Assembly (NCBI RefSeq): GCF_900177415.1
Contig: NZ_FXAF01000006.1
Span: forward strand, 892,001-956,000
DNA: 64,000 nucleotides
Origin: Xaviernesmea oryzae
GTDB lineage: Bacteria; Pseudomonadota; Alphaproteobacteria; Rhizobiales; Rhizobiaceae
Direction: 5' to 3'
The notes under the pieces are model-generated. The model worked only from the letters and a program-made list of their open reading frames with translations. It was not told the origin of the DNA and did no database searches. The first letter of the stretch is position 1. The number at the start of each line of letters is the position of its first letter. Position numbers and translations under genes: made by a program. Of the stretch, positions 1 to 64,000 are shown one piece after another.

Positions 1-1143
1 GTCGTGGGCTGGCTGCTTCTGGTGCTCGTCGTCGTGGCGCGCAGGCCGGCCGCGCCGCCGGTCGAGGAACCGCAGATCGTCGAGGATGAGGAGCCGGTCT
101 TCGATCCGTTGCCGCAGGTGGCCGCGACGCTCGGCGCGCTGGACACCCCGGCTTTCGTGCTCGGCGGCGACGCCACCGTTCTTTTCCAGAACAAGGCGGC
201 GGAGAAGGCTTTCGGCATCTTGCCGGCCGGGTCGCATCTGTCCGCGAGACTGCGTTCGCCGGGCATTCTCGACATGGTGCGCGAGACCATCGCGACCGAC
301 GAGCCGAATCAGATCGAGCATTCCGAGCGTCTTCCTTCGGAACGCGTCTACACCCTGCGCATCGCCCCGATCGATCTCGGCCAGCCGGTGCCCCACGGTC
401 CGGAGAGCGCGGCGGAAAAGCTGTATCTTCTGTCCTTCCGGGATATTTCAGAACTGCGCCGCATCGACCGCATGCGCTCGGATTTCGTCGCCAATGCCAG
501 CCATGAACTGCGCACGCCGCTTGCCTCGCTGAGGGGCTTCATCGAGACCCTGCAGGGGCCGGCACGTTCCGATCCGGCCGCCCAGGAGCGCTTCCTCGCC
601 ATCATGTTCGACCAGGCGACGCGCATGAGCCGCCTGGTGGACGACCTGATGTCGCTCTCGCGCCTCGAGCTCAAGTCCCACATCGCGCCCGACCAGACGA
701 TCGATCTGAAGCCGCTGATCGGCCATGTGCGGGATGCGCTGCTGCCGCTTGCCGACGATCTCGGCGTCGAGATCCGCACTCATCTGCCGGAAGGCAAGGT
801 GGAGGTGCTGGGCGATCGCGACGAACTCGTCCAGGTTTTCGAGAACCTGATCGAAAATGCCTGCAAGTACGGACAAGAAGGCAAGGTCGTCGACGTTTAC
901 CTCAGGAACGGCGCTTCCGAACCGGTGGAAGTCGCTGTCGTCGACCACGGGCCGGGCATTCCGGCCGAACATGTTCCGCGGCTGACCGAGCGCTTCTACC
1001 GCGTCAGCGTGGCCGACAGCCGCTCCAAGAAGGGCACGGGTCTGGGCCTTGCGATCGTCAAGCATATCCTGACCCGCCACAGGGCCCGCCTGATCGTGAA
1101 GTCGGAAGTCGGCAAGGGAAGCGAGTTCACCGTGCGGTTTTGA
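1..1143 (+). CDS. phoR: PhoR phosphate-regulon sensor histidine kinase (5' end cut by window)
   Basis: Sensor kinase that autophosphorylates and passes phosphate to PhoB when phosphate is scarce. The reading frame is open from base 1, so the true start lies upstream. The visible 380 residues begin with the end of a membrane segment (WLLLVLVVV), followed by a PAS-like domain at about 40-150, the H box SHELRTPLAS near residue 168, a dimerisation helix, an N box (ENLIENACKYG), and G boxes VDHGPGIP and GTGLGLAIVK. This is the HisKA plus HATPase_c order of PhoR. It lies 194 bp upstream of pstS on the same strand, as in other rhizobia, and the whole cluster up to phoB is co-directional. The first in-frame GTG, at base 4, is not a credible start because it falls inside the membrane helix. 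Confidence 0.95.
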   Translation, partial: VVGWLLLVLVVVARRPAAPPVEEPQIVEDEEPVFDPLPQVAATLGALDTPAFVLGGDATVLFQNKAAEKAFGILPAGSHLSARLRSPGILDMVRETIATDEPNQIEHSERLPSERVYTLRIAPIDLGQPVPHGPESAAEKLYLLSFRDISELRRIDRMRSDFVANASHELRTPLASLRGFIETLQGPARSDPAAQERFLAIMFDQATRMSRLVDDLMSLSRLELKSHIAPDQTIDLKPLIGHVRDALLPLADDLGVEIRTHLPEGKVEVLGDRDELVQVFENLIENACKYGQEGKVVDVYLRNGASEPVEVAVVDHGPGIPAEHVPRLTERFYRVSVADSRSKKGTGLGLAIVKHILTRHRARLIVKSEVGKGSEFTVRF

Positions 1144-1204
1144 CATAAAGCCATGCCGCTGCAAGGCTGTGCAGCGATTTTATGTAGTAATAACAATCAT
1201 TTGA

Positions 1205-1233
1205 TGTGTCACAAATGTTTCATCGAAGTGACA
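1205..1233 (+). promoter_or_regulatory. Pho box: three PhoB half-sites upstream of pstS
   Basis: Three 7-bp units spaced by exactly 4 bp are visible: TGTGTCA (1205-1211), TGTTTCA (1216-1222) and AGTGACA (1227-1233). The first two match the PhoB repeat CTGTCAT-N4-CTGTCAT at most positions; the third is the most degenerate. The 11-bp periodicity is that of tandem PhoB dimer sites. A possible -10 (TACAAC) follows at 1248-1253, and pstS starts at 1338. TGTCAC (1207-1212) and GTGACA (1228-1233) also form an inverted pair. Confidence 0.75.
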
Positions 1234-1337
1234 TAAAACGAAGAGGCTACAACGGCTAAGACAAGCGGGCTGAGCGCCGGCGAGAGCGAGAGCCGGCGAC
1301 GTTCGCATTCACACAAGCCCATGACGGGAGAGACCTC

Positions 1338-2372
1338 ATGAACATCTTGAAACTTTCTGCAGCAGCCCTCGTGGCCTCCGTTGCGTTTGCCGGTGCTGCC
1401 GCTGCGCGCGACCAGGTCCAGGTTGCCGGTTCCTCCACCGTTCTTCCCTACGCGAAGATCGTTGCCGAAACTTTTGCCGAGACCTTCCCGAACTTCAAGG
1501 CTCCGGTCGTTGAATCCGGCGGCACGGGCGGTGGTCTGAAGGCATTCTGCTCCGGCGTCGGCGAAGGCACCATCGACGTCGCCAACGCTTCGCGCCCCAT
1601 CAACAAGAGCGAGCTGGAAGCCTGCAAGGCCGCCGGCGTCACCGATATCCAGGAAATCCGCATCGGCTACGACGGTATCGTTTTCGCGGCCGACTCCAGC
1701 AACGGCGACATGAAGATCGAGCCGAAGGACCTCTACAAGGCTCTTGCCGCTGAAGTCGTTGTGGACGGCAAGCTCGTCGCCAACCCGTACAAGAACTGGT
1801 CCGAGATCAACCCGACCCTGCCGAAGGGCCCGATCGCCGCCTACATTCCGGGCTCCAAGCACGGCACCCGCGAAGTCTTCGAAGAGAAGATCATGTCCGA
1901 AGGCTGCAAGGAAGCCGGCGCCGCCGACGTCATCAAGGGCCTCGTTTCGGATGCTAAGCAGGCTGCGGCCAAATGCATCGCCGTTCGCAAGGATGGCGTG
2001 TCGGTCGACATCGACGGCGACTATACCGAGACGCTCGCCCGCATCGCGGCGAACAAGACCGGCGTCGGCGTTTTCGGCCTGGCCTTCTATGAAAACAACA
2101 TGGACAAGCTGAAGGTCGCGACCGTTAAGGACATCGTTCCGTCCACGGAAACCATCTCTTCCGGCCAGTATCCGGTTTCCCGCCCGCTCTTCTTCTACGT
2201 GAAGAAGGCTCACCTCGGCGTCATCCCGGGCCTCAAGGAATATGTGGAATTCTTCGTCTCCGACGATATGGTCGGCCCCGAGGGCCCGCTTGCCGAATAC
2301 GGCCTCGTCGCTGCTCCGGACGACCAGCGTGAGCAGGTCCGCAAGGACTTCGAAGCCGGCAAGACCATGTAA
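1338..2372 (+). CDS. pstS: PstS periplasmic phosphate-binding protein
   Basis: Soluble phosphate receptor of the high-affinity ABC importer. The 344-residue product opens with a Sec signal peptide (MNILKLSAAALVASVAFAG, cleavage probably after AAAA near residue 23), then the PstS hallmark VAGSSTVLPY and the phosphate-contact segments SGGTGGG and PGSKHGTREVFEEK. The ATG is preceded by the purine-rich GGGAGAGACC, a good ribosome binding site. It is the first gene after the Pho box. A strong stem-loop lies directly behind the stop codon and probably keeps pstS mRNA above that of the transporter genes. Length and motifs fit the alphaproteobacterial type. Confidence 0.97.
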   Translation: MNILKLSAAALVASVAFAGAAAARDQVQVAGSSTVLPYAKIVAETFAETFPNFKAPVVESGGTGGGLKAFCSGVGEGTIDVANASRPINKSELEACKAAGVTDIQEIRIGYDGIVFAADSSNGDMKIEPKDLYKALAAEVVVDGKLVANPYKNWSEINPTLPKGPIAAYIPGSKHGTREVFEEKIMSEGCKEAGAADVIKGLVSDAKQAAAKCIAVRKDGVSVDIDGDYTETLARIAANKTGVGVFGLAFYENNMDKLKVATVKDIVPSTETISSGQYPVSRPLFFYVKKAHLGVIPGLKEYVEFFVSDDMVGPEGPLAEYGLVAAPDDQREQVRKDFEAGKTM

Positions 2373-2379
2373 TGAAATG

Positions 2380-2410
2380 ATCGGCGCCGCCCTCTGGCGG
2401 CGCCGATTTT
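2380..2410 (+). terminator. Strong stem-loop between pstS and pstC
   Basis: A perfect 12-bp stem, ATCGGCGCCGCC (2380-2391) pairing with GGCGGCGCCGAT (2396-2407) around a CTCT loop, is followed by a short T-run (TTT). It begins 7 bases after the pstS stop. Because pstC, pstA, pstB, phoU and phoB follow on the same strand, it more likely acts as a partial terminator or 3'-end stabiliser for pstS mRNA than as a full stop. Confidence 0.75.
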
Positions 2411-2560
2411 CCTTGATCGGGCTGTTCATCGCAGCTCGAGGCGCCGCCGCAGGAAAGGCGGCGGTCGACGCGCACGGCGCGGACGCGGATGCGATCGGTT
2501 CCGATGAGCGGAGCTGGGCGGTATGGGTTGCCGCCATCGGCGGTAGGCCGGGGGATTCTG

Positions 2561-4045
2561 ATGAGTACATCATTGATATTATTGATTGTGGCGTTGATCG
2601 GCATTGTCGGATACGTTGCCGGCGCGCGGCGCGCCATGGCGCTTGCCGGCGGACTGTCGTCCAAGCTGCATTCCCGACCGGGATATTACGGGTCCTTCAT
2701 CGCCCTGTGGGCGATCGTTCCCGCCTTGCTGATCCTTGCGGTTTGGCTTGTCGCCAGCCCGATCTACATCAATTCTTCCGTTCGCTCGGGCTTCCCCGAA
2801 GAGGTGAAGGCTCTCTCCGAGGCCGAGCAGGGGCTGAACTTCGGCATGGTGAGCTCGCTGGCGCGCGGCATGAACGTGCTGTCGCTGGAAGAGATCGAGC
2901 GGGTGGGCAGCAATCCGGCCGAGCTGCGCGCCGCGCTCGGCGCCAAGGGCGTGCCGCTCGCGGGTGAGCCGCAGCCCTTCATGGTCGAGGCCGCCGGCGA
3001 GCTGAACACCATGACGGCGTTGAGCCGGACGGCGATGACGATCGTGGTGCTCGCCGCGTCGCTGGCCGGTGCGCTGCTCGCGTTCCGCCAGATCGCTCCC
3101 CGTTTCCGCGCCCGCAACCGGGTCGAGAAGGTCATCCTGGCCAGTCTCGTCGTCGCGTCGTCCATCGCGATCCTCACGACGATCGGCATCGTCCTGTCGA
3201 TGCTGACGGAAGCGGGACACTTCTTTGCACGCGTACCCGCCTGGGAATTCTTCTTCGGCACCGTCTGGGATCCGCGCTTCGCGGCCGCCGGCGCGACCGA
3301 CTCGGAAGGCCAGTTCGGCCTGATCCCGCTGCTTCTCGGCACGCTCTATATCGGCCTGGTGGCGATGCTCGTCGCGGTCCCGGTCGGCCTCTTCTCGGCC
3401 ATCTACATGTCCGAATATGCCTCGCCGAAGGTGCGTTCGATCGCCAAGCCGCTGCTTGAGGTCCTTGCCGGCATCCCGACCATCGTCTACGGCTTTTTCG
3501 CCCTGACTGTTGTCGGGCCGTTCCTGCGTGATCTCTCTTCGCAGGTGAATGGCCTGCTGACCGGCGACTACATGAACTTCATCCAGGCGCAAAGCGTGCT
3601 GACGGCCGGTTTCGTCATGGGCATCATGCTGATCCCTTACGTTTCCTCGCTGTCCGACGACATCATCACCGCCGTGCCTCGCGCCCTGTGCGACGGTTCG
3701 CTCGGTCTCGGCGCGACCCGCTCCGAAACCGTCAAGCGCGTGACGTTGCCCGCAGCGCTTCCGGGCATCGTCGGCGCCATCCTGATGACCGCTTCCCGCG
3801 CCATCGGCGAGACCATGATCGTCGTGCTGGCCGCCGGCGTCGCCGCCCGCATCCAGTTCGATCCCTTCGAGCCGATGACGACGGTGACGGTCAAGATCGT
3901 CAGCCAGCTGACGGGCGACCTCGAGTTCACTTCGCCGCAGACCCTGGTGGCCTTCGCGCTCGGCATCACGCTCTTCGCGATCACGCTTTGCCTCAACATC
4001 TATGCACTCTACATCGTGCGCAAATATCGGGAGCAGTACGAATGA
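2561..4045 (+). CDS. pstC: PstC phosphate ABC transporter permease
   Basis: One of the two membrane subunits of PstSCAB. I start at ATG 2561 (MSTSLILLIVALIG), which follows GGGGGATTCTG; upstream in-frame codons lack a site and encode non-conserved sequence. The product is 494 residues, longer than E. coli PstC (319), because it has an N-terminal extension with two membrane segments and a soluble stretch, as in other alphaproteobacteria. The BPD_transp_1 core runs from about residue 270 to the end, with the EAA-type loop LCDGSLGLGATRSETVKRVT that contacts PstB. The stop codon overlaps the pstA start as ATGA, indicating translational coupling. Confidence 0.95.
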   Translation: MSTSLILLIVALIGIVGYVAGARRAMALAGGLSSKLHSRPGYYGSFIALWAIVPALLILAVWLVASPIYINSSVRSGFPEEVKALSEAEQGLNFGMVSSLARGMNVLSLEEIERVGSNPAELRAALGAKGVPLAGEPQPFMVEAAGELNTMTALSRTAMTIVVLAASLAGALLAFRQIAPRFRARNRVEKVILASLVVASSIAILTTIGIVLSMLTEAGHFFARVPAWEFFFGTVWDPRFAAAGATDSEGQFGLIPLLLGTLYIGLVAMLVAVPVGLFSAIYMSEYASPKVRSIAKPLLEVLAGIPTIVYGFFALTVVGPFLRDLSSQVNGLLTGDYMNFIQAQSVLTAGFVMGIMLIPYVSSLSDDIITAVPRALCDGSLGLGATRSETVKRVTLPAALPGIVGAILMTASRAIGETMIVVLAAGVAARIQFDPFEPMTTVTVKIVSQLTGDLEFTSPQTLVAFALGITLFAITLCLNIYALYIVRKYREQYE

Positions 4046-5361
4046 CCGATGCACTTTCTCCCGCAGCAGGCATCCCCAAGGCCAAGCCCGCCCGTCGCGA
4101 TATCGGCATCAAGCGCCGCTACGCCGCCGAACGCCGCTTCCGCGCCTATGGCATAGCTGCCCTGTCCTTCGGCATCATCTTCCTGCTGATCCTCATCTGG
4201 TCGGTCGTCTCCAAGGGCTATACCGCCTTCCAGCAGACGATGATCACCGTGCCGGTCGAGTTCTCCGAGCAGGTCATCGACCCGCAGAACGAACGGGCCA
4301 CCGATCCGCAGAAGTTGATGACGGCGAACTACCCGATCCTCGCCCGCAACGCGGTTGCCAAGGTGCTCGGCGTGGCCGAGAACGACCGTGCCGGGCTGCG
4401 CGCCGTCAACCAGATGATCTCGGATGGCGTCCGCACCCAGCTTCGCGACATGGTCGTCGCCAATCCGTCGCTGATCGGCACGACGCAGACCGTCTCGCTG
4501 CTGGCCGCAGGCGACCTCGACTCCGCTTTCAAGGGGCAGATCGATCTTTCGGTTCCCGAGACCAACCGCAAGGTTTCCGACCGCCAGGTCGGCTGGATGA
4601 ACCAGCTTGCCGAAAGCGGCGCGCTGGCGAAGCACTTCAATACCGGCATTTTCGTCAACGGCGCGTCGAGCCGCCCGGAGGCCGCCGGCGTCGGTGTCGC
4701 CCTCATCGGCTCGTTCTACATGATGCTGATCGTGCTGGTCCTGTCGCTGCCGATCGGCGTCGCCGCCTCGATCTATCTCGAGGAATTTGCCCCGAAGAAC
4801 AGGTTCACCGACCTGATCGAGGTGAACATCAACAACCTCGCGGCCGTCCCCTCGATCGTCTACGGTCTCCTCGGGCTTGCCGTCTTCGTCAACTTCGCCG
4901 GCCTGCCGCGTTCCGCCTCCCTGGTGGGCGGCCTGGTTCTGACCCTGATGACGCTGCCGACGATCATCATCGCCACGCGCGCGGCGCTGAAGGCGGTGCC
5001 GCCGTCGATCCGCGCGGCCGCCCTCGGCCTCGGCGCCTCGAAGATGCAGACGATCTTCCATCACGTCCTGCCGCTTGCCATGCCGGGCATCCTGACCGGG
5101 ACCATCATCGGTCTCGCCCACGCGCTCGGCGAAACCGCACCGCTGCTTTTGATCGGCATGGTCGCCTTCGTGGCCAACTATCCGACCACGCCGCTCGACC
5201 CGTCGACGGCGCTGCCGGTGCAGATCTACATGTGGGCGAACGAAGCCGAGCGCGCGTTCGTCGAGCGTACCTCGGGAGCGATCATCATCCTGCTCCTGTT
5301 CCTCATCGTAATGAACGTTGGCGCAATTCTCTTGCGGCGGCGCTTTGAGCGTCGCTGGTAG
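4042..5361 (+). CDS. pstA: PstA phosphate ABC transporter permease
   Basis: Second permease subunit of the phosphate importer, 439 residues. ATG 4042 overlaps the pstC stop (ATGA). An N-terminal membrane helix at about 35-55 is followed by a large soluble insertion containing [11 protein letters not shown], typical of rhizobial PstA (DUF3333-like region), and then a five- or six-helix permease domain. The EAA loop reads [20 protein letters not shown] and should dock on PstB. It ends 14 bp before pstB, with the ribosome binding site AGAAGGAG between them. The function follows from its pairing with PstC and its conserved order. Confidence 0.95.
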
Positions 5362-5375
5362 AAGGAGTAGATACG

Positions 5376-6191
5376 ATGAACATGATGTCGGAAGCAGCAG
5401 TTGAAAAGGCGCTGGACCAGAAGATGAGTGATGTTTCGCATAAGATGATCGGCAAGGACGTGTCCGTGTATTACGGCGAGAAGCGAGCGCTTTTCGACGT
5501 GAACCTCAACGTCCGCGAAAACACCGTGACGGCTCTTATCGGTCCCTCGGGCTGCGGCAAGTCCACCTTCCTGCGCTGCCTCAACCGCATGAACGACACG
5601 ATCGAGAATTGCCGCGTCACCGGCAAGATCACCCTCGATACGGACGATATCTACGATCCGCAGATCGACGTCGTCGAGCTGCGCGCCCGCGTCGGCATGG
5701 TCTTCCAGAAGCCGAACCCGTTCCCGAAGTCGATCTACGAGAACATCGCCTACGGCCCCCGCATCCACGGGCTGGCCAGGAACAAGGCCGACATGGACCA
5801 GATCGTCGAGGCGAGCCTCCAGCGCGCCGGCCTGTGGACGGAAGTCAAGGATCGCCTGCATGAATCCGGCACCGGCCTTTCGGGCGGGCAGCAGCAGCGT
5901 CTCTGCATCGCCCGCGCGGTCGCCGTATCGCCGGAAGTTATCCTCATGGACGAACCCTGCTCGGCGCTCGACCCGATCGCGACGGCCAAGGTCGAGGAGC
6001 TCATCCACGAGCTGCGCGCCAATTACACGATCGTCATCGTGACGCACTCGATGCAGCAGGCCGCCCGTGTGTCCCAGCGCACCGCCATGTTCCACCTCGG
6101 CCAGCTGGTCGAGGAGAACGACACGGACAAGATGTTCACCAACCCGGACGACCAGCGCACCCAGGATTACATCATGGGCCGTTTCGGCTGA
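5376..6191 (+). CDS. pstB: PstB phosphate ABC transporter ATPase
   Basis: Cytoplasmic ATPase driving phosphate import, 271 residues. Visible motifs are Walker [10 protein letters not shown], the Q-loop VFQKPNPFP, the ABC signature [14 protein letters not shown], Walker B VILMDEP and the H-loop [18 protein letters not shown] and the EEN...F..P end are characteristic of PstB rather than other ABC ATPases. GAAGGAGTAGATACG precedes the ATG. It follows pstA by 14 bp, and phoU starts 43 bp downstream. Confidence 0.97.
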
Positions 6192-6234
6192 TCGGCCGGC
6201 TGTGCCGCCTGACATCAATTTCGAGGATTAGAAG

Positions 6235-6948
6235 ATGGCATCGACCCATATCCTGTCGGCCTACGACGATGAACTGAAATATCTGAGCCGCCGCATTTCC
6301 GAAATGGGCGGCCTTGCCGAGCAGATGTGCTCGGACGCCGTGCGCGCGCTTGTGAATTCCGACTCGGCGCTTGCCCAGAAGGTCATCTCCGACGACGTGA
6401 TCCTGGATCACGCCGAGCGCGAGATCCAGGACAAGGCGATCGTCACGATCGCCAAGCGCCAGCCGATGGCGTCCGACCTGCGCGAGATCGTCGGTACCCT
6501 GCGCATCGCCGGCGATCTGGAACGCGTCGGCGATCTCGGCAAGAACACCGCCAAGCGGGTCATCGCGGTTCAGGGCACCGGCGTGCCGCGCAAGCTTGCC
6601 CGCGGCATCGAGCACCTTTCCGATCTCGCGCTCGTGCAGCTCAAGGAAGTGCTCGACGTCTATGCGAGCCGGTCCGCCGAGAAGGCCGAGGCGATCCGCA
6701 TCCGCGACGAGGAAATCGACGCGATGTACACGTCCCTGTTCCGCGAGCTCCTCACCTACATGATGGAGGATCCGCGCAACATCACCACCTGCACGCATCT
6801 GCTGTTCTGCGCCAAGAACATCGAGCGCATCGGCGACCACGCCACCAACATCGCCGAGACGATCTACTACATGACGACGGGTGCCCAGCCGGAAGGCGAG
6901 CGTCCGAAGGACGATACGTCGAACACGCTCGGCGCGATTACCGAATGA
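6235..6948 (+). CDS. phoU: PhoU phosphate signalling regulator
   Basis: Peripheral cytoplasmic protein that couples PstSCAB transport state to PhoR and so represses the Pho regulon when phosphate is plentiful. The product is 237 residues with the two tandem three-helix PhoU domains; metal-binding E/D clusters are visible in each repeat, as ERVGDLGKNTAKR and ERIGDHATNIAE. A GAGGATTAGAAG ribosome binding site precedes the ATG. It lies between pstB and phoB, all co-directional. Family length and repeats are normal. Confidence 0.96.
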   Translation: MASTHILSAYDDELKYLSRRISEMGGLAEQMCSDAVRALVNSDSALAQKVISDDVILDHAEREIQDKAIVTIAKRQPMASDLREIVGTLRIAGDLERVGDLGKNTAKRVIAVQGTGVPRKLARGIEHLSDLALVQLKEVLDVYASRSAEKAEAIRIRDEEIDAMYTSLFRELLTYMMEDPRNITTCTHLLFCAKNIERIGDHATNIAETIYYMTTGAQPEGERPKDDTSNTLGAITE

Positions 6949-6974
6949 CGGAATGCTGACGGAGCAGAGTGAGA

Positions 6975-7658
6975 ATGCTGCCAAAAATCGCTGTCGTGGA
7001 GGATGAGGAAGCGCTGAGCGTGCTTCTTCGCTACAATCTCGAAGCCGAAGGTTATGACGTCGAGACGATCCTGCGGGGGGACGAGGCCGAGATAAGGCTT
7101 CAGGAGCGCACGCCGGATCTTCTGATCCTCGACTGGATGCTGCCCGGCGTTTCCGGCATCGAACTCTGCCGGCGCCTGCGCATGCGCCCGGAAACCGAGC
7201 GCCTGCCGATCATCATGCTGACGGCCCGCGGCGAGGAGAGCGAGCGCGTCCGCGGCTTGGCCACGGGTGCGGACGACTATGTGGTCAAGCCCTTCTCGAC
7301 GCCGGAGCTTATGGCCCGCGTCAAGGCGATGCTGCGGCGGGCGCGCCCGGAAGTGCTCTCCAGCGTTCTGCGCTGCGGCGACATCGAGCTCGACCGCGAG
7401 ACCCACCGCGTGCATCGCAAGAGCCGTGAGGTCCGCCTCGGCCCGACGGAATTCCGCCTGCTGGAGTTCCTGATGGCATCGCCCGGCCGCGTCTTCTCCC
7501 GTTCGCAGCTCCTGGACGGCGTCTGGGGCCACGACATCTACGTGGACGAGCGCACCGTCGACGTGCATGTGGGGCGCCTGCGCAAGGCGTTGAATTTCTC
7601 CAACATGCAGGATGTCATCCGCACCGTCCGCGGTGCGGGTTATTCGATGGAGTCCTGA
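6975..7658 (+). CDS. phoB: PhoB phosphate response regulator
   Basis: OmpR/PhoB-family DNA-binding response regulator, 227 residues. It has an N-terminal receiver with acidic pocket EDEE, phosphoacceptor Asp53 (LLILDWMLPG), a switch Thr (MLTARG) and Lys (VVKPFS), then a winged helix (LGPTEFRLLEFLM, DVHVGRLRKALN, VRGAGYSM). I prefer ATG 6975 over the GTG six bases upstream because GGAG at 6961-6964 is correctly spaced for the ATG and the product then begins MLPKIAVVEDE. Its target, the Pho box ahead of pstS, is in the same cluster. Confidence 0.96.
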   Translation: MLPKIAVVEDEEALSVLLRYNLEAEGYDVETILRGDEAEIRLQERTPDLLILDWMLPGVSGIELCRRLRMRPETERLPIIMLTARGEESERVRGLATGADDYVVKPFSTPELMARVKAMLRRARPEVLSSVLRCGDIELDRETHRVHRKSREVRLGPTEFRLLEFLMASPGRVFSRSQLLDGVWGHDIYVDERTVDVHVGRLRKALNFSNMQDVIRTVRGAGYSMES

Positions 7659-7666
7659 TCGCCGGA

Positions 7667-7690
7667 AGAGGCGCGCGTCATCGCGCCTCT
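7667..7690. terminator. Shared stem-loop between convergent phoB and the efflux gene
   Basis: AGAGGCGCG (7667-7675) pairs perfectly with CGCGCCTCT (7682-7690) around a 6-base loop, 8 bp after the phoB stop. It also covers the stop codon of the convergent downstream gene. No T-run follows on either strand, so termination efficiency is uncertain. Confidence 0.5.
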
Positions 7691-8112
7691 GCTTCCTGCC
7701 ATTCCGGCAGCGGAAACAGCCGGTCGTAGGCCCAGTTGAAGGCGAAGGCATAGAAGACGTAGAAGACGGCAAATGCCACGTCCATGATCAGCGCTTCCCA
7801 CAGGCTGATATCGAGATACCAGGCGACGAAGGGCAGAAGCACGATGAGCAGGCCTACCTCGAAGAGGATGGCATGGCCGACGCGGATTGCCGGCGTCTTC
7901 TGCGTGCCGCCGGTCAGCCGCCGCATCAGATGGTCGAAACCGAGATTGTAGAGATAGTTCCAGCCGGTCGCGATCGTCGCACCGCCGATTGCGATGACGC
8001 CGATGTCGGAGAGCGGTTTGCCGAAGGCAAGCGCCCCGAGCGGCGTGACGATGAGAAGCGCGATGACTTCGAAGCTGATGGCGTGGCGGATACGGTCGCA
8101 GGTCGAGCGCAT
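7678..8112 (-). CDS. PACE-family multidrug efflux protein (paired transmembrane domains)
   Basis: Small integral membrane protein of 144 residues made of two homologous halves of two helices each, the 'bacterial transmembrane pair' arrangement of AceI-type PACE transporters. The repeats can be seen: IRHAISFEVIALLIVTPLGAL resembles VGHAILFEVGLLIVLLPFVAW, and both halves carry an aromatic Asn motif (GWNYLYNLGFD and AFNWAYDRLFP). The Glu of SFEV/LFEV is the conserved proton-coupling acidic residue of the family. The start at 8112 follows GGGGAATATC on the minus strand. Substrate is unknown; family members export biocides or short diamines. Confidence 0.88.
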   Translation of the reverse strand: MRSTCDRIRHAISFEVIALLIVTPLGALAFGKPLSDIGVIAIGGATIATGWNYLYNLGFDHLMRRLTGGTQKTPAIRVGHAILFEVGLLIVLLPFVAWYLDISLWEALIMDVAFAVFYVFYAFAFNWAYDRLFPLPEWQEAEAR

Positions 8113-8250
8113 GATATTCCCCAGTGGGTTCGTTCCGGGTCGTCCCGGAGTTTTGGCCCGATATGGGGGAGGTCGTCCTCGCATCCCTGAGATAGGTGCT
8201 TTCGCACTCCTCGGCAAGCCGCGGCAGGGCATAGCTGCCATGCACACGAA

Positions 8251-8275
8251 AAAAGCGGGCCTCGAAGCCCGCTTT
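8251..8275 (-). terminator. Rho-independent terminator of gcrA
   Basis: On the minus strand a 9-bp stem (AAAGCGGGC pairing with GCCCGCTTT, plus-strand 8252-8260 and 8267-8275) is followed by a run of six T, 26 bp beyond the gcrA stop. This is a classical intrinsic terminator. Confidence 0.85.
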
Positions 8276-8301
8276 CAATTCATTCTCGTGCCGTGTTCGT
8301 C

Positions 8302-8835
8302 TCAGGCCCGGGCGCTCGCCCTGCGGCGATCGTGAACCGGCTGATAGGCAAGCCGCGTGTGATAGCCGCAATAGGGCGAATTGTCCGGGGAGTCGCAGCC
8401 GCAGAAGTGGAAATCTTCCTTAAGCGGATCGCCGACCGGCCACTTGCAGGTGCGCTCGGTGAGTTCTGTCAGGGCGAGGCGACGGGAGATCGGCACCACC
8501 ACATTGGCGGCCGGACGATATTCCATCTCCTCGAAAGCCTCGACTTCGATCTCTTCCTTGAGAAGAGTTGCGCCGACCGCGCGGGCGACGGTCCGGGTGG
8601 CGACGCGCGACGCATAGTTCGGAGCCCGGGGCGCCGATGTGGTCCGCTTGGCGGCCGAACGGCCCGTGGCCACCGTGCCGCCGGCTTTCGCCCGGCCCGG
8701 CAGGCTGAGGCGGTGCACCTTGCCGATCACGGCATTGCGGCTCACGCCTCCGAGCTGTGCGGCGATCTGGCTGGCGCTCAAGCCCTCCGACCACAATCTC
8801 TTCAGTTTTTCGACGCGCTCGTCTGTCCAGTTCAT
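8302..8835 (-). CDS. gcrA: GcrA cell-cycle regulator
   Basis: Alphaproteobacterial cell-cycle transcription regulator that works with sigma70 RNA polymerase at promoters carrying CcrM-methylated GANTC sites. The 177-residue product has the family N-terminus MNWTDERVEKLKRLW with helix-turn-helix ASQIAAQLGGVSRNAVIGKV, a low-complexity linker, and the conserved C-terminal CKWPVGDP...FCGC...YCGYH block. I start at ATG 8835 (MNWTDERV), as in known GcrA proteins; upstream in-frame codons are not conserved. A dense GANTC cluster lies upstream (see separate entry), and a terminator follows the gene. Confidence 0.95.
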   Translation of the reverse strand: MNWTDERVEKLKRLWSEGLSASQIAAQLGGVSRNAVIGKVHRLSLPGRAKAGGTVATGRSAAKRTTSAPRAPNYASRVATRTVARAVGATLLKEEIEVEAFEEMEYRPAANVVVPISRRLALTELTERTCKWPVGDPLKEDFHFCGCDSPDNSPYCGYHTRLAYQPVHDRRRASARA

Positions 8836-9128
8836 GCCCGTTCTCCGCCTTTGGACGTTGCAGGCATGCAGAATCCTTCCACCTTTGCTGCAGACATCAT
8901 TCCGCAACACCCACTACATCTATGCTTGAGGTGACTAGTTCCGCCGCATGCAGTCTAGTAATTGACGATTAACCTAGTGTGAGGCTGACTCCGTGGCAAG
9001 AGTCGGGAGAATCTGCAGGAATCGATTTCTTGGTTTTCCCCAACTTGCTGTTGGAGAGAGTCATTTTTGTCACATATGCAGGCGCCTGCCTGTTTCTTTA
9101 GCAAAGCCGGCTAAGATGCCGGGCTTTG
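8836..9128. promoter_or_regulatory. gcrA upstream region with GANTC cluster
   Basis: This gene-free interval upstream of gcrA contains six GANTC sites (CcrM methylation target): 8871, 8987, 9000, 9009, 9019 and 9058. Five of them fall within 76 bp (8987-9062). At a random expectation of about one per 256 bp this is a marked excess. The placement, 150-230 bp upstream of gcrA, suggests that gcrA transcription responds to methylation state; that is an inference from the known GcrA/CcrM circuit. A further stem-loop with AAAGCC/GGCTTT arms lies at about 9104-9127. Confidence 0.6.
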
Positions 9129-9157
9129 TTGACATTCGGGCCCTAAACCCCGATAGT
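9129..9157 (+). promoter_or_regulatory. Putative sigma70 promoter of argD
   Basis: A perfect -35 hexamer TTGACA (9129-9134) is separated by 17 bp from GATAGT (9152-9157; 4 of 6 matches to TATAAT). The predicted transcript would begin near 9164, directly at a stem-loop. Confidence 0.55.
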
Positions 9158-9163
9158 GCCCCC

Positions 9164-9215
9164 GCCGCCCCATTGGGCGGCATTTTTGATTTTTCCGGCC
9201 GTTTTGGCCGGTCTT
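9164..9215 (+). other. Tandem stem-loops in the argD leader
   Basis: Two hairpins lie back to back between the putative argD promoter and the ribosome binding site: GCCGCCC (9164-9170) with GGGCGGC (9175-9181), followed by ATTTTTGATTTTT, and CCGGCC (9195-9200) with GGCCGG (9206-9211), followed by TCTTT. The first looks like an intrinsic terminator placed at the 5' end of the transcript. It could be an attenuator, a 5' stabiliser, or the terminator of an unseen short transcript. Confidence 0.5.
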
Positions 9216-9243
9216 TCGGATTGCCTAGAGGAGTGATGTCGCC

Positions 9244-10440
9244 ATGGCTGAAGCCGCGCTTTTCGACACCTTTGCCCGGGCCCCGTTGCGCTTCGAACGC
9301 GGCGAGGGCGTATGGCTCGTGACGGAAAGCGGCGAGCGATATCTCGATTTCGGATCGGGCGTCGCGGTCAACTCGCTCGGCCATGCCCATCCCCATCTCG
9401 TCGGGGCGCTGAAGGCTCAGGCCGAGAAGGTCTGGCACACCTCCAATCTCTATGAAGTGCCGGGCCAGGAGACCCTGTCGCGTCGCCTCGCCGAGAAATC
9501 CTTCGCGGACAAGGTGTTCTTCACGAATTCCGGTGCGGAGGCGCTGGAATGCGCCATCAAGACGGCCCGCCGGTACCAGTATGTGAAGGGCCATCCGGAA
9601 CGTTTCCATATCGTGACCTTCGAAGGGGCCTTCCACGGCCGCACGCTTGCGACCATCGCCGCCGGCGGTCAGGCGAAGTATCTGGAAGGCTTCGGGCCGA
9701 AGGTCGAAGGGTTCGACCAGGTGCCTTTCGGCGACCTGGAGGCGCTGAAAGCCGTCGTCACGGAAAAGACGGCTGCGATCCTCATCGAGCCGATCCAGGG
9801 CGAGGGCGGCATCCGTCCGGTTCCGAAGGAATTCCTGCAGGCGCTGCGCAAGATCTGCGATGACAACGGCCTGCTCCTGGTTTTCGACGAGGTGCAGACG
9901 GGCGTCGGCCGCACCGGCAAGCTCTTTGCCTACGAATGGTCGGGCGTCACGCCGGATATCATGGCGCTTGCCAAGGGCATCGGCGGCGGTTTCCCGCTCG
10001 GCGCCTGCCTCGCGACCGCGGACGCGGCTTCGGGCATGACGGCCGGCACCCATGGCACGACCTATGGCGGCAATCCGCTCGCCGTCGCCGTCGGCAATGC
10101 CGTTCTGGACGTGATCGTGGACGACGGGTTTCTTCAGCATGTCCGCGACGTGGCCCTTGTCTTCCGACAGGGGCTCGCAGCGCTCAAGGATCGCTTCCCG
10201 AACGTCATCGAGGACGTCCGCGGCGAAGGCCTGTTGCTGGGCGTCAAGGCCAAGGTGCCCGCCGGCGATCTCGTCGTCGCCATGCGCAACGAACATCTGC
10301 TGGGCGTCCCGGCCGGCGACAATGTGGTGCGCCTCCTGCCGCCGCTGACCGTCACCGCCGAGGAGGCCCGCGAGGGGCTTGCCCGCCTTGAAAAGGCGGC
10401 GGAAAAGCTTTCCTCCGCTGAACTAAAGAAATCCGCCTGA
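9244..10440 (+). CDS. argD: Acetylornithine aminotransferase
   Basis: PLP-dependent class III aminotransferase converting N-acetylglutamate semialdehyde to N-acetylornithine in arginine synthesis. The 398-residue product shows [11 protein letters not shown], the phosphate-binding [13 protein letters not shown], the aspartate of [14 protein letters not shown] and the Schiff-base Lys244 in [19 protein letters not shown] precedes the ATG. argF follows 54 bp downstream on the same strand, the usual rhizobial argD-argF pair. Some rhizobial ArgD proteins also act on succinyldiaminopimelate; the sequence does not settle this. Confidence 0.95.
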
Positions 10441-10494
10441 GGGGCAGGAAGAGGGCGCCATTCGATGGTTCCCTCTCGATAGGGAACCGTTAAG

Positions 10495-11412
10495 ATGGCC
10501 GCACCGAAGCATTTTCTCGATCTTTCCGCCATGTCCTCGGCGGATCTCAGGACGATCCTCGACGACGCCAAGACGCGCAAGCAGGCGACCAAGGCCGGCA
10601 CGGCGGAAAAGCCGCTTGCCGGCAAGATGCTGGCGATGATCTTCGAAAAACCGTCGACGCGCACCCGCGTCTCCTTCGATGTCGGCATGCGCCAGCTCGG
10701 CGGCGAGACGCTTTTCCTCTCCGGCACCGAGATGCAGCTCGGCCGCGCCGAAACGATCGGCGATACGGCAAAGGTCCTGTCCCGCTATGTCGATGCGATC
10801 ATGATCCGCACCACGGACCACGCGCGCCTCGTCGAAATGGCCGAGCATGCGACCGTGCCGGTCATCAACGGCCTGACGGACGACACGCATCCCTGCCAGA
10901 TCATGGCCGATCTGATGACCTTCGAGGAGCATCGCGGTTCGGTAAAGGGCAAGACCTTCGCCTGGACCGGCGACGGCAACAATGTGCTGCATTCCTTCGT
11001 GGAAGGGGCTGCCCGCTTCGGCTACCGCATGAACATGGCGGTGCCGATGGGGTCCGAGCCGCATGACAAGTTCCTGAACTGGGCCCGCAACAACGGCGGC
11101 GACATCATGCTTTGCCACGATGCCGAGCGCGCCGTAGACGGTGTCGATCTCGTGGTCACGGATACCTGGGTCTCGATGAACCAGGAGCACAAGGCGCGCG
11201 GCCACAACATCTTCCAGCCCTATCAGGTCAACGGGGCGCTGATGAAGCGGGCCAACAAGGATGCGCTGTTCATGCACTGCCTGCCGGCCCATCGCGGCGA
11301 GGAAGTCACGGATGAGGTTATCGACGGCCCGCAGTCGGTGGTCTTCGATGAGGCGGAAAACCGCCTGCATGCCCAGAAGTCCATCCTCGCCTGGTGTTTC
11401 GGCGCCGTCTGA
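10495..11412 (+). CDS. argF: Ornithine carbamoyltransferase
   Basis: Joins carbamoyl phosphate and ornithine to give citrulline. The 305-residue product has the carbamoyl-phosphate motif STRTRVSFD (Ser54 onward), HPCQIMADL, the ornithine-binding DTWVSM segment and the catalytic [11 protein letters not shown]. Size and motifs are those of anabolic OTCase. It is co-directional with argD, 54 bp downstream. The gap holds a short inverted repeat ending in a run-up to the ATG (GGGAACCGTTAAG). A modest stem-loop follows the gene. Confidence 0.96.
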
Positions 11413-11441
11413 GGCCTGCCGGCCGCCTTGATTTTTGAAGG

Positions 11442-11465
11442 AGCCGGTCCCATCTACCGGCTTTC
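11442..11465 (+). terminator. Possible terminator after argF
   Basis: AGCCGGT (11442-11448) and ACCGGCT (11456-11462) form a 7-bp stem followed by only two or three T residues, 29 bp beyond the argF stop. Confidence 0.4.
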
Positions 11466-11591
11466 AAATGTGCCGCATCCCTCTGGGGACGGCGGCGCTT
11501 CAACATACATCGTCGACCTCGTTCCGGCAGGCTCAGCGGTTCCGCTCGGGCCTGCGCATGTGTAAAGGTATCGGCGTGAAGGAGTTAAGTC

Positions 11592-12578
11592 ATGGCCGAA
11601 GCGACTGTGGAACTGAACGATCTCGACTTTGCCGGAGACGACCGCGTCGTGCCTTTCCAGGTGGAAGGGCTGGATGTCCGCGGCCGGGCGGTGCAGCTCG
11701 GGCCGCTCCTCAATGCCATTCTCGGCCGCCATGAATATCCGGCCCCGGTCGCGCGGCTGCTGGCGGAAGCGATCGTGCTGACGGCTCTGCTCGGCACGTC
11801 GCTGAAGTTCGACGGCAAGTTCACGGTCCAGACCAAGGGCGACGGCCCAGTCGATCTCCTGGTTGCGGACTTCTCGACGCCGGATGCGCTGCGCGCCTAT
11901 GCCCGTTATGACGAGGAAGCGCTGGCCGCTGCCGTCGAAGAGGGCAGGACCTCGCCTCCCGATCTTCTCGGGCGCGGCGTGCTCGCCTTCACCATCGATC
12001 AGGGCCGCGGCATGCAGCCCTACCAGGGCATCGTGCCGCTCGACGGGTCTTCGCTCGAAGAGATCGCCGGCGTTTATTTCCGCCAGTCGGAGCAGATCCC
12101 GACCAAGGTGCGCCTCGGCGTGGCCGAGCTTTTCGACCGCGATGCCGAAGGCAAGCCGCGTCACAACTGGCGGGCGGGCGGCCTCGTGGCGCAGTTCCTG
12201 CCGCAGGCCCCGGAGCGCATGCGCCAGCCGGACCTGCATGGCGGCGACGGCGACGACCGCGAGACGGATATTGCCGACGACGCCTGGACGGAAGCCCGTT
12301 CCCTGGTCGAGACCATCGACACGGACGAACTCACCGATCCACAAGTTGCGATCGAACGCCTGCTCTTCCGCCTCTTCCATGAACGGGGCGTGCGGGTCTA
12401 CGAACCGCAGACGGTTCACGACCGCTGCAGTTGCTCGCGCGAGAAGATCAAGAGCGTGCTCGCCGGCTTCACCGCCGAGGAGATCGAGGCGAGCCAGGAA
12501 GACGGCCAGATCGCCGTCACCTGCGAATTCTGCTCGACCACCTATCGCTACGAAGCCGCCGAATTCGCCGCTGCGTGA
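11592..12578 (+). CDS. hslO: Hsp33 redox-regulated chaperone
   Basis: Holdase chaperone switched on by oxidation of a zinc centre. The 328-residue product contains the Hsp33 core (LLGTSLKFDGKFTVQTKGDG, RAYARYD) and the C-terminal zinc ligands Cys279-x-Cys281 (DRCSCS) and Cys311-x2-Cys314 (CEFC). The family usually has these four cysteines in this spacing, so redox control should be intact. GGAGTTAAGTC precedes the ATG. It follows argF by 179 bp and is probably transcribed on its own. Confidence 0.95.
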   Translation: MAEATVELNDLDFAGDDRVVPFQVEGLDVRGRAVQLGPLLNAILGRHEYPAPVARLLAEAIVLTALLGTSLKFDGKFTVQTKGDGPVDLLVADFSTPDALRAYARYDEEALAAAVEEGRTSPPDLLGRGVLAFTIDQGRGMQPYQGIVPLDGSSLEEIAGVYFRQSEQIPTKVRLGVAELFDRDAEGKPRHNWRAGGLVAQFLPQAPERMRQPDLHGGDGDDRETDIADDAWTEARSLVETIDTDELTDPQVAIERLLFRLFHERGVRVYEPQTVHDRCSCSREKIKSVLAGFTAEEIEASQEDGQIAVTCEFCSTTYRYEAAEFAAA

Positions 12579-12606
12579 TTTCCAATGGCAGTGATGATAG
12601 GTGATT

Positions 12607-12745
12607 GCCCCTCACCCTAACCTCTCCCCGCAAGCGGGGAGAGGGGACGTGCCATGCGTATCGTCGGCGTTTTTTGGAAAACGGTGCGGTATCTGTCCTT
12701 CTCCTCGCAAGCGGGGAGAAGGTGCCCGGCAGGGCGGATGAGGGG
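12607..12745. repeat. RIME-like composite palindrome, copy A
   Basis: Two palindromes facing each other inside inverted ends: CCCCTCACCC at the left and GGATGAGGGG at the right. The left half contains CCTCTCCCCGC (12621-12631) pairing perfectly with GCGGGGAGAGG (12634-12644). The right half contains CCTTCTCCTCGC (12697-12708) pairing with GCGGGGAGAAGG (12711-12722), one mismatch, then TGCCCGGCAGGGC. The same arrangement recurs at 32159-32299 and, reversed, at 47399-47522. The layout matches Rhizobium intergenic mosaic elements (RIME). Confidence 0.8.
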
Positions 12746-12792
12746 TAATCCCGTAAGCGGTCGTCCTACCTCCGCTTGGACGAAGAGAACTT

Positions 12793-14367
12793 TCACGGCG
12801 CCGTGCACTCGAAATTGGCCCCGTCCTTGAGATCGCCGCTGCCGGAATATTTCGCCACCTGCGGATAGGGGCAGAGCGGGCGGGTCATGGCCGGCTTGCC
12901 GTCCTTCATCTGGCTCGCCTGGATCACCTCGGGCGCCTTGCCGTTTTCGACCCAGTCCATCAGCGGCGTGAAGGCGTCGAAGACGTCCGTGCCGTAGCCC
13001 ATGCTGCAGTGGAACATGCCGGGCACCATGAAGAGGCGGTAGAATTCCGCCGTCCGGTCCGCGCCCATCGTTTTGCGGACGGATTCATAGTAGTTGACGC
13101 CCATCATCGGGTTGAGCGCCGGGTCCGACCAGCCGAAATAGGTGATCATCCGCCCGCCGCGCTTTTCGAATTCGCTAAGGTCCGGATTGGTGGCGTCGAC
13201 GATCTCCCGGATCATGCCGATCTTCGGATATTCCTTGTCGAAATCGAAGGTCTTCCAGTCGATCGCCTTGCCGGAGGCGGGCAGCATGGCCATGTTCTTC
13301 ACGAAAGTCTCGCCATAGGCGAGCTGCCGGCTCGGTCCCTCTTCGGAAACCATCCACATGTCCCAGCCGCTCGTACCGGAGGCGTCGACGCCCTCGGTGC
13401 CGAACTGCACGCCGGGAAACACCGTCTCGCCCTTGATCTTCACGCCGCCGGCCAGTGTCTTCAGCGTTTCCACCTGCGCATTGGTGAAGCAGTCGGAACC
13501 GCCGGCTTCGCAGATCTTCAGATCCTTGGCCGGATCGAAATTGCACTGGCGCGGATCGGCGATCAGCCCGTCCTTGGCGCCGTCGATCCCGTCGCACTTG
13601 TCCATCACCGCCTTGGCCAGCGCGGGAAGCTGCGCCCTGCTGATCGGCGCTTTCAGGAGCGCCTGGGCGTTCCAGACGCCCCAGATCTGCGTGTTGGTGA
13701 GGTCGAGCACCGGCGCACCGGCCAGGATGCCGTCGAAATCGCCGGGATAACGCTGCGCCGAGATAAGCCCCTGGCGGCCGCCGGTCGAGCAGCCGTCCCA
13801 GTAGGAGAAGGAAGGATGCCGGTCGTAATAGCGCGCGGCGATCGCCTTGGCGGTCCCGACCGTCACATGCACGGCCCGGGAACCGTAATCGATCAGAAGG
13901 TCGAGATCCTGGGCGAAATCGCCGAGCTTGTAGGTGACGGCGTCATGGCCGGTATTCTGCTGAACCGTCAGGAAGCCCTTCGAAAGGGCGGCGTTGCGGG
14001 TCGTGATACGCGATGGAGCCGCAAGGTCCTCGCCGGCATAGCCCCCGTTGCCGAACATGTAGAGCCGCCGGTTCCAGTCGTCGGGCAGCGTGATCTCGAA
14101 ACGGATCTGCGGGCGGATATAGCCCGTCACCTGGCAATGTCCCGGCACGGAGCCGACGCCCGCCACATGCCTGGCCTTCAGCGTCGTGACGTCGGCGAAG
14201 GACTGGCCGTTCAGCATGCCGCAGGCGATCTGCGGCGAGACGGTCGCGGCCGAAAGATCAGGCCTGTCCTTCTGATCGATGAAGCTGCTTTTGTTCTGGG
14301 CGAGCGCAGGGCTGAACGCCGCCAGCGCCAGCAGGGCACAGGACGCAGATAGAATGAGCCTTGTCAC
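12793..14367 (-). CDS. Tannase/feruloyl esterase-family exported hydrolase
   Basis: Alpha/beta-hydrolase that would cleave ester bonds of plant phenolics outside the cytoplasm. I start at GTG 14367 because GGGAGGAG sits 5 bases upstream; a TTG further up would place that site inside the gene. The product is 524 residues with a signal peptide (MTRLILSASCALLALAAF ending SPALAQ). The nucleophile motif is DGCSTGGRQG, with the Cys next to Ser that in this family pairs with a Cys beside the catalytic His (MFHCSMG near the C-terminus). PGDFDGILAGAP and the acidic residue in GWSDPALNP are also typical. It stands alone; the substrate is not determined. Confidence 0.85.
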   Translation of the reverse strand: MTRLILSASCALLALAAFSPALAQNKSSFIDQKDRPDLSAATVSPQIACGMLNGQSFADVTTLKARHVAGVGSVPGHCQVTGYIRPQIRFEITLPDDWNRRLYMFGNGGYAGEDLAAPSRITTRNAALSKGFLTVQQNTGHDAVTYKLGDFAQDLDLLIDYGSRAVHVTVGTAKAIAARYYDRHPSFSYWDGCSTGGRQGLISAQRYPGDFDGILAGAPVLDLTNTQIWGVWNAQALLKAPISRAQLPALAKAVMDKCDGIDGAKDGLIADPRQCNFDPAKDLKICEAGGSDCFTNAQVETLKTLAGGVKIKGETVFPGVQFGTEGVDASGTSGWDMWMVSEEGPSRQLAYGETFVKNMAMLPASGKAIDWKTFDFDKEYPKIGMIREIVDATNPDLSEFEKRGGRMITYFGWSDPALNPMMGVNYYESVRKTMGADRTAEFYRLFMVPGMFHCSMGYGTDVFDAFTPLMDWVENGKAPEVIQASQMKDGKPAMTRPLCPYPQVAKYSGSGDLKDGANFECTAP

Positions 14368-14478
14368 AGGTTCTCCTCCCAAAGACCGTTTGACGGCGTG
14401 AGCATGCCGAAGATGCGGGGAGGCAACAAATAGAAAAGCCGAAGCGGTCCATAACTTATCGGCTGCGGATGGCCCGCT

Positions 14479-14871
14479 TCAGTTCAGCACCCGAAGGAGG
14501 CCGGGCGAATCCAGCGAGAAGGCGGGGATCGTCACCTTGAAGGTCTCGCCTTCGTCCGTCTGCATGTCGTAGTGGCCGAACATCATGCCCGATGGCGTGT
14601 CGAGCGGGCAGCCCGAGGAATATTCGTAGGAATCGCCGGGCTGCAGCCGCGGCTGCTCGCCCACGACGCCGGGCCCGTCGACCTCGTCCACCACGCCGTT
14701 CTGGTCGGTGATGTGCCAGTAGCGATGCACCAGCCGTACGGAAACGGGCGAATGGTTTTCGATGACGATGCGGTAGCCCCAGACATAGCGGCTCTCTTCC
14801 GGACTGGATTGCTCCTCCAGATAGTAGGGCTCGACGGCGACTTCGATGTCTTTTGTCCGGGCGCGATACAT
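14479..14871 (-). CDS. apaG: ApaG (DUF525) protein
   Basis: Small all-beta cytoplasmic protein of 130 residues. Start [11 protein letters not shown] at 14871 follows GAGGTGCAAC and matches family starts; five upstream codons are probably untranslated. Recognisable motifs are [40 protein letters not shown] and [17 protein letters not shown]. The biochemical role of ApaG is unsettled; fibronectin-III-like fold and links to diadenosine tetraphosphate metabolism come from other species. It is transcribed towards metZ's stop, 155 bp away, and may be separate from it. Confidence 0.93.
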
Positions 14872-15026
14872 GTTGCACCTCAACAATGCTCAGGCATCCG
14901 ATATTGTACCTGATTACCGGAACGTCAAGAAATCTCGCGGCTTGAACAACCGGGTGTGAGCGTTTCTTGAAGTTAGGGATAACTGATATGGTGAATCCGG
15001 TAAGCCCGGATTCACCATGACGGATC

Positions 15027-16211
15027 TCAGGCCGCGATCTTGGAGAGCGCCTTGGCGAAATCCTCGATCAGATCCTCGGTATCTTCGATGCCGGCGGAGA
15101 GGCGCACGGTGCCGGGCGAGATGCCGAGCTCGGCGCGGGCCTCGTCCGTGAGGTTCTTGTGCGTCGTCGTCGCCGGATGGGTGATCAGGCTGCGCGTGTC
15201 GCCGAGATTGTTGGAGATCGTGACGATATCGAGCGCGTTCTGGAACTTGAACGCCGCTTCCTTGCCGCCCTTCAGCTCGAAGCAGACCAGCGTCGAGCCG
15301 CCTTTCATCTGCTTGGCGATGATATCGGCCTGCGGATGGTCCTTGCGGCCGGGATAGATGACGCGGGCGACCTGTTTCTGCTCGGCGAGGAAGTCGGCGA
15401 TCTTCGAGGCGTTCGCCGTCTGCTGCTTCACGCGCAGCGGCAGCGTCTCCACGCCCTTCAGAAGCGTCCAGGCGTTGAACGGCGACATGGCCGGGCCGGT
15501 ATGGCGGAAATAGTCGTGCAGGTTCTCGTCGATCCAGGCCTTGTCGGAAAGCACGACGCCCCCGAGGCAGCGGCCCTGGCCGTCGATATGCTTGGTCGCC
15601 GAATAGACGACGACATGCGCGCCGAGCTCCAGCGGCTTCTGGAAGAGGGGGGTCGCGAAGACGTTGTCGACCACCACCTTGGCGCCGATCTGGTTCGCGA
15701 GTTTCGCGACGCCGGCGATATCGATCACTTCAAGCGTCGGATTGGTCGGGCTTTCCAGGAAGAAGACCTTGGTCTTCGGCGTGATCGCCTTTTCCCAGTT
15801 TTCCAGATGGCGGCCGTCGACCAGCGTGCAGTCGATGCCGTATTTCGGCGCGAGCGTTTCGACCACCCAGCGGCAGGAGCCGAAGAGGGCGCGGGCGGCG
15901 ACGATATGGTCTCCGGCCTTGAGCTGGCAGAGGATCGCGGCCGTGACGGCGGCCATGCCGGATGCGGTGGCGCGGGCGTCTTCCGCCCCTTCCAGCATGC
16001 ACATGCGCTTCTCGAACATGTCGTTGGTCGGGCTGCCGTAACGGGCATAGATGAAGCCGTCGGTCTCGCCTTTGAAGCGCGCCTCGGCAGCTTCCGACGT
16101 GTCGTAGACGAAGCCCTGGGTCAGGTAGATCGCCTCGGACATCTCGCCGTATTGCGAACGCAGAGTGCCCCCGTGAACGAGCTGGGTTGCCGGGCGCCAT
16201 GTCTTGGTCAT
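15027..16211 (-). CDS. metZ: O-succinylhomoserine sulfhydrylase
   Basis: PLP-dependent enzyme making homocysteine directly from O-succinylhomoserine and sulfide in methionine synthesis. The product is 394 residues from ATG 16211 (MTKTWRPATQ), preceded by GGGGATTAGC. Visible motifs are YARYGSPTNDMFE, ATASGMAAV, ESPTNPTLEVIDI, DNVFATP, Schiff-base Lys207 in SATKHIDGQGRCLGG, and THPATTTHKN. The gene lies behind a SAM-II riboswitch and terminator, which fits a methionine-pathway role and separates it from catabolic gamma-lyases. Confidence 0.95.
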   Translation of the reverse strand: MTKTWRPATQLVHGGTLRSQYGEMSEAIYLTQGFVYDTSEAAEARFKGETDGFIYARYGSPTNDMFEKRMCMLEGAEDARATASGMAAVTAAILCQLKAGDHIVAARALFGSCRWVVETLAPKYGIDCTLVDGRHLENWEKAITPKTKVFFLESPTNPTLEVIDIAGVAKLANQIGAKVVVDNVFATPLFQKPLELGAHVVVYSATKHIDGQGRCLGGVVLSDKAWIDENLHDYFRHTGPAMSPFNAWTLLKGVETLPLRVKQQTANASKIADFLAEQKQVARVIYPGRKDHPQADIIAKQMKGGSTLVCFELKGGKEAAFKFQNALDIVTISNNLGDTRSLITHPATTTHKNLTDEARAELGISPGTVRLSAGIEDTEDLIEDFAKALSKIAA

Positions 16212-16234
16212 GCTAATCCCCATTTTCAAACAAC

Positions 16235-16265
16235 AAAAAAACCGGCCGCGAAAGCAGACCGGTTT
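16235..16265 (-). terminator. Intrinsic terminator in the metZ leader
   Basis: On the minus strand AAACCGG and CCGGTTT (plus-strand 16259-16265 and 16239-16245) form a 7-bp stem closed by a 13-base loop and followed by a T-run (16241-16235). It sits directly downstream of the SAM-II aptamer and 24 bases upstream of the metZ start, so it is the likely expression platform for attenuation. Confidence 0.75.
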
Positions 16266-16269
16266 GGCA

Positions 16270-16329
16270 CCCGGTCCTTTTAGCCACTTGTTTAACGTGG
16301 CTGCAAGCCGACCGGCCAAATCACCACGG
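16270..16329 (-). promoter_or_regulatory. SAM-II (metA-type) riboswitch
   Basis: Read on the minus strand, the leader has the alphaproteobacterial SAM-II pattern: CGTGGTGATTTGG, then GGCTTGCAGCCACG, TTAAACAAG, GTGGCTAAAAGG and ACCGG. CGTGG (16328-16324) can pair with CCACG (16300-16296), and CCGGTC (16315-16310) with GACCGG (16276-16271), giving the nested/pseudoknotted layout of this class. A terminator follows. A possible promoter, TTGACG (16367-16362) with 17-bp spacing to TAAGGC, lies upstream. S-adenosylmethionine binding should lower metZ expression. Confidence 0.85.
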
Positions 16330-16412
16330 GATAAAGCTGCCTTACGCCTGCTTGCGGCTTGCGTCAATGGCTTGCATTTGGTTTTGTCGCGCTGAAATAC
16401 GGAAGAGACATG

Positions 16413-17504
16413 ATGGCTCGTGCAACAGGCATTCTGGCAGACCGCGCGATTGCGGCACTTTTCGAAAGCGGACGGCTGATCTCCGAGCGCGAGCTCGATC
16501 GCGACCAGATCCAGCCGGCAAGCCTCGACCTGCGCCTCGGCTCCAAGGCCTTCCGTGTCCGCGCGAGCTTCATGCCGGGCCCGGCCAATCTCGTGTCGGA
16601 CAAGCTCGACCGGTTGAAGCTGCACGTGATCGATCTTTCGGAAGGCGCGGTGCTGGAAACCGGCTGCGTCTATATCGTGCCCTTGATGGAGCGCCTCGAC
16701 CTGCCGGCCGACATGTCCGCCTCGGCCAATCCGAAGAGCTCCACCGGCCGCCTCGACATCTTCACCCGCGTCATCACCGACTACGCGCAGGAATTCGACA
16801 AGATCCCGGCGGGCTATTCCGGCCCGCTCTATCTGGAAATCTCGCCGCGCACCTTTCCGATCGTCGTGCGCCGCGGCTCGCGCCTGTCGCAGATCCGCTT
16901 CCGTGTCGGCAACGCTCTGCTCGGCGAGCCGGAGCTGTTGAAACTTCACGAGGCCGAAACGCTGGTGGCCGCTTCGAAGCCCAACGTCTCCGGCGGCGGC
17001 ATCGCGCTGTCGATCGACCTTTCCGGCGACAAGGAAGGCTTGATCGGCTATCGCGGCAAGCATCACACGGCTGTCGTCGACGTCGACAAGAAGGGCGAGC
17101 ACGACATCTTCGACTTCTGGGAACCGCTCTACAGCCGCGGGCGCAACGAGCTGATCCTCGATCCGGATGAGTTCTACATCCTCGTCTCGCGCGAAGCCGT
17201 GCATGTTCCGCCGCTCTATGCGGCGGAGATGACGCCTTTCGATCCGCTGGTCGGCGAATTCCGCGTCCACTATGCGGGCTTCTTCGATCCGGGTTTCGGC
17301 CACGAGGCGGCCGGCGGCCGCGGCAGCCGCGCGGTGCTGGAAGTGCGCAGCCACGAAGTGCCGTTCATCCTGGAAGACGGCCAGATCGTCGGCCGTCTCG
17401 TCTACGAGCATATGATGGAGCGGCCGGAAGGGCTCTACGGCACCGGCCTCGGATCGAACTACCAGGCGCAGGGGCTCAAACTTTCCAAGCATTTTCGTGT
17501 TTGA
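16413..17504 (+). CDS. dcd: dCTP deaminase, long (two-domain) form
   Basis: Deaminates dCTP to dUTP for thymidylate supply. At 363 residues it is about twice the length of E. coli Dcd (193), as is usual for rhizobial '2'-deoxycytidine 5'-triphosphate deaminase' proteins, and probably holds two beta-barrel units. QPASLDLRLGSKAFRVR and SANPKSSTGRLDIFTRV match the dUTPase/Dcd fold (substrate-binding SS/TGR segment); a second related half starts near YRGKHHTAVVDV. I chose ATG 16413 because GGAAGAG is 5 bases upstream; the adjacent ATG 16410 is too close. It is divergent from metZ. Confidence 0.88.
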   Translation: MARATGILADRAIAALFESGRLISERELDRDQIQPASLDLRLGSKAFRVRASFMPGPANLVSDKLDRLKLHVIDLSEGAVLETGCVYIVPLMERLDLPADMSASANPKSSTGRLDIFTRVITDYAQEFDKIPAGYSGPLYLEISPRTFPIVVRRGSRLSQIRFRVGNALLGEPELLKLHEAETLVAASKPNVSGGGIALSIDLSGDKEGLIGYRGKHHTAVVDVDKKGEHDIFDFWEPLYSRGRNELILDPDEFYILVSREAVHVPPLYAAEMTPFDPLVGEFRVHYAGFFDPGFGHEAAGGRGSRAVLEVRSHEVPFILEDGQIVGRLVYEHMMERPEGLYGTGLGSNYQAQGLKLSKHFRV

Positions 17505-17556
17505 CGCGCCGGCCGCTTGACAGCCGGCGGCATCTGTTGGAAGTCTCGGGACCGAC

Positions 17557-17630
17557 GCGGGTGTAGCTCAATGGTAGAGCAGCAGCTTCCCAAGCTGAAT
17601 ACGAGGGTTCGATTCCCTTCACCCGCTCCA
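17557..17630 (+). tRNA. tRNA-Gly (anticodon CCC)
   Basis: The cloverleaf can be folded by eye: acceptor GCGGGTG with CACCCGC, D-stem GCTC/GAGC, anticodon stem GCAGC/GCTGA (outer pair mismatched) with loop TTCCCAA giving anticodon CCC, and T-arm GAGGG TTCGATT CCCTT. It ends with discriminator T and an encoded CCA. Length is 74 nt including CCA. The gene lies 52 bp behind dcd. Confidence 0.93.
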
Positions 17631-17696
17631 CCTTGATCCTCAGGTCTTTCCGCCGTTTTCTGCCCTCCAGAACAAACCGAGGTTTTACAGACAGTT

Positions 17697-17966
17697 TTAC
17701 ATCAGCCTGCCCCATGCGGGGTTCCAGTTCACGCCTTCCGAGAGTTCCACGAAGATCGGCGGCTTGTCCGGCCCGCGGTTCTTGTTCTCCGCCATCCGGA
17801 AAGCCTCCTCCGGCTCCATCTCCTCTCCGGGAAAGATCGTGTCGTCTTCGGAAGGATCGGCGACCTTGCGGATATAGCCGCGGATCTGGTCGCCGGAATG
17901 GTAGAATCTGATGATCAGCGCGCCGGGAGCCGGCTCTCCGCCGCGATAGCGATAGTAGGTGTGCAT
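17697..17966 (-). CDS. Conserved-type hypothetical protein, 89 residues
   Basis: No family recognised. The product is hydrophilic and acidic in its middle (ADPSEDDTIFPGEEMEPEEAF), aromatic at its N-terminus (MHTYYRYRGGEP), and has no signal peptide or membrane segment. A good ribosome binding site (AGGAGGAGAACG) precedes ATG 17966 on the minus strand, and codon use is like its neighbours, so it is probably real. It lies just downstream of tRNA-Gly in opposite orientation and downstream of nothing obvious; function cannot be inferred. Confidence 0.7.
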   Translation of the reverse strand: MHTYYRYRGGEPAPGALIIRFYHSGDQIRGYIRKVADPSEDDTIFPGEEMEPEEAFRMAENKNRGPDKPPIFVELSEGVNWNPAWGRLM

Positions 17967-18053
17967 CGTTCTCCTCCTGTTGTCAGGGCCTGTTACCTGA
18001 TGCCCGGAGGCCCGAAAAGTTCCGGGAACCCTGAACAGGAAGATGGTCTTCCG

Positions 18054-19994
18054 TCAGGCTCTTTTGCCGCTGGGGTGGTGCGGCGTCTTGTTCCAGAAGA
18101 AGGGTCTGGAGCGGAGTTCCAGCACCGCACGCCAGGCGGCGGCCGAAGTCATCAGCCAGTAAAGCGATACGCCGGTCCAGCGCCAGCCGATCAGCCGTCT
18201 TTCATGTCCGATCATCGGCCCCAGCCCCAGGCCGAGGAAAACCAGGTAGCTGCCGAAGACGTTGATCGTATCGATCACGAAAAGCGAAAGCACGCTGGCC
18301 GGAATATCGTCTGCCGGCGCCGCCAGCATGGAATAGGCGCCGAGCGCCATGAAGACGATGATCAGCGGATGCAGGAGCGAGGAGATGAGCATGCCTCCGA
18401 TCGTCAGCTGCGAAATGCAGAAGGCCGCGGGACCCATCTCGCGGATGAGCCGGCGGGGATCGCGCATGAGCACCAGTCAGGTCTGCAGCCAGCCCTTGAA
18501 CCAGCGGCTGCGCTGTCCCATCCACACCCGCATCGTGGTGGGCGCATCTTCCAGCGTCTGGCGGCCGATGACCCCGGAACGATAGCCGAGCCGGTAGAGG
18601 CGCAGTCCGAGATCGGCGTCTTCCGTGACGTTGAACGGGTCCCAGCCGCCTGCGGCGTGCAGCGCTTCGGTGCGGAAGTGGTTGGACGTGCCGCCGAGCG
18701 GCAGCGGCATCCCGGCGTTCGCGAGCATCGGCAGCAGCCCGCGGAAGAGAGCCGCATATTCCAGCGAGAACAGCGCGCTGATCCAGGAGTCCTGCCCGTT
18801 CGTGACGATCAGCGGCGCCTGCAGGCAGGCGAGCTCGCGCGGCGACGCCCGGAAGCGCTGATAGGCCTCGCGCAATTGTTGCGGATGCGGCCGGTCCTCC
18901 GCGTCGTAGATCGCCAGGAACTCGCCGCGTGCGGCACCCAGCGCATAGGTGAGCGCCTTGGGCTTGGTGCGCGGCTCCGACGGCGGCACTTCGACGATCT
19001 CGAAATGGGCGCCGGCCGAGAGGGCTTTCAGCGCCGCGATTGTCTCCCGGTCGTCCGCTTCGCAGACGAGCTTGATGTCGAGCAGCGAATGCGGCCAGTC
19101 GAGCCGCCTGAGGCTGGCGATCAGCTGCTCGGCGACCGCGGCTTCGCGGTAAAGCGCCACCATCACCGTATAGCAGGGAAGGGGGCCGTGCTGGAGCCGG
19201 AAGGCCGGCGGCATGACCGTCCCGAAACGCTGCTGCGTCAAGGCCGCGAGCCTCAGAAGCAGGGAAGCGAAATAGACGAGCGACAGCAGGACATGCAGGA
19301 GGAGCAGCGCCGCAAGCGGCGCGACGATCAGGGCCGAGATCAGGGCGGCAAGCCCGATCCCCGCATGGAAGCCCTGGTTGCCGATGAGCACGATGCGGGC
19401 GGAAAACGCGGGGAAGCGGTCGAAGAGCCGGTTGACGGTGTCGCGCACCCGCCTTCCGGCGCCGGCCTGCCACGCCGCCTGGCGGATCGCCGAAGGCGTG
19501 GTGATCACGAGGTCGCGGCCGAGCAGGGGCATGGCGGAAAGGGCGGCTCCGAAATCGGCGAGCCGCACCGCTTCCGGCACCACGGCCACCTGCGGAGCCC
19601 GGTGGCGATGGCTGATGCGGATCTGGTTCGGGCGCTGCAATTGCGTGTCGAGCGCCGGAATGTCGGCGATGGAAGCGGGATCGATCGTATCGATGAAGGG
19701 CAGGCGCAGGAACCGGGCGACCGCACCGTAATAGGCCGCCTCCTCGACCTGGCCGCTATGGAGCAGTTCGCTCTCGATGCTGGTGCCGTTCCGCCGCGCT
19801 CGTTCGGCAAACGTTGCAAGCAGCGGCTTCGAGAAGCCGAGCGCGGCAAGGGCGGCGAGCTCCGGATCCTCGGCGGAATGCTCCTCGGCAAAATCATGGA
19901 TATCGTCTGCAGGTCCGCCTGCAGGTGAGGCCGAATCCAGCCACGCGCGCTCTTGCACCGGCGGCGATGCCAGTGGATATTCCTGCAAATGCAT
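18054..19994 (-). pseudogene. Family 2 glycosyltransferase (XagB/cellulose-synthase-like) interrupted by an in-frame TGA
   Basis: One continuous frame of 647 codons is broken only by TGA at 18479-18477 (codon 506). Upstream: an N-terminal region resembling a GspE/MshEN-type domain (about 50-150), two membrane helices near 195-245, then a GT2 domain with VALYREA, EADDRET, DAEDRPHP, TEDADLGLRLYR and QRSRWFKGW, the full D, DxD, TED, QxxRW set. Downstream in the same frame, LVLMRDPRRLIREMG continues into three or four C-terminal membrane helices. Homologues have Trp at the break (..QTWLVLMRDP..), so a single TGG-to-TGA change explains it. The protein without the C-terminal helices is likely inactive unless the stop is read through or is a sequencing error. 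Confidence 0.85.
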
Positions 19995-20053
19995 GACTCT
20001 GCTACACCGCCCGAAAGCGGATGCCCCAACCTGTCCCGATCTGGATCATAGAG

Positions 20054-20935
20054 ATGCGCCCCATGATTGCATCCCCGAGAATCAGGGGTTTTCTCAACCT
20101 GCTGCAGCTTTTCCTTGCGGCGGGCGGATTTCTTGTCTGCGGCGGGCGGGGACATGCCGCCGACGGCAATGCGCTGCCGCTGATGTTCGATGCCCGCGAA
20201 CGGCTGTCGCGGCCCGATCTTTCCGAGGTCGTGCGGGTGCGCATCCTCACGACCGTCGATTTTCCGCCCTTCAATTTCGCCGACCAGACAGGCCGGCTTG
20301 CCGGCTTCAACGTCGATCTTGCCCGGGAGATCTGCACCGAGCTGAAGATCGAAACGAAGTGCCAGATCCAGGCGCTGCCGTTCGAAGAGCTGGAGAAGGC
20401 GCTGGAAAGCGGCGCCGGCGAAGCGGTCATGGCGGGCATTGCGGTGACGCAGGAGCGGCGCCAGCGCTTCGCGTTCTCGCGGCCCTATCTCGGCGTGCCG
20501 GCACGCTTCGCCCGCAATCTCGCCGCCAAGATCGGCGGCGATACGGCGGCCGCGCTCGCCGGCAGGCCGGTCGGCGTGGCGAGGGGCACGGCCCACGAAC
20601 TGATGCTCAAGGCTTTTTTCCCGAAGGTCGACGCCAAGCCTTTCGATACCTATGAGGCGATGCTGGAAGAGCTGAAAGCCGGCAAGGTGGACGCGGTCTT
20701 CTCCGACGGGCTGAGATTGCCCTTCTGGGTGGCGGGCGAGGCCTCGGCAAAATGCTGCGCGCTCTTCGACGGCCCCTATCTCTCGGAAAAGTTCCTGGGC
20801 GAGGGCCTCTCCGTCATGCTCCGCAAGGGCGATCCGACGCTGGTGGCGGCGTTCGACCAGGCGCTCGGCACGCTCTCGCGCAACGGCCGCCTACAGGACA
20901 TCTATCTGCGCTACTTCCCGAACGGTCTTTACTGA
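20054..20935 (+). CDS. Periplasmic substrate-binding protein (SBP_bac_3, polar amino-acid type)
   Basis: Likely receptor for a small polar solute. From ATG 20054 the product is 293 residues with a signal peptide (hydrophobic LNLLQLFLAAGGFLVCGG, then HAADG), followed by the family-3 fold: VRVRILTTVDFPPFNF, GFNVDLAREICTEL, MAGIAVTQERRQRFAFSRPY, GVARGTAHE, and the C-terminal LQDIYLRYFPNGLY. No permease or ATPase genes lie beside it, so it is an orphan binding protein or a signal input module. It is divergent from the broken glycosyltransferase (59 bp between starts). An earlier start at 20021 and a later one at 20063 are possible. Confidence 0.8.
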   Translation: MRPMIASPRIRGFLNLLQLFLAAGGFLVCGGRGHAADGNALPLMFDARERLSRPDLSEVVRVRILTTVDFPPFNFADQTGRLAGFNVDLAREICTELKIETKCQIQALPFEELEKALESGAGEAVMAGIAVTQERRQRFAFSRPYLGVPARFARNLAAKIGGDTAAALAGRPVGVARGTAHELMLKAFFPKVDAKPFDTYEAMLEELKAGKVDAVFSDGLRLPFWVAGEASAKCCALFDGPYLSEKFLGEGLSVMLRKGDPTLVAAFDQALGTLSRNGRLQDIYLRYFPNGLY

Positions 20936-20957
20936 TCGCGGCCTTGTGAATTCTTTC

Positions 20958-21001
20958 CTATCCGCTATCCGCTATCCGCTATCCGCTATCCGCTATCCGC
21001 T
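20958..21001. repeat. Heptanucleotide tandem repeat (CTATCCG) x6
   Basis: Six perfect copies of CTATCCG run from 20958 to 20999, followed by CT. The array fills the gap between the stop codons of the convergent binding-protein gene (20935) and the S24 repressor gene (21003). It is outside both coding regions. Perfect short repeats of this kind are prone to copy-number change. Confidence 0.95.
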
Positions 21002-21002
21002 C

Positions 21003-21668
21003 TTACTGGCTCGCCCAGATGATCCGCGCCATCCATTCCACGTCGGAAAGATCGAAGACGCGGTTGGAATGTTCGGGGTTGAGGGAAAGAAGTTCCACGG
21101 TGCGGGCGCTCTGGCGGGCGAGCACCTTGGCCATCACCTCGCCTTCCTTGGTTCTCAGCACCACGCGGTCGCCACGGCGCACCTGCGCGCCGGGCTCGAC
21201 GATCAGCACGTCGCCGTCGCGATAGAGCGGCATCATCGATTCGCCCTGGACCTCGAGCGCATAGACGCCGGCCTTGCGGGACGGATCGACCGGGAATTCC
21301 ACCACATCCCAGCCCTGGCCGGCCGGAAAGCCGCCATCGTCGAAAAAGCCGCCGGCGCCGGCCTGTGCGAAGCCGAGCAGCGGGATCGTACCGCCCTGCG
21401 GCGGGAAATTGCCGTCCGGAAGCGCCGAGCGGCCGGCAGCGGCGGGCAGATAGCTCATGAACTGGTCGATCGTGGCCCCCGTCGCCTCCAGCACCTTGGC
21501 GATCGATTCCGTCGACGGCCAGCGCAGCCGCCCGTCGGGTCCAAGCCGCTTCGATTTGTTGAAGGAGGTGGGGTCGAGCCCGGCGCGCCGTGCAAGCCCC
21601 GACGGCGTCAGCTGATGGCGCTCGGCCAGCGTGTCGATCGCGTTCCAGATCGTTTCATGTGACAGCAT
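21003..21668 (-). CDS. XRE-type repressor with S24/LexA-like peptidase domain
   Basis: Transcription regulator of 221 residues. The N-terminal helix-turn-helix (LTPSGLARRAGLDPTSFNKSKR) is followed by a LexA/CI-like C-terminal domain with the Ala-Gly cleavage-type site (GFAQAGAGG), the nucleophile Ser in VQGESMMPLYRDGD and the Lys in VMAKVLARQS. Such proteins can self-cleave on RecA activation, or use the fold only for dimerisation. I start at ATG 21668 (MLSHETIWNAID), the first residue of the recognisable domain; a longer start at 21743 is possible. No prophage genes are nearby, so it is probably a chromosomal regulator. Its 3' end touches the heptamer repeat. Confidence 0.85.
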   Translation of the reverse strand: MLSHETIWNAIDTLAERHQLTPSGLARRAGLDPTSFNKSKRLGPDGRLRWPSTESIAKVLEATGATIDQFMSYLPAAAGRSALPDGNFPPQGGTIPLLGFAQAGAGGFFDDGGFPAGQGWDVVEFPVDPSRKAGVYALEVQGESMMPLYRDGDVLIVEPGAQVRRGDRVVLRTKEGEVMAKVLARQSARTVELLSLNPEHSNRVFDLSDVEWMARIIWASQ

Positions 21669-21867
21669 CTTGCCCGTACCCGTGATCTTGCCCGGACCAA
21701 GGGCGCGCGAGGCAGGGCCGGACAATCCGGCGCTCGGCGGCACCCTTCGATCAAAACCCTTGCCCGCGGCCTTTCAAGCAGAAAGGAGGCTCGCGCATAC
21801 CCCCGGATTTTAACGGAGCCGCGGCCCGGCGTAAAGGGACGAAAGGAATAAAATCCTGTTTCGCCGG

Positions 21868-22515
21868 TCAGGCCACCAGCGCCATGTTGATCTTGCCGAG
21901 CTTGATCACCGCTTGCGTGCGGCTGTCGACGTTGAGTTTCAGGAGGATCGCCGAGACATGCGCCTTGATGGTCGCTTCGGAGACGCCGAGTTCGTAGGCG
22001 ATCTGCTTGTTGAGCAGGCCCTCGCCCAGCATGGTCAGCACCCGGCTCTGCTGCGGGGTGAGCGTTTTCAGCCGCTCGATGAGTTCGGCAAGGCCGGGAT
22101 CCTCTTCCTGTGCGGTGAAATCGCCCTTGGGCGCCCAGATATCGCCCTCCAGCACCGCCTGGATGCCGGCGCGGATGTCGTCGAGACCTGAGGATTTGGA
22201 GATGAAGCCCGAGGCGCCGAGTTCGAGCGCCCGGCGGATGGTGGTGCAGTCGTCGCTTGCCGAGACGATGATGATCGGCAGGCCGGAGAATTCGGCCCTG
22301 AGCGTCATCAGCCCGGAAAAGCCGCTGACGCCCGGCATGGCGAGGTCGAGCAGCATCAGGTCGGCGTCGGGATTGCTTCCGGCGGCAAGCCGGGCGGCCT
22401 CGAAATCGCCCGCCTCGATGATGACGAGCTCGTCGGCAATACCCTGCATCGCCTGGCTGAGCGCGCCGCGAAACAGGGGATGATCGTCTGCGATGATGAT
22501 CGTGAGTGTCTGCAT
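21868..22515 (-). CDS. NarL/LuxR-family response regulator
   Basis: Two-domain response regulator of 215 residues. The receiver has ADDHPLFRGAL, phosphoacceptor Asp57 (LMLLDLAMPG), a switch Ser in IIVSASDD and Lys in GFISKSS. The C-terminal LuxR-type helix-turn-helix reads LTPQQSRVLTMLGEGLLNKQIAYELGVSEATIKAHVSAIL. Start MQTLTIIIADD at 22515 follows GGGAGGGAGCGTGGGA. No histidine kinase gene is adjacent, so it is an orphan regulator; its targets are not visible. Confidence 0.93.
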   Translation of the reverse strand: MQTLTIIIADDHPLFRGALSQAMQGIADELVIIEAGDFEAARLAAGSNPDADLMLLDLAMPGVSGFSGLMTLRAEFSGLPIIIVSASDDCTTIRRALELGASGFISKSSGLDDIRAGIQAVLEGDIWAPKGDFTAQEEDPGLAELIERLKTLTPQQSRVLTMLGEGLLNKQIAYELGVSEATIKAHVSAILLKLNVDSRTQAVIKLGKINMALVA

Positions 22516-22600
22516 TCCCACGCTCCCTCCCAAGAGCATAGTCGGGCCTGCTTCTTTGAGAAGTTGTAAACCTCCCGTGAGCCGGAAACAAGTGCGGGAA

Positions 22601-23023
22601 TCAGGTGCGGTCGGGTTGCGGCTCGTTCGCCCGCCGTTCATCCACAAATTCTCCGACGATCGCCATGAAGCGCCGCATGAATTTCTCCATGATCGAGAGC
22701 GACTGCTCTATGTCCTGGTCGCTCGGCAGCGCTTTCGGCGGCGTCTGGCTCAATCGCTCCTCCAGCGCGGTCACGCGTTTTGCGAGCCTGTCGAGCTCCT
22801 GTTCGTAGGCCGCCCTTTCGTCCGGCTGCATGCGGCAGGCGAGCGTGCCGTTCTCGTCGCGGCAAAGCGTCATGGCGCCGGTTTCGGTGTCGAGCCGAAC
22901 GATGCCGTTTTCCGTGCGTTCGAGCTGGAAGCGGTTGGCCTGTGTCTGCTGATGGGGCTGCTGCTGGGCATGCGTGCCGGTGGAGACGAGAAGCATCGCG
23001 ATCGCCAATGCTGACGTTTTCAT
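22601..23023 (-). CDS. Exported coiled-coil hypothetical protein
   Basis: A 140-residue protein with a clear signal peptide (MKTSALAIAMLLVSTGTHAQ) starting at 23023 behind AGGAGGACCACAGG. The mature part has a Gln-rich start (QQQPHQQTQ), a segment RTENGIVRLDTETGAMTLC with two Cys nearby (TLCRDENGTLACR), then a charged helix (ELDRLAKRVTALEERL) likely to form a coiled coil. No enzymatic motif. Such proteins occur in rhizobia as periplasmic proteins of unknown role. It is divergent from the DUF952 gene. Confidence 0.75.
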   Translation of the reverse strand: MKTSALAIAMLLVSTGTHAQQQPHQQTQANRFQLERTENGIVRLDTETGAMTLCRDENGTLACRMQPDERAAYEQELDRLAKRVTALEERLSQTPPKALPSDQDIEQSLSIMEKFMRRFMAIVGEFVDERRANEPQPDRT

Positions 23024-23104
23024 CCTGTGGTCCTCCTGTTGCCGGGTGGACAAGCGCCGGGCTTTGCGGCAAACGCTGCGACTATAACACATCCCAGAGA
23101 GCTC

Positions 23105-23455
23105 ATGATGACGGATATAGTGTACAAGATCGTGCCGGAAACGCTCTGGCGCCAGGCCAAGGAAAAAGGCGTCTTCGAAGGCGCCGAAATCGACTTGAAG
23201 GACGGTTATATCCATTTCTCGACCGGCGCCCAGGCGCGGGAGACGGCTAGGCTGCATTTCGCCGGCGTCGCGGGCCTGCTCCTGGTGGCGGTCAATGCGC
23301 TCACACTGGGGGAGGCGCTGAAATTCGAGCCCTCGCGCGGCGGCGATCTCTTCCCGCATCTCTACGGTGCCCTGCCGTTCTCCGCGGTCCTCTGGGAAAT
23401 GCCGCTGCTGATCGGTGCCGATGGCCTGCATGCCTTCCCGGAGAAGATGCCGTGA
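23105..23455 (+). CDS. DUF952 family protein
   Basis: A 116-residue cytoplasmic protein with the DUF952 pattern: VYKIVPETLWRQAKEKGVF, DGYIHFSTGAQARETARLHF and FPHLYGALPFSAV near the C-terminus. Function in this family is unknown; a glutathione-S-transferase-unrelated small alpha/beta fold has been proposed. ATG 23105 is followed by a second ATG three bases on. The stop overlaps the pyrD start as GTGA, indicating coupled translation with pyrD, an arrangement common in rhizobia. Confidence 0.88.
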   Translation: MMTDIVYKIVPETLWRQAKEKGVFEGAEIDLKDGYIHFSTGAQARETARLHFAGVAGLLLVAVNALTLGEALKFEPSRGGDLFPHLYGALPFSAVLWEMPLLIGADGLHAFPEKMP

Positions 23456-24543
23456 TCGGTCCGTTCGCAGGCCTCGCCTCCCGCAGTCTGTTCGTTTTCG
23501 ATCCGGAAACTGCCCACGGGCTTTCGGTCGCCGCGCTGAAGACGGGCTTCGTGCCCGTCTGCCGGGTGCCGGCCGATCCGCGGCTCGTGCAGACGATCGC
23601 CGGCATCCGGTTCCCGAACCCGATCGGCCTTGCGGCGGGCTACGACAAGAATGCCGAGGTTCCGGATGCGATCCTGAGGCTCGGTTTCGGCTTCACGGAA
23701 GTGGGCACGGTGACGCCGAAGCCGCAGTCCGGCAACGACAGGCCGCGCATCTTCCGGCTCGTCGAGGATCGCGGCGTCATCAACCGGCTCGGCTTCAACA
23801 ACGAAGGGCATGAGGCCGCTTTTGCGCGGCTGACCGCCCGCCGCAACGCGTCCGGTATCGTCGGCGTCAATATCGGCGCCAACAAGGATACGGCAGATCG
23901 CGTCGCCGATTACGTCCTCGGCATCCGCAGGTTCTACGGCCTCGCCACCTATTTCACCGTCAACATCTCCTCGCCCAATACGCCGGGCCTACGCGATCTC
24001 CAGGCGCGCGACAGCCTGCGGGCGCTTCTGGAGGCCGTGCTCGCCGCCTGCGCCGAGGAGGCGGTGCGGCACGGAAAGTCCGTTCCGGTCTTCCTGAAGA
24101 TCGCCCCCGATCTGACCGAGGAGGGACTGGACGACATCGCGGCGGAAGCGATCTCCCATCCGCTCGACGGGCTCATCGTCTCCAACACCACGCTCGCCCG
24201 CGACGGGTTGAAGGACCGGGTGCAGGCAAAGGAAGCCGGCGGGCTTTCAGGCGCGCCGCTCTTCAGGCGCTCGACCGCCGTGCTCGCGAAGATGCGCAGG
24301 CGCGTCGGGCCGGACTTGCCGATCATCGGCGCCGGCGGCGTTTCGAGCGCCGAGGATGCCCTGGAGAAGGTCCGCGCCGGGGCCGATCTGGTGCAGCTCT
24401 ATTCCTGCATGGTCTATGAAGGGCCGGGGCTCGCGGCGACGATCGTCAGGGGCCTGTCCTCGCTGCTGGACCGGGAAAAGGCCCCGTCGATCCGCGAGCT
24501 GCGCGATAGCCGTCTCGACTATTGGGCGGATACGAAACTCTGA
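23452..24543 (+). CDS. pyrD: Dihydroorotate dehydrogenase (quinone), class 2
   Basis: FMN enzyme oxidising dihydroorotate to orotate in pyrimidine synthesis, passing electrons to quinone at the membrane. The 363-residue product starts at GTG 23452 inside the DUF952 stop. The N-terminal amphipathic segment of class 2 enzymes is present, followed by NPIGLAAGYDKNAE, the catalytic-loop motif NISSPNTPGLR (Asn171 onward), KIAPDLTEEGL, VSNTT and GAGGVSSAEDALEKVRAGADLVQLYS. The last 25 bp overlap the 3' end of the convergent MATE gene. Confidence 0.96.
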   Translation: MIGPFAGLASRSLFVFDPETAHGLSVAALKTGFVPVCRVPADPRLVQTIAGIRFPNPIGLAAGYDKNAEVPDAILRLGFGFTEVGTVTPKPQSGNDRPRIFRLVEDRGVINRLGFNNEGHEAAFARLTARRNASGIVGVNIGANKDTADRVADYVLGIRRFYGLATYFTVNISSPNTPGLRDLQARDSLRALLEAVLAACAEEAVRHGKSVPVFLKIAPDLTEEGLDDIAAEAISHPLDGLIVSNTTLARDGLKDRVQAKEAGGLSGAPLFRRSTAVLAKMRRRVGPDLPIIGAGGVSSAEDALEKVRAGADLVQLYSCMVYEGPGLAATIVRGLSSLLDREKAPSIRELRDSRLDYWADTKL

Positions 24544-25871
24544 CGCGCCTTGCGCGGCACCATGGCCGCCAGGAAGAAACCGCGCATCAGGAGGAACAGG
24601 TTGAGGGACAGCCAGAGCCCGTGATTGCCGAAAGGCGGCACGAGCAGCGCGAGGCTCGCGCAATAGCCTGCGAACGAGACCAGCATCATGTTGCGCATCT
24701 CGCGCGACCAGGTGGCGCCGATGAAGACCCCGTCCATCTGGAAGGCGAGCGCGCCGGTGAGCCCCGTCACCGCCGCCCAGGCCAGATAGGTATAGGCCTC
24801 CTGCCGTACCTCTTCGGACGTCGTGAGCAGGTGGATGATCGGCTCGCCGAAGGTGATGAAGAAGAGGCCGACGATGGCGGCCATGGCGAAGGACCAGAGG
24901 CCGGTGAGCTTCAGGGCCCGGTTGAAGGAGGGCCGGTATTGCGCCCCGACCGCACGGCCCGCGAGCTGTTCGGCGGCACCCGCCAGCCCGTCGAGGAAGA
25001 AGGCCGACAGCATGAAGATGTTCATCAGCACGGCGTTTGCCGCCAGCGTCACGGCGCCGAAGCCGGAGCCGACGCGGGTGAGCAGCGCGAATGCGCCGTT
25101 GAGGATCAGCGAACGGATCAGGATGTCGGCATTGAGCTGGAAGAGCTGCTTCAGCTTCGCGGTGTCGAAGATCTCGGCCCGGCTCGGCCGGTCGGCGGCG
25201 GAAAACTGCCGGCTGAGGATGAGGAGGCCGATCGCCACGGCGCTGGCTTCCGCCGCTGCCGTCGCCCAAGCGACGCCCGCGACGCCCCAGCCCAGGATGA
25301 GGCCGAACAGGATGGCGAGAACGATATTCGTGCCGTTCAGAATGATCTGCAGGGTGAGCCCCAGCACGCCCTGGCCCCGTCCGAGCACAAAGCCGAGGAT
25401 CGCGAAATTGGCGAAGGTCGCCGGGCTCGTCAGCACCCGGATGCCGAAATATTGCCGCGTCACCTCGGCGACGGCCGGATCGCTGGTCATCAGGTCCGGC
25501 GCGAAGGTGAGAATCAGCGGCGAAAGCGCCAGCATGAAGAGGCCGAGCGCGAGCGCGCTCAGGAGCGCCCGCCAGAAGACGGCCTGCTGCTCGTGCCGGT
25601 CGCCGCGTCCGAAGGCCTGCGCCACGAGCCCCGTGGTCGAGGTGCGCAGGAAGCTGAGGCTGCCATAGATGAGGTCGAAAAGGATCGCGCCGATCGCGAG
25701 CCCCGCCAGCGCTTCCGGCTTTCCGAGATGGCCGACCACGGCGGTATCGGTAAGGCCCAGCAGCGGTGTCGTGAGGAAGCCGAGGGTCATGGGGATCGCG
25801 ATGCCCAGCACCAGCCGGTGCGTCACCTCGAATGGCCTGACGGTCTCTCCCTTTTGCCCCCCGCTCTCCAC
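24519..25871 (-). CDS. MATE-family efflux transporter (DinF-like)
   Basis: Twelve-helix Na+/H+-coupled exporter of 450 residues, built from two MatE halves. Visible are PMTLGFLTTPLLGLTDTAVVGHLG, an Asp in the first helix, and GTNIVLAILFGLILGWGVAGVAWAT; the second half starts near LIRSLILNGAFALLTRVGSGFG. The placement of the acidic residue and the VGHLG motif fit the DinF branch. It ends inside the last 25 bp of convergent pyrD. The CAP-domain lipoprotein gene lies just upstream, 3 bp away, so they are probably co-transcribed. Substrates unknown. Confidence 0.9.
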   Translation of the reverse strand: MESGGQKGETVRPFEVTHRLVLGIAIPMTLGFLTTPLLGLTDTAVVGHLGKPEALAGLAIGAILFDLIYGSLSFLRTSTTGLVAQAFGRGDRHEQQAVFWRALLSALALGLFMLALSPLILTFAPDLMTSDPAVAEVTRQYFGIRVLTSPATFANFAILGFVLGRGQGVLGLTLQIILNGTNIVLAILFGLILGWGVAGVAWATAAAEASAVAIGLLILSRQFSAADRPSRAEIFDTAKLKQLFQLNADILIRSLILNGAFALLTRVGSGFGAVTLAANAVLMNIFMLSAFFLDGLAGAAEQLAGRAVGAQYRPSFNRALKLTGLWSFAMAAIVGLFFITFGEPIIHLLTTSEEVRQEAYTYLAWAAVTGLTGALAFQMDGVFIGATWSREMRNMMLVSFAGYCASLALLVPPFGNHGLWLSLNLFLLMRGFFLAAMVPRKARQSFVSAQ

Positions 25872-25874
25872 GGG

Positions 25875-26363
25875 TCAGCCCGAGAGGACCATGGCCCAAT
25901 AGGACCGGGCGCCTGTCGACGTGCGCGCCATGGCGACGCCGAGGCCCCTGTAGGAGCCGAGCATGTTTTCCAGATGTTTCGGCGAGTCGATCCAGGCCTG
26001 TACGGCGGCTTCCACCGTGTTCTGGCCGCTCGCGATATTCTCCGCTGCCGGCAGCGGCACGTCGTTCTTCCTCATCCTGCCGCCGAAATCGTCGCCGAAG
26101 CCGATCAGATGGCTCATCTCGTTGGCCTTCGCCATGCGCACCGCCTGCTGGAGGGCCGCCCGGCGGGCCGGCGTGTCGGGCGACAGCGACGACCGGTTGC
26201 GGCTCTGCCTGAGCCTGTTCACCAGCGGCAATGCCGCTGCCGTCTCGTCCTCTGCACCCGACGCGGGCGTGAGGACATTGGTGGTCGAACAGCCGGCCAG
26301 CAGAAGCCCCATGCCAGAAAGGACGAGGAAACCCCGCCGCGTAGGAAGGAGGAAGGCGGTCAT
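25875..26363 (-). CDS. CAP-domain lipoprotein
   Basis: A 162-residue exported protein with a lipobox (FLVLSGMGLLLAGC, acylation Cys at about residue 25) after a short charged N-terminus. The CAP/SCP-like domain is recognisable from EMSHLIGFGDDFGGRM, AENIASGQNTVEAAVQAWIDSP and HLENMLGSYRGLGVAMA, with a His near the N-terminal helix and the ENIA motif of the CAP cavity. Bacterial CAP proteins are common but poorly characterised. It starts 2 bp after the stop of the DUF6460 gene and runs into the MATE gene. Confidence 0.88.
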   Translation of the reverse strand: MTAFLLPTRRGFLVLSGMGLLLAGCSTTNVLTPASGAEDETAAALPLVNRLRQSRNRSSLSPDTPARRAALQQAVRMAKANEMSHLIGFGDDFGGRMRKNDVPLPAAENIASGQNTVEAAVQAWIDSPKHLENMLGSYRGLGVAMARTSTGARSYWAMVLSG

Positions 26364-26364
26364 G

Positions 26365-26631
26365 TCAGCGGCGGTAGCTCAGGAGACGCAGGATGACGAA
26401 GATCGGTATGACGACGATCGCGCCCAGCAGCAGATAGTCGCCGACCCGCCCGAGCGCCCGGAAGCCGTTGTACCAGAGGTCCAGGAACCAGTAGCGGATG
26501 GTGCCGACGATATTGTCCGGCGTGAAACCGAAAAATGCGAGTACAAAGCCCACCACCAGGCACACGACGATCAGTTTGACGATCGTGCGGCCCAATGAAT
26601 CGCCCAGAAACCTGTTGACCCCGTCCGCCAT
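26365..26631 (-). CDS. DUF6460-type small membrane protein
   Basis: An 88-residue integral membrane protein with two hydrophobic segments, IVKLIVVCLVVGFVLAFFGF and YLLLGAIVVIPIFVILRLL, separated by the polar TPDNIVGTIRYWFLDLWYNG. This matches the small membrane family DUF6460 found in Rhizobiales. No known function. It precedes the CAP lipoprotein gene almost without gap, so the three genes on this strand (membrane protein, lipoprotein, MATE exporter) probably form an operon acting at the envelope. Confidence 0.82.
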   Translation of the reverse strand: MADGVNRFLGDSLGRTIVKLIVVCLVVGFVLAFFGFTPDNIVGTIRYWFLDLWYNGFRALGRVGDYLLLGAIVVIPIFVILRLLSYRR

Positions 26632-26761
26632 CCTTGTCCTTCTCCGAATTGCAACTGAGAAATAGTCGGCAGCAGCTTCCGCCGCAAGCGTTTCCCCTTA
26701 GATAGAACTTGAGTTTTTTTGTGGCTTCGGCGAAGAACCCGCACCTTCAGGGATCATTCCG

Positions 26762-27691
26762 ATGCTGCCCAGCCAGTTTTCCTCCGGCGACGTGATCGCC
26801 GACCGCCGCGCCGACTATGCCCGCATGCTGGCGGAGGGAGGCGATTTCGCGGCCGCGGCCGAGCTGATGGAGCAGGCGCTGGAGATCGCGCCGTCATGGG
26901 CCGCCGGCTGGTTCCGGCTCGGCGAGTACAGGGAAAAAGCGCGCTTCGAAACCGCTGTGGACGCCTATCGCCGGACGCTCGACCTCGCGCCTGACGATGT
27001 CTTCGGTGCCCGATTGAAGCTCGCGCTGCTCGGCGCGGAAGAGGTACCGGACCAGCCGCCGAGCCGCTATGTCGAAGGTCTTTTCGACGATTACGCCGAC
27101 CGTTTCGATGCGGCGCTCGTCGAAAAGCTCGACTATTCCGTTCCGGGCAAGCTCGCCGCGCTCGTCGCGCCTTACGGGCCGTTCACGAACACCGTCGATC
27201 TCGGCTGCGGAACCGGACTTTTCGGCGCCGAGATCCGCGACCGGACGGGCCGCCTCGAAGGCTTCGACCTCTCCCTGAACATGCTGGCCAAGGCGGAGGC
27301 CAAGGGGCTCTACGATCATCTCGGCCAGTCCGACCTCAGCCTTTCCATGGAAGAATCCGGCCTCTTTTCGACCGGTCTCGCAAGACAGCGCGCCGATCTC
27401 GTCTCGGCGGCCGATGTGCTGATGTATCTCGGCTCGCTGGAAACCGTCTTCCCGCTCGTGCCGGAACTGCTGGCGCCCGCCGGCCTCTTCGCCTTTTCCG
27501 TCGAGGATGCGGGCGAGGGGGCGACATTCCTCCTCCGCGATTCCCTGCGTTACGCGCACTCGGAAGCCTATATCCGCGCGCTGCTTGCCCGCTACGGCCT
27601 CGATCTTCTGGACGTCCGGCGGACGGTCATTCGCCTGGATGCCGGCAAACCCGTCCACGGCATTCTGTTTCTGTCGCGAAAGCCCGGCTGA
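26762..27691 (+). CDS. TPR-containing SAM-dependent methyltransferase
   Basis: A 309-residue cytoplasmic protein. Residues about 10-85 form tetratricopeptide-like helices (GDFAAAAELMEQALEIAPSW, then ETAVDAYRRTLDLAPDD), and the rest is a class I methyltransferase with motif I VDLGCGTGLFG (from Val145), GFDLSLNMLAKA and a post-motif RADLVSAADVLMYLGSL. The substrate is unknown; related proteins are annotated only as methyltransferases. It is preceded by a promoter-sized gap and stands alone on the plus strand, divergent from the DUF6460 operon. Confidence 0.88.
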   Translation: MLPSQFSSGDVIADRRADYARMLAEGGDFAAAAELMEQALEIAPSWAAGWFRLGEYREKARFETAVDAYRRTLDLAPDDVFGARLKLALLGAEEVPDQPPSRYVEGLFDDYADRFDAALVEKLDYSVPGKLAALVAPYGPFTNTVDLGCGTGLFGAEIRDRTGRLEGFDLSLNMLAKAEAKGLYDHLGQSDLSLSMEESGLFSTGLARQRADLVSAADVLMYLGSLETVFPLVPELLAPAGLFAFSVEDAGEGATFLLRDSLRYAHSEAYIRALLARYGLDLLDVRRTVIRLDAGKPVHGILFLSRKPG

Positions 27692-27756
27692 CCGACCGTT
27701 TCTTGCTTTTTTCTTCGCCGCTCCGTCCCCGCTTGAACCGTCTTGATGACCGTTTT

Positions 27757-27769
27757 ATTGCAGTGCAAT
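27757..27769. promoter_or_regulatory. 13-bp palindrome upstream of the YitT gene
   Basis: ATTGCAGTGCAAT is a perfect inverted repeat (6-bp arms, one central base), 27 bp upstream of the YitT-family start codon. Its position suits an operator. The regulator is not identified. Confidence 0.45.
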
Positions 27770-27795
27770 ATCATCGAAGACAGATGGGGTGAGCG

Positions 27796-28449
27796 TTGGC
27801 TGGACAGCAGAAGCAGGTTCAGAGAAGAAGCCTTGGTTTCTACAGCATCGATCCGTCGCAGCATACGCTGCTGGAGGATGCGCAGGGCCTGTTCACCGGC
27901 GCCATGGTCGCGGCCCTCGGCTTCTACATGCTGAACAAGGTCGGGCTGCTGACCGGCGGCACGGCGGGCGTCGCCTTTCTCCTGCACTACGCTTTCGGCA
28001 TCTCGTTCGGCCTGCTGTTCTTCATCGTCAACCTGCCGTTCTATTACCTGTCGTTCCGGCGGCTCGGCTGGGCGTTTTCCCTGAAGACCTTCGTCGCCAT
28101 CGGCCTCGTCTCGGTGATCTCCGAGATCGAGAGCCGCTTCTTCCTGATCGATTACCTGCATCCGTTCTGGGCGGCGCTCCTCGGCGGCCTGCTTCTGGGT
28201 TACGGGCTGCTGGCGCTTTACCGCCACCGGGCATCGCTCGGCGGCGTCGGCATCCTGGCGATCTACATCCAGGATCGTTTCGGCATCCAGGCGGGCCTCA
28301 TCCAGCTCGCCTTCGACCTCGCCGTCATGGTCTGCGCCTTCGCGGTCGTCAGTCCCATGACGGTGATGTGGTCGGTCCTGGGGGCGGTGATGCTGAACCT
28401 CTTCCTCGCCATCAATCACCGCTCCGACCGCTATATCGTCGTGCGGTGA
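27796..28449 (+). CDS. YitT-family membrane protein
   Basis: A 217-residue inner-membrane protein with five or six helices (GLFTGAMVAALGFYMLNKVG, GTAGVAFLLHYAFGISFGLLF, FIVNLPFYYLSFRRLG, FWAALLGGLLLGYGLLALY, VMWSVLGAVMLNLFLAINH). LLTGGTAGVA and GRHRASLGGVGILA-like segments (here YRHRASLGGVGILA) are the YitT signature. It lacks the C-terminal DUF2179 domain found in the larger Bacillus forms. The start is TTG 27796 behind GGGGTGAGCG. Function unknown, possibly anion transport. Confidence 0.85.
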   Translation: MAGQQKQVQRRSLGFYSIDPSQHTLLEDAQGLFTGAMVAALGFYMLNKVGLLTGGTAGVAFLLHYAFGISFGLLFFIVNLPFYYLSFRRLGWAFSLKTFVAIGLVSVISEIESRFFLIDYLHPFWAALLGGLLLGYGLLALYRHRASLGGVGILAIYIQDRFGIQAGLIQLAFDLAVMVCAFAVVSPMTVMWSVLGAVMLNLFLAINHRSDRYIVVR

Positions 28450-28464
28450 TCGCGGCGGGAAGGA

Positions 28465-28926
28465 TCAGGCGGCCTTTGCCGGCTGGTCGACCGGATGCAT
28501 GGCGCGGAAGCCGACGCAGAGCCGGTTCCAGACGTTGATCACGCCGATCGCGACCGTGATCTTGACCATGTCCTCTTCCGTGAAATGCGCTCTCAGCGCC
28601 TCGTAGGCGCTGTTGGGAACATGGGTATCCGCAACGCGGGTGACCGCATCCACCCAGGTCAGCAGCGCGCGTTCCTTCTCGTCGTAGATCGGCGATTCTT
28701 CCCAGGCGCTCATCAGGTTGATCCACTGCTCGGAAAGCCCGTCGTGCCGGCTTTCCTTCACATGCATGTCGATGCAATAGGCGCAGTGGTTGATGATCGA
28801 GGCCCGGAGCTTGATCAGGTGGATGTGGCGCTTTTCCAGGCCGCAGCCCTGGACATAGTTTTCGAGATTCTTGACGGCGTTGTAGGCCTCCTGCGAGGCT
28901 TTGAAGAAATTCAAGCGGGGCTCCAT
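28465..28926 (-). CDS. AhpD-like carboxymuconolactone decarboxylase-family protein
   Basis: A 153-residue protein with the AhpD-type redox centre NHCAYCIDMH (CxxC followed by His three residues on) inside the helical domain, plus an N-terminal YNAVKNLENYVQGCGL segment and EERALLTWVDAVTRV-like helix. This motif gives alkylhydroperoxidase or disulfide reductase activity in relatives. It follows the Rrf2 gene by 25 bp on the same strand, so the two form an operon with a likely role in peroxide or electrophile response. Confidence 0.9.
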   Translation of the reverse strand: MEPRLNFFKASQEAYNAVKNLENYVQGCGLEKRHIHLIKLRASIINHCAYCIDMHVKESRHDGLSEQWINLMSAWEESPIYDEKERALLTWVDAVTRVADTHVPNSAYEALRAHFTEEDMVKITVAIGVINVWNRLCVGFRAMHPVDQPAKAA

Positions 28927-28951
28927 GGGTGGTCTCCTTCAGGTTATGGCC

Positions 28952-29452
28952 TCACCGGGCCGTCTTGCGTTCGTGGATTTCGAGGAAGGCGCAGCCGCGC
29001 GCGGCGATCCCGCCGTCGTCGGTAACCTCCAGGTCCGCCAGGATGTCGGCGATCGACACCTTGGCGAGTTCGGCGCGGTAGGCCCTTTCCGCCTTCAGCA
29101 TCGCCGCGTTGATGCCGCAGGGTTTTGCGAAATAGCGCCCGGGCAATGGGTTCGGCCCGCGCTGGCGGATTTCGGCGCAGCGGAAGGCAGGCGCCGGCCC
29201 TTCGACGGCCAGAACGATGTCGAGCAGAGTGATCTCCTCCGGCTTTTTCGCCAGCCGGTAGCCGCCCTTCGGCCCCGGCACGGTGTCCACCAGCCCGGCG
29301 CCCGAGAGCGCCTGCAGATGCTTCAGGAGATAGCTTGTCGAGACGCCGTGAAACTCCGCCAGCGCCGCGGCCGACAGCACGCCGCCTTCCGAAAGGCGCG
29401 AGAGCATGGTCACGCAGTGGATCGCCTGTTCGACGCCGTCGCCGAGTTTCAT
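28952..29452 (-). CDS. Rrf2-family transcription regulator
   Basis: A 166-residue winged-helix regulator: LSAAALAEFHGVSTSYLLKHL is the recognition helix region, and LVDTVPGPKGGYRLAKKPEEITLLDI is the Rrf2 wing. Three Cys lie in the C-terminal part (FRCAEI, AKPCGI, ARGCAF), but the first two are separated by 19 residues, unlike the tight cluster-binding spacing of IscR or NsrR, so iron-sulfur binding is doubtful. A perfect palindrome 30 bp upstream is a strong candidate operator. It is the first gene of a pair with the AhpD-like gene. Confidence 0.92.
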   Translation of the reverse strand: MKLGDGVEQAIHCVTMLSRLSEGGVLSAAALAEFHGVSTSYLLKHLQALSGAGLVDTVPGPKGGYRLAKKPEEITLLDIVLAVEGPAPAFRCAEIRQRGPNPLPGRYFAKPCGINAAMLKAERAYRAELAKVSIADILADLEVTDDGGIAARGCAFLEIHERKTAR

Positions 29453-29481
29453 GGCTCGTCTCCTACTATGGCTTGTCTCCT

Positions 29482-29506
29482 ATCATGGATAAAACATATC
29501 CATGAT
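29482..29506. promoter_or_regulatory. Perfect 25-bp palindrome: candidate Rrf2 operator
   Basis: ATCATGGATA (29482-29491) and TATCCATGAT (29497-29506) are exact inverted repeats around AAACA. The site lies between the divergent Rrf2 start (29452) and the helicase start (about 29564), so it may control both. Size and AT-rich centre fit Rrf2-family operators. Confidence 0.75.
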
Positions 29507-29563
29507 TCTGTGAGGCCGTCAAGCACCCTTCTTTTTCTTGCGGTTACGCTTATCTTGAGCGGC

Positions 29564-32113
29564 GTGGATATCGTCGAAACCCAGTCCTCCGGCCGAGATG
29601 CCGCGCTCCTGCCCCGGCCGTTCCAGACCTGGTTCGCCGAAAAGGGTTGGCAGCCGCGCGCCCACCAGCTCGAATTGCTCTCGCGGGCCACGGCCGGCGA
29701 GAACATGCTGCTGATCGCGCCGACCGGCGCCGGCAAGACGCTCGCCGGTTTCCTGCCCTCGCTCACCGATCTCACCCGCCGCGGCAAGATCCCGCCGGGC
29801 TCGGCCTTCACCGGCATCCACACGCTCTACGTCTCGCCCTTGAAAGCGCTGACGGTCGATATCGAGCGCAACCTGATGAAGCCGGTCACCGAGATGGGCC
29901 TGTCCGTCACCGTCGAGAACCGCACCGGCGATACGCCGCAGGCCAAGCGCCAGCGCCAGAGGCTCAATCCTCCCGACATCCTGCTGACCACGCCCGAGCA
30001 GGTGGCGCTCTTGCTCGCCAACAAGGAGGCCGAGCGCTTCTTCAAGGACCTGAAATACGTGGTCCTCGACGAGCTGCATTCGCTCGTCACCTCCAAGCGC
30101 GGCCACCTTCTCTCGCTCGATCTCGCCCGCATCCGCAGGCACGCGCCGCACGTGCGGACGATCGGCCTTTCGGCCACCGTCGCCGATCCCATGGACCTGC
30201 AGCGCTGGCTCGTCCCGCAAAGCCAAAGGGAAACAGGGCGCCCGGCCCCGCCCGCCGGCCTCGTGCATGTCACGGGCGGTGCCGCACCCGATATCGCCAT
30301 CATGAAGACGGACGACCGCATTCCCTGGTCAGGCCATGTTTCGACCTATGCGATGCCGGAGGTCTACGAGGAGATCAAGCGCCACAAGACGACGCTGATC
30401 TTCGTCAATACGCGGTTCCAGGCGGAGCTTCTGTTCCAGACGCTCTGGACGATCAACGAGGACAACCTGCCGATCGCGCTGCATCACGGTTCGCTCGATG
30501 CCGGCCAGCGCCGCAAGGTGGAGGCCGCCATGGCCGCCAACAGATTGCGCGCCATCGTCGCCACCTCGACGCTCGACATGGGCATCGACTGGGGCGACGT
30601 CGATCTCGTCGTGCATGTCGGCGCGCCGAAGGGGGCGTCGCGGCTCGCCCAGCGCATCGGCCGCTCGAACCATCGCATGGACGAGCCGTCCAAGGCGATC
30701 CTCGTTCCCGCCAACCGCTTCGAGGTCATGGAGTGCCAGGCGGCGCTCGATGCGAACTATCTCGGTGCGCAGGACACGCCGCCGGTCGGCGAAGGCGCGC
30801 TCGACGTGCTCGCCCAGCACGTGCTCGGCATGGCCTGCGCCGAACCTTTCGATCCGGTCGAGCTGTACGACGAGATCGTCTCGGCTTCGCCCTATGCCAA
30901 CCTCTCCTGGGAAATGTTCGAGCGCATCGTCGATTTCGTCGCGACCGGCGGTTACGCGCTGCGCTCCTACGAGCGTTACGCCAAGATCCGCAAGACGAAG
31001 GAGGGCCGCTGGCGCGTCTCCAACCCGCAGGTCGCGCAGCAATACCGCCTGAACCTCGGCACTATCGTCGAGGCGACCGAACTCAACGTCCGGCTGGTGC
31101 GACGCAACGCCAACGGCTCGCTCGGCCGTGGCGGCCCAGGTCGGGGAGGACTTTCGCTCGGCAAGGTCGAGGAATATTTCCTCGAACAGCTTGTTCAGGG
31201 CGATACCTTCCTCTTCGCCGGCAAGGTGCTGCGCTTCGAGGGCATCCGCGAGAACGAATGCCTCGTCTCCAACGCCTTCTCGCTCGACCCGAAAATCCCG
31301 GCTTACGCCGGCGGCAAGTTCCCGCTCACCACCTATCTGGCCGCCCAGGTCCGCTCCATGCTGGCCGATCCCGATCGCTGGTCCGTATTGCCCGATCAGG
31401 TGCGCGACTGGCTGAACATCCAGCGCGACCGCTCGATCGTGCCGAAGCAGGACGAGCTGCTGATCGAGACCTTCCCCCGCGGCAAACGTTTCTTCCTGAT
31501 CGCCTATTGTTTCGAGGGCAGGCTGGCGCACCAGACGCTCGGCATGCTGCTCACCAGAAGGCTGGACCGCATCGGCGCCCATCCGCTCGGCTTCGTCGCG
31601 ACGGATTACTCGCTCGCGATCTGGGGCCTCTCCGACATGGGCGCGATGATCGGATCGGGCCGTCTCAGCCTCTCCGACCTCTTCGACGAGGACATGCTGG
31701 GCGACGATCTCGAGGCCTGGCTGAACGAGAGCTACATGCTGAAGCGCACCTTCCGCAATTGCGCCGTGATTTCCGGCTTGATCGAGCGCCGCCATCCGGG
31801 CAAGGAGAAGACCGGAAGGCAGGTGACGGTGTCAACCGACCTGATCTACGACGTGCTGCGCACCCACGAGCCGGACCACGTGCTGCTGGAGGCGACCAGG
31901 CGGGATGCGGCATCCGGGCTTTTGGATATCGGCCGGTTAGGCGATATGCTGAAGCGAATCAGGGGGCACATCACCCACCGCGATCTCGACCGCGTTTCGC
32001 CGCTCGCCATCCCGATCATGCTGGAGATCGGCAAGGAGCCGGTGCCGGGCGAGGCGCAGGATGCGGTGCTGCAGGAAGCCGCCGAGGAACTGATCGCGGA
32101 GGCGCTTGGGTGA
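29564..32113 (+). CDS. Ligase-associated DEXH-box DNA helicase (Lhr-like)
   Basis: Superfamily 2 helicase of about 849 residues. Motifs: Walker A APTGAGKTLAGFLP, motif II LDELHS (a DExH variant), motif III GLSATV, and motifs V-VI ATSTLDMGIDWGDVDLVVHVG and QRIGRSNHRMDEPSKA. The winged-helix and Lhr C-terminal core follow (LGRGGPGRGGLSLGKVEEYF). The next gene is the PdeM-type phosphoesterase, the standard partner in 'ligase-associated DNA damage response' clusters, but no ATP-dependent ligase gene is in the window. I use GTG 29564 (MDIVETQSS) because conserved sequence starts about 14 residues later; the ribosome binding site is weak and the start is uncertain. Confidence 0.9.
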   Translation: MDIVETQSSGRDAALLPRPFQTWFAEKGWQPRAHQLELLSRATAGENMLLIAPTGAGKTLAGFLPSLTDLTRRGKIPPGSAFTGIHTLYVSPLKALTVDIERNLMKPVTEMGLSVTVENRTGDTPQAKRQRQRLNPPDILLTTPEQVALLLANKEAERFFKDLKYVVLDELHSLVTSKRGHLLSLDLARIRRHAPHVRTIGLSATVADPMDLQRWLVPQSQRETGRPAPPAGLVHVTGGAAPDIAIMKTDDRIPWSGHVSTYAMPEVYEEIKRHKTTLIFVNTRFQAELLFQTLWTINEDNLPIALHHGSLDAGQRRKVEAAMAANRLRAIVATSTLDMGIDWGDVDLVVHVGAPKGASRLAQRIGRSNHRMDEPSKAILVPANRFEVMECQAALDANYLGAQDTPPVGEGALDVLAQHVLGMACAEPFDPVELYDEIVSASPYANLSWEMFERIVDFVATGGYALRSYERYAKIRKTKEGRWRVSNPQVAQQYRLNLGTIVEATELNVRLVRRNANGSLGRGGPGRGGLSLGKVEEYFLEQLVQGDTFLFAGKVLRFEGIRENECLVSNAFSLDPKIPAYAGGKFPLTTYLAAQVRSMLADPDRWSVLPDQVRDWLNIQRDRSIVPKQDELLIETFPRGKRFFLIAYCFEGRLAHQTLGMLLTRRLDRIGAHPLGFVATDYSLAIWGLSDMGAMIGSGRLSLSDLFDEDMLGDDLEAWLNESYMLKRTFRNCAVISGLIERRHPGKEKTGRQVTVSTDLIYDVLRTHEPDHVLLEATRRDAASGLLDIGRLGDMLKRIRGHITHRDLDRVSPLAIPIMLEIGKEPVPGEAQDAVLQEAAEELIAEALG

Positions 32114-32158
32114 GACGCGGTGGGGCGAAGCCCGAGCGATCGATCCGGTGATCGGTTG

Positions 32159-32299
32159 CCCCTCACCCTAACCCTCTCCCCGCCGGTGGGAAGAGGGAAC
32201 GTGCCCTGTCCGGCCGTGGGTGGATTCGGATAGGGTGCGGCGAGTCTTCCTTCTCCCCGTCATGACGGAGAGAAGGTGCCCGGCAGGACGGATGAGGGG
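32159..32299. repeat. RIME-like composite palindrome, copy B
   Basis: Same organisation as copy A: CCCCTCACCC at the left end, a first palindrome around CCCTCTCCCCGCCGG, a spacer, then CCTTCTCCCCGTCATGACGG, TGCCCGGCAGGAC and the right end GGATGAGGGG. It fills the gap between the helicase and PdeM genes, so its transcript would fold strongly between these two partners. Confidence 0.8.
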
Positions 32300-32351
32300 C
32301 AGTCGCAAGGACGAAGGCGGCAGCCTCGAATATTGGGAAGAAACGAAGTTG

Positions 32352-33095
32352 ATGCACCGCCTCGGGCTCGCAGCCCGTTCGACAATGATGACCGGAGCCG
32401 CCACCGGCGCGGAAGAAATCGTCGTGAACGGCACCGTCGCCGTCTGCGATCCCATGGGCGGGCTCTATTTGCCGGAAAGCGGGCTGCTCGTCGTTTCCGA
32501 TCTGCATCTCGAAAAAGGCGCTGCCTTCGCCCGTCGCGGCATGATGCTGCCGCCCTATGACACGATCGCCACGCTCAACATCCTGTCCGCCGTCATCACC
32601 CGCTACGATCCGAAGATCGTGGTCTCCCTCGGCGACAATTTCCATGACCGCAAAGGTTCGGAGCATCTGCCGCAGGAGCTGCGCTCGCTGATAGGCGCCA
32701 TGGCGCGCGGCCGCGACTGGATCTGGATCAACGGCAACCACGACCCGGACGGCACCGTCGACCTGCCGGGAGCCTGCACCGACGAATTGTTTTACGGCGG
32801 CCTCGTCTTCCGCCATGAGCCGAGCCTGATTTCCGGCCCGAGGGGGAGCAAAGGCGAGATCGCCGGCCATCTTCATCCGGCCGCCACCGTCCGCCGCCGG
32901 GAAAAATCCGTCCGCCGTCCATGCTTCGCGAGCGACGGTTCGCGTCTTCTCATGCCGGCCTTCGGCGTGCTGGCAGGCGGCCTCGATCTTCGCCACCAGG
33001 CCATGCGCGGCCTCTTCGATCATGAGACGCTGGTCGCGCACCTGCTCGGCCGCGACCGCATCTATTCGGTGCGTTACGCCAATCTCATCGGCTGA
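32352..33095 (+). CDS. pdeM: Ligase-associated metallophosphoesterase PdeM
   Basis: A 247-residue calcineurin-like phosphoesterase. Metal-site motifs are all present: SDLHLEKG (DxH), GDNFHD, GNHDPDG (GNHD), the single His of FRHEP and GHLHPA (GHxH). Members are called 'ligase-associated DNA damage response endonuclease PdeM' for their position beside Lhr-type helicase and ligase genes. I start at ATG 32352 (MHRLGLAARS); MMTGAATG at 32385 is an alternative and an upstream start would run through the repeat element. It is 238 bp behind the helicase gene. Confidence 0.88.
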   Translation: MHRLGLAARSTMMTGAATGAEEIVVNGTVAVCDPMGGLYLPESGLLVVSDLHLEKGAAFARRGMMLPPYDTIATLNILSAVITRYDPKIVVSLGDNFHDRKGSEHLPQELRSLIGAMARGRDWIWINGNHDPDGTVDLPGACTDELFYGGLVFRHEPSLISGPRGSKGEIAGHLHPAATVRRREKSVRRPCFASDGSRLLMPAFGVLAGGLDLRHQAMRGLFDHETLVAHLLGRDRIYSVRYANLIG

Positions 33096-33151
33096 CCGGC
33101 GCGGATGCCGAAGGGGAGTGCCGTTTTCGGTTGGGCATCCCGCTCGAAACC

Positions 33152-33589
33152 TTACCGATAGACCAGAACCGGCGTCTTGGAATTGGCCAGCACCTTCATG
33201 GTGACGCTGCCCAGCATGAACGCCTTGAAACCGGAGCGGCCATGCGAGGCCATGGCGATCAGGTCGCAATTGTACTTGTCGGCCGCCTCGACGATCGTGC
33301 TTGCCGGATCGGTGCTTTCGAGCTTGACGGTTTCGCAGGCGACCATGCGCTGTTTCGCGGCCTCCCTGGCGCCGGAAAGAATGCCGTCTGCGGCCTCGTT
33401 GTTCTGACGGTCGTATTCCGCATAGGCGATTTCCATGCCGGTCGGATTGAGCGTGAAGACCTGCAGCGGCTCCATGACGACCAGCACCGTCGCTTCCGCG
33501 CCGGTTTCGTGTGCGAAATCCAGTGCCTTTTCGAGCGCCTGGGTGGAAAGCGGCGATCCGTCGATGGGGATGAGGATGTGTTTGTACAT
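33152..33589 (-). CDS. Universal stress protein (UspA family)
   Basis: A 145-residue cytoplasmic protein with the UspA fold: MYKHILIPIDGSPLSTQALE at the N-terminus and the ATP-binding motif MASHGRSGFKAFMLGSVT (G-2x-G-9x-G-S/T) near the C-terminus. Presence of the full motif suggests the nucleotide-binding class. GGAGGCGCAT precedes the ATG. A TTGA-N6-TCAA site 63 bp upstream suggests induction by an FNR/FixK-type regulator under low oxygen, as for other rhizobial Usp genes. Confidence 0.93.
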   Translation of the reverse strand: MYKHILIPIDGSPLSTQALEKALDFAHETGAEATVLVVMEPLQVFTLNPTGMEIAYAEYDRQNNEAADGILSGAREAAKQRMVACETVKLESTDPASTIVEAADKYNCDLIAMASHGRSGFKAFMLGSVTMKVLANSKTPVLVYR

Positions 33590-33651
33590 ATGCGCCTCCG
33601 TGATCTTGCAGCTTCAATCTAACAAGGAAACGCTCTAAGGTAGGCGCTTCA

Positions 33652-33665
33652 TTGACATTGCTCAA
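33652..33665 (-). promoter_or_regulatory. FNR/FixK-like box upstream of the universal stress gene
   Basis: Read on the minus strand the site is TTGAGCAATGTCAA: the TTGA-N6-TCAA core of FNR, FnrN and FixK sites is exact, while the flanking fifth bases are G rather than T/A. It overlaps the last codons of the upstream hydrolase gene and is centred about 69 bp from the start codon. Confidence 0.5.
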
Positions 33666-34609
33666 TTGTCCCGTGCCGGCGCCCAGGGGTTCTCTCCGTC
33701 CCGCAGCCACCTGAGAGTGTCCCGCCAGAAGCCGTTGGCATGGCGGGAGTGGAACAGGCTGAAATGCCCGATCGCCTCGAGATCGTAGTCCTGAGGTCTC
33801 AGCAGCACCTCCGTGCGGTCCGCGTTGCGGTAGTAGACGAGCGTCCGCCGGACTGCGGCGACGGTACCGATATCGTCGTCCGAGACGGCGACGGCCAGGA
33901 TCGGCGCCTTCACGGCCTCGAAGCGCCGCAACACGTCCTCCCGCTCGTTGGCGGGATGGGTCATCTCCATGCGGGCCCCCCGAAAGCTCCATTCGTTGGC
34001 GACGCCGGCCGGCAGGTCCTCCAGCCAGCCCAGCCGTCTTCCGGGAAAATAACCGTAGAGCGCCGTCAGCGCGGGCATCACCACATGCCATTTGTAGAAG
34101 AGGCGCAGCCGGTGTCCGGCGGCATAGTCCCGCCAATAGGCATATTGCGCGCCGACGGTCAGCATACGGTCGATCCGCCCCGCGCAAGGAGAAAGACCGG
34201 GCAGGTATCCGCCGATACTGTGGCCCACCACGCGGAGCGGCTGCCCGGGCCGGGATGTGGCCAGATGGCGCAGGGCCGCGTCGAAATCCTGCTCGCCCCA
34301 GTCCCGCCAGCGGTAGCGGCACCCCCTCAGCGTCTCCGGCCGCGAAAGGCCGATGCCGCGATAGTCGTAGGTGAGCACGTCGAACCCTTCCCGGGCGAGG
34401 AAGTCCGCGTAGTAATGGTAGTAGCGGGCAAGCACGCCGGTGGCGGGATTGATGACGATGCCGGCGGCCGGCTCGCCACGGGCCGGCCAGAAATGCCCGT
34501 TGAGCACCACCCCGTCGCGGCAGGTCAGGGAGACCGGCTCGCCGAGAGGTCGCGCCGCCGTCTTTGCCGGTTCCTGCGCCAAGCCGGCTGTATTCTCGTT
34601 GACCGCCAT
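33662..34609 (-). CDS. Alpha/beta-hydrolase
   Basis: A 315-residue cytoplasmic hydrolase without signal peptide. The nucleophile elbow is VVGHSIGGYLPG (GxSxG), after a strand with FDVLTYDYRGIGLSRP, and a likely catalytic His is in EAIGHFSLFH. This is the serine-aminopeptidase-like (Hydrolase_4) subfamily. An aromatic-rich middle (YAYWRDYAAGHRLRLFYKW) forms the cap. ATG 34609 is preceded by GGGAGGCGGCAC. It stands between the chloride channel and the universal stress gene on the same strand; substrate unknown. Confidence 0.85.
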   Translation of the reverse strand: MAVNENTAGLAQEPAKTAARPLGEPVSLTCRDGVVLNGHFWPARGEPAAGIVINPATGVLARYYHYYADFLAREGFDVLTYDYRGIGLSRPETLRGCRYRWRDWGEQDFDAALRHLATSRPGQPLRVVGHSIGGYLPGLSPCAGRIDRMLTVGAQYAYWRDYAAGHRLRLFYKWHVVMPALTALYGYFPGRRLGWLEDLPAGVANEWSFRGARMEMTHPANEREDVLRRFEAVKAPILAVAVSDDDIGTVAAVRRTLVYYRNADRTEVLLRPQDYDLEAIGHFSLFHSRHANGFWRDTLRWLRDGENPWAPARDN

Positions 34610-34689
34610 GTGCCGCCTCCCTCGTAAGCACACCATAGCCGCCGTCGTGTGCGGCGCAATAATCCGAAGGAAGGGGTTGTCGCGGCCGT

Positions 34690-36486
34690 TCAGATCTCGC
34701 CGGACATCTCCCGGCGGCGCCGGTCGAGTTCTTCGCTGTAGCGCCTGAGCGTATGGCTTTCGGTCAGGAGCCCGATGACCTTGCGCTCGATCTGGTTGTT
34801 GACGACGGCCAGCGCTTCCGCCTCCAGCTTGTCGAACATCGCGGCCGCCTGCTTGGCGTTCATGGAACGCAGCAGCACGTCGTTCCTGTAACGTATGAAG
34901 GAGGCAAGCGTCGGCTTCTCCTTCTTCTCGGCGTCCTCGGTCGGCGCGGCATAGACGTCCGGCAGCAGGATCATGCCCGCATATTTCTCGCCTTCGTCGA
35001 CCAGGATCACCCGCTGCGTCGCGCCGAGCGGAAATTGCTTCCGGAATTCCTCGATGCTCATCGTCACCGGCGCGGTGCGCACGTCCGCGCGCATCATCCG
35101 TTCGACGGTGAGGTTGCGGATCCAGCCGATGTCGTGGGCGCTGCGGATGCTTTCTCCGCGCAGGTGGAAGCGCCACGTGGCGAAGGAATAGCCGAAGGTG
35201 CTGCGCACGGTGACCGACGAGGTGATGACAGCTGCGAGCGCGAGCGCGGTGATGGGGAAGTCGCCCGTCACCTCCAGCGCCAGGAACGTCATGGTGAGGG
35301 GGCCGCCGATGACGGCGACCGAGAGCGCGCTCATGCCGACCACCGCGTAGATGACCGGCGTGACCGTCGCCTCGGTGAAGACGTAGGGAGCGGCATAGGC
35401 GAAGAGCTTGCCGAGCAGCGCGCCCAGGAACAGCGATGCGAAGAAGAGCCCGCCGCGAAAGCCGGAGCCGATCGAGATGGCGCTGGCAACCGATTTCAGC
35501 AGCAGGATCGACAGGAGCGCGAAGACCGTCATGCTCTGGTTGAGGTTGAGGTGCAGGGCGCCGTGGCCGGCGGCCAGCACCTGCTGGTCGACGAGGGCGA
35601 GCAGTCCGACGGCGATGCCCCCGAGCGCCGGCCGGAAAACCGGTGAAATGGAGCTCTTGCGCGCCAGTTCCTCGACGAAGGTCACGCCTTTCATGAGCAG
35701 GATGCCGCCGCCGGCGCAGAACATGCCGAGCACGATCGCCGGCACGTAGTCGGCCGGCACGACGGCGCCGAAATCGCCGACGTCGATCATGAAGGCGTCG
35801 CCGACGAAAAGGCGGGTGACGATGGTCGCGGTGAGCGCCGATACCACGACCGGCGCAAGGCTGATGATCGTATAGGTGCCGATGATCAGCTCGAAGGCGT
35901 AGAACGCACCCGTCAGCGGCGCGTTGAATGCCGCCGCGATCGCGCCGGCCGCGCCGCAGCCGACGAGGATCCGGAGATCGGAGCGGCGAAGCTGCAGCAG
36001 GAAACCGATCTTGGAGGCTATTCCGGAGGAAAGCTGGGTGTAGCCGGCCTCCAGCCCGACGGAGGCGCCGAAGCCGTTGGAGATCAGGTTCTGGACCGCG
36101 ACGAGAATGCTGTCGGTGAGCGACAGGCGGCCGCCATGCAGCGCGTTGGCCTCGATCGGATCGACCATCGGCTTCTTGCGCCATTTGCGCAGGATCAGGA
36201 AGACGAGACCCATGACGGCGCCGCCGACGATCGGTGCGGCGAGAGTGGTAAGCCGGTCCGTATTGACCGAGGAACTCAGCCTTTCCCCCGCCTCGATCTT
36301 GAAGATCAGCTGATGCAGTTCATGCGAGACCCAGCTCATCCCCGCAACGGCGAAACCTGCAAGCACGCCGACCAGGGCTGCCGCGACGATGAGGCCGAAT
36401 TCGCTGCGCCGGATAAGGACGCGCAGCGCGGCCGGATCGAGAAGAATGCGGGCGGATGGCAGGTATGAGATGATCCGGCTGAACAT
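34690..36486 (-). CDS. CLC-family chloride channel/antiporter with C-terminal CBS pair
   Basis: A 598-residue membrane protein: CLC core (about 20-435) with GLEAGYTQ (gating Glu retained), GAAGAIAAAFNAPLTGAFYAFE, GSGFRGGLFFASLFLGALLG and VGMSALSVAVIGGPLT, then two CBS domains (VERMMRADVRTAP... and KVIGLLTESHTLRRYSEEL). The canonical GSGIP anion-binding loop is not seen in the expected place and GREGP is replaced by GLEAG, so ion selectivity cannot be assumed. Voltage-gated 'ClC-type' rhizobial homologues share this form. It is 80 bp upstream of the hydrolase gene on the same strand. Confidence 0.9.
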   Translation of the reverse strand: MFSRIISYLPSARILLDPAALRVLIRRSEFGLIVAAALVGVLAGFAVAGMSWVSHELHQLIFKIEAGERLSSSVNTDRLTTLAAPIVGGAVMGLVFLILRKWRKKPMVDPIEANALHGGRLSLTDSILVAVQNLISNGFGASVGLEAGYTQLSSGIASKIGFLLQLRRSDLRILVGCGAAGAIAAAFNAPLTGAFYAFELIIGTYTIISLAPVVVSALTATIVTRLFVGDAFMIDVGDFGAVVPADYVPAIVLGMFCAGGGILLMKGVTFVEELARKSSISPVFRPALGGIAVGLLALVDQQVLAAGHGALHLNLNQSMTVFALLSILLLKSVASAISIGSGFRGGLFFASLFLGALLGKLFAYAAPYVFTEATVTPVIYAVVGMSALSVAVIGGPLTMTFLALEVTGDFPITALALAAVITSSVTVRSTFGYSFATWRFHLRGESIRSAHDIGWIRNLTVERMMRADVRTAPVTMSIEEFRKQFPLGATQRVILVDEGEKYAGMILLPDVYAAPTEDAEKKEKPTLASFIRYRNDVLLRSMNAKQAAAMFDKLEAEALAVVNNQIERKVIGLLTESHTLRRYSEELDRRRREMSGEI

Positions 36487-36584
36487 GATGGCACGAGGCG
36501 GGCACGAGAAGGATGGGGCCTACTTAGTGCAGGCGGCGGCGGAAGCAAACCGTCAAAGCGGTCCCTTCCGCCTCCGCGCCGGCA

Positions 36585-37145
36585 TCATGCGGCCTTCCCG
36601 ATTTCATAATGCAGGATCACCGCGCCGTTGGCCGCGGTTGCGGAAGAGACGAGCTTCAGCTCCGTCAGCTGGTCCGCCGTCTTGAAAAGCGGATTGCCGG
36701 AACCGAGCAGCACCGGCACGATGCAGATGCGGTATTCGTCGATCAGCCCTTCCTTCATCAGCGAGGCTATCAGCTCGGCGCTGCCGAAGACGAAGATCGT
36801 CTTGCCGTCCTGCGCCTTCAGCGTCTTGAGCTCCGCAACCGGATCGCTCACCACGCGGCTGTTGTTCCATGTCGCCTCCTTCATCGTCTTCGAGACGGCG
36901 AGCTTGGCGATGCTGTTCATGTAGTCCTTGACCGGCCCTTCGTTCTCGGCCGTCGGCCAGTAGGCCGCCATGCCCTCGTAGGTTCTGCGTCCGAAGACCA
37001 GCAGATCGCCTTCCTTGCCGAACTGTTCGGAAAGCTCCCTGAGCTCCGGCCCCCAGGCGTGGTTGTGAAACTCCAGGTCCCAGGGCTTATCCCCCTCGAA
37101 ATAGCCGTCCAGCGTCATCAGGTTCCAGGCTACCAGCTTTCTCAT
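36585..37145 (-). CDS. Dihydrofolate reductase/RibD C-terminal-family protein
   Basis: A 186-residue NADPH-dependent reductase-like protein: MRKLVAWNLMTLDGYFEG, DLLVFGRRTYEGMAAYW, IFVFGSAELIASLMKEGLIDEYRI and VLLGSGNPLF. This is the RibD_C/YyaP branch, not the essential FolA. Start ATG 37145 is preceded by GGAGAATGAG. It is divergent from an HxlR-type regulator 97 bp away, so it is probably that regulator's target. Substrate unknown. Confidence 0.9.
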   Translation of the reverse strand: MRKLVAWNLMTLDGYFEGDKPWDLEFHNHAWGPELRELSEQFGKEGDLLVFGRRTYEGMAAYWPTAENEGPVKDYMNSIAKLAVSKTMKEATWNNSRVVSDPVAELKTLKAQDGKTIFVFGSAELIASLMKEGLIDEYRICIVPVLLGSGNPLFKTADQLTELKLVSSATAANGAVILHYEIGKAA

Positions 37146-37189
37146 CTCATTCTCCATCCGTGTTAAAACCAGTTGCATTTAGCAAGCAG

Positions 37190-37218
37190 TTGAAAGCTAG
37201 CGAAACTGATTTTATAAT
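37190..37218 (+). promoter_or_regulatory. Strong sigma70-type promoter of the HxlR gene with repeated motif
   Basis: TTGAAA (37190-37195) and TATAAT (37213-37218) are separated by exactly 17 bp, 25 bp upstream of the HxlR start. A direct repeat CAGTTG...TAGC (37170-37183 and 37187-37201) overlaps the -35 and runs towards the divergent reductase gene; it is a plausible autoregulatory operator. Confidence 0.7.
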
Positions 37219-37242
37219 GCAAGCGGTTTTTTGGAGAAAGAA

Positions 37243-37761
37243 ATGGAAGAAGTGCACCGGTCGGGTTGCCCGATCAATCTGACGCTGGAGGTTCTCGGCG
37301 ACCGCTGGAGCCTGATCGTCATCCGCGACATCATGTTCGGCAACCGCCGTCATTTCCGCGAGCTGCTGCAGAATTCGGAGGAGGGGATCGCCTCCAACAT
37401 CCTGGCCGACCGGCTGAAACGCCTGGTGGAGCGGGGAATGCTCACCCGCGAGGACGACCCGAGCCACAAGCAGAAGGCGATCTACAGCCTCACCGAGATG
37501 TCGATCCGGCTGGTGCCGATCTTCGCGGAGATGGGTGCCTGGGGCCGGCGGTTCCTTCCCGTTTCGGAGGAGCTCTCGATCCGTGCCCAGCTTCTGGAGG
37601 AGGGCGGCCGCCCGCTCTGGGAGGATTTCATGCAGGAACTGCGCGTCCTGCATCTGCACGCTCCCCGCGATCCCGATAAACCGTCCGTCTTCGATCGCCT
37701 GCGCGCCGCCTATCTCGAAGTCGTCGCCCGCAACAGGGCCGCCGCCGAGGCTGCCGAGTGA
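37243..37761 (+). CDS. HxlR-family transcription regulator
   Basis: A 172-residue winged-helix regulator: SGCPINLTLEVLGDRWSLIVIRDIMFG is the HxlR signature with one conserved Cys at the N-terminus (often a redox or electrophile sensor), followed by RHFRELLQNSEEGIASNILADRLKRLVERGML and EDDPSHKQKAIYSLTE. ATG 37243 has GGAG six bases upstream. The extra C-terminal region (about 110-172) is longer than in YodB-type proteins. It is divergent from the reductase gene, the usual arrangement for HxlR regulators and their target. Confidence 0.92.
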   Translation: MEEVHRSGCPINLTLEVLGDRWSLIVIRDIMFGNRRHFRELLQNSEEGIASNILADRLKRLVERGMLTREDDPSHKQKAIYSLTEMSIRLVPIFAEMGAWGRRFLPVSEELSIRAQLLEEGGRPLWEDFMQELRVLHLHAPRDPDKPSVFDRLRAAYLEVVARNRAAAEAAE

Positions 37762-38565
37762 TCAGTCCTTGCGGAAGATCAGGCTGGCGCCCCAGCCGGT
37801 GATGACGGCGATCAGCACGCACAGGAAACCGTAGGCGAGCGGCCGGTTATGCGCCGCGTCCGTGATCGCCTGTTCGATGCCGGTCTTGACGACGCGCAGC
37901 GGCAGTTCCTTCTGGAGGATGAGCTGGCCGCTCTTGAAGAGATAGGCGCGCACCACATGGACGCCGTCCGGAATGTTGGCCGGCAGCCTCAGCGAGGCGC
38001 GGAAGAGGCTCGACGAGACGAAGCGCACGCCGCTCGTGTCGCGCTGGTAGAGCCCGCTCGTGAGCTTCAGCCGCCGGTAGGCGTCGCGGAACTCGCCGAT
38101 CAGGCCGGAATCGGGAATGTAGCCGACCGGGTTGAGCGCCAGGTGATCGATGCCGACGCCGATATCGTTGAGGCTCGTTGGCTGGTCGATGCTGTCGATC
38201 TGGCGGGTGCTCGCCATCGAATAGCTTTCCGGCACCTGTTCGAACGTCATCGACTGCGTGTTCATCCATATGCCGAAGACGCGCTCCTTCTTGCGCACCG
38301 TGGCATAGTCCTTCGGACCCTCCAGCGTGACGATCAGGTCGTATTGCCCGATCGCCAGGAACAGTTCGTCCGCATTGGTGAGCGCCCCGAAAATCGTCAG
38401 GTCCGCGCCGCGGAAATCCGAAGCGATGGCGATTTCGCTGGTCGAGGCGCCGATCTCCAGGCCCTCCCTCACCGTCGAGGCCTGCCCGAACGGCACCTGC
38501 GCCATCGCGGGCGAGGCGAGCGCCGCGAACACGAACAGCAGGGTGGAGCGGAGGAGCCGGCGCAT
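37762..38565 (-). CDS. TIGR02186-like exported membrane-anchored protein
   Basis: A 267-residue protein with a signal peptide (MRRLLRSTLLFVFAALASPAMA), a beta-rich periplasmic part (LEIGASTSEIAIASDFRGADLTIFGALTNAD) and a C-terminal anchor (PLAYGFLCVLIAVITGWGASL). This matches the alphaproteobacterial family TIGR02186, which is regularly found next to TauE/SafE permeases. Its ATG overlaps the permease stop by one base (TGATG), so translation is coupled. It probably serves as an accessory subunit; no activity is known. Confidence 0.85.
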   Translation of the reverse strand: MRRLLRSTLLFVFAALASPAMAQVPFGQASTVREGLEIGASTSEIAIASDFRGADLTIFGALTNADELFLAIGQYDLIVTLEGPKDYATVRKKERVFGIWMNTQSMTFEQVPESYSMASTRQIDSIDQPTSLNDIGVGIDHLALNPVGYIPDSGLIGEFRDAYRRLKLTSGLYQRDTSGVRFVSSSLFRASLRLPANIPDGVHVVRAYLFKSGQLILQKELPLRVVKTGIEQAITDAAHNRPLAYGFLCVLIAVITGWGASLIFRKD

Positions 38566-39512
38566 CAGTAGGACAAGCCCCCGACCGCGACCGAATAGAT
38601 GTCCTCCGGCGTCACGATGAGCCCGATCGCGAGGCGGATGCCGACGGCGAGCACGAGCAGCGCCAGCAGCGCGCGGAGCTGCTCGCCGCGCAGCTTCTGG
38701 CCGACGCGCACCCCGTATTGCGCGCCGATCACGCCGGCGACCATGAGGATCGAGGCGAGCACGATGTCGACGGAATAGTTGGTCGCCGCCTGCACCATGG
38801 TCGTGTAGGCGGTCACGAAGATGATCTGGAAGAGCGACGTGCCGACGACCACGTTGGTCGGGATGCGCAGGAGATAGATCATCGCCGGCACCATGATGAA
38901 GCCGCCGCCGACGCCCATGATCGAGGTGAGCACGCCGATGCCGAAGCCGAGCGTCACGATCGGCACGGCGCTCAGATAGATCCGCGATTTCTTGAACCGC
39001 ATCTTGAAGGGCAGCCGGTGCACCCAGTTGTGCTGGCCGGGGCGCTTCAGCGGCAGCGGCTCGTTGTTTCTCGCCCGCTGCATGGCGCGCAGGCTTTCCT
39101 GCAGCATCAGCCCGCCGATCGTCCCGAGCAGCACGACGTAGAGGAGCGAGATGAAGAGGTCGAGCTGGCCGACCCGCCTCAGCCAGGAGAAGACCCAGAC
39201 GCCCGCCGTCGCGCCCAGGAGGCCGCCGACGAGCAGCACCGAACCGAGCTTCATGTCCAGCGTGCCGCGCCGGAAATGGGTGATCGCGCCGGAGATCGAG
39301 GAGGCGACGACCTGGTTGGCGCCCGTCGCGACCGCCACCACGGGCGGGATGTTGTAGAAGATCAGCAGCGGCGTGATGAGAAAGCCGCCGCCCACGCCGA
39401 ACATGCCGGACAGGAAGCCCACGGCCGCGCCCATGCCGAGAATGATGAAGATGTTCACCGAAAGCTCTGCGATCGGCAGGTAGACAGTCACGGCCGAACC
39501 CCGAAAAGGCAT
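38565..39512 (-). CDS. TauE/SafE-family permease (sulfite exporter type)
   Basis: A 315-residue membrane protein with about eight helices in two repeats, each opening with the family motif: FLSGMFGVGGGFLITPLLIF and LTSIMGVGGGFIMVPAMIYL. TGANQVVASSISGAI and VVVGTSLFQIIFVTAYTTM are the matching repeat-internal segments. A cytoplasmic linker lies between the halves. Members export sulfite, sulfonates or related anions. The start may be ATG 39512 or GTG 39491 (MTVYLPIAEL). The downstream TIGR02186-like gene is translationally coupled. Confidence 0.9.
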   Translation of the reverse strand: MPFRGSAVTVYLPIAELSVNIFIILGMGAAVGFLSGMFGVGGGFLITPLLIFYNIPPVVAVATGANQVVASSISGAITHFRRGTLDMKLGSVLLVGGLLGATAGVWVFSWLRRVGQLDLFISLLYVVLLGTIGGLMLQESLRAMQRARNNEPLPLKRPGQHNWVHRLPFKMRFKKSRIYLSAVPIVTLGFGIGVLTSIMGVGGGFIMVPAMIYLLRIPTNVVVGTSLFQIIFVTAYTTMVQAATNYSVDIVLASILMVAGVIGAQYGVRVGQKLRGEQLRALLALLVLAVGIRLAIGLIVTPEDIYSVAVGGLSY

Positions 39513-39738
39513 GAATCACCGCCTCGCGGGCGGCGCGATCATGGGTCCGCCCGCTGCGGCGATGGGATTGTGCGCGACCCTGACCCCTCGAAATTGCCGG
39601 CCGGCCGCCTGTTTCCACATGCGCCCGGCGCGAGCCGCGAGTCAATTCGCAAGTCTCAGATAATTAGGCAATTTTACCGTTTTTGTGGCGATGTGATTAA
39701 TAACGCGCAACTCTTCAAAACCGGTCGGGTAAGTAGAG

Positions 39739-42700
39739 TTACTTGTTCCGCGCCAGCAGTTCCTTCACCAGCGCGTCGTTGATCTTGCCGTTCGGCTCCT
39801 GTCCCACCGAGGTCTGGAAGGCCTTGATGGCCGCGGTCGTCCTGGCGCCCATCTTGCCGTCCGGCTGGCCGGCGTCGAAGCCGTTCTTGTTGAGGATCGC
39901 CTGGATGTTGCGGATCGCCTTCTCCATGTCGACCGAAGCCGTGGTGAGCGGCTTGCCGGAAGCCCATTCGTCCGGCAGGTTGATCGAATTGGCCTGCGGA
40001 TCGAGCGGCTGCACCTTCCAGGTCTCCGCCTTGGCGCGGGCGCTTTCGAGCTGCTCCTTGCGCATGGCGTTCGCCACCTCGTCGCGCTTCTGGGCGGCGT
40101 CCTTGTCGCCGTCCTTGGCCGCGACCGCGAACCATTTGTAGGATTCTTCGAGGTCCTGCTTCACGCCGTTGCCGCGCGCATAGAGGATCGCCAGGTTGAA
40201 CTGGCTGTCGGAAACGCCGAGATCGGCGGCCTTGCCGAACCATTCCACGGCTGCCGCATAGTCCGGCTGCCCGGCGGCGCCGGAGGCATAGAGCACGGCG
40301 AGATTGTGCATGGCGCTCGCATTGCCGGCCTCGGCGGCCTGCTTGTAATAGGCCATCGCCCGGGTGAGGTCGCGCGTCACGCCGGTGCCCTTCTCGAAGA
40401 GGTTGGCGAGCCGGTATTGCGCGGGGGCGAGCCCCCGGTCGGCGGCGAGCTTGTACCAGTTGGCGGCTTCCGAAAGGTCCGTCTGGACGCCGCGCCCTTC
40501 GGTGAAGCGTGCGCCGATCTCGAAGAGGGCGTTGGGATCGCCCGCCGCAGCCGCATCGGCAAGCGACTTGGGCTCGATGCCTTCGGGAACGACGATCGCC
40601 GACGGAATGTCGGCCTGGGAGGCGGAGGCTTCCGCCTTGGGCACGGTGACGAAATCGTCCTGCGCCTCCGGCGCCGTGCCGGCCGGTTCCATGAGGGAAG
40701 GTGCGCCGGCCGCCGGGTTGGGATCGGTGAGATGGGGCGATGCGGCTTCCGGGGCGGATGCGGTCTCTTCCGGAACTGCGGGCGCCGCGGCGATTTCCGA
40801 ACCGCTGTCGATGCTGTCGGCACCGGCCAGGCTTTCGGGTGCGGCGCTCTCGCTGCCGCCTGCCATGTCGGCCGGAGCGGGTTCGGCGGGCGTCTCGATC
40901 GCCGCGACCGGGGCGGCGGCCCCAGGTGCCCTGGCTCCGCTGGTCAAAGTCTTGGCGAGCGGCATCGCCATCAGCGCCAGAAGCACGGCGCCGACGGCCA
41001 TCAGGATCGGCCGGCGATGCCGGGAAAATATCGCGCCGATGCCGGTGCCGGAGGGCTTGGCGGCCTTGCGCGGGTCCTTTGCCGGCGCGGCATTCTGCGA
41101 GGGATCGGTTTCCTGCGCGGCGGCCTTGGCGGCGCGGCGGGCGGCGGCGATATAGTCGGCCCGCTCGGTGCCGGCCGGGCGATCGCCGTCGAATGCGCCG
41201 GCGGCCTGGCTGGCGCGAACCCGCTCCAGGATCTTCTTCACGTCGGGAGCGCCGGAACCCGGCTCCAGAAGATCGTTCTCGTAGTCGGACGGCAGCGCGT
41301 CCGAGGGGTCGAGCGAAGGCGCCGGCTCGACGACGGCACGGCTGGTCTTGGCGGCTTCCCCCTTGCCGCCCGGCAGGAGGCGGCGGGAGATTTCGGTGAG
41401 CAGGCTGGTCTTGGCCGCCCTGTCGTTCCGGGCGATGTCGTTCCGGGCGATGTCGTTCGGGGCGGCCTTGGTGTCCGCCCGAAGCATCGTTTCGGTTTCC
41501 GAAAGCTCCCCGGCGCCCGTTTCCTGGACATCGAAGGCTGCCGCGGCCGGTTGCGGCGACTGCGCAATGTCCCCGCTGATGAGCGCTTCGGGCGCTGCGG
41601 CAAGCGTCGCCGCGGCCGGCATGGCGGCGGCGGAAAGGCGGGATTCGTACCGCTCGGGCTCGCTGTAATACCGTTCCGCAGGGGCGGAAGCGGCAAGCCG
41701 CTCCTCCATGCCGTCCAGTCGGTCGGCGATCTGCACCAGCGTGCCGTGCAGGGCTTCGAACGTATGGTGGGTCCGCTCTTCCGAACTGCGCGTCAGGTCT
41801 TCGAGATGCTTCAGGTCGTCGGCGAGCGCCGAAAGGGCGGCCATGTCGGCGGCGCCGACCGGAGTGCCGGCGGCCGACTGGCGGGAATAGGCTTCGACGA
41901 CGGCTTCGGCTGCCTGGCGCGCCGCCTCGATGATGTATTCGTCGTTGGTCGCCATATAGCTTTCGATCGCCGTCATGCGGCTGTCGAAATCGGCGGGCAG
42001 CGCGGCGGCCGGCTGCGGCTGGCTGATCAGCACGGAAAGATGGGCGATCTGCTCTTCGAGATTGCGCAGCGCGCCGTCGTCGCCCCGCGGTGCGGCCGTT
42101 GCCTCGTCCAGACGGGCGGCGATGTCGCTCAGCCGGTCCTCGATGCGCCCGAAGGCATTTCCGTCCATCGCCGGCTGCATCCGCGGCTGATGGTCCATCT
42201 CCTCGATCCGCCGCGCCAGATAGTCGAGCCGTTCTGCAAGCACGTCGTTGACGGAGCCCTTTTCCAGGCCCTCGATCCTGCGGGAAATGTCGGCAAGATG
42301 GTGAAAGATCTCCGGCTGCTCGGCCGGCTTCTGGGCCTGTTCGAGGATCAGCGAAAGCTGTTCCAGCCGGTCTTCCAGGCGCAGCGCGGCCTGCTCGTCG
42401 GTCAGTTCCTCGATGCGGCCCGTGAGCGCTTCGATGCGGGCCGAAAGCAGCTCGGTCGGATCGGCCTGATGGTGGGACGCCTGGCTCAACGCGTCGATCT
42501 GGTCGGCGAGCGCGCCGATCCTGCCTTCGAGGCGCTGCAGGAACGACTGGTCGATCGACGCGGCGGCGGAAGCGCGTCCGCCTGCCGCGATCGCGCGGCT
42601 GATCTCGTCCAGCCGCTGGTCGAGGGTGGAGAAATGTTCGGAAAACGCCGCGCTGCTCGGCTGCATGTGCGAGCCGAGCTGCTCCATGGCGCTGGCGACG

Positions 42701-43698
42701 GTGATCAGCTTCTGTTCGAGCGCCCGGATGACCGGGTTGTCGCTCATCTCGCCGAGCTGGCTCTTGATCTCGTCGATGCGATAGGCGAGCGAGACGAGTT
42801 CCTCCCGCAGCGCTGCCGAATCCAGGTCGTGCATGCGCTCTTCGAGCCCCTGCCACTGGCTTTCGATCCGCCGCACGGAATCTTCGCGGGCGAGCCCTTC
42901 CATGACGGAGCGCAATTCCTCGAACTCGGCGCGCAGGCCGGCCGCTTCCGGCGTCGCCTGGTAGCCGAGCTGGTTGATGCCTTCCGCAAGCCTTGCGAGA
43001 TCTTCGCGCAGATCCTCGGTGAAGCGCTGGTCCTCGGCGATGGAGATGATCGAACGGATTTCGCCGCGCAGGGCGTTCATCTCGCGCGCGACGCCTTCGG
43101 AAATATCCTGCTTCAGCTCCTGGCGCAGGCCGACCAGCGCCTGGGCGATATCCCGCATCCCGTTGTCGCCCTGTGGTGGCTGATGCTGTTGCGGCTGATG
43201 CGCCGGCATCTGCGGCTGTGCGGCGGGGCGGACGAACTCTTCCCGGCGGGGCGGGGAGGGATAGTGCGCCGCGGCATAGCCGGACGTTCCGGCAGGCGCC
43301 GCCGCCTGGCGTTCCAGGGGCCGGTGGGCTTCCGGCGGACGCACGTCGCTGCGCCGCGGTTCGGCGGGGCGGGAAACTTCGCGCCGCGCCTCGGGCGCGT
43401 GCGGGCGCTCGGGGCGGGTGCTGCGGTCGCGGCCGGTCTCGAGCATGCGCTGGCGCTCGCGGATCTGGGCGAGCGGATCGCCGGCGAATTCGGGAGCCCG
43501 ATGGGAGGCCGAAGCCGGTGCCGGGCGCCGCTCCTGGCGCGGATCGCGGGCTTCGAGGTTCTTCGATGAACGGGGATCGCGGCCGGCGCCCGACATCAGC
43601 CCCTCGATACGAGCCTCCAGCCCTTCGATGGTGCGGTTCAGCGCATCCAGGGAAGAGCGGTCGCCATGACGGTGAGGAGTCGATCGTGATCCGTTCAT
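39739..43698 (-). CDS. podJ: PodJ-like polar organizer with Sel1 repeats and peptidoglycan-binding domain
   Basis: A 1319-residue protein. The N-terminal two thirds are Gln/Glu/Ala-rich helices forming long coiled coils (EELRSVMEGLAREDSVRRIE, IEELTDEQAALRLEDRLEQL). One membrane segment follows near residue 890-915 (PILMAVGAVLLALMAMPLA), then a Pro/Ala-rich stretch, Sel1-like repeats at about 1050-1200 (AAAGDPNALFEIGARFTEGRG, AAEAGNASAMHNLAVLYASG, AADLGVSDSQFNLAILYARG) and a C-terminal peptidoglycan-binding domain (IRNIQAILNKNGFDAGQPDG). This order, cytoplasmic coiled coil and periplasmic Sel1/PG-binding, is that of alphaproteobacterial PodJ, which marks the growing or old pole. ATG 43698 follows GAGCGAGCAA. 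Confidence 0.85.
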   Translation of the reverse strand: MNGSRSTPHRHGDRSSLDALNRTIEGLEARIEGLMSGAGRDPRSSKNLEARDPRQERRPAPASASHRAPEFAGDPLAQIRERQRMLETGRDRSTRPERPHAPEARREVSRPAEPRRSDVRPPEAHRPLERQAAAPAGTSGYAAAHYPSPPRREEFVRPAAQPQMPAHQPQQHQPPQGDNGMRDIAQALVGLRQELKQDISEGVAREMNALRGEIRSIISIAEDQRFTEDLREDLARLAEGINQLGYQATPEAAGLRAEFEELRSVMEGLAREDSVRRIESQWQGLEERMHDLDSAALREELVSLAYRIDEIKSQLGEMSDNPVIRALEQKLITVASAMEQLGSHMQPSSAAFSEHFSTLDQRLDEISRAIAAGGRASAAASIDQSFLQRLEGRIGALADQIDALSQASHHQADPTELLSARIEALTGRIEELTDEQAALRLEDRLEQLSLILEQAQKPAEQPEIFHHLADISRRIEGLEKGSVNDVLAERLDYLARRIEEMDHQPRMQPAMDGNAFGRIEDRLSDIAARLDEATAAPRGDDGALRNLEEQIAHLSVLISQPQPAAALPADFDSRMTAIESYMATNDEYIIEAARQAAEAVVEAYSRQSAAGTPVGAADMAALSALADDLKHLEDLTRSSEERTHHTFEALHGTLVQIADRLDGMEERLAASAPAERYYSEPERYESRLSAAAMPAAATLAAAPEALISGDIAQSPQPAAAAFDVQETGAGELSETETMLRADTKAAPNDIARNDIARNDRAAKTSLLTEISRRLLPGGKGEAAKTSRAVVEPAPSLDPSDALPSDYENDLLEPGSGAPDVKKILERVRASQAAGAFDGDRPAGTERADYIAAARRAAKAAAQETDPSQNAAPAKDPRKAAKPSGTGIGAIFSRHRRPILMAVGAVLLALMAMPLAKTLTSGARAPGAAAPVAAIETPAEPAPADMAGGSESAAPESLAGADSIDSGSEIAAAPAVPEETASAPEAASPHLTDPNPAAGAPSLMEPAGTAPEAQDDFVTVPKAEASASQADIPSAIVVPEGIEPKSLADAAAAGDPNALFEIGARFTEGRGVQTDLSEAANWYKLAADRGLAPAQYRLANLFEKGTGVTRDLTRAMAYYKQAAEAGNASAMHNLAVLYASGAAGQPDYAAAVEWFGKAADLGVSDSQFNLAILYARGNGVKQDLEESYKWFAVAAKDGDKDAAQKRDEVANAMRKEQLESARAKAETWKVQPLDPQANSINLPDEWASGKPLTTASVDMEKAIRNIQAILNKNGFDAGQPDGKMGARTTAAIKAFQTSVGQEPNGKINDALVKELLARNK
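41421..41465. repeat. 15-bp tandem repeat inside podJ
   Basis: The unit TGTCGTTCCGGGCGA occurs at 41421-41435 and 41436-41450 exactly and at 41451-41465 with two or three changes. On the minus strand it encodes NDIAR-NDIAR-NDRAA in the linker just upstream of the membrane segment. A multiple of three, so copy changes would keep frame. Confidence 0.85.
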
Positions 43699-44178
43699 TT
43701 GCTCGCTCGTTTCGACGTTGTACTTGCCGGCCCTCGTCAAGGCCGTGCCGGAAGGATCGTCTCCACCCGTGAAATCAGCCTTATATTAGGGGTACCTTAC
43801 GCAAGACTTGCCATTCCGACGGACGTTGCCTTTCCCGAAGCAAATACGCTGCGCCGGCGGAGAGCCCACTATTTCCCGAAACGTGGTAAACAAGTCGTTA
43901 ATCGGCGTAAAAATTTAACCTTTTTGACGCGAACGTTCATGCATAGAGGGTGATGACGTGCCGCCTGCCGGCCCTGATCTTCTTGCCCGCTCGTTCCGGT
44001 GCCGCAGCATTCCTCCCCGCAAGGCTGTGGGCGGAGCGGAGCCGCAGCGGCGATAAGTCGGCGATTTTCGCCGCGTCGCATTTGACGTTTACGCAAACGT
44101 CAATTATTCATGGTAAAGGAAATCCGGACCCCGCTACGAGTCGAAGGTCCGGGACGAGGATATGGAGGAAGCTCGACC
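43699..44178. other. 480-bp intergenic region between podJ and the acyl-CoA dehydrogenase gene
   Basis: No gene is seen. It must hold the divergent promoters of podJ and the fatty-acid cluster. It contains TAAA-N7-TTAA (43887-43901), close to a CtrA-type site, and a perfect palindrome at 44082-44103 (separate entry). A run of AT-rich sequence (about 43895-43925) is unusual for this GC-rich window. Confidence 0.6.
44082..44103. promoter_or_regulatory. 22-bp palindrome upstream of the beta-oxidation cluster
   Basis: TTGACGTTT (44082-44090) and AAACGTCAA (44095-44103) are exact inverted repeats around ACGC, ending 75 bp before the acyl-CoA dehydrogenase start. The sequence resembles sites proposed for MerR-family regulators of acyl-CoA catabolism in proteobacteria (TTGACGT...ACGTCAA type); the regulator is not in the window. 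Confidence 0.65.
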
Positions 44179-45972
44179 ATGCCAGTGTACAAGGCGCCGG
44201 TGAACGACACGCTTTTCATCTTGAACGATGTGCTGGGACTGGAGCGCTACGGCAATCTGCCGGGTTTTGCCGATGCCACGCCGGACATGCTGGAAGCGAT
44301 CGTCGGCGAGGCGGCCAAGGTGGCGGAGGACGTGCTTTTCCCGCTCAACCTGCCGGGTGACCAGGAAGGCTGCACGCGTCATGACGACGGCACGGTCTCG
44401 GTGCCGAAGGGCTTCAAGGAAGCCTACGACCAGTATTGCCAGGGCGGCTGGATCGGCCTTGCCGTTCCGCCGGAATTCGGCGGCCAGGGCCTGCCCTACA
44501 CGCTGCATGCCGCCGTCGGCGAATACATGTCGTCCGCCAACATGTCGCTGATGATGTATCCGGGCCTGACACAAGGCGCGATCGCCGCCATCCTCGTCCA
44601 CGGTTCGGACGAGCAGAAAGAGACCTATCTGCCGAAGATGGTGGAGGGCACCTGGTCGGGCACCATGAACCTCACTGAGCCCCATTGCGGCACCGATCTC
44701 GGCCTCCTGCGCACCCGCGCCGTGCCGAACGGCGACGGCAGCTACAGGATCTCCGGTCAGAAGATATTCATCTCCGCCGGCGAGCACGGCATGACGGACA
44801 ACATCATCCACCTGGTGCTCGCCCGCATCGAGGGCGCCCCGGAAGGCACCAAGGGCATCTCGCTCTTCATCGTGCCGAAGTTCATGGTCGGGGAAGACGG
44901 TTCGCTTGGGAAGCGCAACGGCGTTTCCTGCGGCGCGATCGAGCACAAGATGGGCATTCACGGCAACGCCACCTGCGTCATGAACTATGACGAGGCGACC
45001 GGCTACCTGATCGGCGCCGAGAACAAGGGCCTTGCCGCCATGTTCGTGATGATGAACGAGGCCCGCCTCGGCGTCGGCCTGCAGGGCCTTGCGATCGCCG
45101 AGACGGCATACCAGAACGCCGCCGGCTATGCGCGCGAACGCATCCAGGGCCGCTCGCTCTCCGGCCCGAAGAACCCGAACGGCAAGGCGGACCCGATCAT
45201 CGTCCATCCGGATATCCGCCGCTCGCTGATGACCATCCGCGCCTTCAACGAGGCCGGCCGCGCCTTCCTGCTCTGGACCGCGCTGAAATCCGACATCGCC
45301 CACCGCTCGGAAGACGAGAAGGAGCGGCAGAACGCCGACGATCTGCTCGGTCTCGCCACCCCCATCCTCAAGGGCGTCATGACCGACAAGGGCTTCGAGC
45401 ATGCCGTCATGGCCCAGCAGGTCTTCGGCGGCCACGGCTATATCGAAGAGCACGGCATGAGCCAGTATGTGCGCGATGCCCGCATCACCATGATCTACGA
45501 AGGCGCCAACGGCATCCAGGCGCTCGATCTGGTCGGCCGCAAGCTGGCGCTGAACGGCGGCCGCGCCGCCATGGCCTTCTTCAAGGAGATCGGCGATTTC
45601 TGCGAGGAAAACCGCGCCGACGAGCAGATGTCCTTCTACACCAAGCATCTGAAGAAGGGCTTGAACGACCTGCAGGCCGCAACCATGTGGTTCATGCAGA
45701 ACGCCATGGCCAAGCCCGACAATGCCGGCGCCGGCTCGACCGATTACATGCACCTCTTCGGCCTCGTCACGCTCGGCTACATGTGGGCCAAGATCGCCAA
45801 GGCGGCCCAGGAGAAGCTTGCCGCCGGCGACGCCCGGGAGGACTATCTGAAGAACAAGCTGGTCACCGCGAAGTTCTTCATGGAGAAGATCATGCCCGAG
45901 ACGGCTCTCCGCAAGGCCCGCATCGAGGCCGGCGCCGATACGGTGATGGAACTGGCGGCTGAGGCGTTTTGA
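44179..45972 (+). CDS. Acyl-CoA dehydrogenase (long, FadE-like form)
   Basis: FAD enzyme for the first step of beta-oxidation, 597 residues, with the extra N-terminal ([19 protein letters not shown]) and C-terminal domains of the 'acyl-CoA dehydrogenase C-terminal domain-containing' group. FAD/substrate motifs are [56 protein letters not shown] and [18 protein letters not shown]; the last carries the position of the catalytic Glu. ATG 44179 has GGAGGAA eight bases upstream. Thiolase and bifunctional FadJ-type genes follow co-directionally. Confidence 0.95.
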
Positions 45973-45981
45973 TTGGAACTA

Positions 45982-46110
45982 CCCCCTCTGGCCTGCCGGC
46001 CATCTCCCCCACAAGGGGGGAGAAGACAGGCGGCAACCGCTTGCCTTGAATGGGCGTCGGCGGAGCGGCGGGGTTAAGCCCTCCCCCTTGTGGGGAGGGT
46101 TTGGGAGGGG
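45982..46110. repeat. Mosaic palindromic repeat, second type, copy D
   Basis: The left part reads CCCCCTCTGGCCTGCCGGCC followed by ATCTCCCCCACAAGGGGGGAG; the right part is CCCTCCCCCTTGTGGGGAGGG. The CCCCCTCTGnCCTGCCGGnC opening is shared with copy E at 50008-50170. Further inverted segments (GCTTGCCTTGA near 46043 and TCGAGGCAAGG near 46132) surround the right part, enlarging the foldable unit. It fills the gap between the dehydrogenase and thiolase genes. Confidence 0.75.
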
Positions 46111-46181
46111 TCTTCTCTCCCGCTTTGATATCGAGGCAAGGTAAATTGCCGCCCCCAAAGGGTAACGGGAGAGATGACACC

Positions 46182-47390
46182 ATGACCGAAGTCTTCATTT
46201 ACGACCATGTGCGCACCCCGCGCGGTCGCGGCAAGAAGGACGGCAGCCTGCACGAGGTGCCCTCCGTCCGCCTCGCCGCCAGGACGCTGGAGGCGATCCG
46301 CGACCGGAACGGCCTCGACACCGCCACGGTGGACGACATCATCATGGGCTGCGTCGACCCGGTCATGGATGCCGGCGCCGTCATCCCCAAGGCCGCCGCC
46401 TTCGAGGCCGGTTATTCCACCCGCGCTCCCGGCATGCAGATCTCCCGCTTCTGCGCCTCGGGCCTCGATGCCGTGAACTTCGCGGCCGGCAAGATCGCCG
46501 CCGGCTCCGACGACATCGTCATCGCCGGCGGCGTGGAGAGCATGTCCCGCGTCGGCATGGGCATGTCCGGCGGCGCCTGGTACATGGACCCGTCGGTCAA
46601 TTTCCCCGCCTATTTCATGCCGCAGGGCGTCTCGGCCGATCTCATCGCCACCAAATACGGCTTTACCCGCGACGATGTCGACGCCTATGCCGTCGAGAGC
46701 CAGAAGCGCGCCGGCAAGGCCTGGGAGGCCGGCTACTTCAAGAACTCCGTCATCCCCGTGAAGGACCAGAACGGCCTCACCATCCTCGACCGCGACGAGC
46801 ACATGCGCCCGGAAACGGACATGCAGGCGCTCGCCTCGCTCAATCCCTCCTTCCAGATGCCGGGCGAAATGGGCGGCTTCGAAGCCGTCGGCATCCAGGC
46901 CCATCCGGAAATCGAGCGCATCAACTATGTCCACCACGCCGGCAATTCGTCGGGCATCGTCGATGGCGCCGCCGCCGTCCTGATCGGCTCGAAGGCCGGC
47001 GGCGAGAGCATGAACCTGAAACCCCGCGCCCGTATAAAGGCCTTCGCCAATATCGGCTCCGATCCGGCGCTGATGCTGACCGGCCCGGTCGACGTCACCG
47101 AAAAGCTCCTGAAACGCTCCGGCATGAAGCTCTCCGATATCGACCTCTTCGAGCTCAACGAAGCCTTCGCCGCCGTCGTCCTGCGCTATATGCAGGCCTT
47201 CGACATCGGCCACGACCGGATCAACGTCAACGGCGGCGCGATCGCCATGGGCCACCCGCTCGGCGCCACCGGCGCGATGATTTTGGGTACCGTTCTGGAC
47301 GAGCTGGAACGCCGCGATCTCAACACCGCGCTCGTCACCCTCTGCATCGGCGCCGGCATGGGCACGGCGACGGTGATCGAGAGAGTTTGA
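46182..47390 (+). CDS. Acetyl-CoA C-acyltransferase (thiolase)
   Basis: Final enzyme of the beta-oxidation cycle, releasing acetyl-CoA, 402 residues. The acyl-enzyme Cys91 is in SRFCASGLDAVN, and the second active-site set is NGGAIAMGHPLGATG (His) and TLCIGAGMGTA (Cys). VAGGVESMSRVGMG-type sequence (here IAGGVESMSRVGMG) is standard. ATG 46182 follows GGGAGAGATGACACC. It is the middle gene of the dehydrogenase, thiolase, FadJ-type cluster, so degradative rather than biosynthetic use is likely. Confidence 0.95.
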   Translation: MTEVFIYDHVRTPRGRGKKDGSLHEVPSVRLAARTLEAIRDRNGLDTATVDDIIMGCVDPVMDAGAVIPKAAAFEAGYSTRAPGMQISRFCASGLDAVNFAAGKIAAGSDDIVIAGGVESMSRVGMGMSGGAWYMDPSVNFPAYFMPQGVSADLIATKYGFTRDDVDAYAVESQKRAGKAWEAGYFKNSVIPVKDQNGLTILDRDEHMRPETDMQALASLNPSFQMPGEMGGFEAVGIQAHPEIERINYVHHAGNSSGIVDGAAAVLIGSKAGGESMNLKPRARIKAFANIGSDPALMLTGPVDVTEKLLKRSGMKLSDIDLFELNEAFAAVVLRYMQAFDIGHDRINVNGGAIAMGHPLGATGAMILGTVLDELERRDLNTALVTLCIGAGMGTATVIERV

Positions 47391-47398
47391 GGGGCTGG

Positions 47399-47522
47399 CC
47401 CCCTCATCCGCCCTTCGGGCACCTTCTCCCCGAGGGGAGAAGGATAAGGGCCGCAACGCTTCCGATCCTCCTCTCCCCTCGGGGAGAGGGTGGCCGAGCG
47501 AAGCGGAGGCCGGGCGAGGGGG
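47399..47522. repeat. RIME-like composite palindrome, copy C (inverted relative to A and B)
   Basis: Begins CCCCCTCATCCGCCC, then GGGCACCTTCTCCCCGAGGGGAGAAGG, a spacer, and CCTCTCCCCTCGGGGAGAGGG, ending GGGCGAGGGGG. The order of the two halves is the reverse complement of copies A and B. It lies between the thiolase and FadJ-type genes. Confidence 0.8.
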
Positions 47523-47582
47523 CGGCACGGCACGCCACAAGATTTCAAGGCCAGAGAATTTCAGGGAAGAGGAAATCCCGCC

Positions 47583-49799
47583 ATGAGCACCTACAGGAAC
47601 TTCACCGTCGAAACCGATGCGGACGGCATTGCTCTCGTCACCTGGGACATGCCGGAAAAGTCGATGAACGTCTTCACCATGGAGGTGATGGACGAGATCG
47701 AAAAGATCGTCGATGCCACGGTGGCAGACAGCGCCGTCAAGGGCGTCGTCTTCACCTCCGGCAAGTCCTCCTTCTCGGGCGGCGCCGATCTCACCATGAT
47801 CAAGTCCATGTTCTCCATGCTGGAGGAGGAGAAGGCGAGGGATCCGCAGGGCGCGGCGAAGAAGCTCTTCGATGCCGCCGGCCGGATGTCCTGGCTGTGG
47901 CGCAAGATCGAGACGAACGGCAAGCCCTGGGTCTCGGCGATCAACGGCACCTGCATGGGCGGCGCCTTCGAGCTTTCGCTCGCCTGCCACGGCCGCGTCG
48001 CCGCCAGTTCCAAGTCGGTCAAGATAGCGCTCCCGGAAGTGAAAGTGGGCATCTTCCCCGGCGCCGGCGGCACCCAGCGCGTGCCGCGGCTCGCGAACGC
48101 GCAGGATGCCCTGCAGATGATGACCACCGGCCAGAATCTCACCGCCCAGCGCGCCAAGGCCATGGGCCTCGTCCATCAGGTGGTCGAGCCGGCCGAGCTG
48201 ATCAACGCGGCGAAGCAGATGATCAAGGACGGTCTGAAGCCCGTCGCCCCGTGGGACGAGAAGGGTTTCAAGGCCCCCGGCGGCGGCGTCTGGACGCCCG
48301 CCGCGGCGCAGCTCTTCCCGGCCGCCCCCGCCATCCTGCGGCGCGAAACCGGCGGCAATTATCCGGGCGCGCTCGCCATCCTCAAATGCGTCTATGAGGG
48401 CCTGCAGCTCCCCTTCGATACGGCGTTGAAGGTCGAGCAGCGCTATTTCACCGAAATCCTGCAGACCACCGAAGCCTTCTCGATGATCCGCTCGCTCTTC
48501 GTCTCCATGCAGGAGCTCGGCAAGGGCGCCCGCCGCCCGGCCGGCGTCCCGAAGGCGGAGTTCAGACACGTGGGCGTCGTCGGGGCCGGCTTCATGGGCG
48601 CCTCGATCGCCTATGTCACGGCCGCCGCCGGCATTCCCGTCACCCTCATCGACCAGACCCAGGAAGCCGCCGACAAGGGCAAGTCCGTCTCCGAAAAGCT
48701 GGTGGCCGACAGTATCGGTAAGGGCCGCATGACCAAGGAGGAGGGCGAAAAGCTCCTCTCCCTCATCACTCCCACGCCGGATTATTCCGCCCTCTCCGAT
48801 GCGGGCTTCGTCGTCGAAGCGGTCTTCGAGGACCGTGCGGTCAAGAAGGCGGTCATCGAACAGGTGGAGGCGGTCATCCCGCAGACCGCTATCTTCGCCT
48901 CCAACACCTCGACCCTGCCGATCACGGGTCTCGCGGAAAACTCCAGGCGCCCGGACCAGTTCATCGGCGTGCATTTCTTCTCGCCGGTCGAGAAGATGAT
49001 GCTGACCGAGGTGATCCTCGGCGAAAAATCGGGCGACAGGGCGCTCGCCACGGCGCTGGATTACGTCGCGGCGATCAGGAAGACCCCGATCGTCGTCAAC
49101 GATACGCGCGGCTTCTATGTTAACCGCTGCGTCTTCCGCTACATCAACGAAGCCTACGACATGCTGATCGAGGGCGTGCCGGCGGCGATGATCGAGAACG
49201 CCGCCAAGATGGCCGGCATGCCGGTCGGCCCGCTGTCCTTGAACGATGAGGTCGCCGTCGATCTCTCCCAGAAGATCATGAAGGCCTCGATCGCCGATCT
49301 CGGCCCTAACGCCGTCAAGATTGAGCACATGGCGCTCATCGACCAGATGGTCGATGTCTTCGACCGCCGCGGCCGCAAGAACGGCAAGGGTTTCTACGAA
49401 TACCCGGCCAAACCCGCCAAGAAATATCTCTGGCCGGAACTGAAGACCCTCTACCCGCAGAAGAAGGCGGAAGAGATCGACGTCAACACGCTGAAGCAGC
49501 GCCTGCTGGCGACGATCGCCCTCGAAGCCGCCCGCACCATGGAAGAAGGCATCGTGACGGACCCCCGCGAAGCCGATGTCGGCTCCATCCTGGGCTTCGG
49601 CTTCGCCCCCTATACCGGCGGCACGCTCTCCTACATCGACGGCATGGGCGTGAAGAATTTTGTCGCGCTCTGTGAAAAGCTCGCCTCGGCTTACGGCGAC
49701 CACTTCAAGCCGACGGAGCTTTTGAAGGACATGGCGGCGAAGGGCGAGACGTTCTACGGAAGGTTCGATCCGTATGGAGAGGGGAAGAGGGCGGCGTGA
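47583..49799 (+). CDS. Bifunctional enoyl-CoA hydratase / 3-hydroxyacyl-CoA dehydrogenase (FadJ/FadB type)
   Basis: Two middle steps of beta-oxidation in one 738-residue chain. The N-terminal crotonase part (about 1-290) has VFTSGKSSFSGGADLTMIK and the oxyanion segment INGTCMGGAFELSLACHGR, with LPEVKVGIFPGAGGTQR. The dehydrogenase part starts with the Rossmann motif GVVGAGFMGASIAYV near residue 333, then FASNTSTLPITGLA, FIGVHFFSPVEKM and NDTRGFYVNR. ATG 47583 follows AGGAAATCCCGCC. Size and order fit the alpha subunit of the fatty-acid oxidation complex, with the thiolase encoded upstream. Confidence 0.95.
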   Translation: MSTYRNFTVETDADGIALVTWDMPEKSMNVFTMEVMDEIEKIVDATVADSAVKGVVFTSGKSSFSGGADLTMIKSMFSMLEEEKARDPQGAAKKLFDAAGRMSWLWRKIETNGKPWVSAINGTCMGGAFELSLACHGRVAASSKSVKIALPEVKVGIFPGAGGTQRVPRLANAQDALQMMTTGQNLTAQRAKAMGLVHQVVEPAELINAAKQMIKDGLKPVAPWDEKGFKAPGGGVWTPAAAQLFPAAPAILRRETGGNYPGALAILKCVYEGLQLPFDTALKVEQRYFTEILQTTEAFSMIRSLFVSMQELGKGARRPAGVPKAEFRHVGVVGAGFMGASIAYVTAAAGIPVTLIDQTQEAADKGKSVSEKLVADSIGKGRMTKEEGEKLLSLITPTPDYSALSDAGFVVEAVFEDRAVKKAVIEQVEAVIPQTAIFASNTSTLPITGLAENSRRPDQFIGVHFFSPVEKMMLTEVILGEKSGDRALATALDYVAAIRKTPIVVNDTRGFYVNRCVFRYINEAYDMLIEGVPAAMIENAAKMAGMPVGPLSLNDEVAVDLSQKIMKASIADLGPNAVKIEHMALIDQMVDVFDRRGRKNGKGFYEYPAKPAKKYLWPELKTLYPQKKAEEIDVNTLKQRLLATIALEAARTMEEGIVTDPREADVGSILGFGFAPYTGGTLSYIDGMGVKNFVALCEKLASAYGDHFKPTELLKDMAAKGETFYGRFDPYGEGKRAA

Positions 49800-49838
49800 G
49801 CCGCCCCAGCCTGATGACAAACCGTGCTTCCTGCTCGG

Positions 49839-49915
49839 CGTCATCCTCGGCCTTGTGCCGAGGATCTATAAACGCCCATGGTTTGCATATGCTCGGGACA
49901 GGCCCGAGCATGACG
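49839..49915. repeat. Palindromic unit bounded by CGTCAT/ATGACG
   Basis: Two hairpins inside inverted ends: ATCCTCGG (49843-49850) with CCGAGGAT (49858-49865), and ATGCTCGGG (49889-49897) with CCCGAGCAT (49903-49911), all perfect. The ends CGTCAT (49839-49844) and ATGACG (49910-49915) are also inverted. Similar 'CGTCATCCTCGGGCTTG...' units are widespread between genes in alphaproteobacteria. Confidence 0.75.
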
Positions 49916-50007
49916 ATCAGTTGCAAAGATGCCGCCCGGTGATGCGGATGGCGGAGGGCGAGGCGGTCGAGCTTTTCCCGATGATCTTCGGTTTCCGCCC
50001 CCTCTGT

Positions 50008-50170
50008 CCTGCCGGACATCTCCCCCACAGGTGGGGAGATCACAAGCAGCATGATCTTCCCATCTCATTTAGCGTCCGCCGGATAGAACGGTTGATTGTT
50101 TGAGAAAGCCGGCACCCCCATCCGATCTCCCCCCTTGAGGGGGAGATGCCCGGCAGGGCAGAGGGGGGTG
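50008..50170. repeat. Mosaic palindromic repeat, second type, copy E
   Basis: The left end CCCCCTCTGTCCTGCCGGAC, followed by ATCTCCCCCACAGGTGGGGAGAT, faces the right end GATCTCCCCCCTTGAGGGGG, then AGATGCCCGGCAGGGCAGAG and GGGG. The two ends are inverted copies, with about 80 bp of unrelated sequence between them. Shares its left end with copy D. Confidence 0.75.
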
Positions 50171-50332
50171 TCGCCAGGCAAATCAATACCTTGGCGGAAA
50201 TCGGCAGCAAAAATCGCTTCTATTCATCCCCGCCCCCTCGACCCGTGCCTACAATCCGCTTGCTTCCGTCGCCGGAGTGTTTCGCGAGACGTTCGCGGGC
50301 AGGCGGGAGCCGGCGCTTCCATCGGAACCGTA

Positions 50333-50590
50333 ACGTGCGGGGACGGTGGAAGAGGTGAAAGCCATGGAGAGTTCGTCGAAAGACGGGCTTCCCTATCAAG
50401 CCTCCCCCTGGTCGCCAGGCCAGGTTCGGTTGAGCCGTGCAAGTGGCGTAAATGCCACGCAGCGAGGCGAGATGATCACCTGTAGGGGCCGGAAGCCCCG
50501 AGAGAACGCCGAAGGCCACGCGAATGCGGAGCCACATACTAAAATCTACTGAGGTTCCGCATTCGTGTGGGCTCTCCGAAGAAAAAAGCA
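50333..50590 (+). other. Structured region of unknown nature (possible RNA or group II intron relic)
   Basis: This segment carries several foldable elements: CTGG/CCAG around TCG (50408-50418), GTGGC/GCCAC around GTAAAT (50442-50457), GGGGC/GCCCC around CGGAA (50484-50498), and CGAATGCGGA (about 50521-50530) with TCCGCATTCG (50555-50564). GCCACA (50531-50536) can also pair with TGTGGGC (50566-50572), giving a pseudoknot order. The 5' part (GTGCGGGG at 50335, GAGGTGAAAGCC, GTCGAAAGACGGG, GTGCAAGTGGC) recalls domain I of bacterial group II introns, but no domain V or reverse transcriptase is seen. Identity is open: relic intron, non-coding RNA or repeat. Confidence 0.3.
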
Positions 50591-50707
50591 GATCCGGTTC
50601 GCCGGGAAGGGAAATCAGAACCGAACACGGAGCCGGAACCGGCCGCGTGAACGAAACCGCGCGCCGTCGGAACCGTGCCGGAAAAGAGGATCAAGGAGAA
50701 AGGAACG

Positions 50708-51103
50708 ATGGCGAGAAGCGAAGAAGAACGCCGCCGCATCATCGAAGAAGAGAACAGGCAGCCCTATCTGCCGTGGATGACCTGGGGCGAGTTCAGCGCG
50801 TTGCCGGAACGTCAGAAATCTCGTGAACTGCAGAAGTTCAGCCAATATGTCACGACCTATCTCGGCTTCTGGAAGACCTGCGATCTTTCATCCTGCCGCC
50901 GGGCCAAGGCCTGCAGGGGCTTTCTCACGGAGGCGCAATATCGCGCCGAGCCGCGTTACCACGACAGCTTTCCGCCCTGTGTCGGTCCTGGCGGGGCGCG
51001 CCAGCCGGAGGTGCTGGCGGGCATGAGGCGGCTCGGCGGCAGGGAGGAAGACGATGAGCCGAAATACGACGGCAGGCAGCGGGCAGATCGCGAGGCGTGG
51101 TAG
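50708..51103 (+). CDS. Small cysteine-motif hypothetical protein
   Basis: A 131-residue hydrophilic protein from ATG 50708, which has AAGGAGAAAGGAACG upstream. The N-terminal third is charged (EEERRRIIEEEN) and carries PWMTWGEFSALP. The centre has a pattern of four cysteines, WKTCDLSSCRRAKACRG then PPCVGPGG, that is C-x4-C-x5-C followed by one more Cys about 24 residues on, suitable for a metal or structural role. Similar small proteins occur in alphaproteobacteria without assigned function. No signal peptide. It stands alone between the structured region and a convergent enzyme gene. Confidence 0.78.
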   Translation: MARSEEERRRIIEEENRQPYLPWMTWGEFSALPERQKSRELQKFSQYVTTYLGFWKTCDLSSCRRAKACRGFLTEAQYRAEPRYHDSFPPCVGPGGARQPEVLAGMRRLGGREEDDEPKYDGRQRADREAW

Positions 51104-51145
51104 CCTGTTCCGGACCGCCCCATCAGTGCCTCGCGCGAACAGCCC

Positions 51146-52441
51146 TCACGCCTTGTCGAGAGCCATCGTCAGGTCCGCGATCAGGTCGTCCGGGTGCTCG
51201 ATGCCGATCGAAAGCCGGATCGTGCTGTCGAGCACGCCGATCCGCTCCCGCACCTCCGCCGGCACGCCGGAATGGGTCATGGTCGCCGGGTGGCTCGCAA
51301 GCGATTCCGTGCCGCCGAGGCTCACCGCCAGCTTGAGGATCGACAGCGCGTTCAGGAAGCGGAAGGAGGCCGGCTGCCCGCCCTCTATGTCGCCCCGGAT
51401 ATCGAAAGAGAAGGTCGAGCCGCCGCCCGTGCATTGCCGGGCGAAGACCCGTCCGGCCGGCGAGCCGGGATCCTCGAAAGGAAGGTAATGCAGCTTCTTC
51501 ACCTTCGGATGGTCCCGCAGGAAGGCGGCGACGGCCGCCGCATTGGCGTTCGCCTTCTCCATGCGGATCGACAGCGTCTCCAGGCTGCGGCCGAGCATCC
51601 AGCAGGAATGCGGGTCGAGCTGCGTGCCGATCGCGCCCCGCAGCGCCTTCACCTGCCGGACGACCGCCTTGGAGCCGAGCGCGGCGCCGGCGATCAGGTC
51701 CGAATGGCCGCCGACATATTTGGTCAGCGAATAGAGCGAGATGTCGGCCCCGTGCTCGATCGGCCGCTGGAAGACCGGCCCGAGCAGCGTGTTGTCGCAG
51801 GCGATGACCGGCGTGTGCCCCTGCCGCCTGCCGATCGTCTCCGCCACCTGCCGCATCAGCGCGATGTCCACGAGGCTGTTGGTAGGGTTCGCCGGCGTTT
51901 CGATGAGGATCACGGAGACGCGGCCCTTCGCCATCGCCTCTTCCGCGGCCGCGGTGACGGACTGTTCGCTGACGCCGTCCGCAAAGCCCACCGCCGCGAC
52001 GCCGAGGTTGAGGAAGGTTTTCGCAAGCAGCGTCTCGGTGCCCCCGTAGAGCGGCTGGGAGTGAAGGACGCTGTCGCCGGGCCGTACGAAGGTCATCAGC
52101 GTCGTGGCGATCGCCGACATGCCGGAGGAAAAGAGCGCGCAGCTTTCCGTCTGCTCGAAGACCGCCATGCGGTCCTCGACGATCTCGCTGTTCGGGTGGT
52201 TGAAGCGGGAATAGACGAGGCCCGCCCCGGTTCCGGGCGGCGGCTCCCGGCGTCCGGCGACGAAATCGAAGAAGTCGCGGCCCTCTTCGGCCGACTTGAA
52301 GACGAAGGTGGAGGTGAGGAAGACCGGCGGCTTCACGGCCCCTTCGGAAAGCTCCGGGTCGTAGCCGTAGTTCAGCATCTGCGTTTCGGGGTGGAGCCTG
52401 TGATTGCCGATATGCGTCTTGGAAGGATGCGGCGCGGTCAT
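51146..52441 (-). CDS. Cystathionine gamma-synthase-family PLP enzyme
   Basis: A 431-residue Cys/Met-metabolism enzyme. Motifs: [62 protein letters not shown], Schiff-base Lys241 in [17 protein letters not shown], and [17 protein letters not shown]. It is clearly distinct from the MetZ of this window (different active-site loop, longer). Family members include methionine gamma-lyase, cystathionine gamma-lyase and synthase; the reaction cannot be fixed from sequence alone. It is divergent from the mannitol dehydrogenase-type gene, with 195 bp between. Confidence 0.88.
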
Positions 52442-52636
52442 GGTCGTCTCCTGCGGGTGAGAAGCTGTCCCATGGAAATAAGGCCGCGGGCCGCATTCTC
52501 AAGCGCCGCGGAAAGCACGATATCGGGAGTGGAACGTATGATGCGTGCCGTTGACCGCGCCGTTCCGGCGGGGCTATCACTTTCCCGTCTTGAAACGGGA
52601 GGATGCCCATCGACCGCGGGCATCGATGATGAAAAA

Positions 52637-54037
52637 ATGCCGCGCCTTTCCGCATCCACGCCCCTTCCGACCGATGTTATAACGCCGGGCTACGACCGGG
52701 CGTCCCTAAAGCCCGGCATCCTGCATATCGGCGTCGGCGCCTTTCATCGGGCGCATCAGGCGGTCTATACGGATGCGGCGCTCGCGAAGGAGTTCGGCGA
52801 GTGGGGTATCGTCGGCGTCAGCTTACGCTCGGTGGATATCGTCCATGACCTGAGGGCGCAGGACGGGCTCTATACCGTCATTGCCCGCAGTGGAGCGGGC
52901 GACAGCGCGCAGGTCGTCGGTTCGGTGGTGAGGGGGCTTTCCGGCACGGAGGATCGCGAGGAAATCCTGTCCCTGATGGCCGATCCGGCGATCAGGGTCG
53001 TCACCATCACGGTCACGGAAAAGGCCTATGGTTACGATCCGGCCTCCGGCGGGCTCGACCGCAGCCATCCCTCGGTCGCCGCAGACCTTGCCGATCCCCG
53101 AGCCCCCGTCGGCGTCGTCGGTTATCTGGTCGAGGGCCTGTCGCGCCGCCATGCCGCCGGCCTGCCGCCGTTCACGGTGCTCTGCTGCGACAACCTGCCG
53201 ACCAACGGCCGCATCGTCCGGCGTCTCGTGATCGAGATGGCGGGCGCCCGTGATCCGGCGCTCGCCAATTGGATTTCCGGGCAGGGCGCCTTTCCCTGCA
53301 GCATGGTCGACCGCATCGTCCCTGCCGCCACCGAGGAAACGCGCGCCCGTGCCGAAAGGCTGATCGGCGCCGAGGACGAGCTGGCGCTCGATACCGAACC
53401 CTTCATGCAATGGGTAATCGAGGACCACTTCATCTCCGGCCGGCCGAAATGGGAGGCTGGCGGCGCGCTCTTCGTCAGCGATGTCGAACCCTACGAGAAG
53501 ATGAAGCTCCGGCTCTTGAACGGCTCCCATTCGCTGATGGCCTATCTCGGCCAGCTTCACGGCCTCACCTATATCCGCGATGTCATCGCCGTGCCGGATT
53601 ATCGCGAAAAGGTCCGGCGGCATATGGCGGCGGTGCTGCAGACCCTCGACCCGGTGCCTGGCATCGATCTCGAAGCCTATCAGGCGCAGCTCGTCGAACG
53701 GTTTTCCAATCCCGGCGTCGCCCATTCCACCCGCCAAGTCGCCATGGACGGCTCGCAGAAGCTGCCGCAGCGGATCATGCTGCCGGCCGCGGAAGAGCTT
53801 GCGAAAGGCGGGGATGCGTCGGCATTCGCTTACGTTCTGGCCGTCTGGATGGCCTATCTCGCGAAGGTGGCCGAGATCAGCGATCCGCGCGCTGCGGAAC
53901 TGAAGGCCGCGGCGGCGAAATCGGCGCCCGATGACCCGTCGGCCCCCTTCTTCGAGATCCCGGGCCTCTTCCCCCGGGCTCTCGTCGAGAACGGGGCCTG
54001 GCGCGCGCTGGTGAACGCGGAGCTCGAAAAGCTCTAG
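52637..54037 (+). CDS. Mannitol dehydrogenase-family oxidoreductase (fructuronate reductase/mannitol DH type)
   Basis: A 466-residue NAD(P)-dependent polyol or uronate dehydrogenase without metal. ILHIGVGAFHRAHQAVYTD is the N-terminal nucleotide-binding signature, and KLRLLNGSHSLMAYLGQL with the K-x4-N-x-x-H pattern is the catalytic centre of long-chain mannitol dehydrogenases; FPCSMVDRIVP is also typical. Substrate may be mannitol, arabitol, fructuronate or mannonate. Start taken at ATG 52637 (MPRLSAS); an in-frame ATG 52538 behind GGGAGTGGAACGT would add 33 residues. Its stop overlaps the stop of the convergent dehydratase gene (CTAG). Confidence 0.85.
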   Translation: MPRLSASTPLPTDVITPGYDRASLKPGILHIGVGAFHRAHQAVYTDAALAKEFGEWGIVGVSLRSVDIVHDLRAQDGLYTVIARSGAGDSAQVVGSVVRGLSGTEDREEILSLMADPAIRVVTITVTEKAYGYDPASGGLDRSHPSVAADLADPRAPVGVVGYLVEGLSRRHAAGLPPFTVLCCDNLPTNGRIVRRLVIEMAGARDPALANWISGQGAFPCSMVDRIVPAATEETRARAERLIGAEDELALDTEPFMQWVIEDHFISGRPKWEAGGALFVSDVEPYEKMKLRLLNGSHSLMAYLGQLHGLTYIRDVIAVPDYREKVRRHMAAVLQTLDPVPGIDLEAYQAQLVERFSNPGVAHSTRQVAMDGSQKLPQRIMLPAAEELAKGGDASAFAYVLAVWMAYLAKVAEISDPRAAELKAAAAKSAPDDPSAPFFEIPGLFPRALVENGAWRALVNAELEKL

Positions 54038-55311
54038 CCGCGAAAGGTGTAGCCGGCGATCGACTGCGGCTTCATCTCGATCGAGAAACCCGGCCGCGAA
54101 GGCGGCATATAGGCGGCGTTCCGGATGACGCAGGGATCGACGAAATGCTCGTGCAGATGGTCGACATATTCGATCACCCGCCCGTCCTTGGTGCCGGACA
54201 CGGCGATATAGTCGATCATCGAGAGATGCTGGACGTATTCGCACAAGCCCACGCCGCCGGCATGCGGCCAGACGGGAAGAGCGTATTTCGCGGCCACCAG
54301 CAGCACGGCGAGCACCTCGTTCAGCCCCCCCATGCGGCAGGAATCGATCTGCACGATGTCGATCGCGCCTTCCGCGATGAACTGCTTGAACATGATGCGG
54401 TTCTGGCACATCTCGCCGGTCGCGACCTTCACCGGGCCGATCGCCTCCCGGATTTTCCGGTGGCCGGCGATATCGTCCGGACTGGTCGGCTCCTCGATGA
54501 AGAAGGGTTTGGCGAAGGCAAGCTTCTTGACCCACTCGATCGCCTGGCCGACCTCCCACACCTGGTTGGCGTCGATCATCAGGTAGCGGTCGGGGCCGAT
54601 CACCTCGCGGGCGATGGTCAGCCGCCGGATATCGTCCTCCAAGTCGCGGCCGACCTTCATCTTGACGTGGTTGAAGCCGGCATCGACGGCCTCCCGGCAG
54701 AGGCGGCGGAGCTTGTCTTCCGGATAGCCGAGCCAGCCCGCCGAAGTCGTGTAGCAGGCGTAACCCTCGCGCTTGAGGGTTTCGATGCGCTCCGCCTTGC
54801 CGGTTTCGGCTTTCTTGAGGATCGTGATCGCCTCGTCGCGGGAAAGCACGTCGGTGAGATACCGGTAGTCGACGATATCGGCGATTTTCTCCGCAGGCAT
54901 TTCCGAGACGAGCTGCCAGACGGGCTTGCCCTGCTGCTTGGCGTAGAGATCCCAGAACGCGTTGACGACGGCGCCGGTGGCGAGATGGATCGCGCCTTTT
55001 TCTGGCCCGATCCAGCGCAGTTGGCTGTCGCTCGTCAGATGCCGCCAGAATTTGCCGGGCGCCTCGGCGAAGACCTCCAGCTCCTGGCCGACCACCAGAT
55101 GCCGCATCGCCTCGATCGCCATGCAGCAGATATCGTTGCCGCGGCCGATCGTGAAGGTCAGGCCGTGGCCGGAAAGCCCGTCGCGATCGGTATCGAGGAT
55201 GACATAGGCCGCCGAATAGTCCGGATCCGGGTTCATCGCATCGGAGCCGTCGAGGCTTTGCGATGTCGGGAAACGCAGATCGAAGACGCGGAGATCGGTG
55301 ATGCGGGTCAT
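54034..55311 (-). CDS. L-fuconate dehydratase (enolase superfamily)
   Basis: Dehydrates L-fuconate to 2-keto-3-deoxy-L-fuconate. The 425-residue product shows the mandelate-racemase-group layout: an N-terminal capping domain with the segment DGSDAMNPDPDYSAAYV typical of fuconate dehydratases, the base Lys in HVKMKVGRDLEDD, metal ligands in LMIDANQVW and FIEEPTSPDD, GEMCQNR, and the His of WPHAGGVGL. It is the last gene of a nine-gene minus-strand operon beginning with an ABC importer. 18 bp separate it from the SDR gene. Substrate assignment rests on family features plus operon content. Confidence 0.92.
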   Translation of the reverse strand: MTRITDLRVFDLRFPTSQSLDGSDAMNPDPDYSAAYVILDTDRDGLSGHGLTFTIGRGNDICCMAIEAMRHLVVGQELEVFAEAPGKFWRHLTSDSQLRWIGPEKGAIHLATGAVVNAFWDLYAKQQGKPVWQLVSEMPAEKIADIVDYRYLTDVLSRDEAITILKKAETGKAERIETLKREGYACYTTSAGWLGYPEDKLRRLCREAVDAGFNHVKMKVGRDLEDDIRRLTIAREVIGPDRYLMIDANQVWEVGQAIEWVKKLAFAKPFFIEEPTSPDDIAGHRKIREAIGPVKVATGEMCQNRIMFKQFIAEGAIDIVQIDSCRMGGLNEVLAVLLVAAKYALPVWPHAGGVGLCEYVQHLSMIDYIAVSGTKDGRVIEYVDHLHEHFVDPCVIRNAAYMPPSRPGFSIEMKPQSIAGYTFRG

Positions 55312-55329
55312 GGGGTCACTCGGTGGATT

Positions 55330-56064
55330 TCAGAGGGCCCAGCCGCCGTCGATGGCATAGGCCTGGCCGGTTGTGTAGGTCGCGCCGGCGAGATAGACGG
55401 CGAGTTCTGCGATTTCCTCCGGCGTGCCGAGCCGGCCCATCGGCTGGCGGGCGATGAAGGCGGCCTTGGAGGTCTCGTAGTCTCCCTGCGCCTTCATGCG
55501 GTCCTGCAGCGAGGGGCTTTCGACCGTGCCGGGGCAGATCGCGTTGCAGCGGATGCCCTCGGTCACGTAATCGGCGGCGACGGACTTGGTGAGGCCGATT
55601 ACGGCCGCCTTGGTGAGGCCGTAGGCGAAGCGGTTCGGCACGCCCTTGATGCTGGAGGCGACGGACGACATGTTGATGATCGCGCCGTCCTTCTGCGCCA
55701 GCATGCCCGGCAGCACGGCGCGGATCGTGCGCACCATCGACTTGACGTTGAGGTCGAGCGCGAATTCCAGCTCGCTGTCCTTCATCTCGAGGATCGAGCC
55801 GGCATGCACGAAACCGGCGCAGTTGAACAGGATGTCGATCGTGCCGGCCTTTTTGACGAAAGCCCTGACGGCGCCGTCGTCGAGCACGTCGAGCCGGGCG
55901 GTCGTGAGATTGCCGATGTTCGGCAATGCCGCGAGCAGCGTTTCGTTGATGTCCGTCGCATGGACCGTCGCTCCGGCCTCCGCGAAGGCGAGCGCCGTCG
56001 CGCGCCCGATGCCCTGGCCGGCGGCGGTCACAAGTACGGTTTTGTCATCCAGTCTGGTCGTCAT
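55330..56064 (-). CDS. SDR dehydrogenase, probably 2-keto-3-deoxy-L-fuconate dehydrogenase
   Basis: A 244-residue short-chain dehydrogenase: NAD motif VLVTAAGQGIGRA, NCAGFVH, active-site Ser in NMSSVASSIKG and the YGLTK (Y-x3-K) pair, then ICPGTVESPSL. This strong NxVESPSL-like C-terminal region occurs in fucose-pathway enzymes. It should oxidise 2-keto-3-deoxy-L-fuconate to the 2,4-diketo acid using NAD+. Located between the RhaM-like and dehydratase genes. Confidence 0.88.
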   Translation of the reverse strand: MTTRLDDKTVLVTAAGQGIGRATALAFAEAGATVHATDINETLLAALPNIGNLTTARLDVLDDGAVRAFVKKAGTIDILFNCAGFVHAGSILEMKDSELEFALDLNVKSMVRTIRAVLPGMLAQKDGAIINMSSVASSIKGVPNRFAYGLTKAAVIGLTKSVAADYVTEGIRCNAICPGTVESPSLQDRMKAQGDYETSKAAFIARQPMGRLGTPEEIAELAVYLAGATYTTGQAYAIDGGWAL

Positions 56065-56096
56065 GTCATGTCCTCGATTTTTCCTGGCCCAGCGGA

Positions 56097-56426
56097 TCAG
56101 TCATGATGGAACACCTCCTCCATCATCGCCCACCATTCGCCTTCTTTGCGGCTTGCAAGCGGCCTCTGGCAAGGGATGGTGAAGGACCACCACTCCTGAT
56201 TCTTCGGATCGGCGGCCATTTTCGCCATATCGGCCTCGAAATCCGCGCCGTGATATTCCCAGGTGCCGAAAAGGAGGTTTTCCGGTTCGCGCAGGAATAT
56301 CGTGTAGTTCCTGATATTGCAGCGGCTGATGAGAGCGAGGATCTCCGGCCAGACGGCCGCGTGCAGCCGCTTGTATTCCGCGATCATGTGGGGCTCGACG
56401 CCGATCACCATGCTCATGCGCTGCAT
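56097..56426 (-). CDS. L-rhamnose/L-fucose mutarotase-family protein
   Basis: A 109-residue protein of the RhaM (DUF718) family: MQRMSMVIGVEPHMIAEYKRLHAAVWPE, YTIFLREPENLLFGTWEYHG and NQEWWSFTIPCQRPL are typical; the His and Tyr residues of the anomer-interconverting site are retained (HAAVW, YKRLH). In this operon it would speed conversion between alpha and beta L-fucose before oxidation. Located between the zinc dehydrogenase and SDR genes with gaps of 10 and 32 bp. Confidence 0.88.
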   Translation of the reverse strand: MQRMSMVIGVEPHMIAEYKRLHAAVWPEILALISRCNIRNYTIFLREPENLLFGTWEYHGADFEADMAKMAADPKNQEWWSFTIPCQRPLASRKEGEWWAMMEEVFHHD

Positions 56427-56436
56427 CGTTCTCTCC

Positions 56437-57444
56437 TCAGACTTCCACCAGCGCCTTGACGACGCCGGCGGCTGGATCGGTCAGTTTCCGAAAACCTTCG
56501 GGCACGTCCCGCAGCATCATTCTATGGGTTATCAGGGCCTCGGGGATGTTGCCCGCCCGCATGGCTTGCATGACCTGCTCGAAATCGGCGCGCGTGGCGT
56601 TGCGGCTGCCGAGAAGCGACGTCTCGCGCTTGTGGAATTCCGGATCGGAGAAGGTGATGTCGCTCGAAACGATGGAGACGAGCACATAGGTGCCGCCATG
56701 CGCCACGAAGCTGAAACCGCGCTCGATCGCCTTGGCATTGCCGGTCGCATCGAAGACCGCGTCGAAGAAATCACCCCCGGTGATCGCGGAAAGTTGCTCC
56801 AGGTCGCCGTTGCCGAGTTGGACGGTGGAAGTGGTGCCGAGATGCCGCCGCCCGAATTCCAGCCGGTCGGCACGGCCGTCGAGCAGGGTCACGTCGCCGC
56901 CGTCGAGCTTTGCGAAGATGGCGACTGCGAGCCCGATCGGCCCGGCCCCCGTCACCAGCACCTTCTGGCCGGGCTCAATGCGGGCGCGGGCCACCGCATG
57001 GGCGCCGATCGCCAGGAACTCCACCATGGCCGCCTGGTCGAGCGACAGCCCGTCGGCCTTCAGCACGAATTCCTCCGGCAGGCTCAGATATTCGGTCATC
57101 CCGCCGTCGCGATGGACGCCGAGCACGCCGATATTGCGGCAGCAATTGGTCCTGCCTTTCAGGCAGGCGCTGCAGTGCCCGCAGGAAATGTAGGGAATGA
57201 TCGACACCGTGTCGCCGGCGGCAAACCGGCTGCCGGCGGGCGCCTCCTCGACCGTTGCGGCAAGCTCGTGACCCATCACGCGCGGATAGGAGAGATAGGG
57301 CTGGTTACCGGTGAAGATGTGCAGGTCCGTGCCGCAGACGCCGATGCGGCGGAGTTTCAGCAGCACCTCGCCTTCGCCGCGCAGAGGTTTGGGACGGTCT
57401 ATGGTGCTGAGCTTGCCGGGTGCTTCGCAGATGACAGTCAGCAT
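56437..57444 (-). CDS. Zinc-dependent alcohol dehydrogenase-family protein
   Basis: A 335-residue medium-chain dehydrogenase. The catalytic zinc site has IGVCGTDLHIF and VMGHELAATVEE; the structural zinc cysteines are in ISCGHCSACLKGRTNCC (C-x2-C-x2-C-x7-C type). The Rossmann motif is VTGAGPIGLAVAIFA. ATG 57444 follows the lactonase stop by 4 bp. Its step in the pathway is uncertain: oxidation of fucose or of an intermediate, or a related aldose such as L-galactose. The aldo/keto reductase of this operon is a competing candidate for fucose oxidation. Confidence 0.88.
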   Translation of the reverse strand: MLTVICEAPGKLSTIDRPKPLRGEGEVLLKLRRIGVCGTDLHIFTGNQPYLSYPRVMGHELAATVEEAPAGSRFAAGDTVSIIPYISCGHCSACLKGRTNCCRNIGVLGVHRDGGMTEYLSLPEEFVLKADGLSLDQAAMVEFLAIGAHAVARARIEPGQKVLVTGAGPIGLAVAIFAKLDGGDVTLLDGRADRLEFGRRHLGTTSTVQLGNGDLEQLSAITGGDFFDAVFDATGNAKAIERGFSFVAHGGTYVLVSIVSSDITFSDPEFHKRETSLLGSRNATRADFEQVMQAMRAGNIPEALITHRMMLRDVPEGFRKLTDPAAGVVKALVEV

Positions 57445-57448
57445 TGGC

Positions 57449-58267
57449 TTACGCTCCAAGCCGGTAGAAACGCTGCGCATTGCCGCCGAAGACGGCAGCA
57501 TGGTGCTGAGCCGGCACAATATCGAGGCATTGATCGAGCCAGGCGGAATAGTCGCCGGCGAGCCTGAGCACCGGCCAGTCGCTGCCCCAGACCGCCCGGT
57601 CCGGGCCGAAGAGGTCGAGGATGGTTTCGGCGTAGGGCCGCACCGCTTGCGGTTTCTGGTCGCCGGCTTCCGTCAGCAGGCCGGAAAGCTTGCAATGCAC
57701 ATTGGGCAGTTCCGCAAGCGCCTTCATCCGCGCATACCAGCCAATGAACCGGCCCTCCGATATCGGCGGCTTTGCGCCATGGTCGATGACGATGGGCAGG
57801 TCGGGGTGACGGCGGGCGAAATTCGCGAGCGGTTCCAGATGCCGCGGCAGGACCAGCGCGTCGAAGACGAGACGGTGTTCTACCATTGCCCCAACGGCGG
57901 CACCGAGCGCCGGGTCGTCGATCCAGCGGTCGTCGGCGATATCCTGCAGCATCGGCCGGAAGCCTTTGAGCTTCGGATGCCGCGCCAGCCGGGCGATACT
58001 GGCGGGCGCCCCGGCGGCCTTCATGTCCGTCCAGCCCACGACACCGAGGATGAAGGGCGTCCTGTCGGCAAGGTCCAGCATGAAGGCGGTGTCGGCCTCG
58101 TTCTCCATCGTCTGCACCAGCACCGTGCCGTCGATCCCGGCGGCGGCGATCAGCGGCTGCATGTCCTCCGGCAGAAAATCGCGATGAATGGCGGCAAGCT
58201 CCGGCGGCGGCCATTGGCCGGTCCGTTCGGCGATCCGCCAGAAATGCTGATGCGCGTCGATCCGCAT
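57449..58267 (-). CDS. Amidohydrolase-family lactonase (L-fucono-1,5-lactonase type)
   Basis: A 272-residue metal-dependent hydrolase of the amidohydrolase_2 branch. MRIDAHQHFW (HxH), IVIDHGAKPP with conserved His, and AVWGSDWPVL with the metal-binding Asp are visible. Members of this shape open sugar lactones; in this operon the expected substrate is L-fucono-lactone. It follows the aldo/keto reductase by 3 bp and precedes the zinc dehydrogenase by 4 bp, consistent with coupled translation. Confidence 0.9.
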   Translation of the reverse strand: MRIDAHQHFWRIAERTGQWPPPELAAIHRDFLPEDMQPLIAAAGIDGTVLVQTMENEADTAFMLDLADRTPFILGVVGWTDMKAAGAPASIARLARHPKLKGFRPMLQDIADDRWIDDPALGAAVGAMVEHRLVFDALVLPRHLEPLANFARRHPDLPIVIDHGAKPPISEGRFIGWYARMKALAELPNVHCKLSGLLTEAGDQKPQAVRPYAETILDLFGPDRAVWGSDWPVLRLAGDYSAWLDQCLDIVPAQHHAAVFGGNAQRFYRLGA

Positions 58268-58270
58268 CGC

Positions 58271-59284
58271 TCAGGCTCCTTCGCCGGGGACGGGGGCTCC
58301 ATCGGCGATCAGCCCGCGCTCCTTCAGCCGCGACCAGAAGGAGGCGGGGATTTCTTCTGCGAACCAGTCGACGTTCGATCTGATCTGCCCGGCCGTGCGC
58401 GCGCCGGAAACGATGGTCATCGCAGCCGGATGGGCGAGGGGGAATTGCAGCGCCGCAGCCGGCAGCGTGACGCCTTCCTCTTCGCACGCCGCATTGAGCA
58501 CGTCGACGCGAGCGAGGATTTCCGCCGGCGCATCCGTATAGTTGAACTTCCTGTTGCCGGCGAGCAGGCCGGAATTGAACGGCCCGGCGATGACGATGCC
58601 GACGCCCCGTCTGGCGCAATCGTCCATGAAGGCAAGGCTCTGCTGTTCGAGCAGCGTATAGCGGCCGGCAAGCATGGCGACGTCGATGTCGAAGACCTTC
58701 ATCGCATCGGCGATGATCTGCCATTCGTTGACGCCGAGGCCGACAGCCTTCGTAAGGCCTTCCTCACGCAGCTTGCCGAGCGCCTGGAAGCCGCCGCCAT
58801 CGGTCAGTTGCCGCCAGTAGTGCTGGTGCTTTTCGCCATGGGTCATGCCGCCGATATCGTGGATGTAGAGGATATCGGGCTTCAGGATGCCGAGCCGCTG
58901 CCGGCTCGCCTCGAAGGAACGCATGATGCCGTCATGTGTATAGTCGAAGACCGGGCGGAAGGGCAGCGGCTCCACATAGCCGTCCTCTTCCGGCCCCACC
59001 GTTTCGTCCGGCTGCATCACCCGGCCGACCTTGGTGCTGAGCACGTAATCGCCGCGCGGCAGGTCGGTCAGCATGGTGCCGAGCCGCCGTTCCGAGCGGG
59101 TATAGCCGTAGAAAGGCGCGGTGTCGTAATAGCGGATGCCCGCCTCCCAGGCCGCCTTGAAGGCGCCGGCCGCTTCCTCATAGGAGGTCTTGCGATAGAG
59201 ATTGCCCATCTGCGCGCAGCCGAGACCCATGACGGTCAGTTCGACGGGAGCGTTGGGCAGCTTTCGGCGGTCGGCGACGTTCAT
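58271..59284 (-). CDS. Aldo/keto reductase (L-fucose dehydrogenase-like)
   Basis: A 337-residue TIM-barrel oxidoreductase. Catalytic-tetrad regions are RYYDTAPFYGYTRSERRLG (Asp and Tyr), LSTKVGRVM (Lys) and LYIHDIGG (His). Its close family includes D-threo-aldose 1-dehydrogenase/pyridoxal 4-dehydrogenase, which oxidise L-fucose at C1. ATG 59284 (MNVADRRKL) is preferred to an upstream start; 63 bp separate it from the binding-protein gene. Likely first catabolic step after import. Confidence 0.9.
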   Translation of the reverse strand: MNVADRRKLPNAPVELTVMGLGCAQMGNLYRKTSYEEAAGAFKAAWEAGIRYYDTAPFYGYTRSERRLGTMLTDLPRGDYVLSTKVGRVMQPDETVGPEEDGYVEPLPFRPVFDYTHDGIMRSFEASRQRLGILKPDILYIHDIGGMTHGEKHQHYWRQLTDGGGFQALGKLREEGLTKAVGLGVNEWQIIADAMKVFDIDVAMLAGRYTLLEQQSLAFMDDCARRGVGIVIAGPFNSGLLAGNRKFNYTDAPAEILARVDVLNAACEEEGVTLPAAALQFPLAHPAAMTIVSGARTAGQIRSNVDWFAEEIPASFWSRLKERGLIADGAPVPGEGA

Positions 59285-59347
59285 CAGACATTCCTTGAGA
59301 ATTGACGGACGCGCACCATTCGCGATGCGCGCCCGCAGGGGTAGCAC

Positions 59348-60289
59348 TCAATAGAGGACGTTCTTGGCTTCCGGCTTGTCGATATTGTCCTTGGTGACGA
59401 TCACGACGCCGGTATCGACGAATTTCTCGACCTTCTCCTTGTTCATCACCTTGAGCACGGTCTGGATGCCGAGTTCGCCCATCTGGAACGAGCCCTGCAC
59501 AGCGATCGCGGCAAGCGTGCCGTCCTTGACGAATTCCTGCAGGTCCTGGTTTCCGTCGAAGCCGATCGCCACCACCTTGCCGGCCTTGCCGGACTGTTTG
59601 AGCGCCCGGCCCATGCCGATCGCGGTCGGCTCGTTGGCGCCGAAAATGCCCTTGAGGTCGGAATTGGCGGCCAGCACGTCGGTCGTCTGGTTGAGCGCGG
59701 TCGCCATCTGGGACTGCGAGTAGAAGGGCCCGACGATCTGAAGCTTCGAATGCGCCTTGATATAGTCGGAAAAGCCGCCGACGCGGCCGATTTCCGAACC
59801 GGCGCCCGCGACATAGGACATGACGGCGATCTTGCCTTCGGTGCCCACCTTGTCGATCAGCGCCTGGGCGGCGAGTTCGCCGGCCTTCTTGTTGTCGGTC
59901 GCCAGGAAGGACTGGTAATATTGCTCGGCATCCTTGGAGAGCATCGAATCGATGATGACGACCGGGATGCGGGCTTCCCACGCCTTCTTGACGGCCGGCA
60001 CCAGCGCGTCCGGATCGGACGGCGCGAGTACGATGCCGGAGACCTGGCGGTTGACGGCGTTCTCGACCATGTTGACCTGGTCGGCGATCGCCGATTCCGC
60101 CGCCGGACCCTGGAAGGTCATGGTGTTGTCGCCGCCGCCCGCCTTCATGGCGGCATCGGCACCCTTCTGGACGTTCTGCCAGAAAGTGGAATTGACCGTC
60201 TTCACGATGACGGCGATTTCGCCCGCCTGGGCCGGGATCGCGGCAAGCGCGATCGCGGATGTCAGCAGCGCGGCAGCTAGCTTTCTCAT
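59348..60289 (-). CDS. Sugar ABC transporter substrate-binding protein (ribose/fucose type)
   Basis: A 313-residue periplasmic protein of the RbsB-like Peripla_BP_4 group. Signal peptide MRKLAAALLTSAIALAAIPAQ ends at AQA, and the mature part has VKTVNSTFWQNVQKGADAAM, VSGIVLAPSDPDALVPAV, VVIIDSMLSK and VAIGFDGNQDLQEFVKDG. Operon context suggests L-fucose as ligand. A GGGAG/CTCCC stem-loop lies between the permease gene and this one (60331-60348), which may raise its relative mRNA level. Confidence 0.92.
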   Translation of the reverse strand: MRKLAAALLTSAIALAAIPAQAGEIAVIVKTVNSTFWQNVQKGADAAMKAGGGDNTMTFQGPAAESAIADQVNMVENAVNRQVSGIVLAPSDPDALVPAVKKAWEARIPVVIIDSMLSKDAEQYYQSFLATDNKKAGELAAQALIDKVGTEGKIAVMSYVAGAGSEIGRVGGFSDYIKAHSKLQIVGPFYSQSQMATALNQTTDVLAANSDLKGIFGANEPTAIGMGRALKQSGKAGKVVAIGFDGNQDLQEFVKDGTLAAIAVQGSFQMGELGIQTVLKVMNKEKVEKFVDTGVVIVTKDNIDKPEAKNVLY

Positions 60290-60330
60290 GTCTTCCTCCT
60301 CTTGTTGTCTGGCCTGACCGGCCGGTTCCC

Positions 60331-60348
60331 GGGAGACTCCTCACTCCC
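60331..60348 (-). other. Stem-loop between permease and binding-protein genes
   Basis: CGGGAG (60330-60335) pairs with CTCCCG (60344-60349) around an 8-base loop in the 98-bp gap. No T-run follows, so it looks like an mRNA-stabilising or processing element rather than a terminator. Confidence 0.45.
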
Positions 60349-60387
60349 GTGATGTTCCCGCGGATAAAGGCCCGCGTTCCCTTTTCC

Positions 60388-61416
60388 TCAGCGGCGGTTG
60401 CGCAGCTGGTCGATCCAGACGGTGACCAGGATGACGAGGCCGATGATGATCTGCTGCGTAAAGGCGGAGACGCCGTTCATGTTCAATCCGTTGCGCAGGA
60501 TGCCGATGACGAAGGCGCCGATCGCCGTGCCCGAGATCGTGCCGACGCCGCCCATCAGCGACGTGCCGCCGATCACCGCGCTGGCGATCGCGTCGAGCTC
60601 GTACATCACCCCTTCGTTCGGCTGTGCCGTGACCAGGCGCGACATCAGCACGCAGCCGGTGAGGCCGGCGAGCGTGCCGGACAGCACATAGGTGAAGCTG
60701 ACGATGCGGGTGACGTTGACGCCGGAAAGCCGGGCGGCATCCGGGTTCGAGCCGACCGCATAGATATGCCGGCCGAGCACCGAACGGTTCAGCATGAAGG
60801 AGACGGCGAGCGCGATCGCCACCATCAGGATGACCGGATAGGGAATGCCCGGGAAGACGATGGTCGGAAAACCGTCGTCGCCGATATTGACGATCCTGAG
60901 GAACGAGCCGTTGCCGAGTTCGCCGAAGGATTCGCCTAAGCCCGAGACGGCGCGTGCGCCGGTGATCTGCAGCGCGACGCCGCGGGCGATCATCATCATG
61001 CCGAGTGTGGCGATGAAGGGCGGCAGCCGCATCTTCGTCACGAGCAGGCCGTTGATGAAGCCGCAGACGGTGCCGGTCAGGATGCCGACGAGCATGCCGA
61101 GCCAGACGGGCGTGCCGAAATCCTTGACCGCCAGCGCCGCGACGACGCCGGAAAGCGCCAGCACCGAGCCGACCGAAAGGTCGATGCCGCCCGTGATGAT
61201 GACGCAGGTGGCGCCGATGCCGAGGAGCGCGATGGAAGTGACCTGCAGCGCGATCGTCATGCCGTTGTTGACGGTGAAGAAGGCGCTGCTCGTCAGCGAG
61301 AAGACGGCGATCAGCACGAACAGGCTGCCGAGCGCGGCGAACTTCTGGATGATGTCCTTCTGCCGGTCGCTGAACGACATGCTTTTCTGCTTCGAAACTT
61401 CGGTGATCTCGGCCAT
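60388..61416 (-). CDS. Sugar ABC transporter permease (RbsC type)
   Basis: A 342-residue inner-membrane protein with about ten helices. ATCVIITGGIDLSVGSVLALSGVVAAL and AVGSNPDAARLSGVNV are the BPD_transp_2 signatures, and SAVIGGTSLMGGVGTISGTAIGA contacts the ATPase. ATG 61416 has AGGGAAGAC as ribosome binding site; an in-frame ATG 61428 overlaps the ATPase stop as ATGA. Pairs with the preceding ATPase and the following binding protein. Confidence 0.93.
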   Translation of the reverse strand: MAEITEVSKQKSMSFSDRQKDIIQKFAALGSLFVLIAVFSLTSSAFFTVNNGMTIALQVTSIALLGIGATCVIITGGIDLSVGSVLALSGVVAALAVKDFGTPVWLGMLVGILTGTVCGFINGLLVTKMRLPPFIATLGMMMIARGVALQITGARAVSGLGESFGELGNGSFLRIVNIGDDGFPTIVFPGIPYPVILMVAIALAVSFMLNRSVLGRHIYAVGSNPDAARLSGVNVTRIVSFTYVLSGTLAGLTGCVLMSRLVTAQPNEGVMYELDAIASAVIGGTSLMGGVGTISGTAIGAFVIGILRNGLNMNGVSAFTQQIIIGLVILVTVWIDQLRNRR

Positions 61417-61424
61417 GTCTTCCC

Positions 61425-63017
61425 TCATTCCGCCGGCCGCGCATAGCCGGAAGCGTATCGCATGATCTCTTCCTGGGTCGTCTTTCGCGTCTCGAGCACG
61501 CCGGTGATGCGGCCCTGGTGGAAGACCGCGACGCGGTCCGTCATGCCGAGGATTTCCGGCAGTTCCGAGCTGATCAGCACGACGCCGACGCCACCTGCGG
61601 CCAGTTCGTCCATCAGCCGGTAGATGGCGAGCTTCGCGCCGACGTCGATGCCGCGCGTCGGCTCGTCGAAGAACAGCACCTTCGATTTGCGGAACAGCCA
61701 TTTGCCGATGATGATCTTCTGCTGGTTGCCGCCGGAGAGCAGCCGGACCGGCTGCTTGATCGAGGGCGTTCGGATATTGAGAAGGCTGACGTAATCCTTC
61801 GCAGCCTTGGTCTGTTTCGCGAAGTCGATCAGGCCGAAGCGGTTGGACACCGCCGCCATGTTGGCGAGCGTCATGTTGGCGTCGACCGGCATCTTGATCG
61901 CCAGCCCCTGCGCCTTCCGGTCCTCGGAAAGATAGGCGATGCCGGCGGCGATCGCGTCGCGCGGGGAGGTGATGACAAGCGTCTTTCCGTGCAGCGTCAC
62001 CGTCCCGGTGTCGAGCGGATCGGCGCCGAAGACCGCGCGGGCGACTTCCGTTCGGCCGGCGCCCATCAGTCCGGCGAAACCGAGGATCTCGCCGCGGCGA
62101 AGCGTGAAGGATATGTCCTTGAAGACGCCGGCGCGGGTGAGGCCCTCGGCGGAGAAGATGATCTCGTCGCTCGGGGTCGAGGTGCGGTCGGGAAACTTCT
62201 CCTCCAGCGACCGGCCGACCATTCTGGAGACGATCGCATCGATGCTGGTGGCGGCAAAATCGTCGGTGGAGATGTAGCGCCCGTCGCGCAGCACCGTGAC
62301 GCGGTCGACGATCTCGGCCATCTCGTCCAGCCGGTGCGAGATGTAGACGATGCCGACGCCGGAGGCCTTCAGGTCGCGGATGACCTTGAAGAGGAGGCGC
62401 GTCTCCTGCTCGGTGAGCGAGGAGGTCGGCTCGTCCATGATCAGCACTTCCGCGTCGAGCGACAGCGCCTTGGCGATCTCGACCATCTGGCACTGGGCGA
62501 CGGAGAGCCCGCGCACCGGCCGGTCCGGGTTGATGTCGACGCCGAGCCGGTCGAGGCAGCGCTTGGCGTCGGCGCGCAGCTTCCTGCGGTCGACGAGAAA
62601 ACCGCCTCCCAGGAAACCCCGGCGCGGCTCGCGGGCAAGATAGATGTTCTCGGCGACCGAAAGATGCGGGACGAGGTTGAGTTCCTGGTGGATGATGGCG
62701 ATGCCGGCCGCCTCGGACTCGCGCGTCGAGGAGAAATGCCGTTCCTCGCCCTTGTAGAGGATCGTGCCGCTGCTCGGCTGATAGACGCCGCTGATGATCT
62801 TCATCAGCGTCGATTTGCCGGCGCCGTTTTCGCCGCAGACGGCATGCACCTCGCCGCGCCTGAGGTCGAAATGGACGTTGGAGAGCGCTTTGACGCCGGG
62901 AAATTCCTTGCTGATATTGTCGAGGCGCAGCAGCGGCCCGCTGCCGGAGGCCGGCATGGTCCGGCCCGCCGCGATCGCTGCGGTATTCGGGCGAAACTCC
63001 GCCGGCCGATTTTCCAT
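61425..63017 (-). CDS. Sugar ABC transporter ATPase (RbsA type, two ATP-binding cassettes)
   Basis: A 530-residue protein with two ABC domains. First: Walker A GENGAGKSTLMK, Q-loop IIHQELN, signature LSVAQCQMVEIAKAL, Walker B LIMDEPTSSL. Second: a degenerate P-loop GLMGAGRTEVARAV, signature LSGGNQQKIIIGKWL, Walker B LFFDEPTRGIDVGAK. In such importers only one site is fully active. An N-terminal extension of about 28 residues (ENRPAEFRPNTAAI) precedes the first domain. First gene of the operon, divergent from the GntR regulator. Confidence 0.94.
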   Translation of the reverse strand: MENRPAEFRPNTAAIAAGRTMPASGSGPLLRLDNISKEFPGVKALSNVHFDLRRGEVHAVCGENGAGKSTLMKIISGVYQPSSGTILYKGEERHFSSTRESEAAGIAIIHQELNLVPHLSVAENIYLAREPRRGFLGGGFLVDRRKLRADAKRCLDRLGVDINPDRPVRGLSVAQCQMVEIAKALSLDAEVLIMDEPTSSLTEQETRLLFKVIRDLKASGVGIVYISHRLDEMAEIVDRVTVLRDGRYISTDDFAATSIDAIVSRMVGRSLEEKFPDRTSTPSDEIIFSAEGLTRAGVFKDISFTLRRGEILGFAGLMGAGRTEVARAVFGADPLDTGTVTLHGKTLVITSPRDAIAAGIAYLSEDRKAQGLAIKMPVDANMTLANMAAVSNRFGLIDFAKQTKAAKDYVSLLNIRTPSIKQPVRLLSGGNQQKIIIGKWLFRKSKVLFFDEPTRGIDVGAKLAIYRLMDELAAGGVGVVLISSELPEILGMTDRVAVFHQGRITGVLETRKTTQEEIMRYASGYARPAE

Positions 63018-63094
63018 GCTTTCCTCCCCGAACCCGAAGGTTCATCCGCCACGGTTCCTCCCGCTGGCGTTGTTCAATGGGTAAACCGGAGCGG

Positions 63095-63115
63095 AAAACT
63101 GGTCAAGCCAATTTT
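63095..63115 (-). promoter_or_regulatory. Candidate operator/promoter of the fucose operon
   Basis: AAAACTGG and CCAATTTT flank TCAAG; 7 of 8 arm positions pair. On the minus strand the centre reads TGGCTTGACCAG, so TTGACC can serve as a -35 hexamer overlapped by the palindrome. The half-site pattern TGG...CCA is like those of FCD-type GntR regulators; such a gene (63265) is divergent here. Confidence 0.5.
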
Positions 63116-63264
63116 TCCTGACGAGCAAAGCGGGAAACTGAATGGAACGGGTATTTTTCACAGATGGAGGGAAAATCCCTTATATTTCAATAGTAGGTTT
63201 TGCGGCTTGCTCCATATCGTTTCCATGTTTATGGTAAGGCCAAATCTTCAGGATGACGGAATCC

Positions 63265-63966
63265 ATGAACGAGCCTATCAAGACCGCGGAGCCGCGGCGG
63301 CTGTACCAGCAGATTGCCGACCAGATCCGGGCCCTCATCCAGGCGGGGCAGTTCCCGGCCGGCGCCCGCCTGCCGGCGGAGCGCGAGCTCGCGCAGCAGC
63401 TCGGCGTCTCGCGGCCGTCGCTCCGCGAGGCGCTGATCGCGCTCGAAATCGACGGCAGCGTCGAAATCCGCATGGGGTCGGGCATCTATGTGACGGCGGA
63501 GCCGGACCGGCGGCAGTGGCAGACGGGCTCCATGGGCGAGAGCCCGCTGGAGCTGATGCAGGCGCGCGCCACCGTAGAGGGTGCCGTGATCCTGCTCGCG
63601 GCGGCGAGGATCACGCCGGAAGCATTGCGGTCGCTGCGCCAGACGCTGGACCAGATGCGGGCGGAGATCGCGGAGGGACGCAAACCGCTCGATCTCGACC
63701 GGCTGTTCCATCTGACGATCGCCGGCCAGTCCGGCAATTCGGTTCTGGCGCATATCGTCGGCGACCTCTTCGACGAGCGGCACAGCCCGATCTCGGCGCA
63801 GATCCGCGTGCGCTTCGAAACGCCGGAGACCTGGGGTTTCGCGCTGGCGGAACACGAGGCGATCTATGCGGCGCTGGAGGCGCGCAATCCGCTTCTGGCG
63901 CAGGCCATGATGCATGCGCATCTGGAGGAATCCAAACAGCGCTGGATGAACAACGAGGCGCGGTGA
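63265..63966 (+). CDS. GntR/FadR-type (FCD) regulator of the fucose operon
   Basis: A 233-residue regulator. Winged helix: LYQQIADQIRALIQAGQFPAG, RLPAERELAQQLGVSRPSLREALIALEIDGSVEIRMGSGIYV; C-terminal FCD domain with metal-type residues (DLDRLFHLTIAGQSGN, EHEAIYAALEARNPLLA, HAHLEESKQRWMNN). Divergent from the ABC importer operon, it is the obvious candidate to sense fucose or a pathway intermediate and control it. The start is uncertain between ATG 63253 and ATG 63265; the latter is better spaced from GGA. An intergenic palindrome is its likely site. Confidence 0.9.
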   Translation: MNEPIKTAEPRRLYQQIADQIRALIQAGQFPAGARLPAERELAQQLGVSRPSLREALIALEIDGSVEIRMGSGIYVTAEPDRRQWQTGSMGESPLELMQARATVEGAVILLAAARITPEALRSLRQTLDQMRAEIAEGRKPLDLDRLFHLTIAGQSGNSVLAHIVGDLFDERHSPISAQIRVRFETPETWGFALAEHEAIYAALEARNPLLAQAMMHAHLEESKQRWMNNEAR

Positions 63967-64000
63967 CATCGCGCCGGCCCGAAGGCGGCAGGCATAAGCG

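Follow-up and report, generated by a model that had tools for sequence, protein, structure and literature searches.

Positions 50333–50590 of the window, by which we mean the whole 64,000-nucleotide stretch of DNA analysed, are the 3′ part of a larger RNA gene. A sequence-only reading had marked this segment as structured, and the segment is real but too narrow, its limits cutting a conserved RNA that runs from approximately 50262, a start set by the first helix, and leaving out an extra hairpin on the 3′ side. The gene measures approximately 320–390 nt and comprises 50262–50579 plus this hairpin; its transcription start and 3′ end are placed by inference from the sequence. The features of the locus are as follows.

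50000–50175, no strand given: palindromic repeat, presumably of the type named RIME; a neighbour outside the RNA
50225–50255, + strand: promoter-like block ahead of the RNA, with the box CATCCCCGCC at 50225–50234 and a −10-like TACAAT at 50250–50255
50262–50579, + strand: structured RNA core of 15 helices and 86 consensus pairs, based on the 51-copy alignment A1, RNAalifold, covariation and G-U excess
50262–50310, + strand: 5′ domain, with helix 1 (50262–50273/50298–50310) and helix 2 (50283–50287/50293–50297)
50311–50511, + strand: central domain, closed by helix 3 (50311–50315/50507–50511) with helices 4–14 inside
50513–50573, + strand: long 3′ hairpin (helix 15), with 19 counted pairs and an A+T-rich variable loop, including CGAATGCGGA/TCCGCATTCG
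50626–50649, + strand: second 3′ hairpin, terminator-like (CACGGAGCCGGAACCGGCCGCGTG), read off the sequence and the tails of 67 copies
50708–51103, + strand: gene for a four-cysteine protein of 131 aa, a candidate partner of the RNA

The hairpins described in the sequence-only reading are found within this larger fold: GTGGC/GCCAC at 50443–50447/50454–50458, GGGGC/GCCCC within 50485–50499, and the longer pair of CGAATGCGGA (50521–50530) with TCCGCATTCG (50556–50565). The unpaired GGAGTGTTT between helices 1 and 2 is near-invariant, and the 5′ domain is the part conserved best in divergent members of the family. Upstream, a −10-like hexamer taken from a preset list occurs in 61 of 65 aligned regions and a strict CATCCCC-type box in 46, at the expected place in 40 of these; boxes similar to CATCCCCGCC also precede the divergent members. 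This box lies about where a −35 element belongs and resembles no −35 sequence known to us. Downstream, a rough CACGG...GCGTG hairpin pattern fits the tails of 23 of the 67 copies and is thus common rather than universal.

The edges of homology were placed in 117 pairs of same-genome copies, taken from seven genomes. On the left, homology begins between −9 and +1 in 52 pairs, on a scale with 50230 as zero; it begins 10–50 nt further up in 11, more than 50 nt further up in 49 and inside the element in 5. Genome G020 contributes 28 of the 49, and in it a RIME-like repeat lies upstream of eight of the nine RNA copies fetched. On the same scale, the right edge lies at 345–395 in 88 of the 117 pairs.

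A covarying fold on the + strand

The + strand of 50320–50600 folds to −124.3 kcal/mol against −98.1 ± 4.8 kcal/mol for its shuffles (z −5.4; 0/200 as good), and the − strand gives z −3.3, likewise with none of 200 shuffles as good. Because no shuffle matches its folding energy, the structure of this stretch exceeds chance. For covariation, 51 of the 67 distinct full-length copies were aligned by sequence rather than fitted to the structure, and 33 of the 86 consensus pairs carry double-sided changes, with at least one such pair in each of helices 3–14. Chance structure, which the sequence-only reading had kept as its null outcome, is not supported by these results. Double-sided cells number 234 against 56.5 expected, a value reached by none of 500 shuffles of a kind that ignores relatedness; paired cells amount to 97.8% against 35–45% in every slid control, which keeps relatedness but favours a structure derived from the same sequences. 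Cells with G-U (579) far outnumber those with A-C (27), and therefore it is the + strand that is the RNA. The comparison across copies thus shows a conserved predicted RNA fold on the + strand, with compensatory changes, in agreement with the non-coding RNA that had been among the options of the sequence-only reading.

The same reading proposed a pseudoknot from GCCACA (50531–50536) and TGTGGGC (50566–50572). Both motifs are present and their A-B-A′-B′ order is a permissible reading, but the pseudoknot itself finds no support across the 51 copies. GCCAC occurs twice, at 50515–50519 and 50531–50535, and pairing of TGTGG with the first occurrence only lengthens the long hairpin. The five pairs of this nested extension (50516–50520/50566–50570) are each kept in 49–51 of the 51 copies and include one double-sided change. 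The pseudoknot was rejected because it shows no double-sided change, its pair 50536–50566 forms in 21 copies and is unpaired in 30 (the other five pairs are mostly kept), and the nested extension is retained. The duplicated GCCAC is itself conserved, and an alternative conformer may exist.

A coding function was also rejected. In the window, translation from a tempting AGGTG...ATG start would yield 62 aa, but frame and stops vary among copies. Nine of the 67 copies have no recognisable start, the other 58, counted from a fixed anchor, fall 39/13/6 into the frames and stay open for 6 to 158 codons, and no open reading frame is shared by all; the leftover bias to one frame is attributed to close relatedness.

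No family of Rfam 15 matches the element, either at gathering thresholds or with permissive filters (E ≤ 5) across 49000–52000, where the sole match is a weak, unrelated microRNA at 49941–50016 (E 4.4). Fourteen loci holding relatives gave no match over the element at E ≤ 2. At one of them (L103), sub-threshold WsnRNA46 matches upstream of the RNA, on both strands, look like a palindromic repeat.

Dispersed copies and their hosts

Searched with 50300–50720, the window's own genome holds five copies, the other four being 89–98% identical over approximately 280 nt, so that the repeat family also suggested by the sequence-only reading describes the element well. Conservation extends beyond the strain. 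A match occurs in 42 of 57 genomes of the genus, with 0 to 12 matches per genome (fragments counted), and diverged members are found elsewhere in Rhizobiaceae, where hosts among the matches listed are Neorhizobium, 'Rhizobium' species, Pararhizobium, Pseudorhizobium and Endobacterium. In Rhizobiaceae samples searched by DNA, 26 of 394 genomes match, and some of these matches (L115, L117–L119) are short chance hits to ordinary protein-coding DNA. The covariance model R1 finds the RNA in 14 of 247 family genomes and 8 of 109 genera, and we regard this as the better count because of the chance coding hits among the DNA matches. An order-wide sample gave matches in three of 249 genomes: two belong to Rhizobiaceae, and the third, at E 0.009, does not. 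Among open-access papers, titles and the opening parts of abstracts held no description of the RNA, nor did the portions of PMC11109978 and PMC8632094 reached by search terms.

Wider flanks were fetched for 61 copies, that of the window among them, which is less than half of the matched places in the genus, and flanking genes were called by a simple codon-usage script. No copy overlaps a called gene; 32 lie between convergent genes, 17 have flanks oriented +/+, nine −/+ and two −/−, and one is at a contig end. Several locations are syntenic across genomes. The element does not appear to be phage or plasmid cargo: phages have no match, viral contigs contain no exact pattern match, and the two plasmid records with a match are both Neorhizobium replicons of more than 1.2 Mb. 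In sum, comparison shows that the element recurs at several scattered places per genome, mostly behind a similar promoter-like block and with no conserved frame.

Copies within a genome are on average 91.3% identical (80 pairs); the average is 76.7% for copies that occupy the window's locus in different genomes (45 pairs) and 79.3% for the remaining copy pairs (1150 pairs). Since the window-locus set includes the most distant genomes, the comparison was repeated within five genomes. In this like-for-like set the paralogues of the locus copy average above its orthologues in all five, and in four of the five every paralogue exceeds the best orthologue. This likeness could come from gene conversion or from recent duplication. 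Homogenisation is not general, because within-genome pairs in G002 and G012 are just 74–75% alike.

RIME repeats, a name used in PMC2573895, are intergenic repeats of rhizobia. The RNA is likewise intergenic and dispersed, but the RIME-like element is a separate repeat with many more matches in this and related genomes: 24 of the 61 copies have it in the 800 nt upstream, and 36 are free of it over 800 nt in both directions. The two elements may travel or recombine together. As a separate observation, among loci L041, L042, L092 and L098 the genes to the right of the RNA in L042 are found to the left and inverted in L092 and L098, which suggests that RNA copies may have served as rearrangement breakpoints.

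The four-cysteine protein and its coupling to the RNA

The gene downstream of the RNA encodes an arginine-rich protein in which C58, C63, C69 and C91 are invariant across 28 aligned proteins, as is the CRRA of the motif C-x4-CRRA-x2-C; a matching stretch with a stop (L347) and one that is split (L352) were left out of this alignment. The protein is possibly metal-binding. It has no match in Pfam, NCBIfam, PADLOC or PHROG and none among PDB sequences at E ≤ 10. AlphaFold2 predicts a small helical model with a mean pLDDT of 84.4 for the best of five and 64–76 for the others, for which Foldseek returned a best E of 8.3 and the VIA comparison no Z ≥ 2 among 10 chains. The median dN/dS of 0.42 (229 pairs with dS < 1.5) is moderate and indicates a protein that evolves fairly fast. 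In the 28 aligned genes the start codon lies 62–172 nt past the long hairpin.

The RNA lies upstream on the same strand at 28 of the 30 protein loci fetched (36 matches listed), and at the two loci that have no adjacent RNA (L362 and L363) stop codons interrupt the matching part. The damaged matches at L347 and L352 nevertheless have adjacent RNA, and damaged or partial matches also occur in G054 and G010. Across the genus the protein is found in 32 of 42 RNA-positive and in none of 15 RNA-negative genomes (Fisher p 1.5e-7, uncorrected for shared ancestry). All 15 stay negative with R1 and the protein profile; one of them, G038, is 78% complete. Ten of the 42 RNA-positive genomes have no protein even by profile. 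In three protein-negative genomes (G005, G016 and G023) the RNA matches are all weak or short, and at least six genomes (G003, G004, G007, G029, G041 and G056) have strong RNA matches and no protein gene, with five full RNA copies in G007. In such genomes either other proteins serve the RNA or it has a function of its own. Counted by RNA copy, 13 of the 61 with fetched flanks have the protein gene.

Beyond the genus, the tandem order recurs in one other genus (G442, G229 and G158, at L100, L102 and L103) and in G330 (L105), where RNA (2284650–2284973) and protein (2284316–2284591) share a strand. In G058 (L111) a protein relative starts approximately 400 nt beyond a segment whose match is limited to the 5′ portion of the RNA (nhmmer E 1.9e-9) and which R1 does not match. 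The protein is absent from the fetched flanks of L104, L106–L110, L112–L114 and other RNA loci in other genera. Six sampled family genomes in which R1 finds no RNA (G105, G112, G244, G262, G264 and G274) have weak protein relatives (E 1e-6 to 7e-4), and therefore the coupling is not strict outside the genus. Relatives with the CRRA motif were seen in family genomes at L278–L280 and L283; of these four genomes G105, G274 and G264 gave no RNA match, and G183 has its RNA on a different contig.

A candidate ribonucleoprotein and its rivals

It is very probable that the RNA belongs to a real, trans-acting family of structured RNAs, and we put its functional partnership with the four-cysteine protein at about even chances. 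Since no single gene has most of the examined copies as its leader, we infer that each copy is transcribed on its own and that the RNA acts in trans. The explanation towards which we lean, by a little over even chances, is that the locus encodes a large, structured non-coding RNA which belongs to a new class in Rhizobiaceae and forms a ribonucleoprotein (RNP) with the four-cysteine protein. The ancestral gene would have had the arrangement of the window, an RNA followed by the small arginine-rich protein; the protein would bind the RNA to form the RNP, extra solo copies would raise RNA dosage, and gene conversion would keep the copies alike. The RNP is our working model because the tandem arrangement, together with a protein that within the genus occurs only alongside the RNA, matches what an excerpt of PMC9723947 describes for OLE RNA and OapA, a tandem of RNA and small protein gene in which the protein is present only where the RNA is. 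The strongest form of this proposal, a new bacterial RNP with an ornate, largely homogenised multi-gene RNA, a protein encoded alongside, confinement to Rhizobiaceae and a role outside known RNA classes, we hold more tentatively and at somewhat less than even chances.

Improbable in our judgement is a cis-regulatory leader, riboswitch-like or autoregulated by the protein, that controls the four-cysteine gene and whose other copies are dispersed leftovers. The same-strand order at 28 of 30 loci and the purine-rich, ribosome-binding-like sequences ahead of most protein gene starts are what such a leader predicts, but the gene is found at just 13 of 61 copies and 32 of the 61 sit between convergent genes, for which reason cis action was rejected as the general function. 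Solo copies, moreover, retain the fold and the promoter-like block and are mostly homogenised, and the genomes with strong RNA matches and no gene fit such a leader poorly.

Still less likely is a type III-like toxin–antitoxin system, in which the structured RNA would neutralise the small protein and solo copies would be spare antidotes. Systems of the ToxIN type consist of an RNA gene, a terminator-like hairpin and a small protein gene. Here too a promoter-like block, the RNA and a terminator-like 3′ hairpin precede a small protein gene, and the one-sided distribution in the genus (protein without RNA in 0/15 genomes, RNA without protein in 10/42) fits this reading, as do the stops in the two protein matches that have no adjacent RNA. 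Against this, L347 and L352 are damaged despite adjacent RNA, the RNA has no repeated antitoxin units, and the protein has no library match, including to any endoribonuclease of known family. A widely shared ornate RNA would also be unusual as an antitoxin. The same asymmetry of protein and RNA is reported, in the portion of PMC9723947 cited above, for OLE RNA and OapA.

We give a similarly low probability to a non-autonomous, MITE-like mobile element whose structure serves transposition. The copies are dispersed and variable in number, empty sites exist (one convergent orthologous site has the RNA gene in four of 18 genomes that share the flank), and a RIME-like repeat lies upstream of many. 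The G-U bias is nonetheless typical of RNA, the promoter-like block and the syntenic copies across genomes point away from transposition, phage and exact viral-contig matches are absent, and inspection by eye of one aligned site, with flanks too diverged for certainty, showed no terminal inverted repeats or target duplication.

The group II intron relic proposed by the sequence-only reading, on a superficial likeness of GTGCGGGG...GAGGTGAAAGCC to an intron start, can be given almost no weight: the fold begins approximately 70 nt before the 5′ end proposed for the intron, 50333, and covaries as a different structure, the GTGCGG at that end makes up the loop and the 3′ arm of a hairpin inside the fold (helix 5, 50328–50340), and Rfam gives no intron match. 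The three neighbouring proteins scanned, which are part of the flanking reading frames, include no reverse transcriptase.

Few bacterial RNAs as large and complex as the candidate RNP's RNA are known, and several are still without a function. Like OLE RNA, the present RNA is large, has a conserved fold and is predicted to have its own promoter; within the genus its protein gene is likewise in tandem and confined to RNA-bearing genomes. OLE is described in excerpt as an RNA of approximately 600 nt from Gram-positive extremophiles and anaerobes and OapA (PMC9723947) as a membrane protein, whereas here the RNA has approximately 320–390 nt and several gene copies, the hosts are Rhizobiaceae and the partner is a four-cysteine protein. 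There is no Rfam match to OLE, and at most the RNA would work like such a pair rather than belong to it. GOLLD and ROOL are further large ornate bacterial RNAs, for which part of PMC12286853 reports homo-oligomers; the RNA described here has no Rfam match to either.

The RNA occurs in cultured soil and plant-associated bacteria and comes with a testable candidate protein partner, and the series from no matches to twelve (fragments counted) across one genus is a natural one for genetics. Its multi-gene, mostly homogenised layout recalls that of rRNA genes, which suggests that dosage may matter. Elsewhere in the window, two riboswitch matches lie on the − strand, a Guanidine-II (mini-ykkC) riboswitch at 8135–8184, just above its gathering score, and a SAM-alpha riboswitch at 16259–16337.
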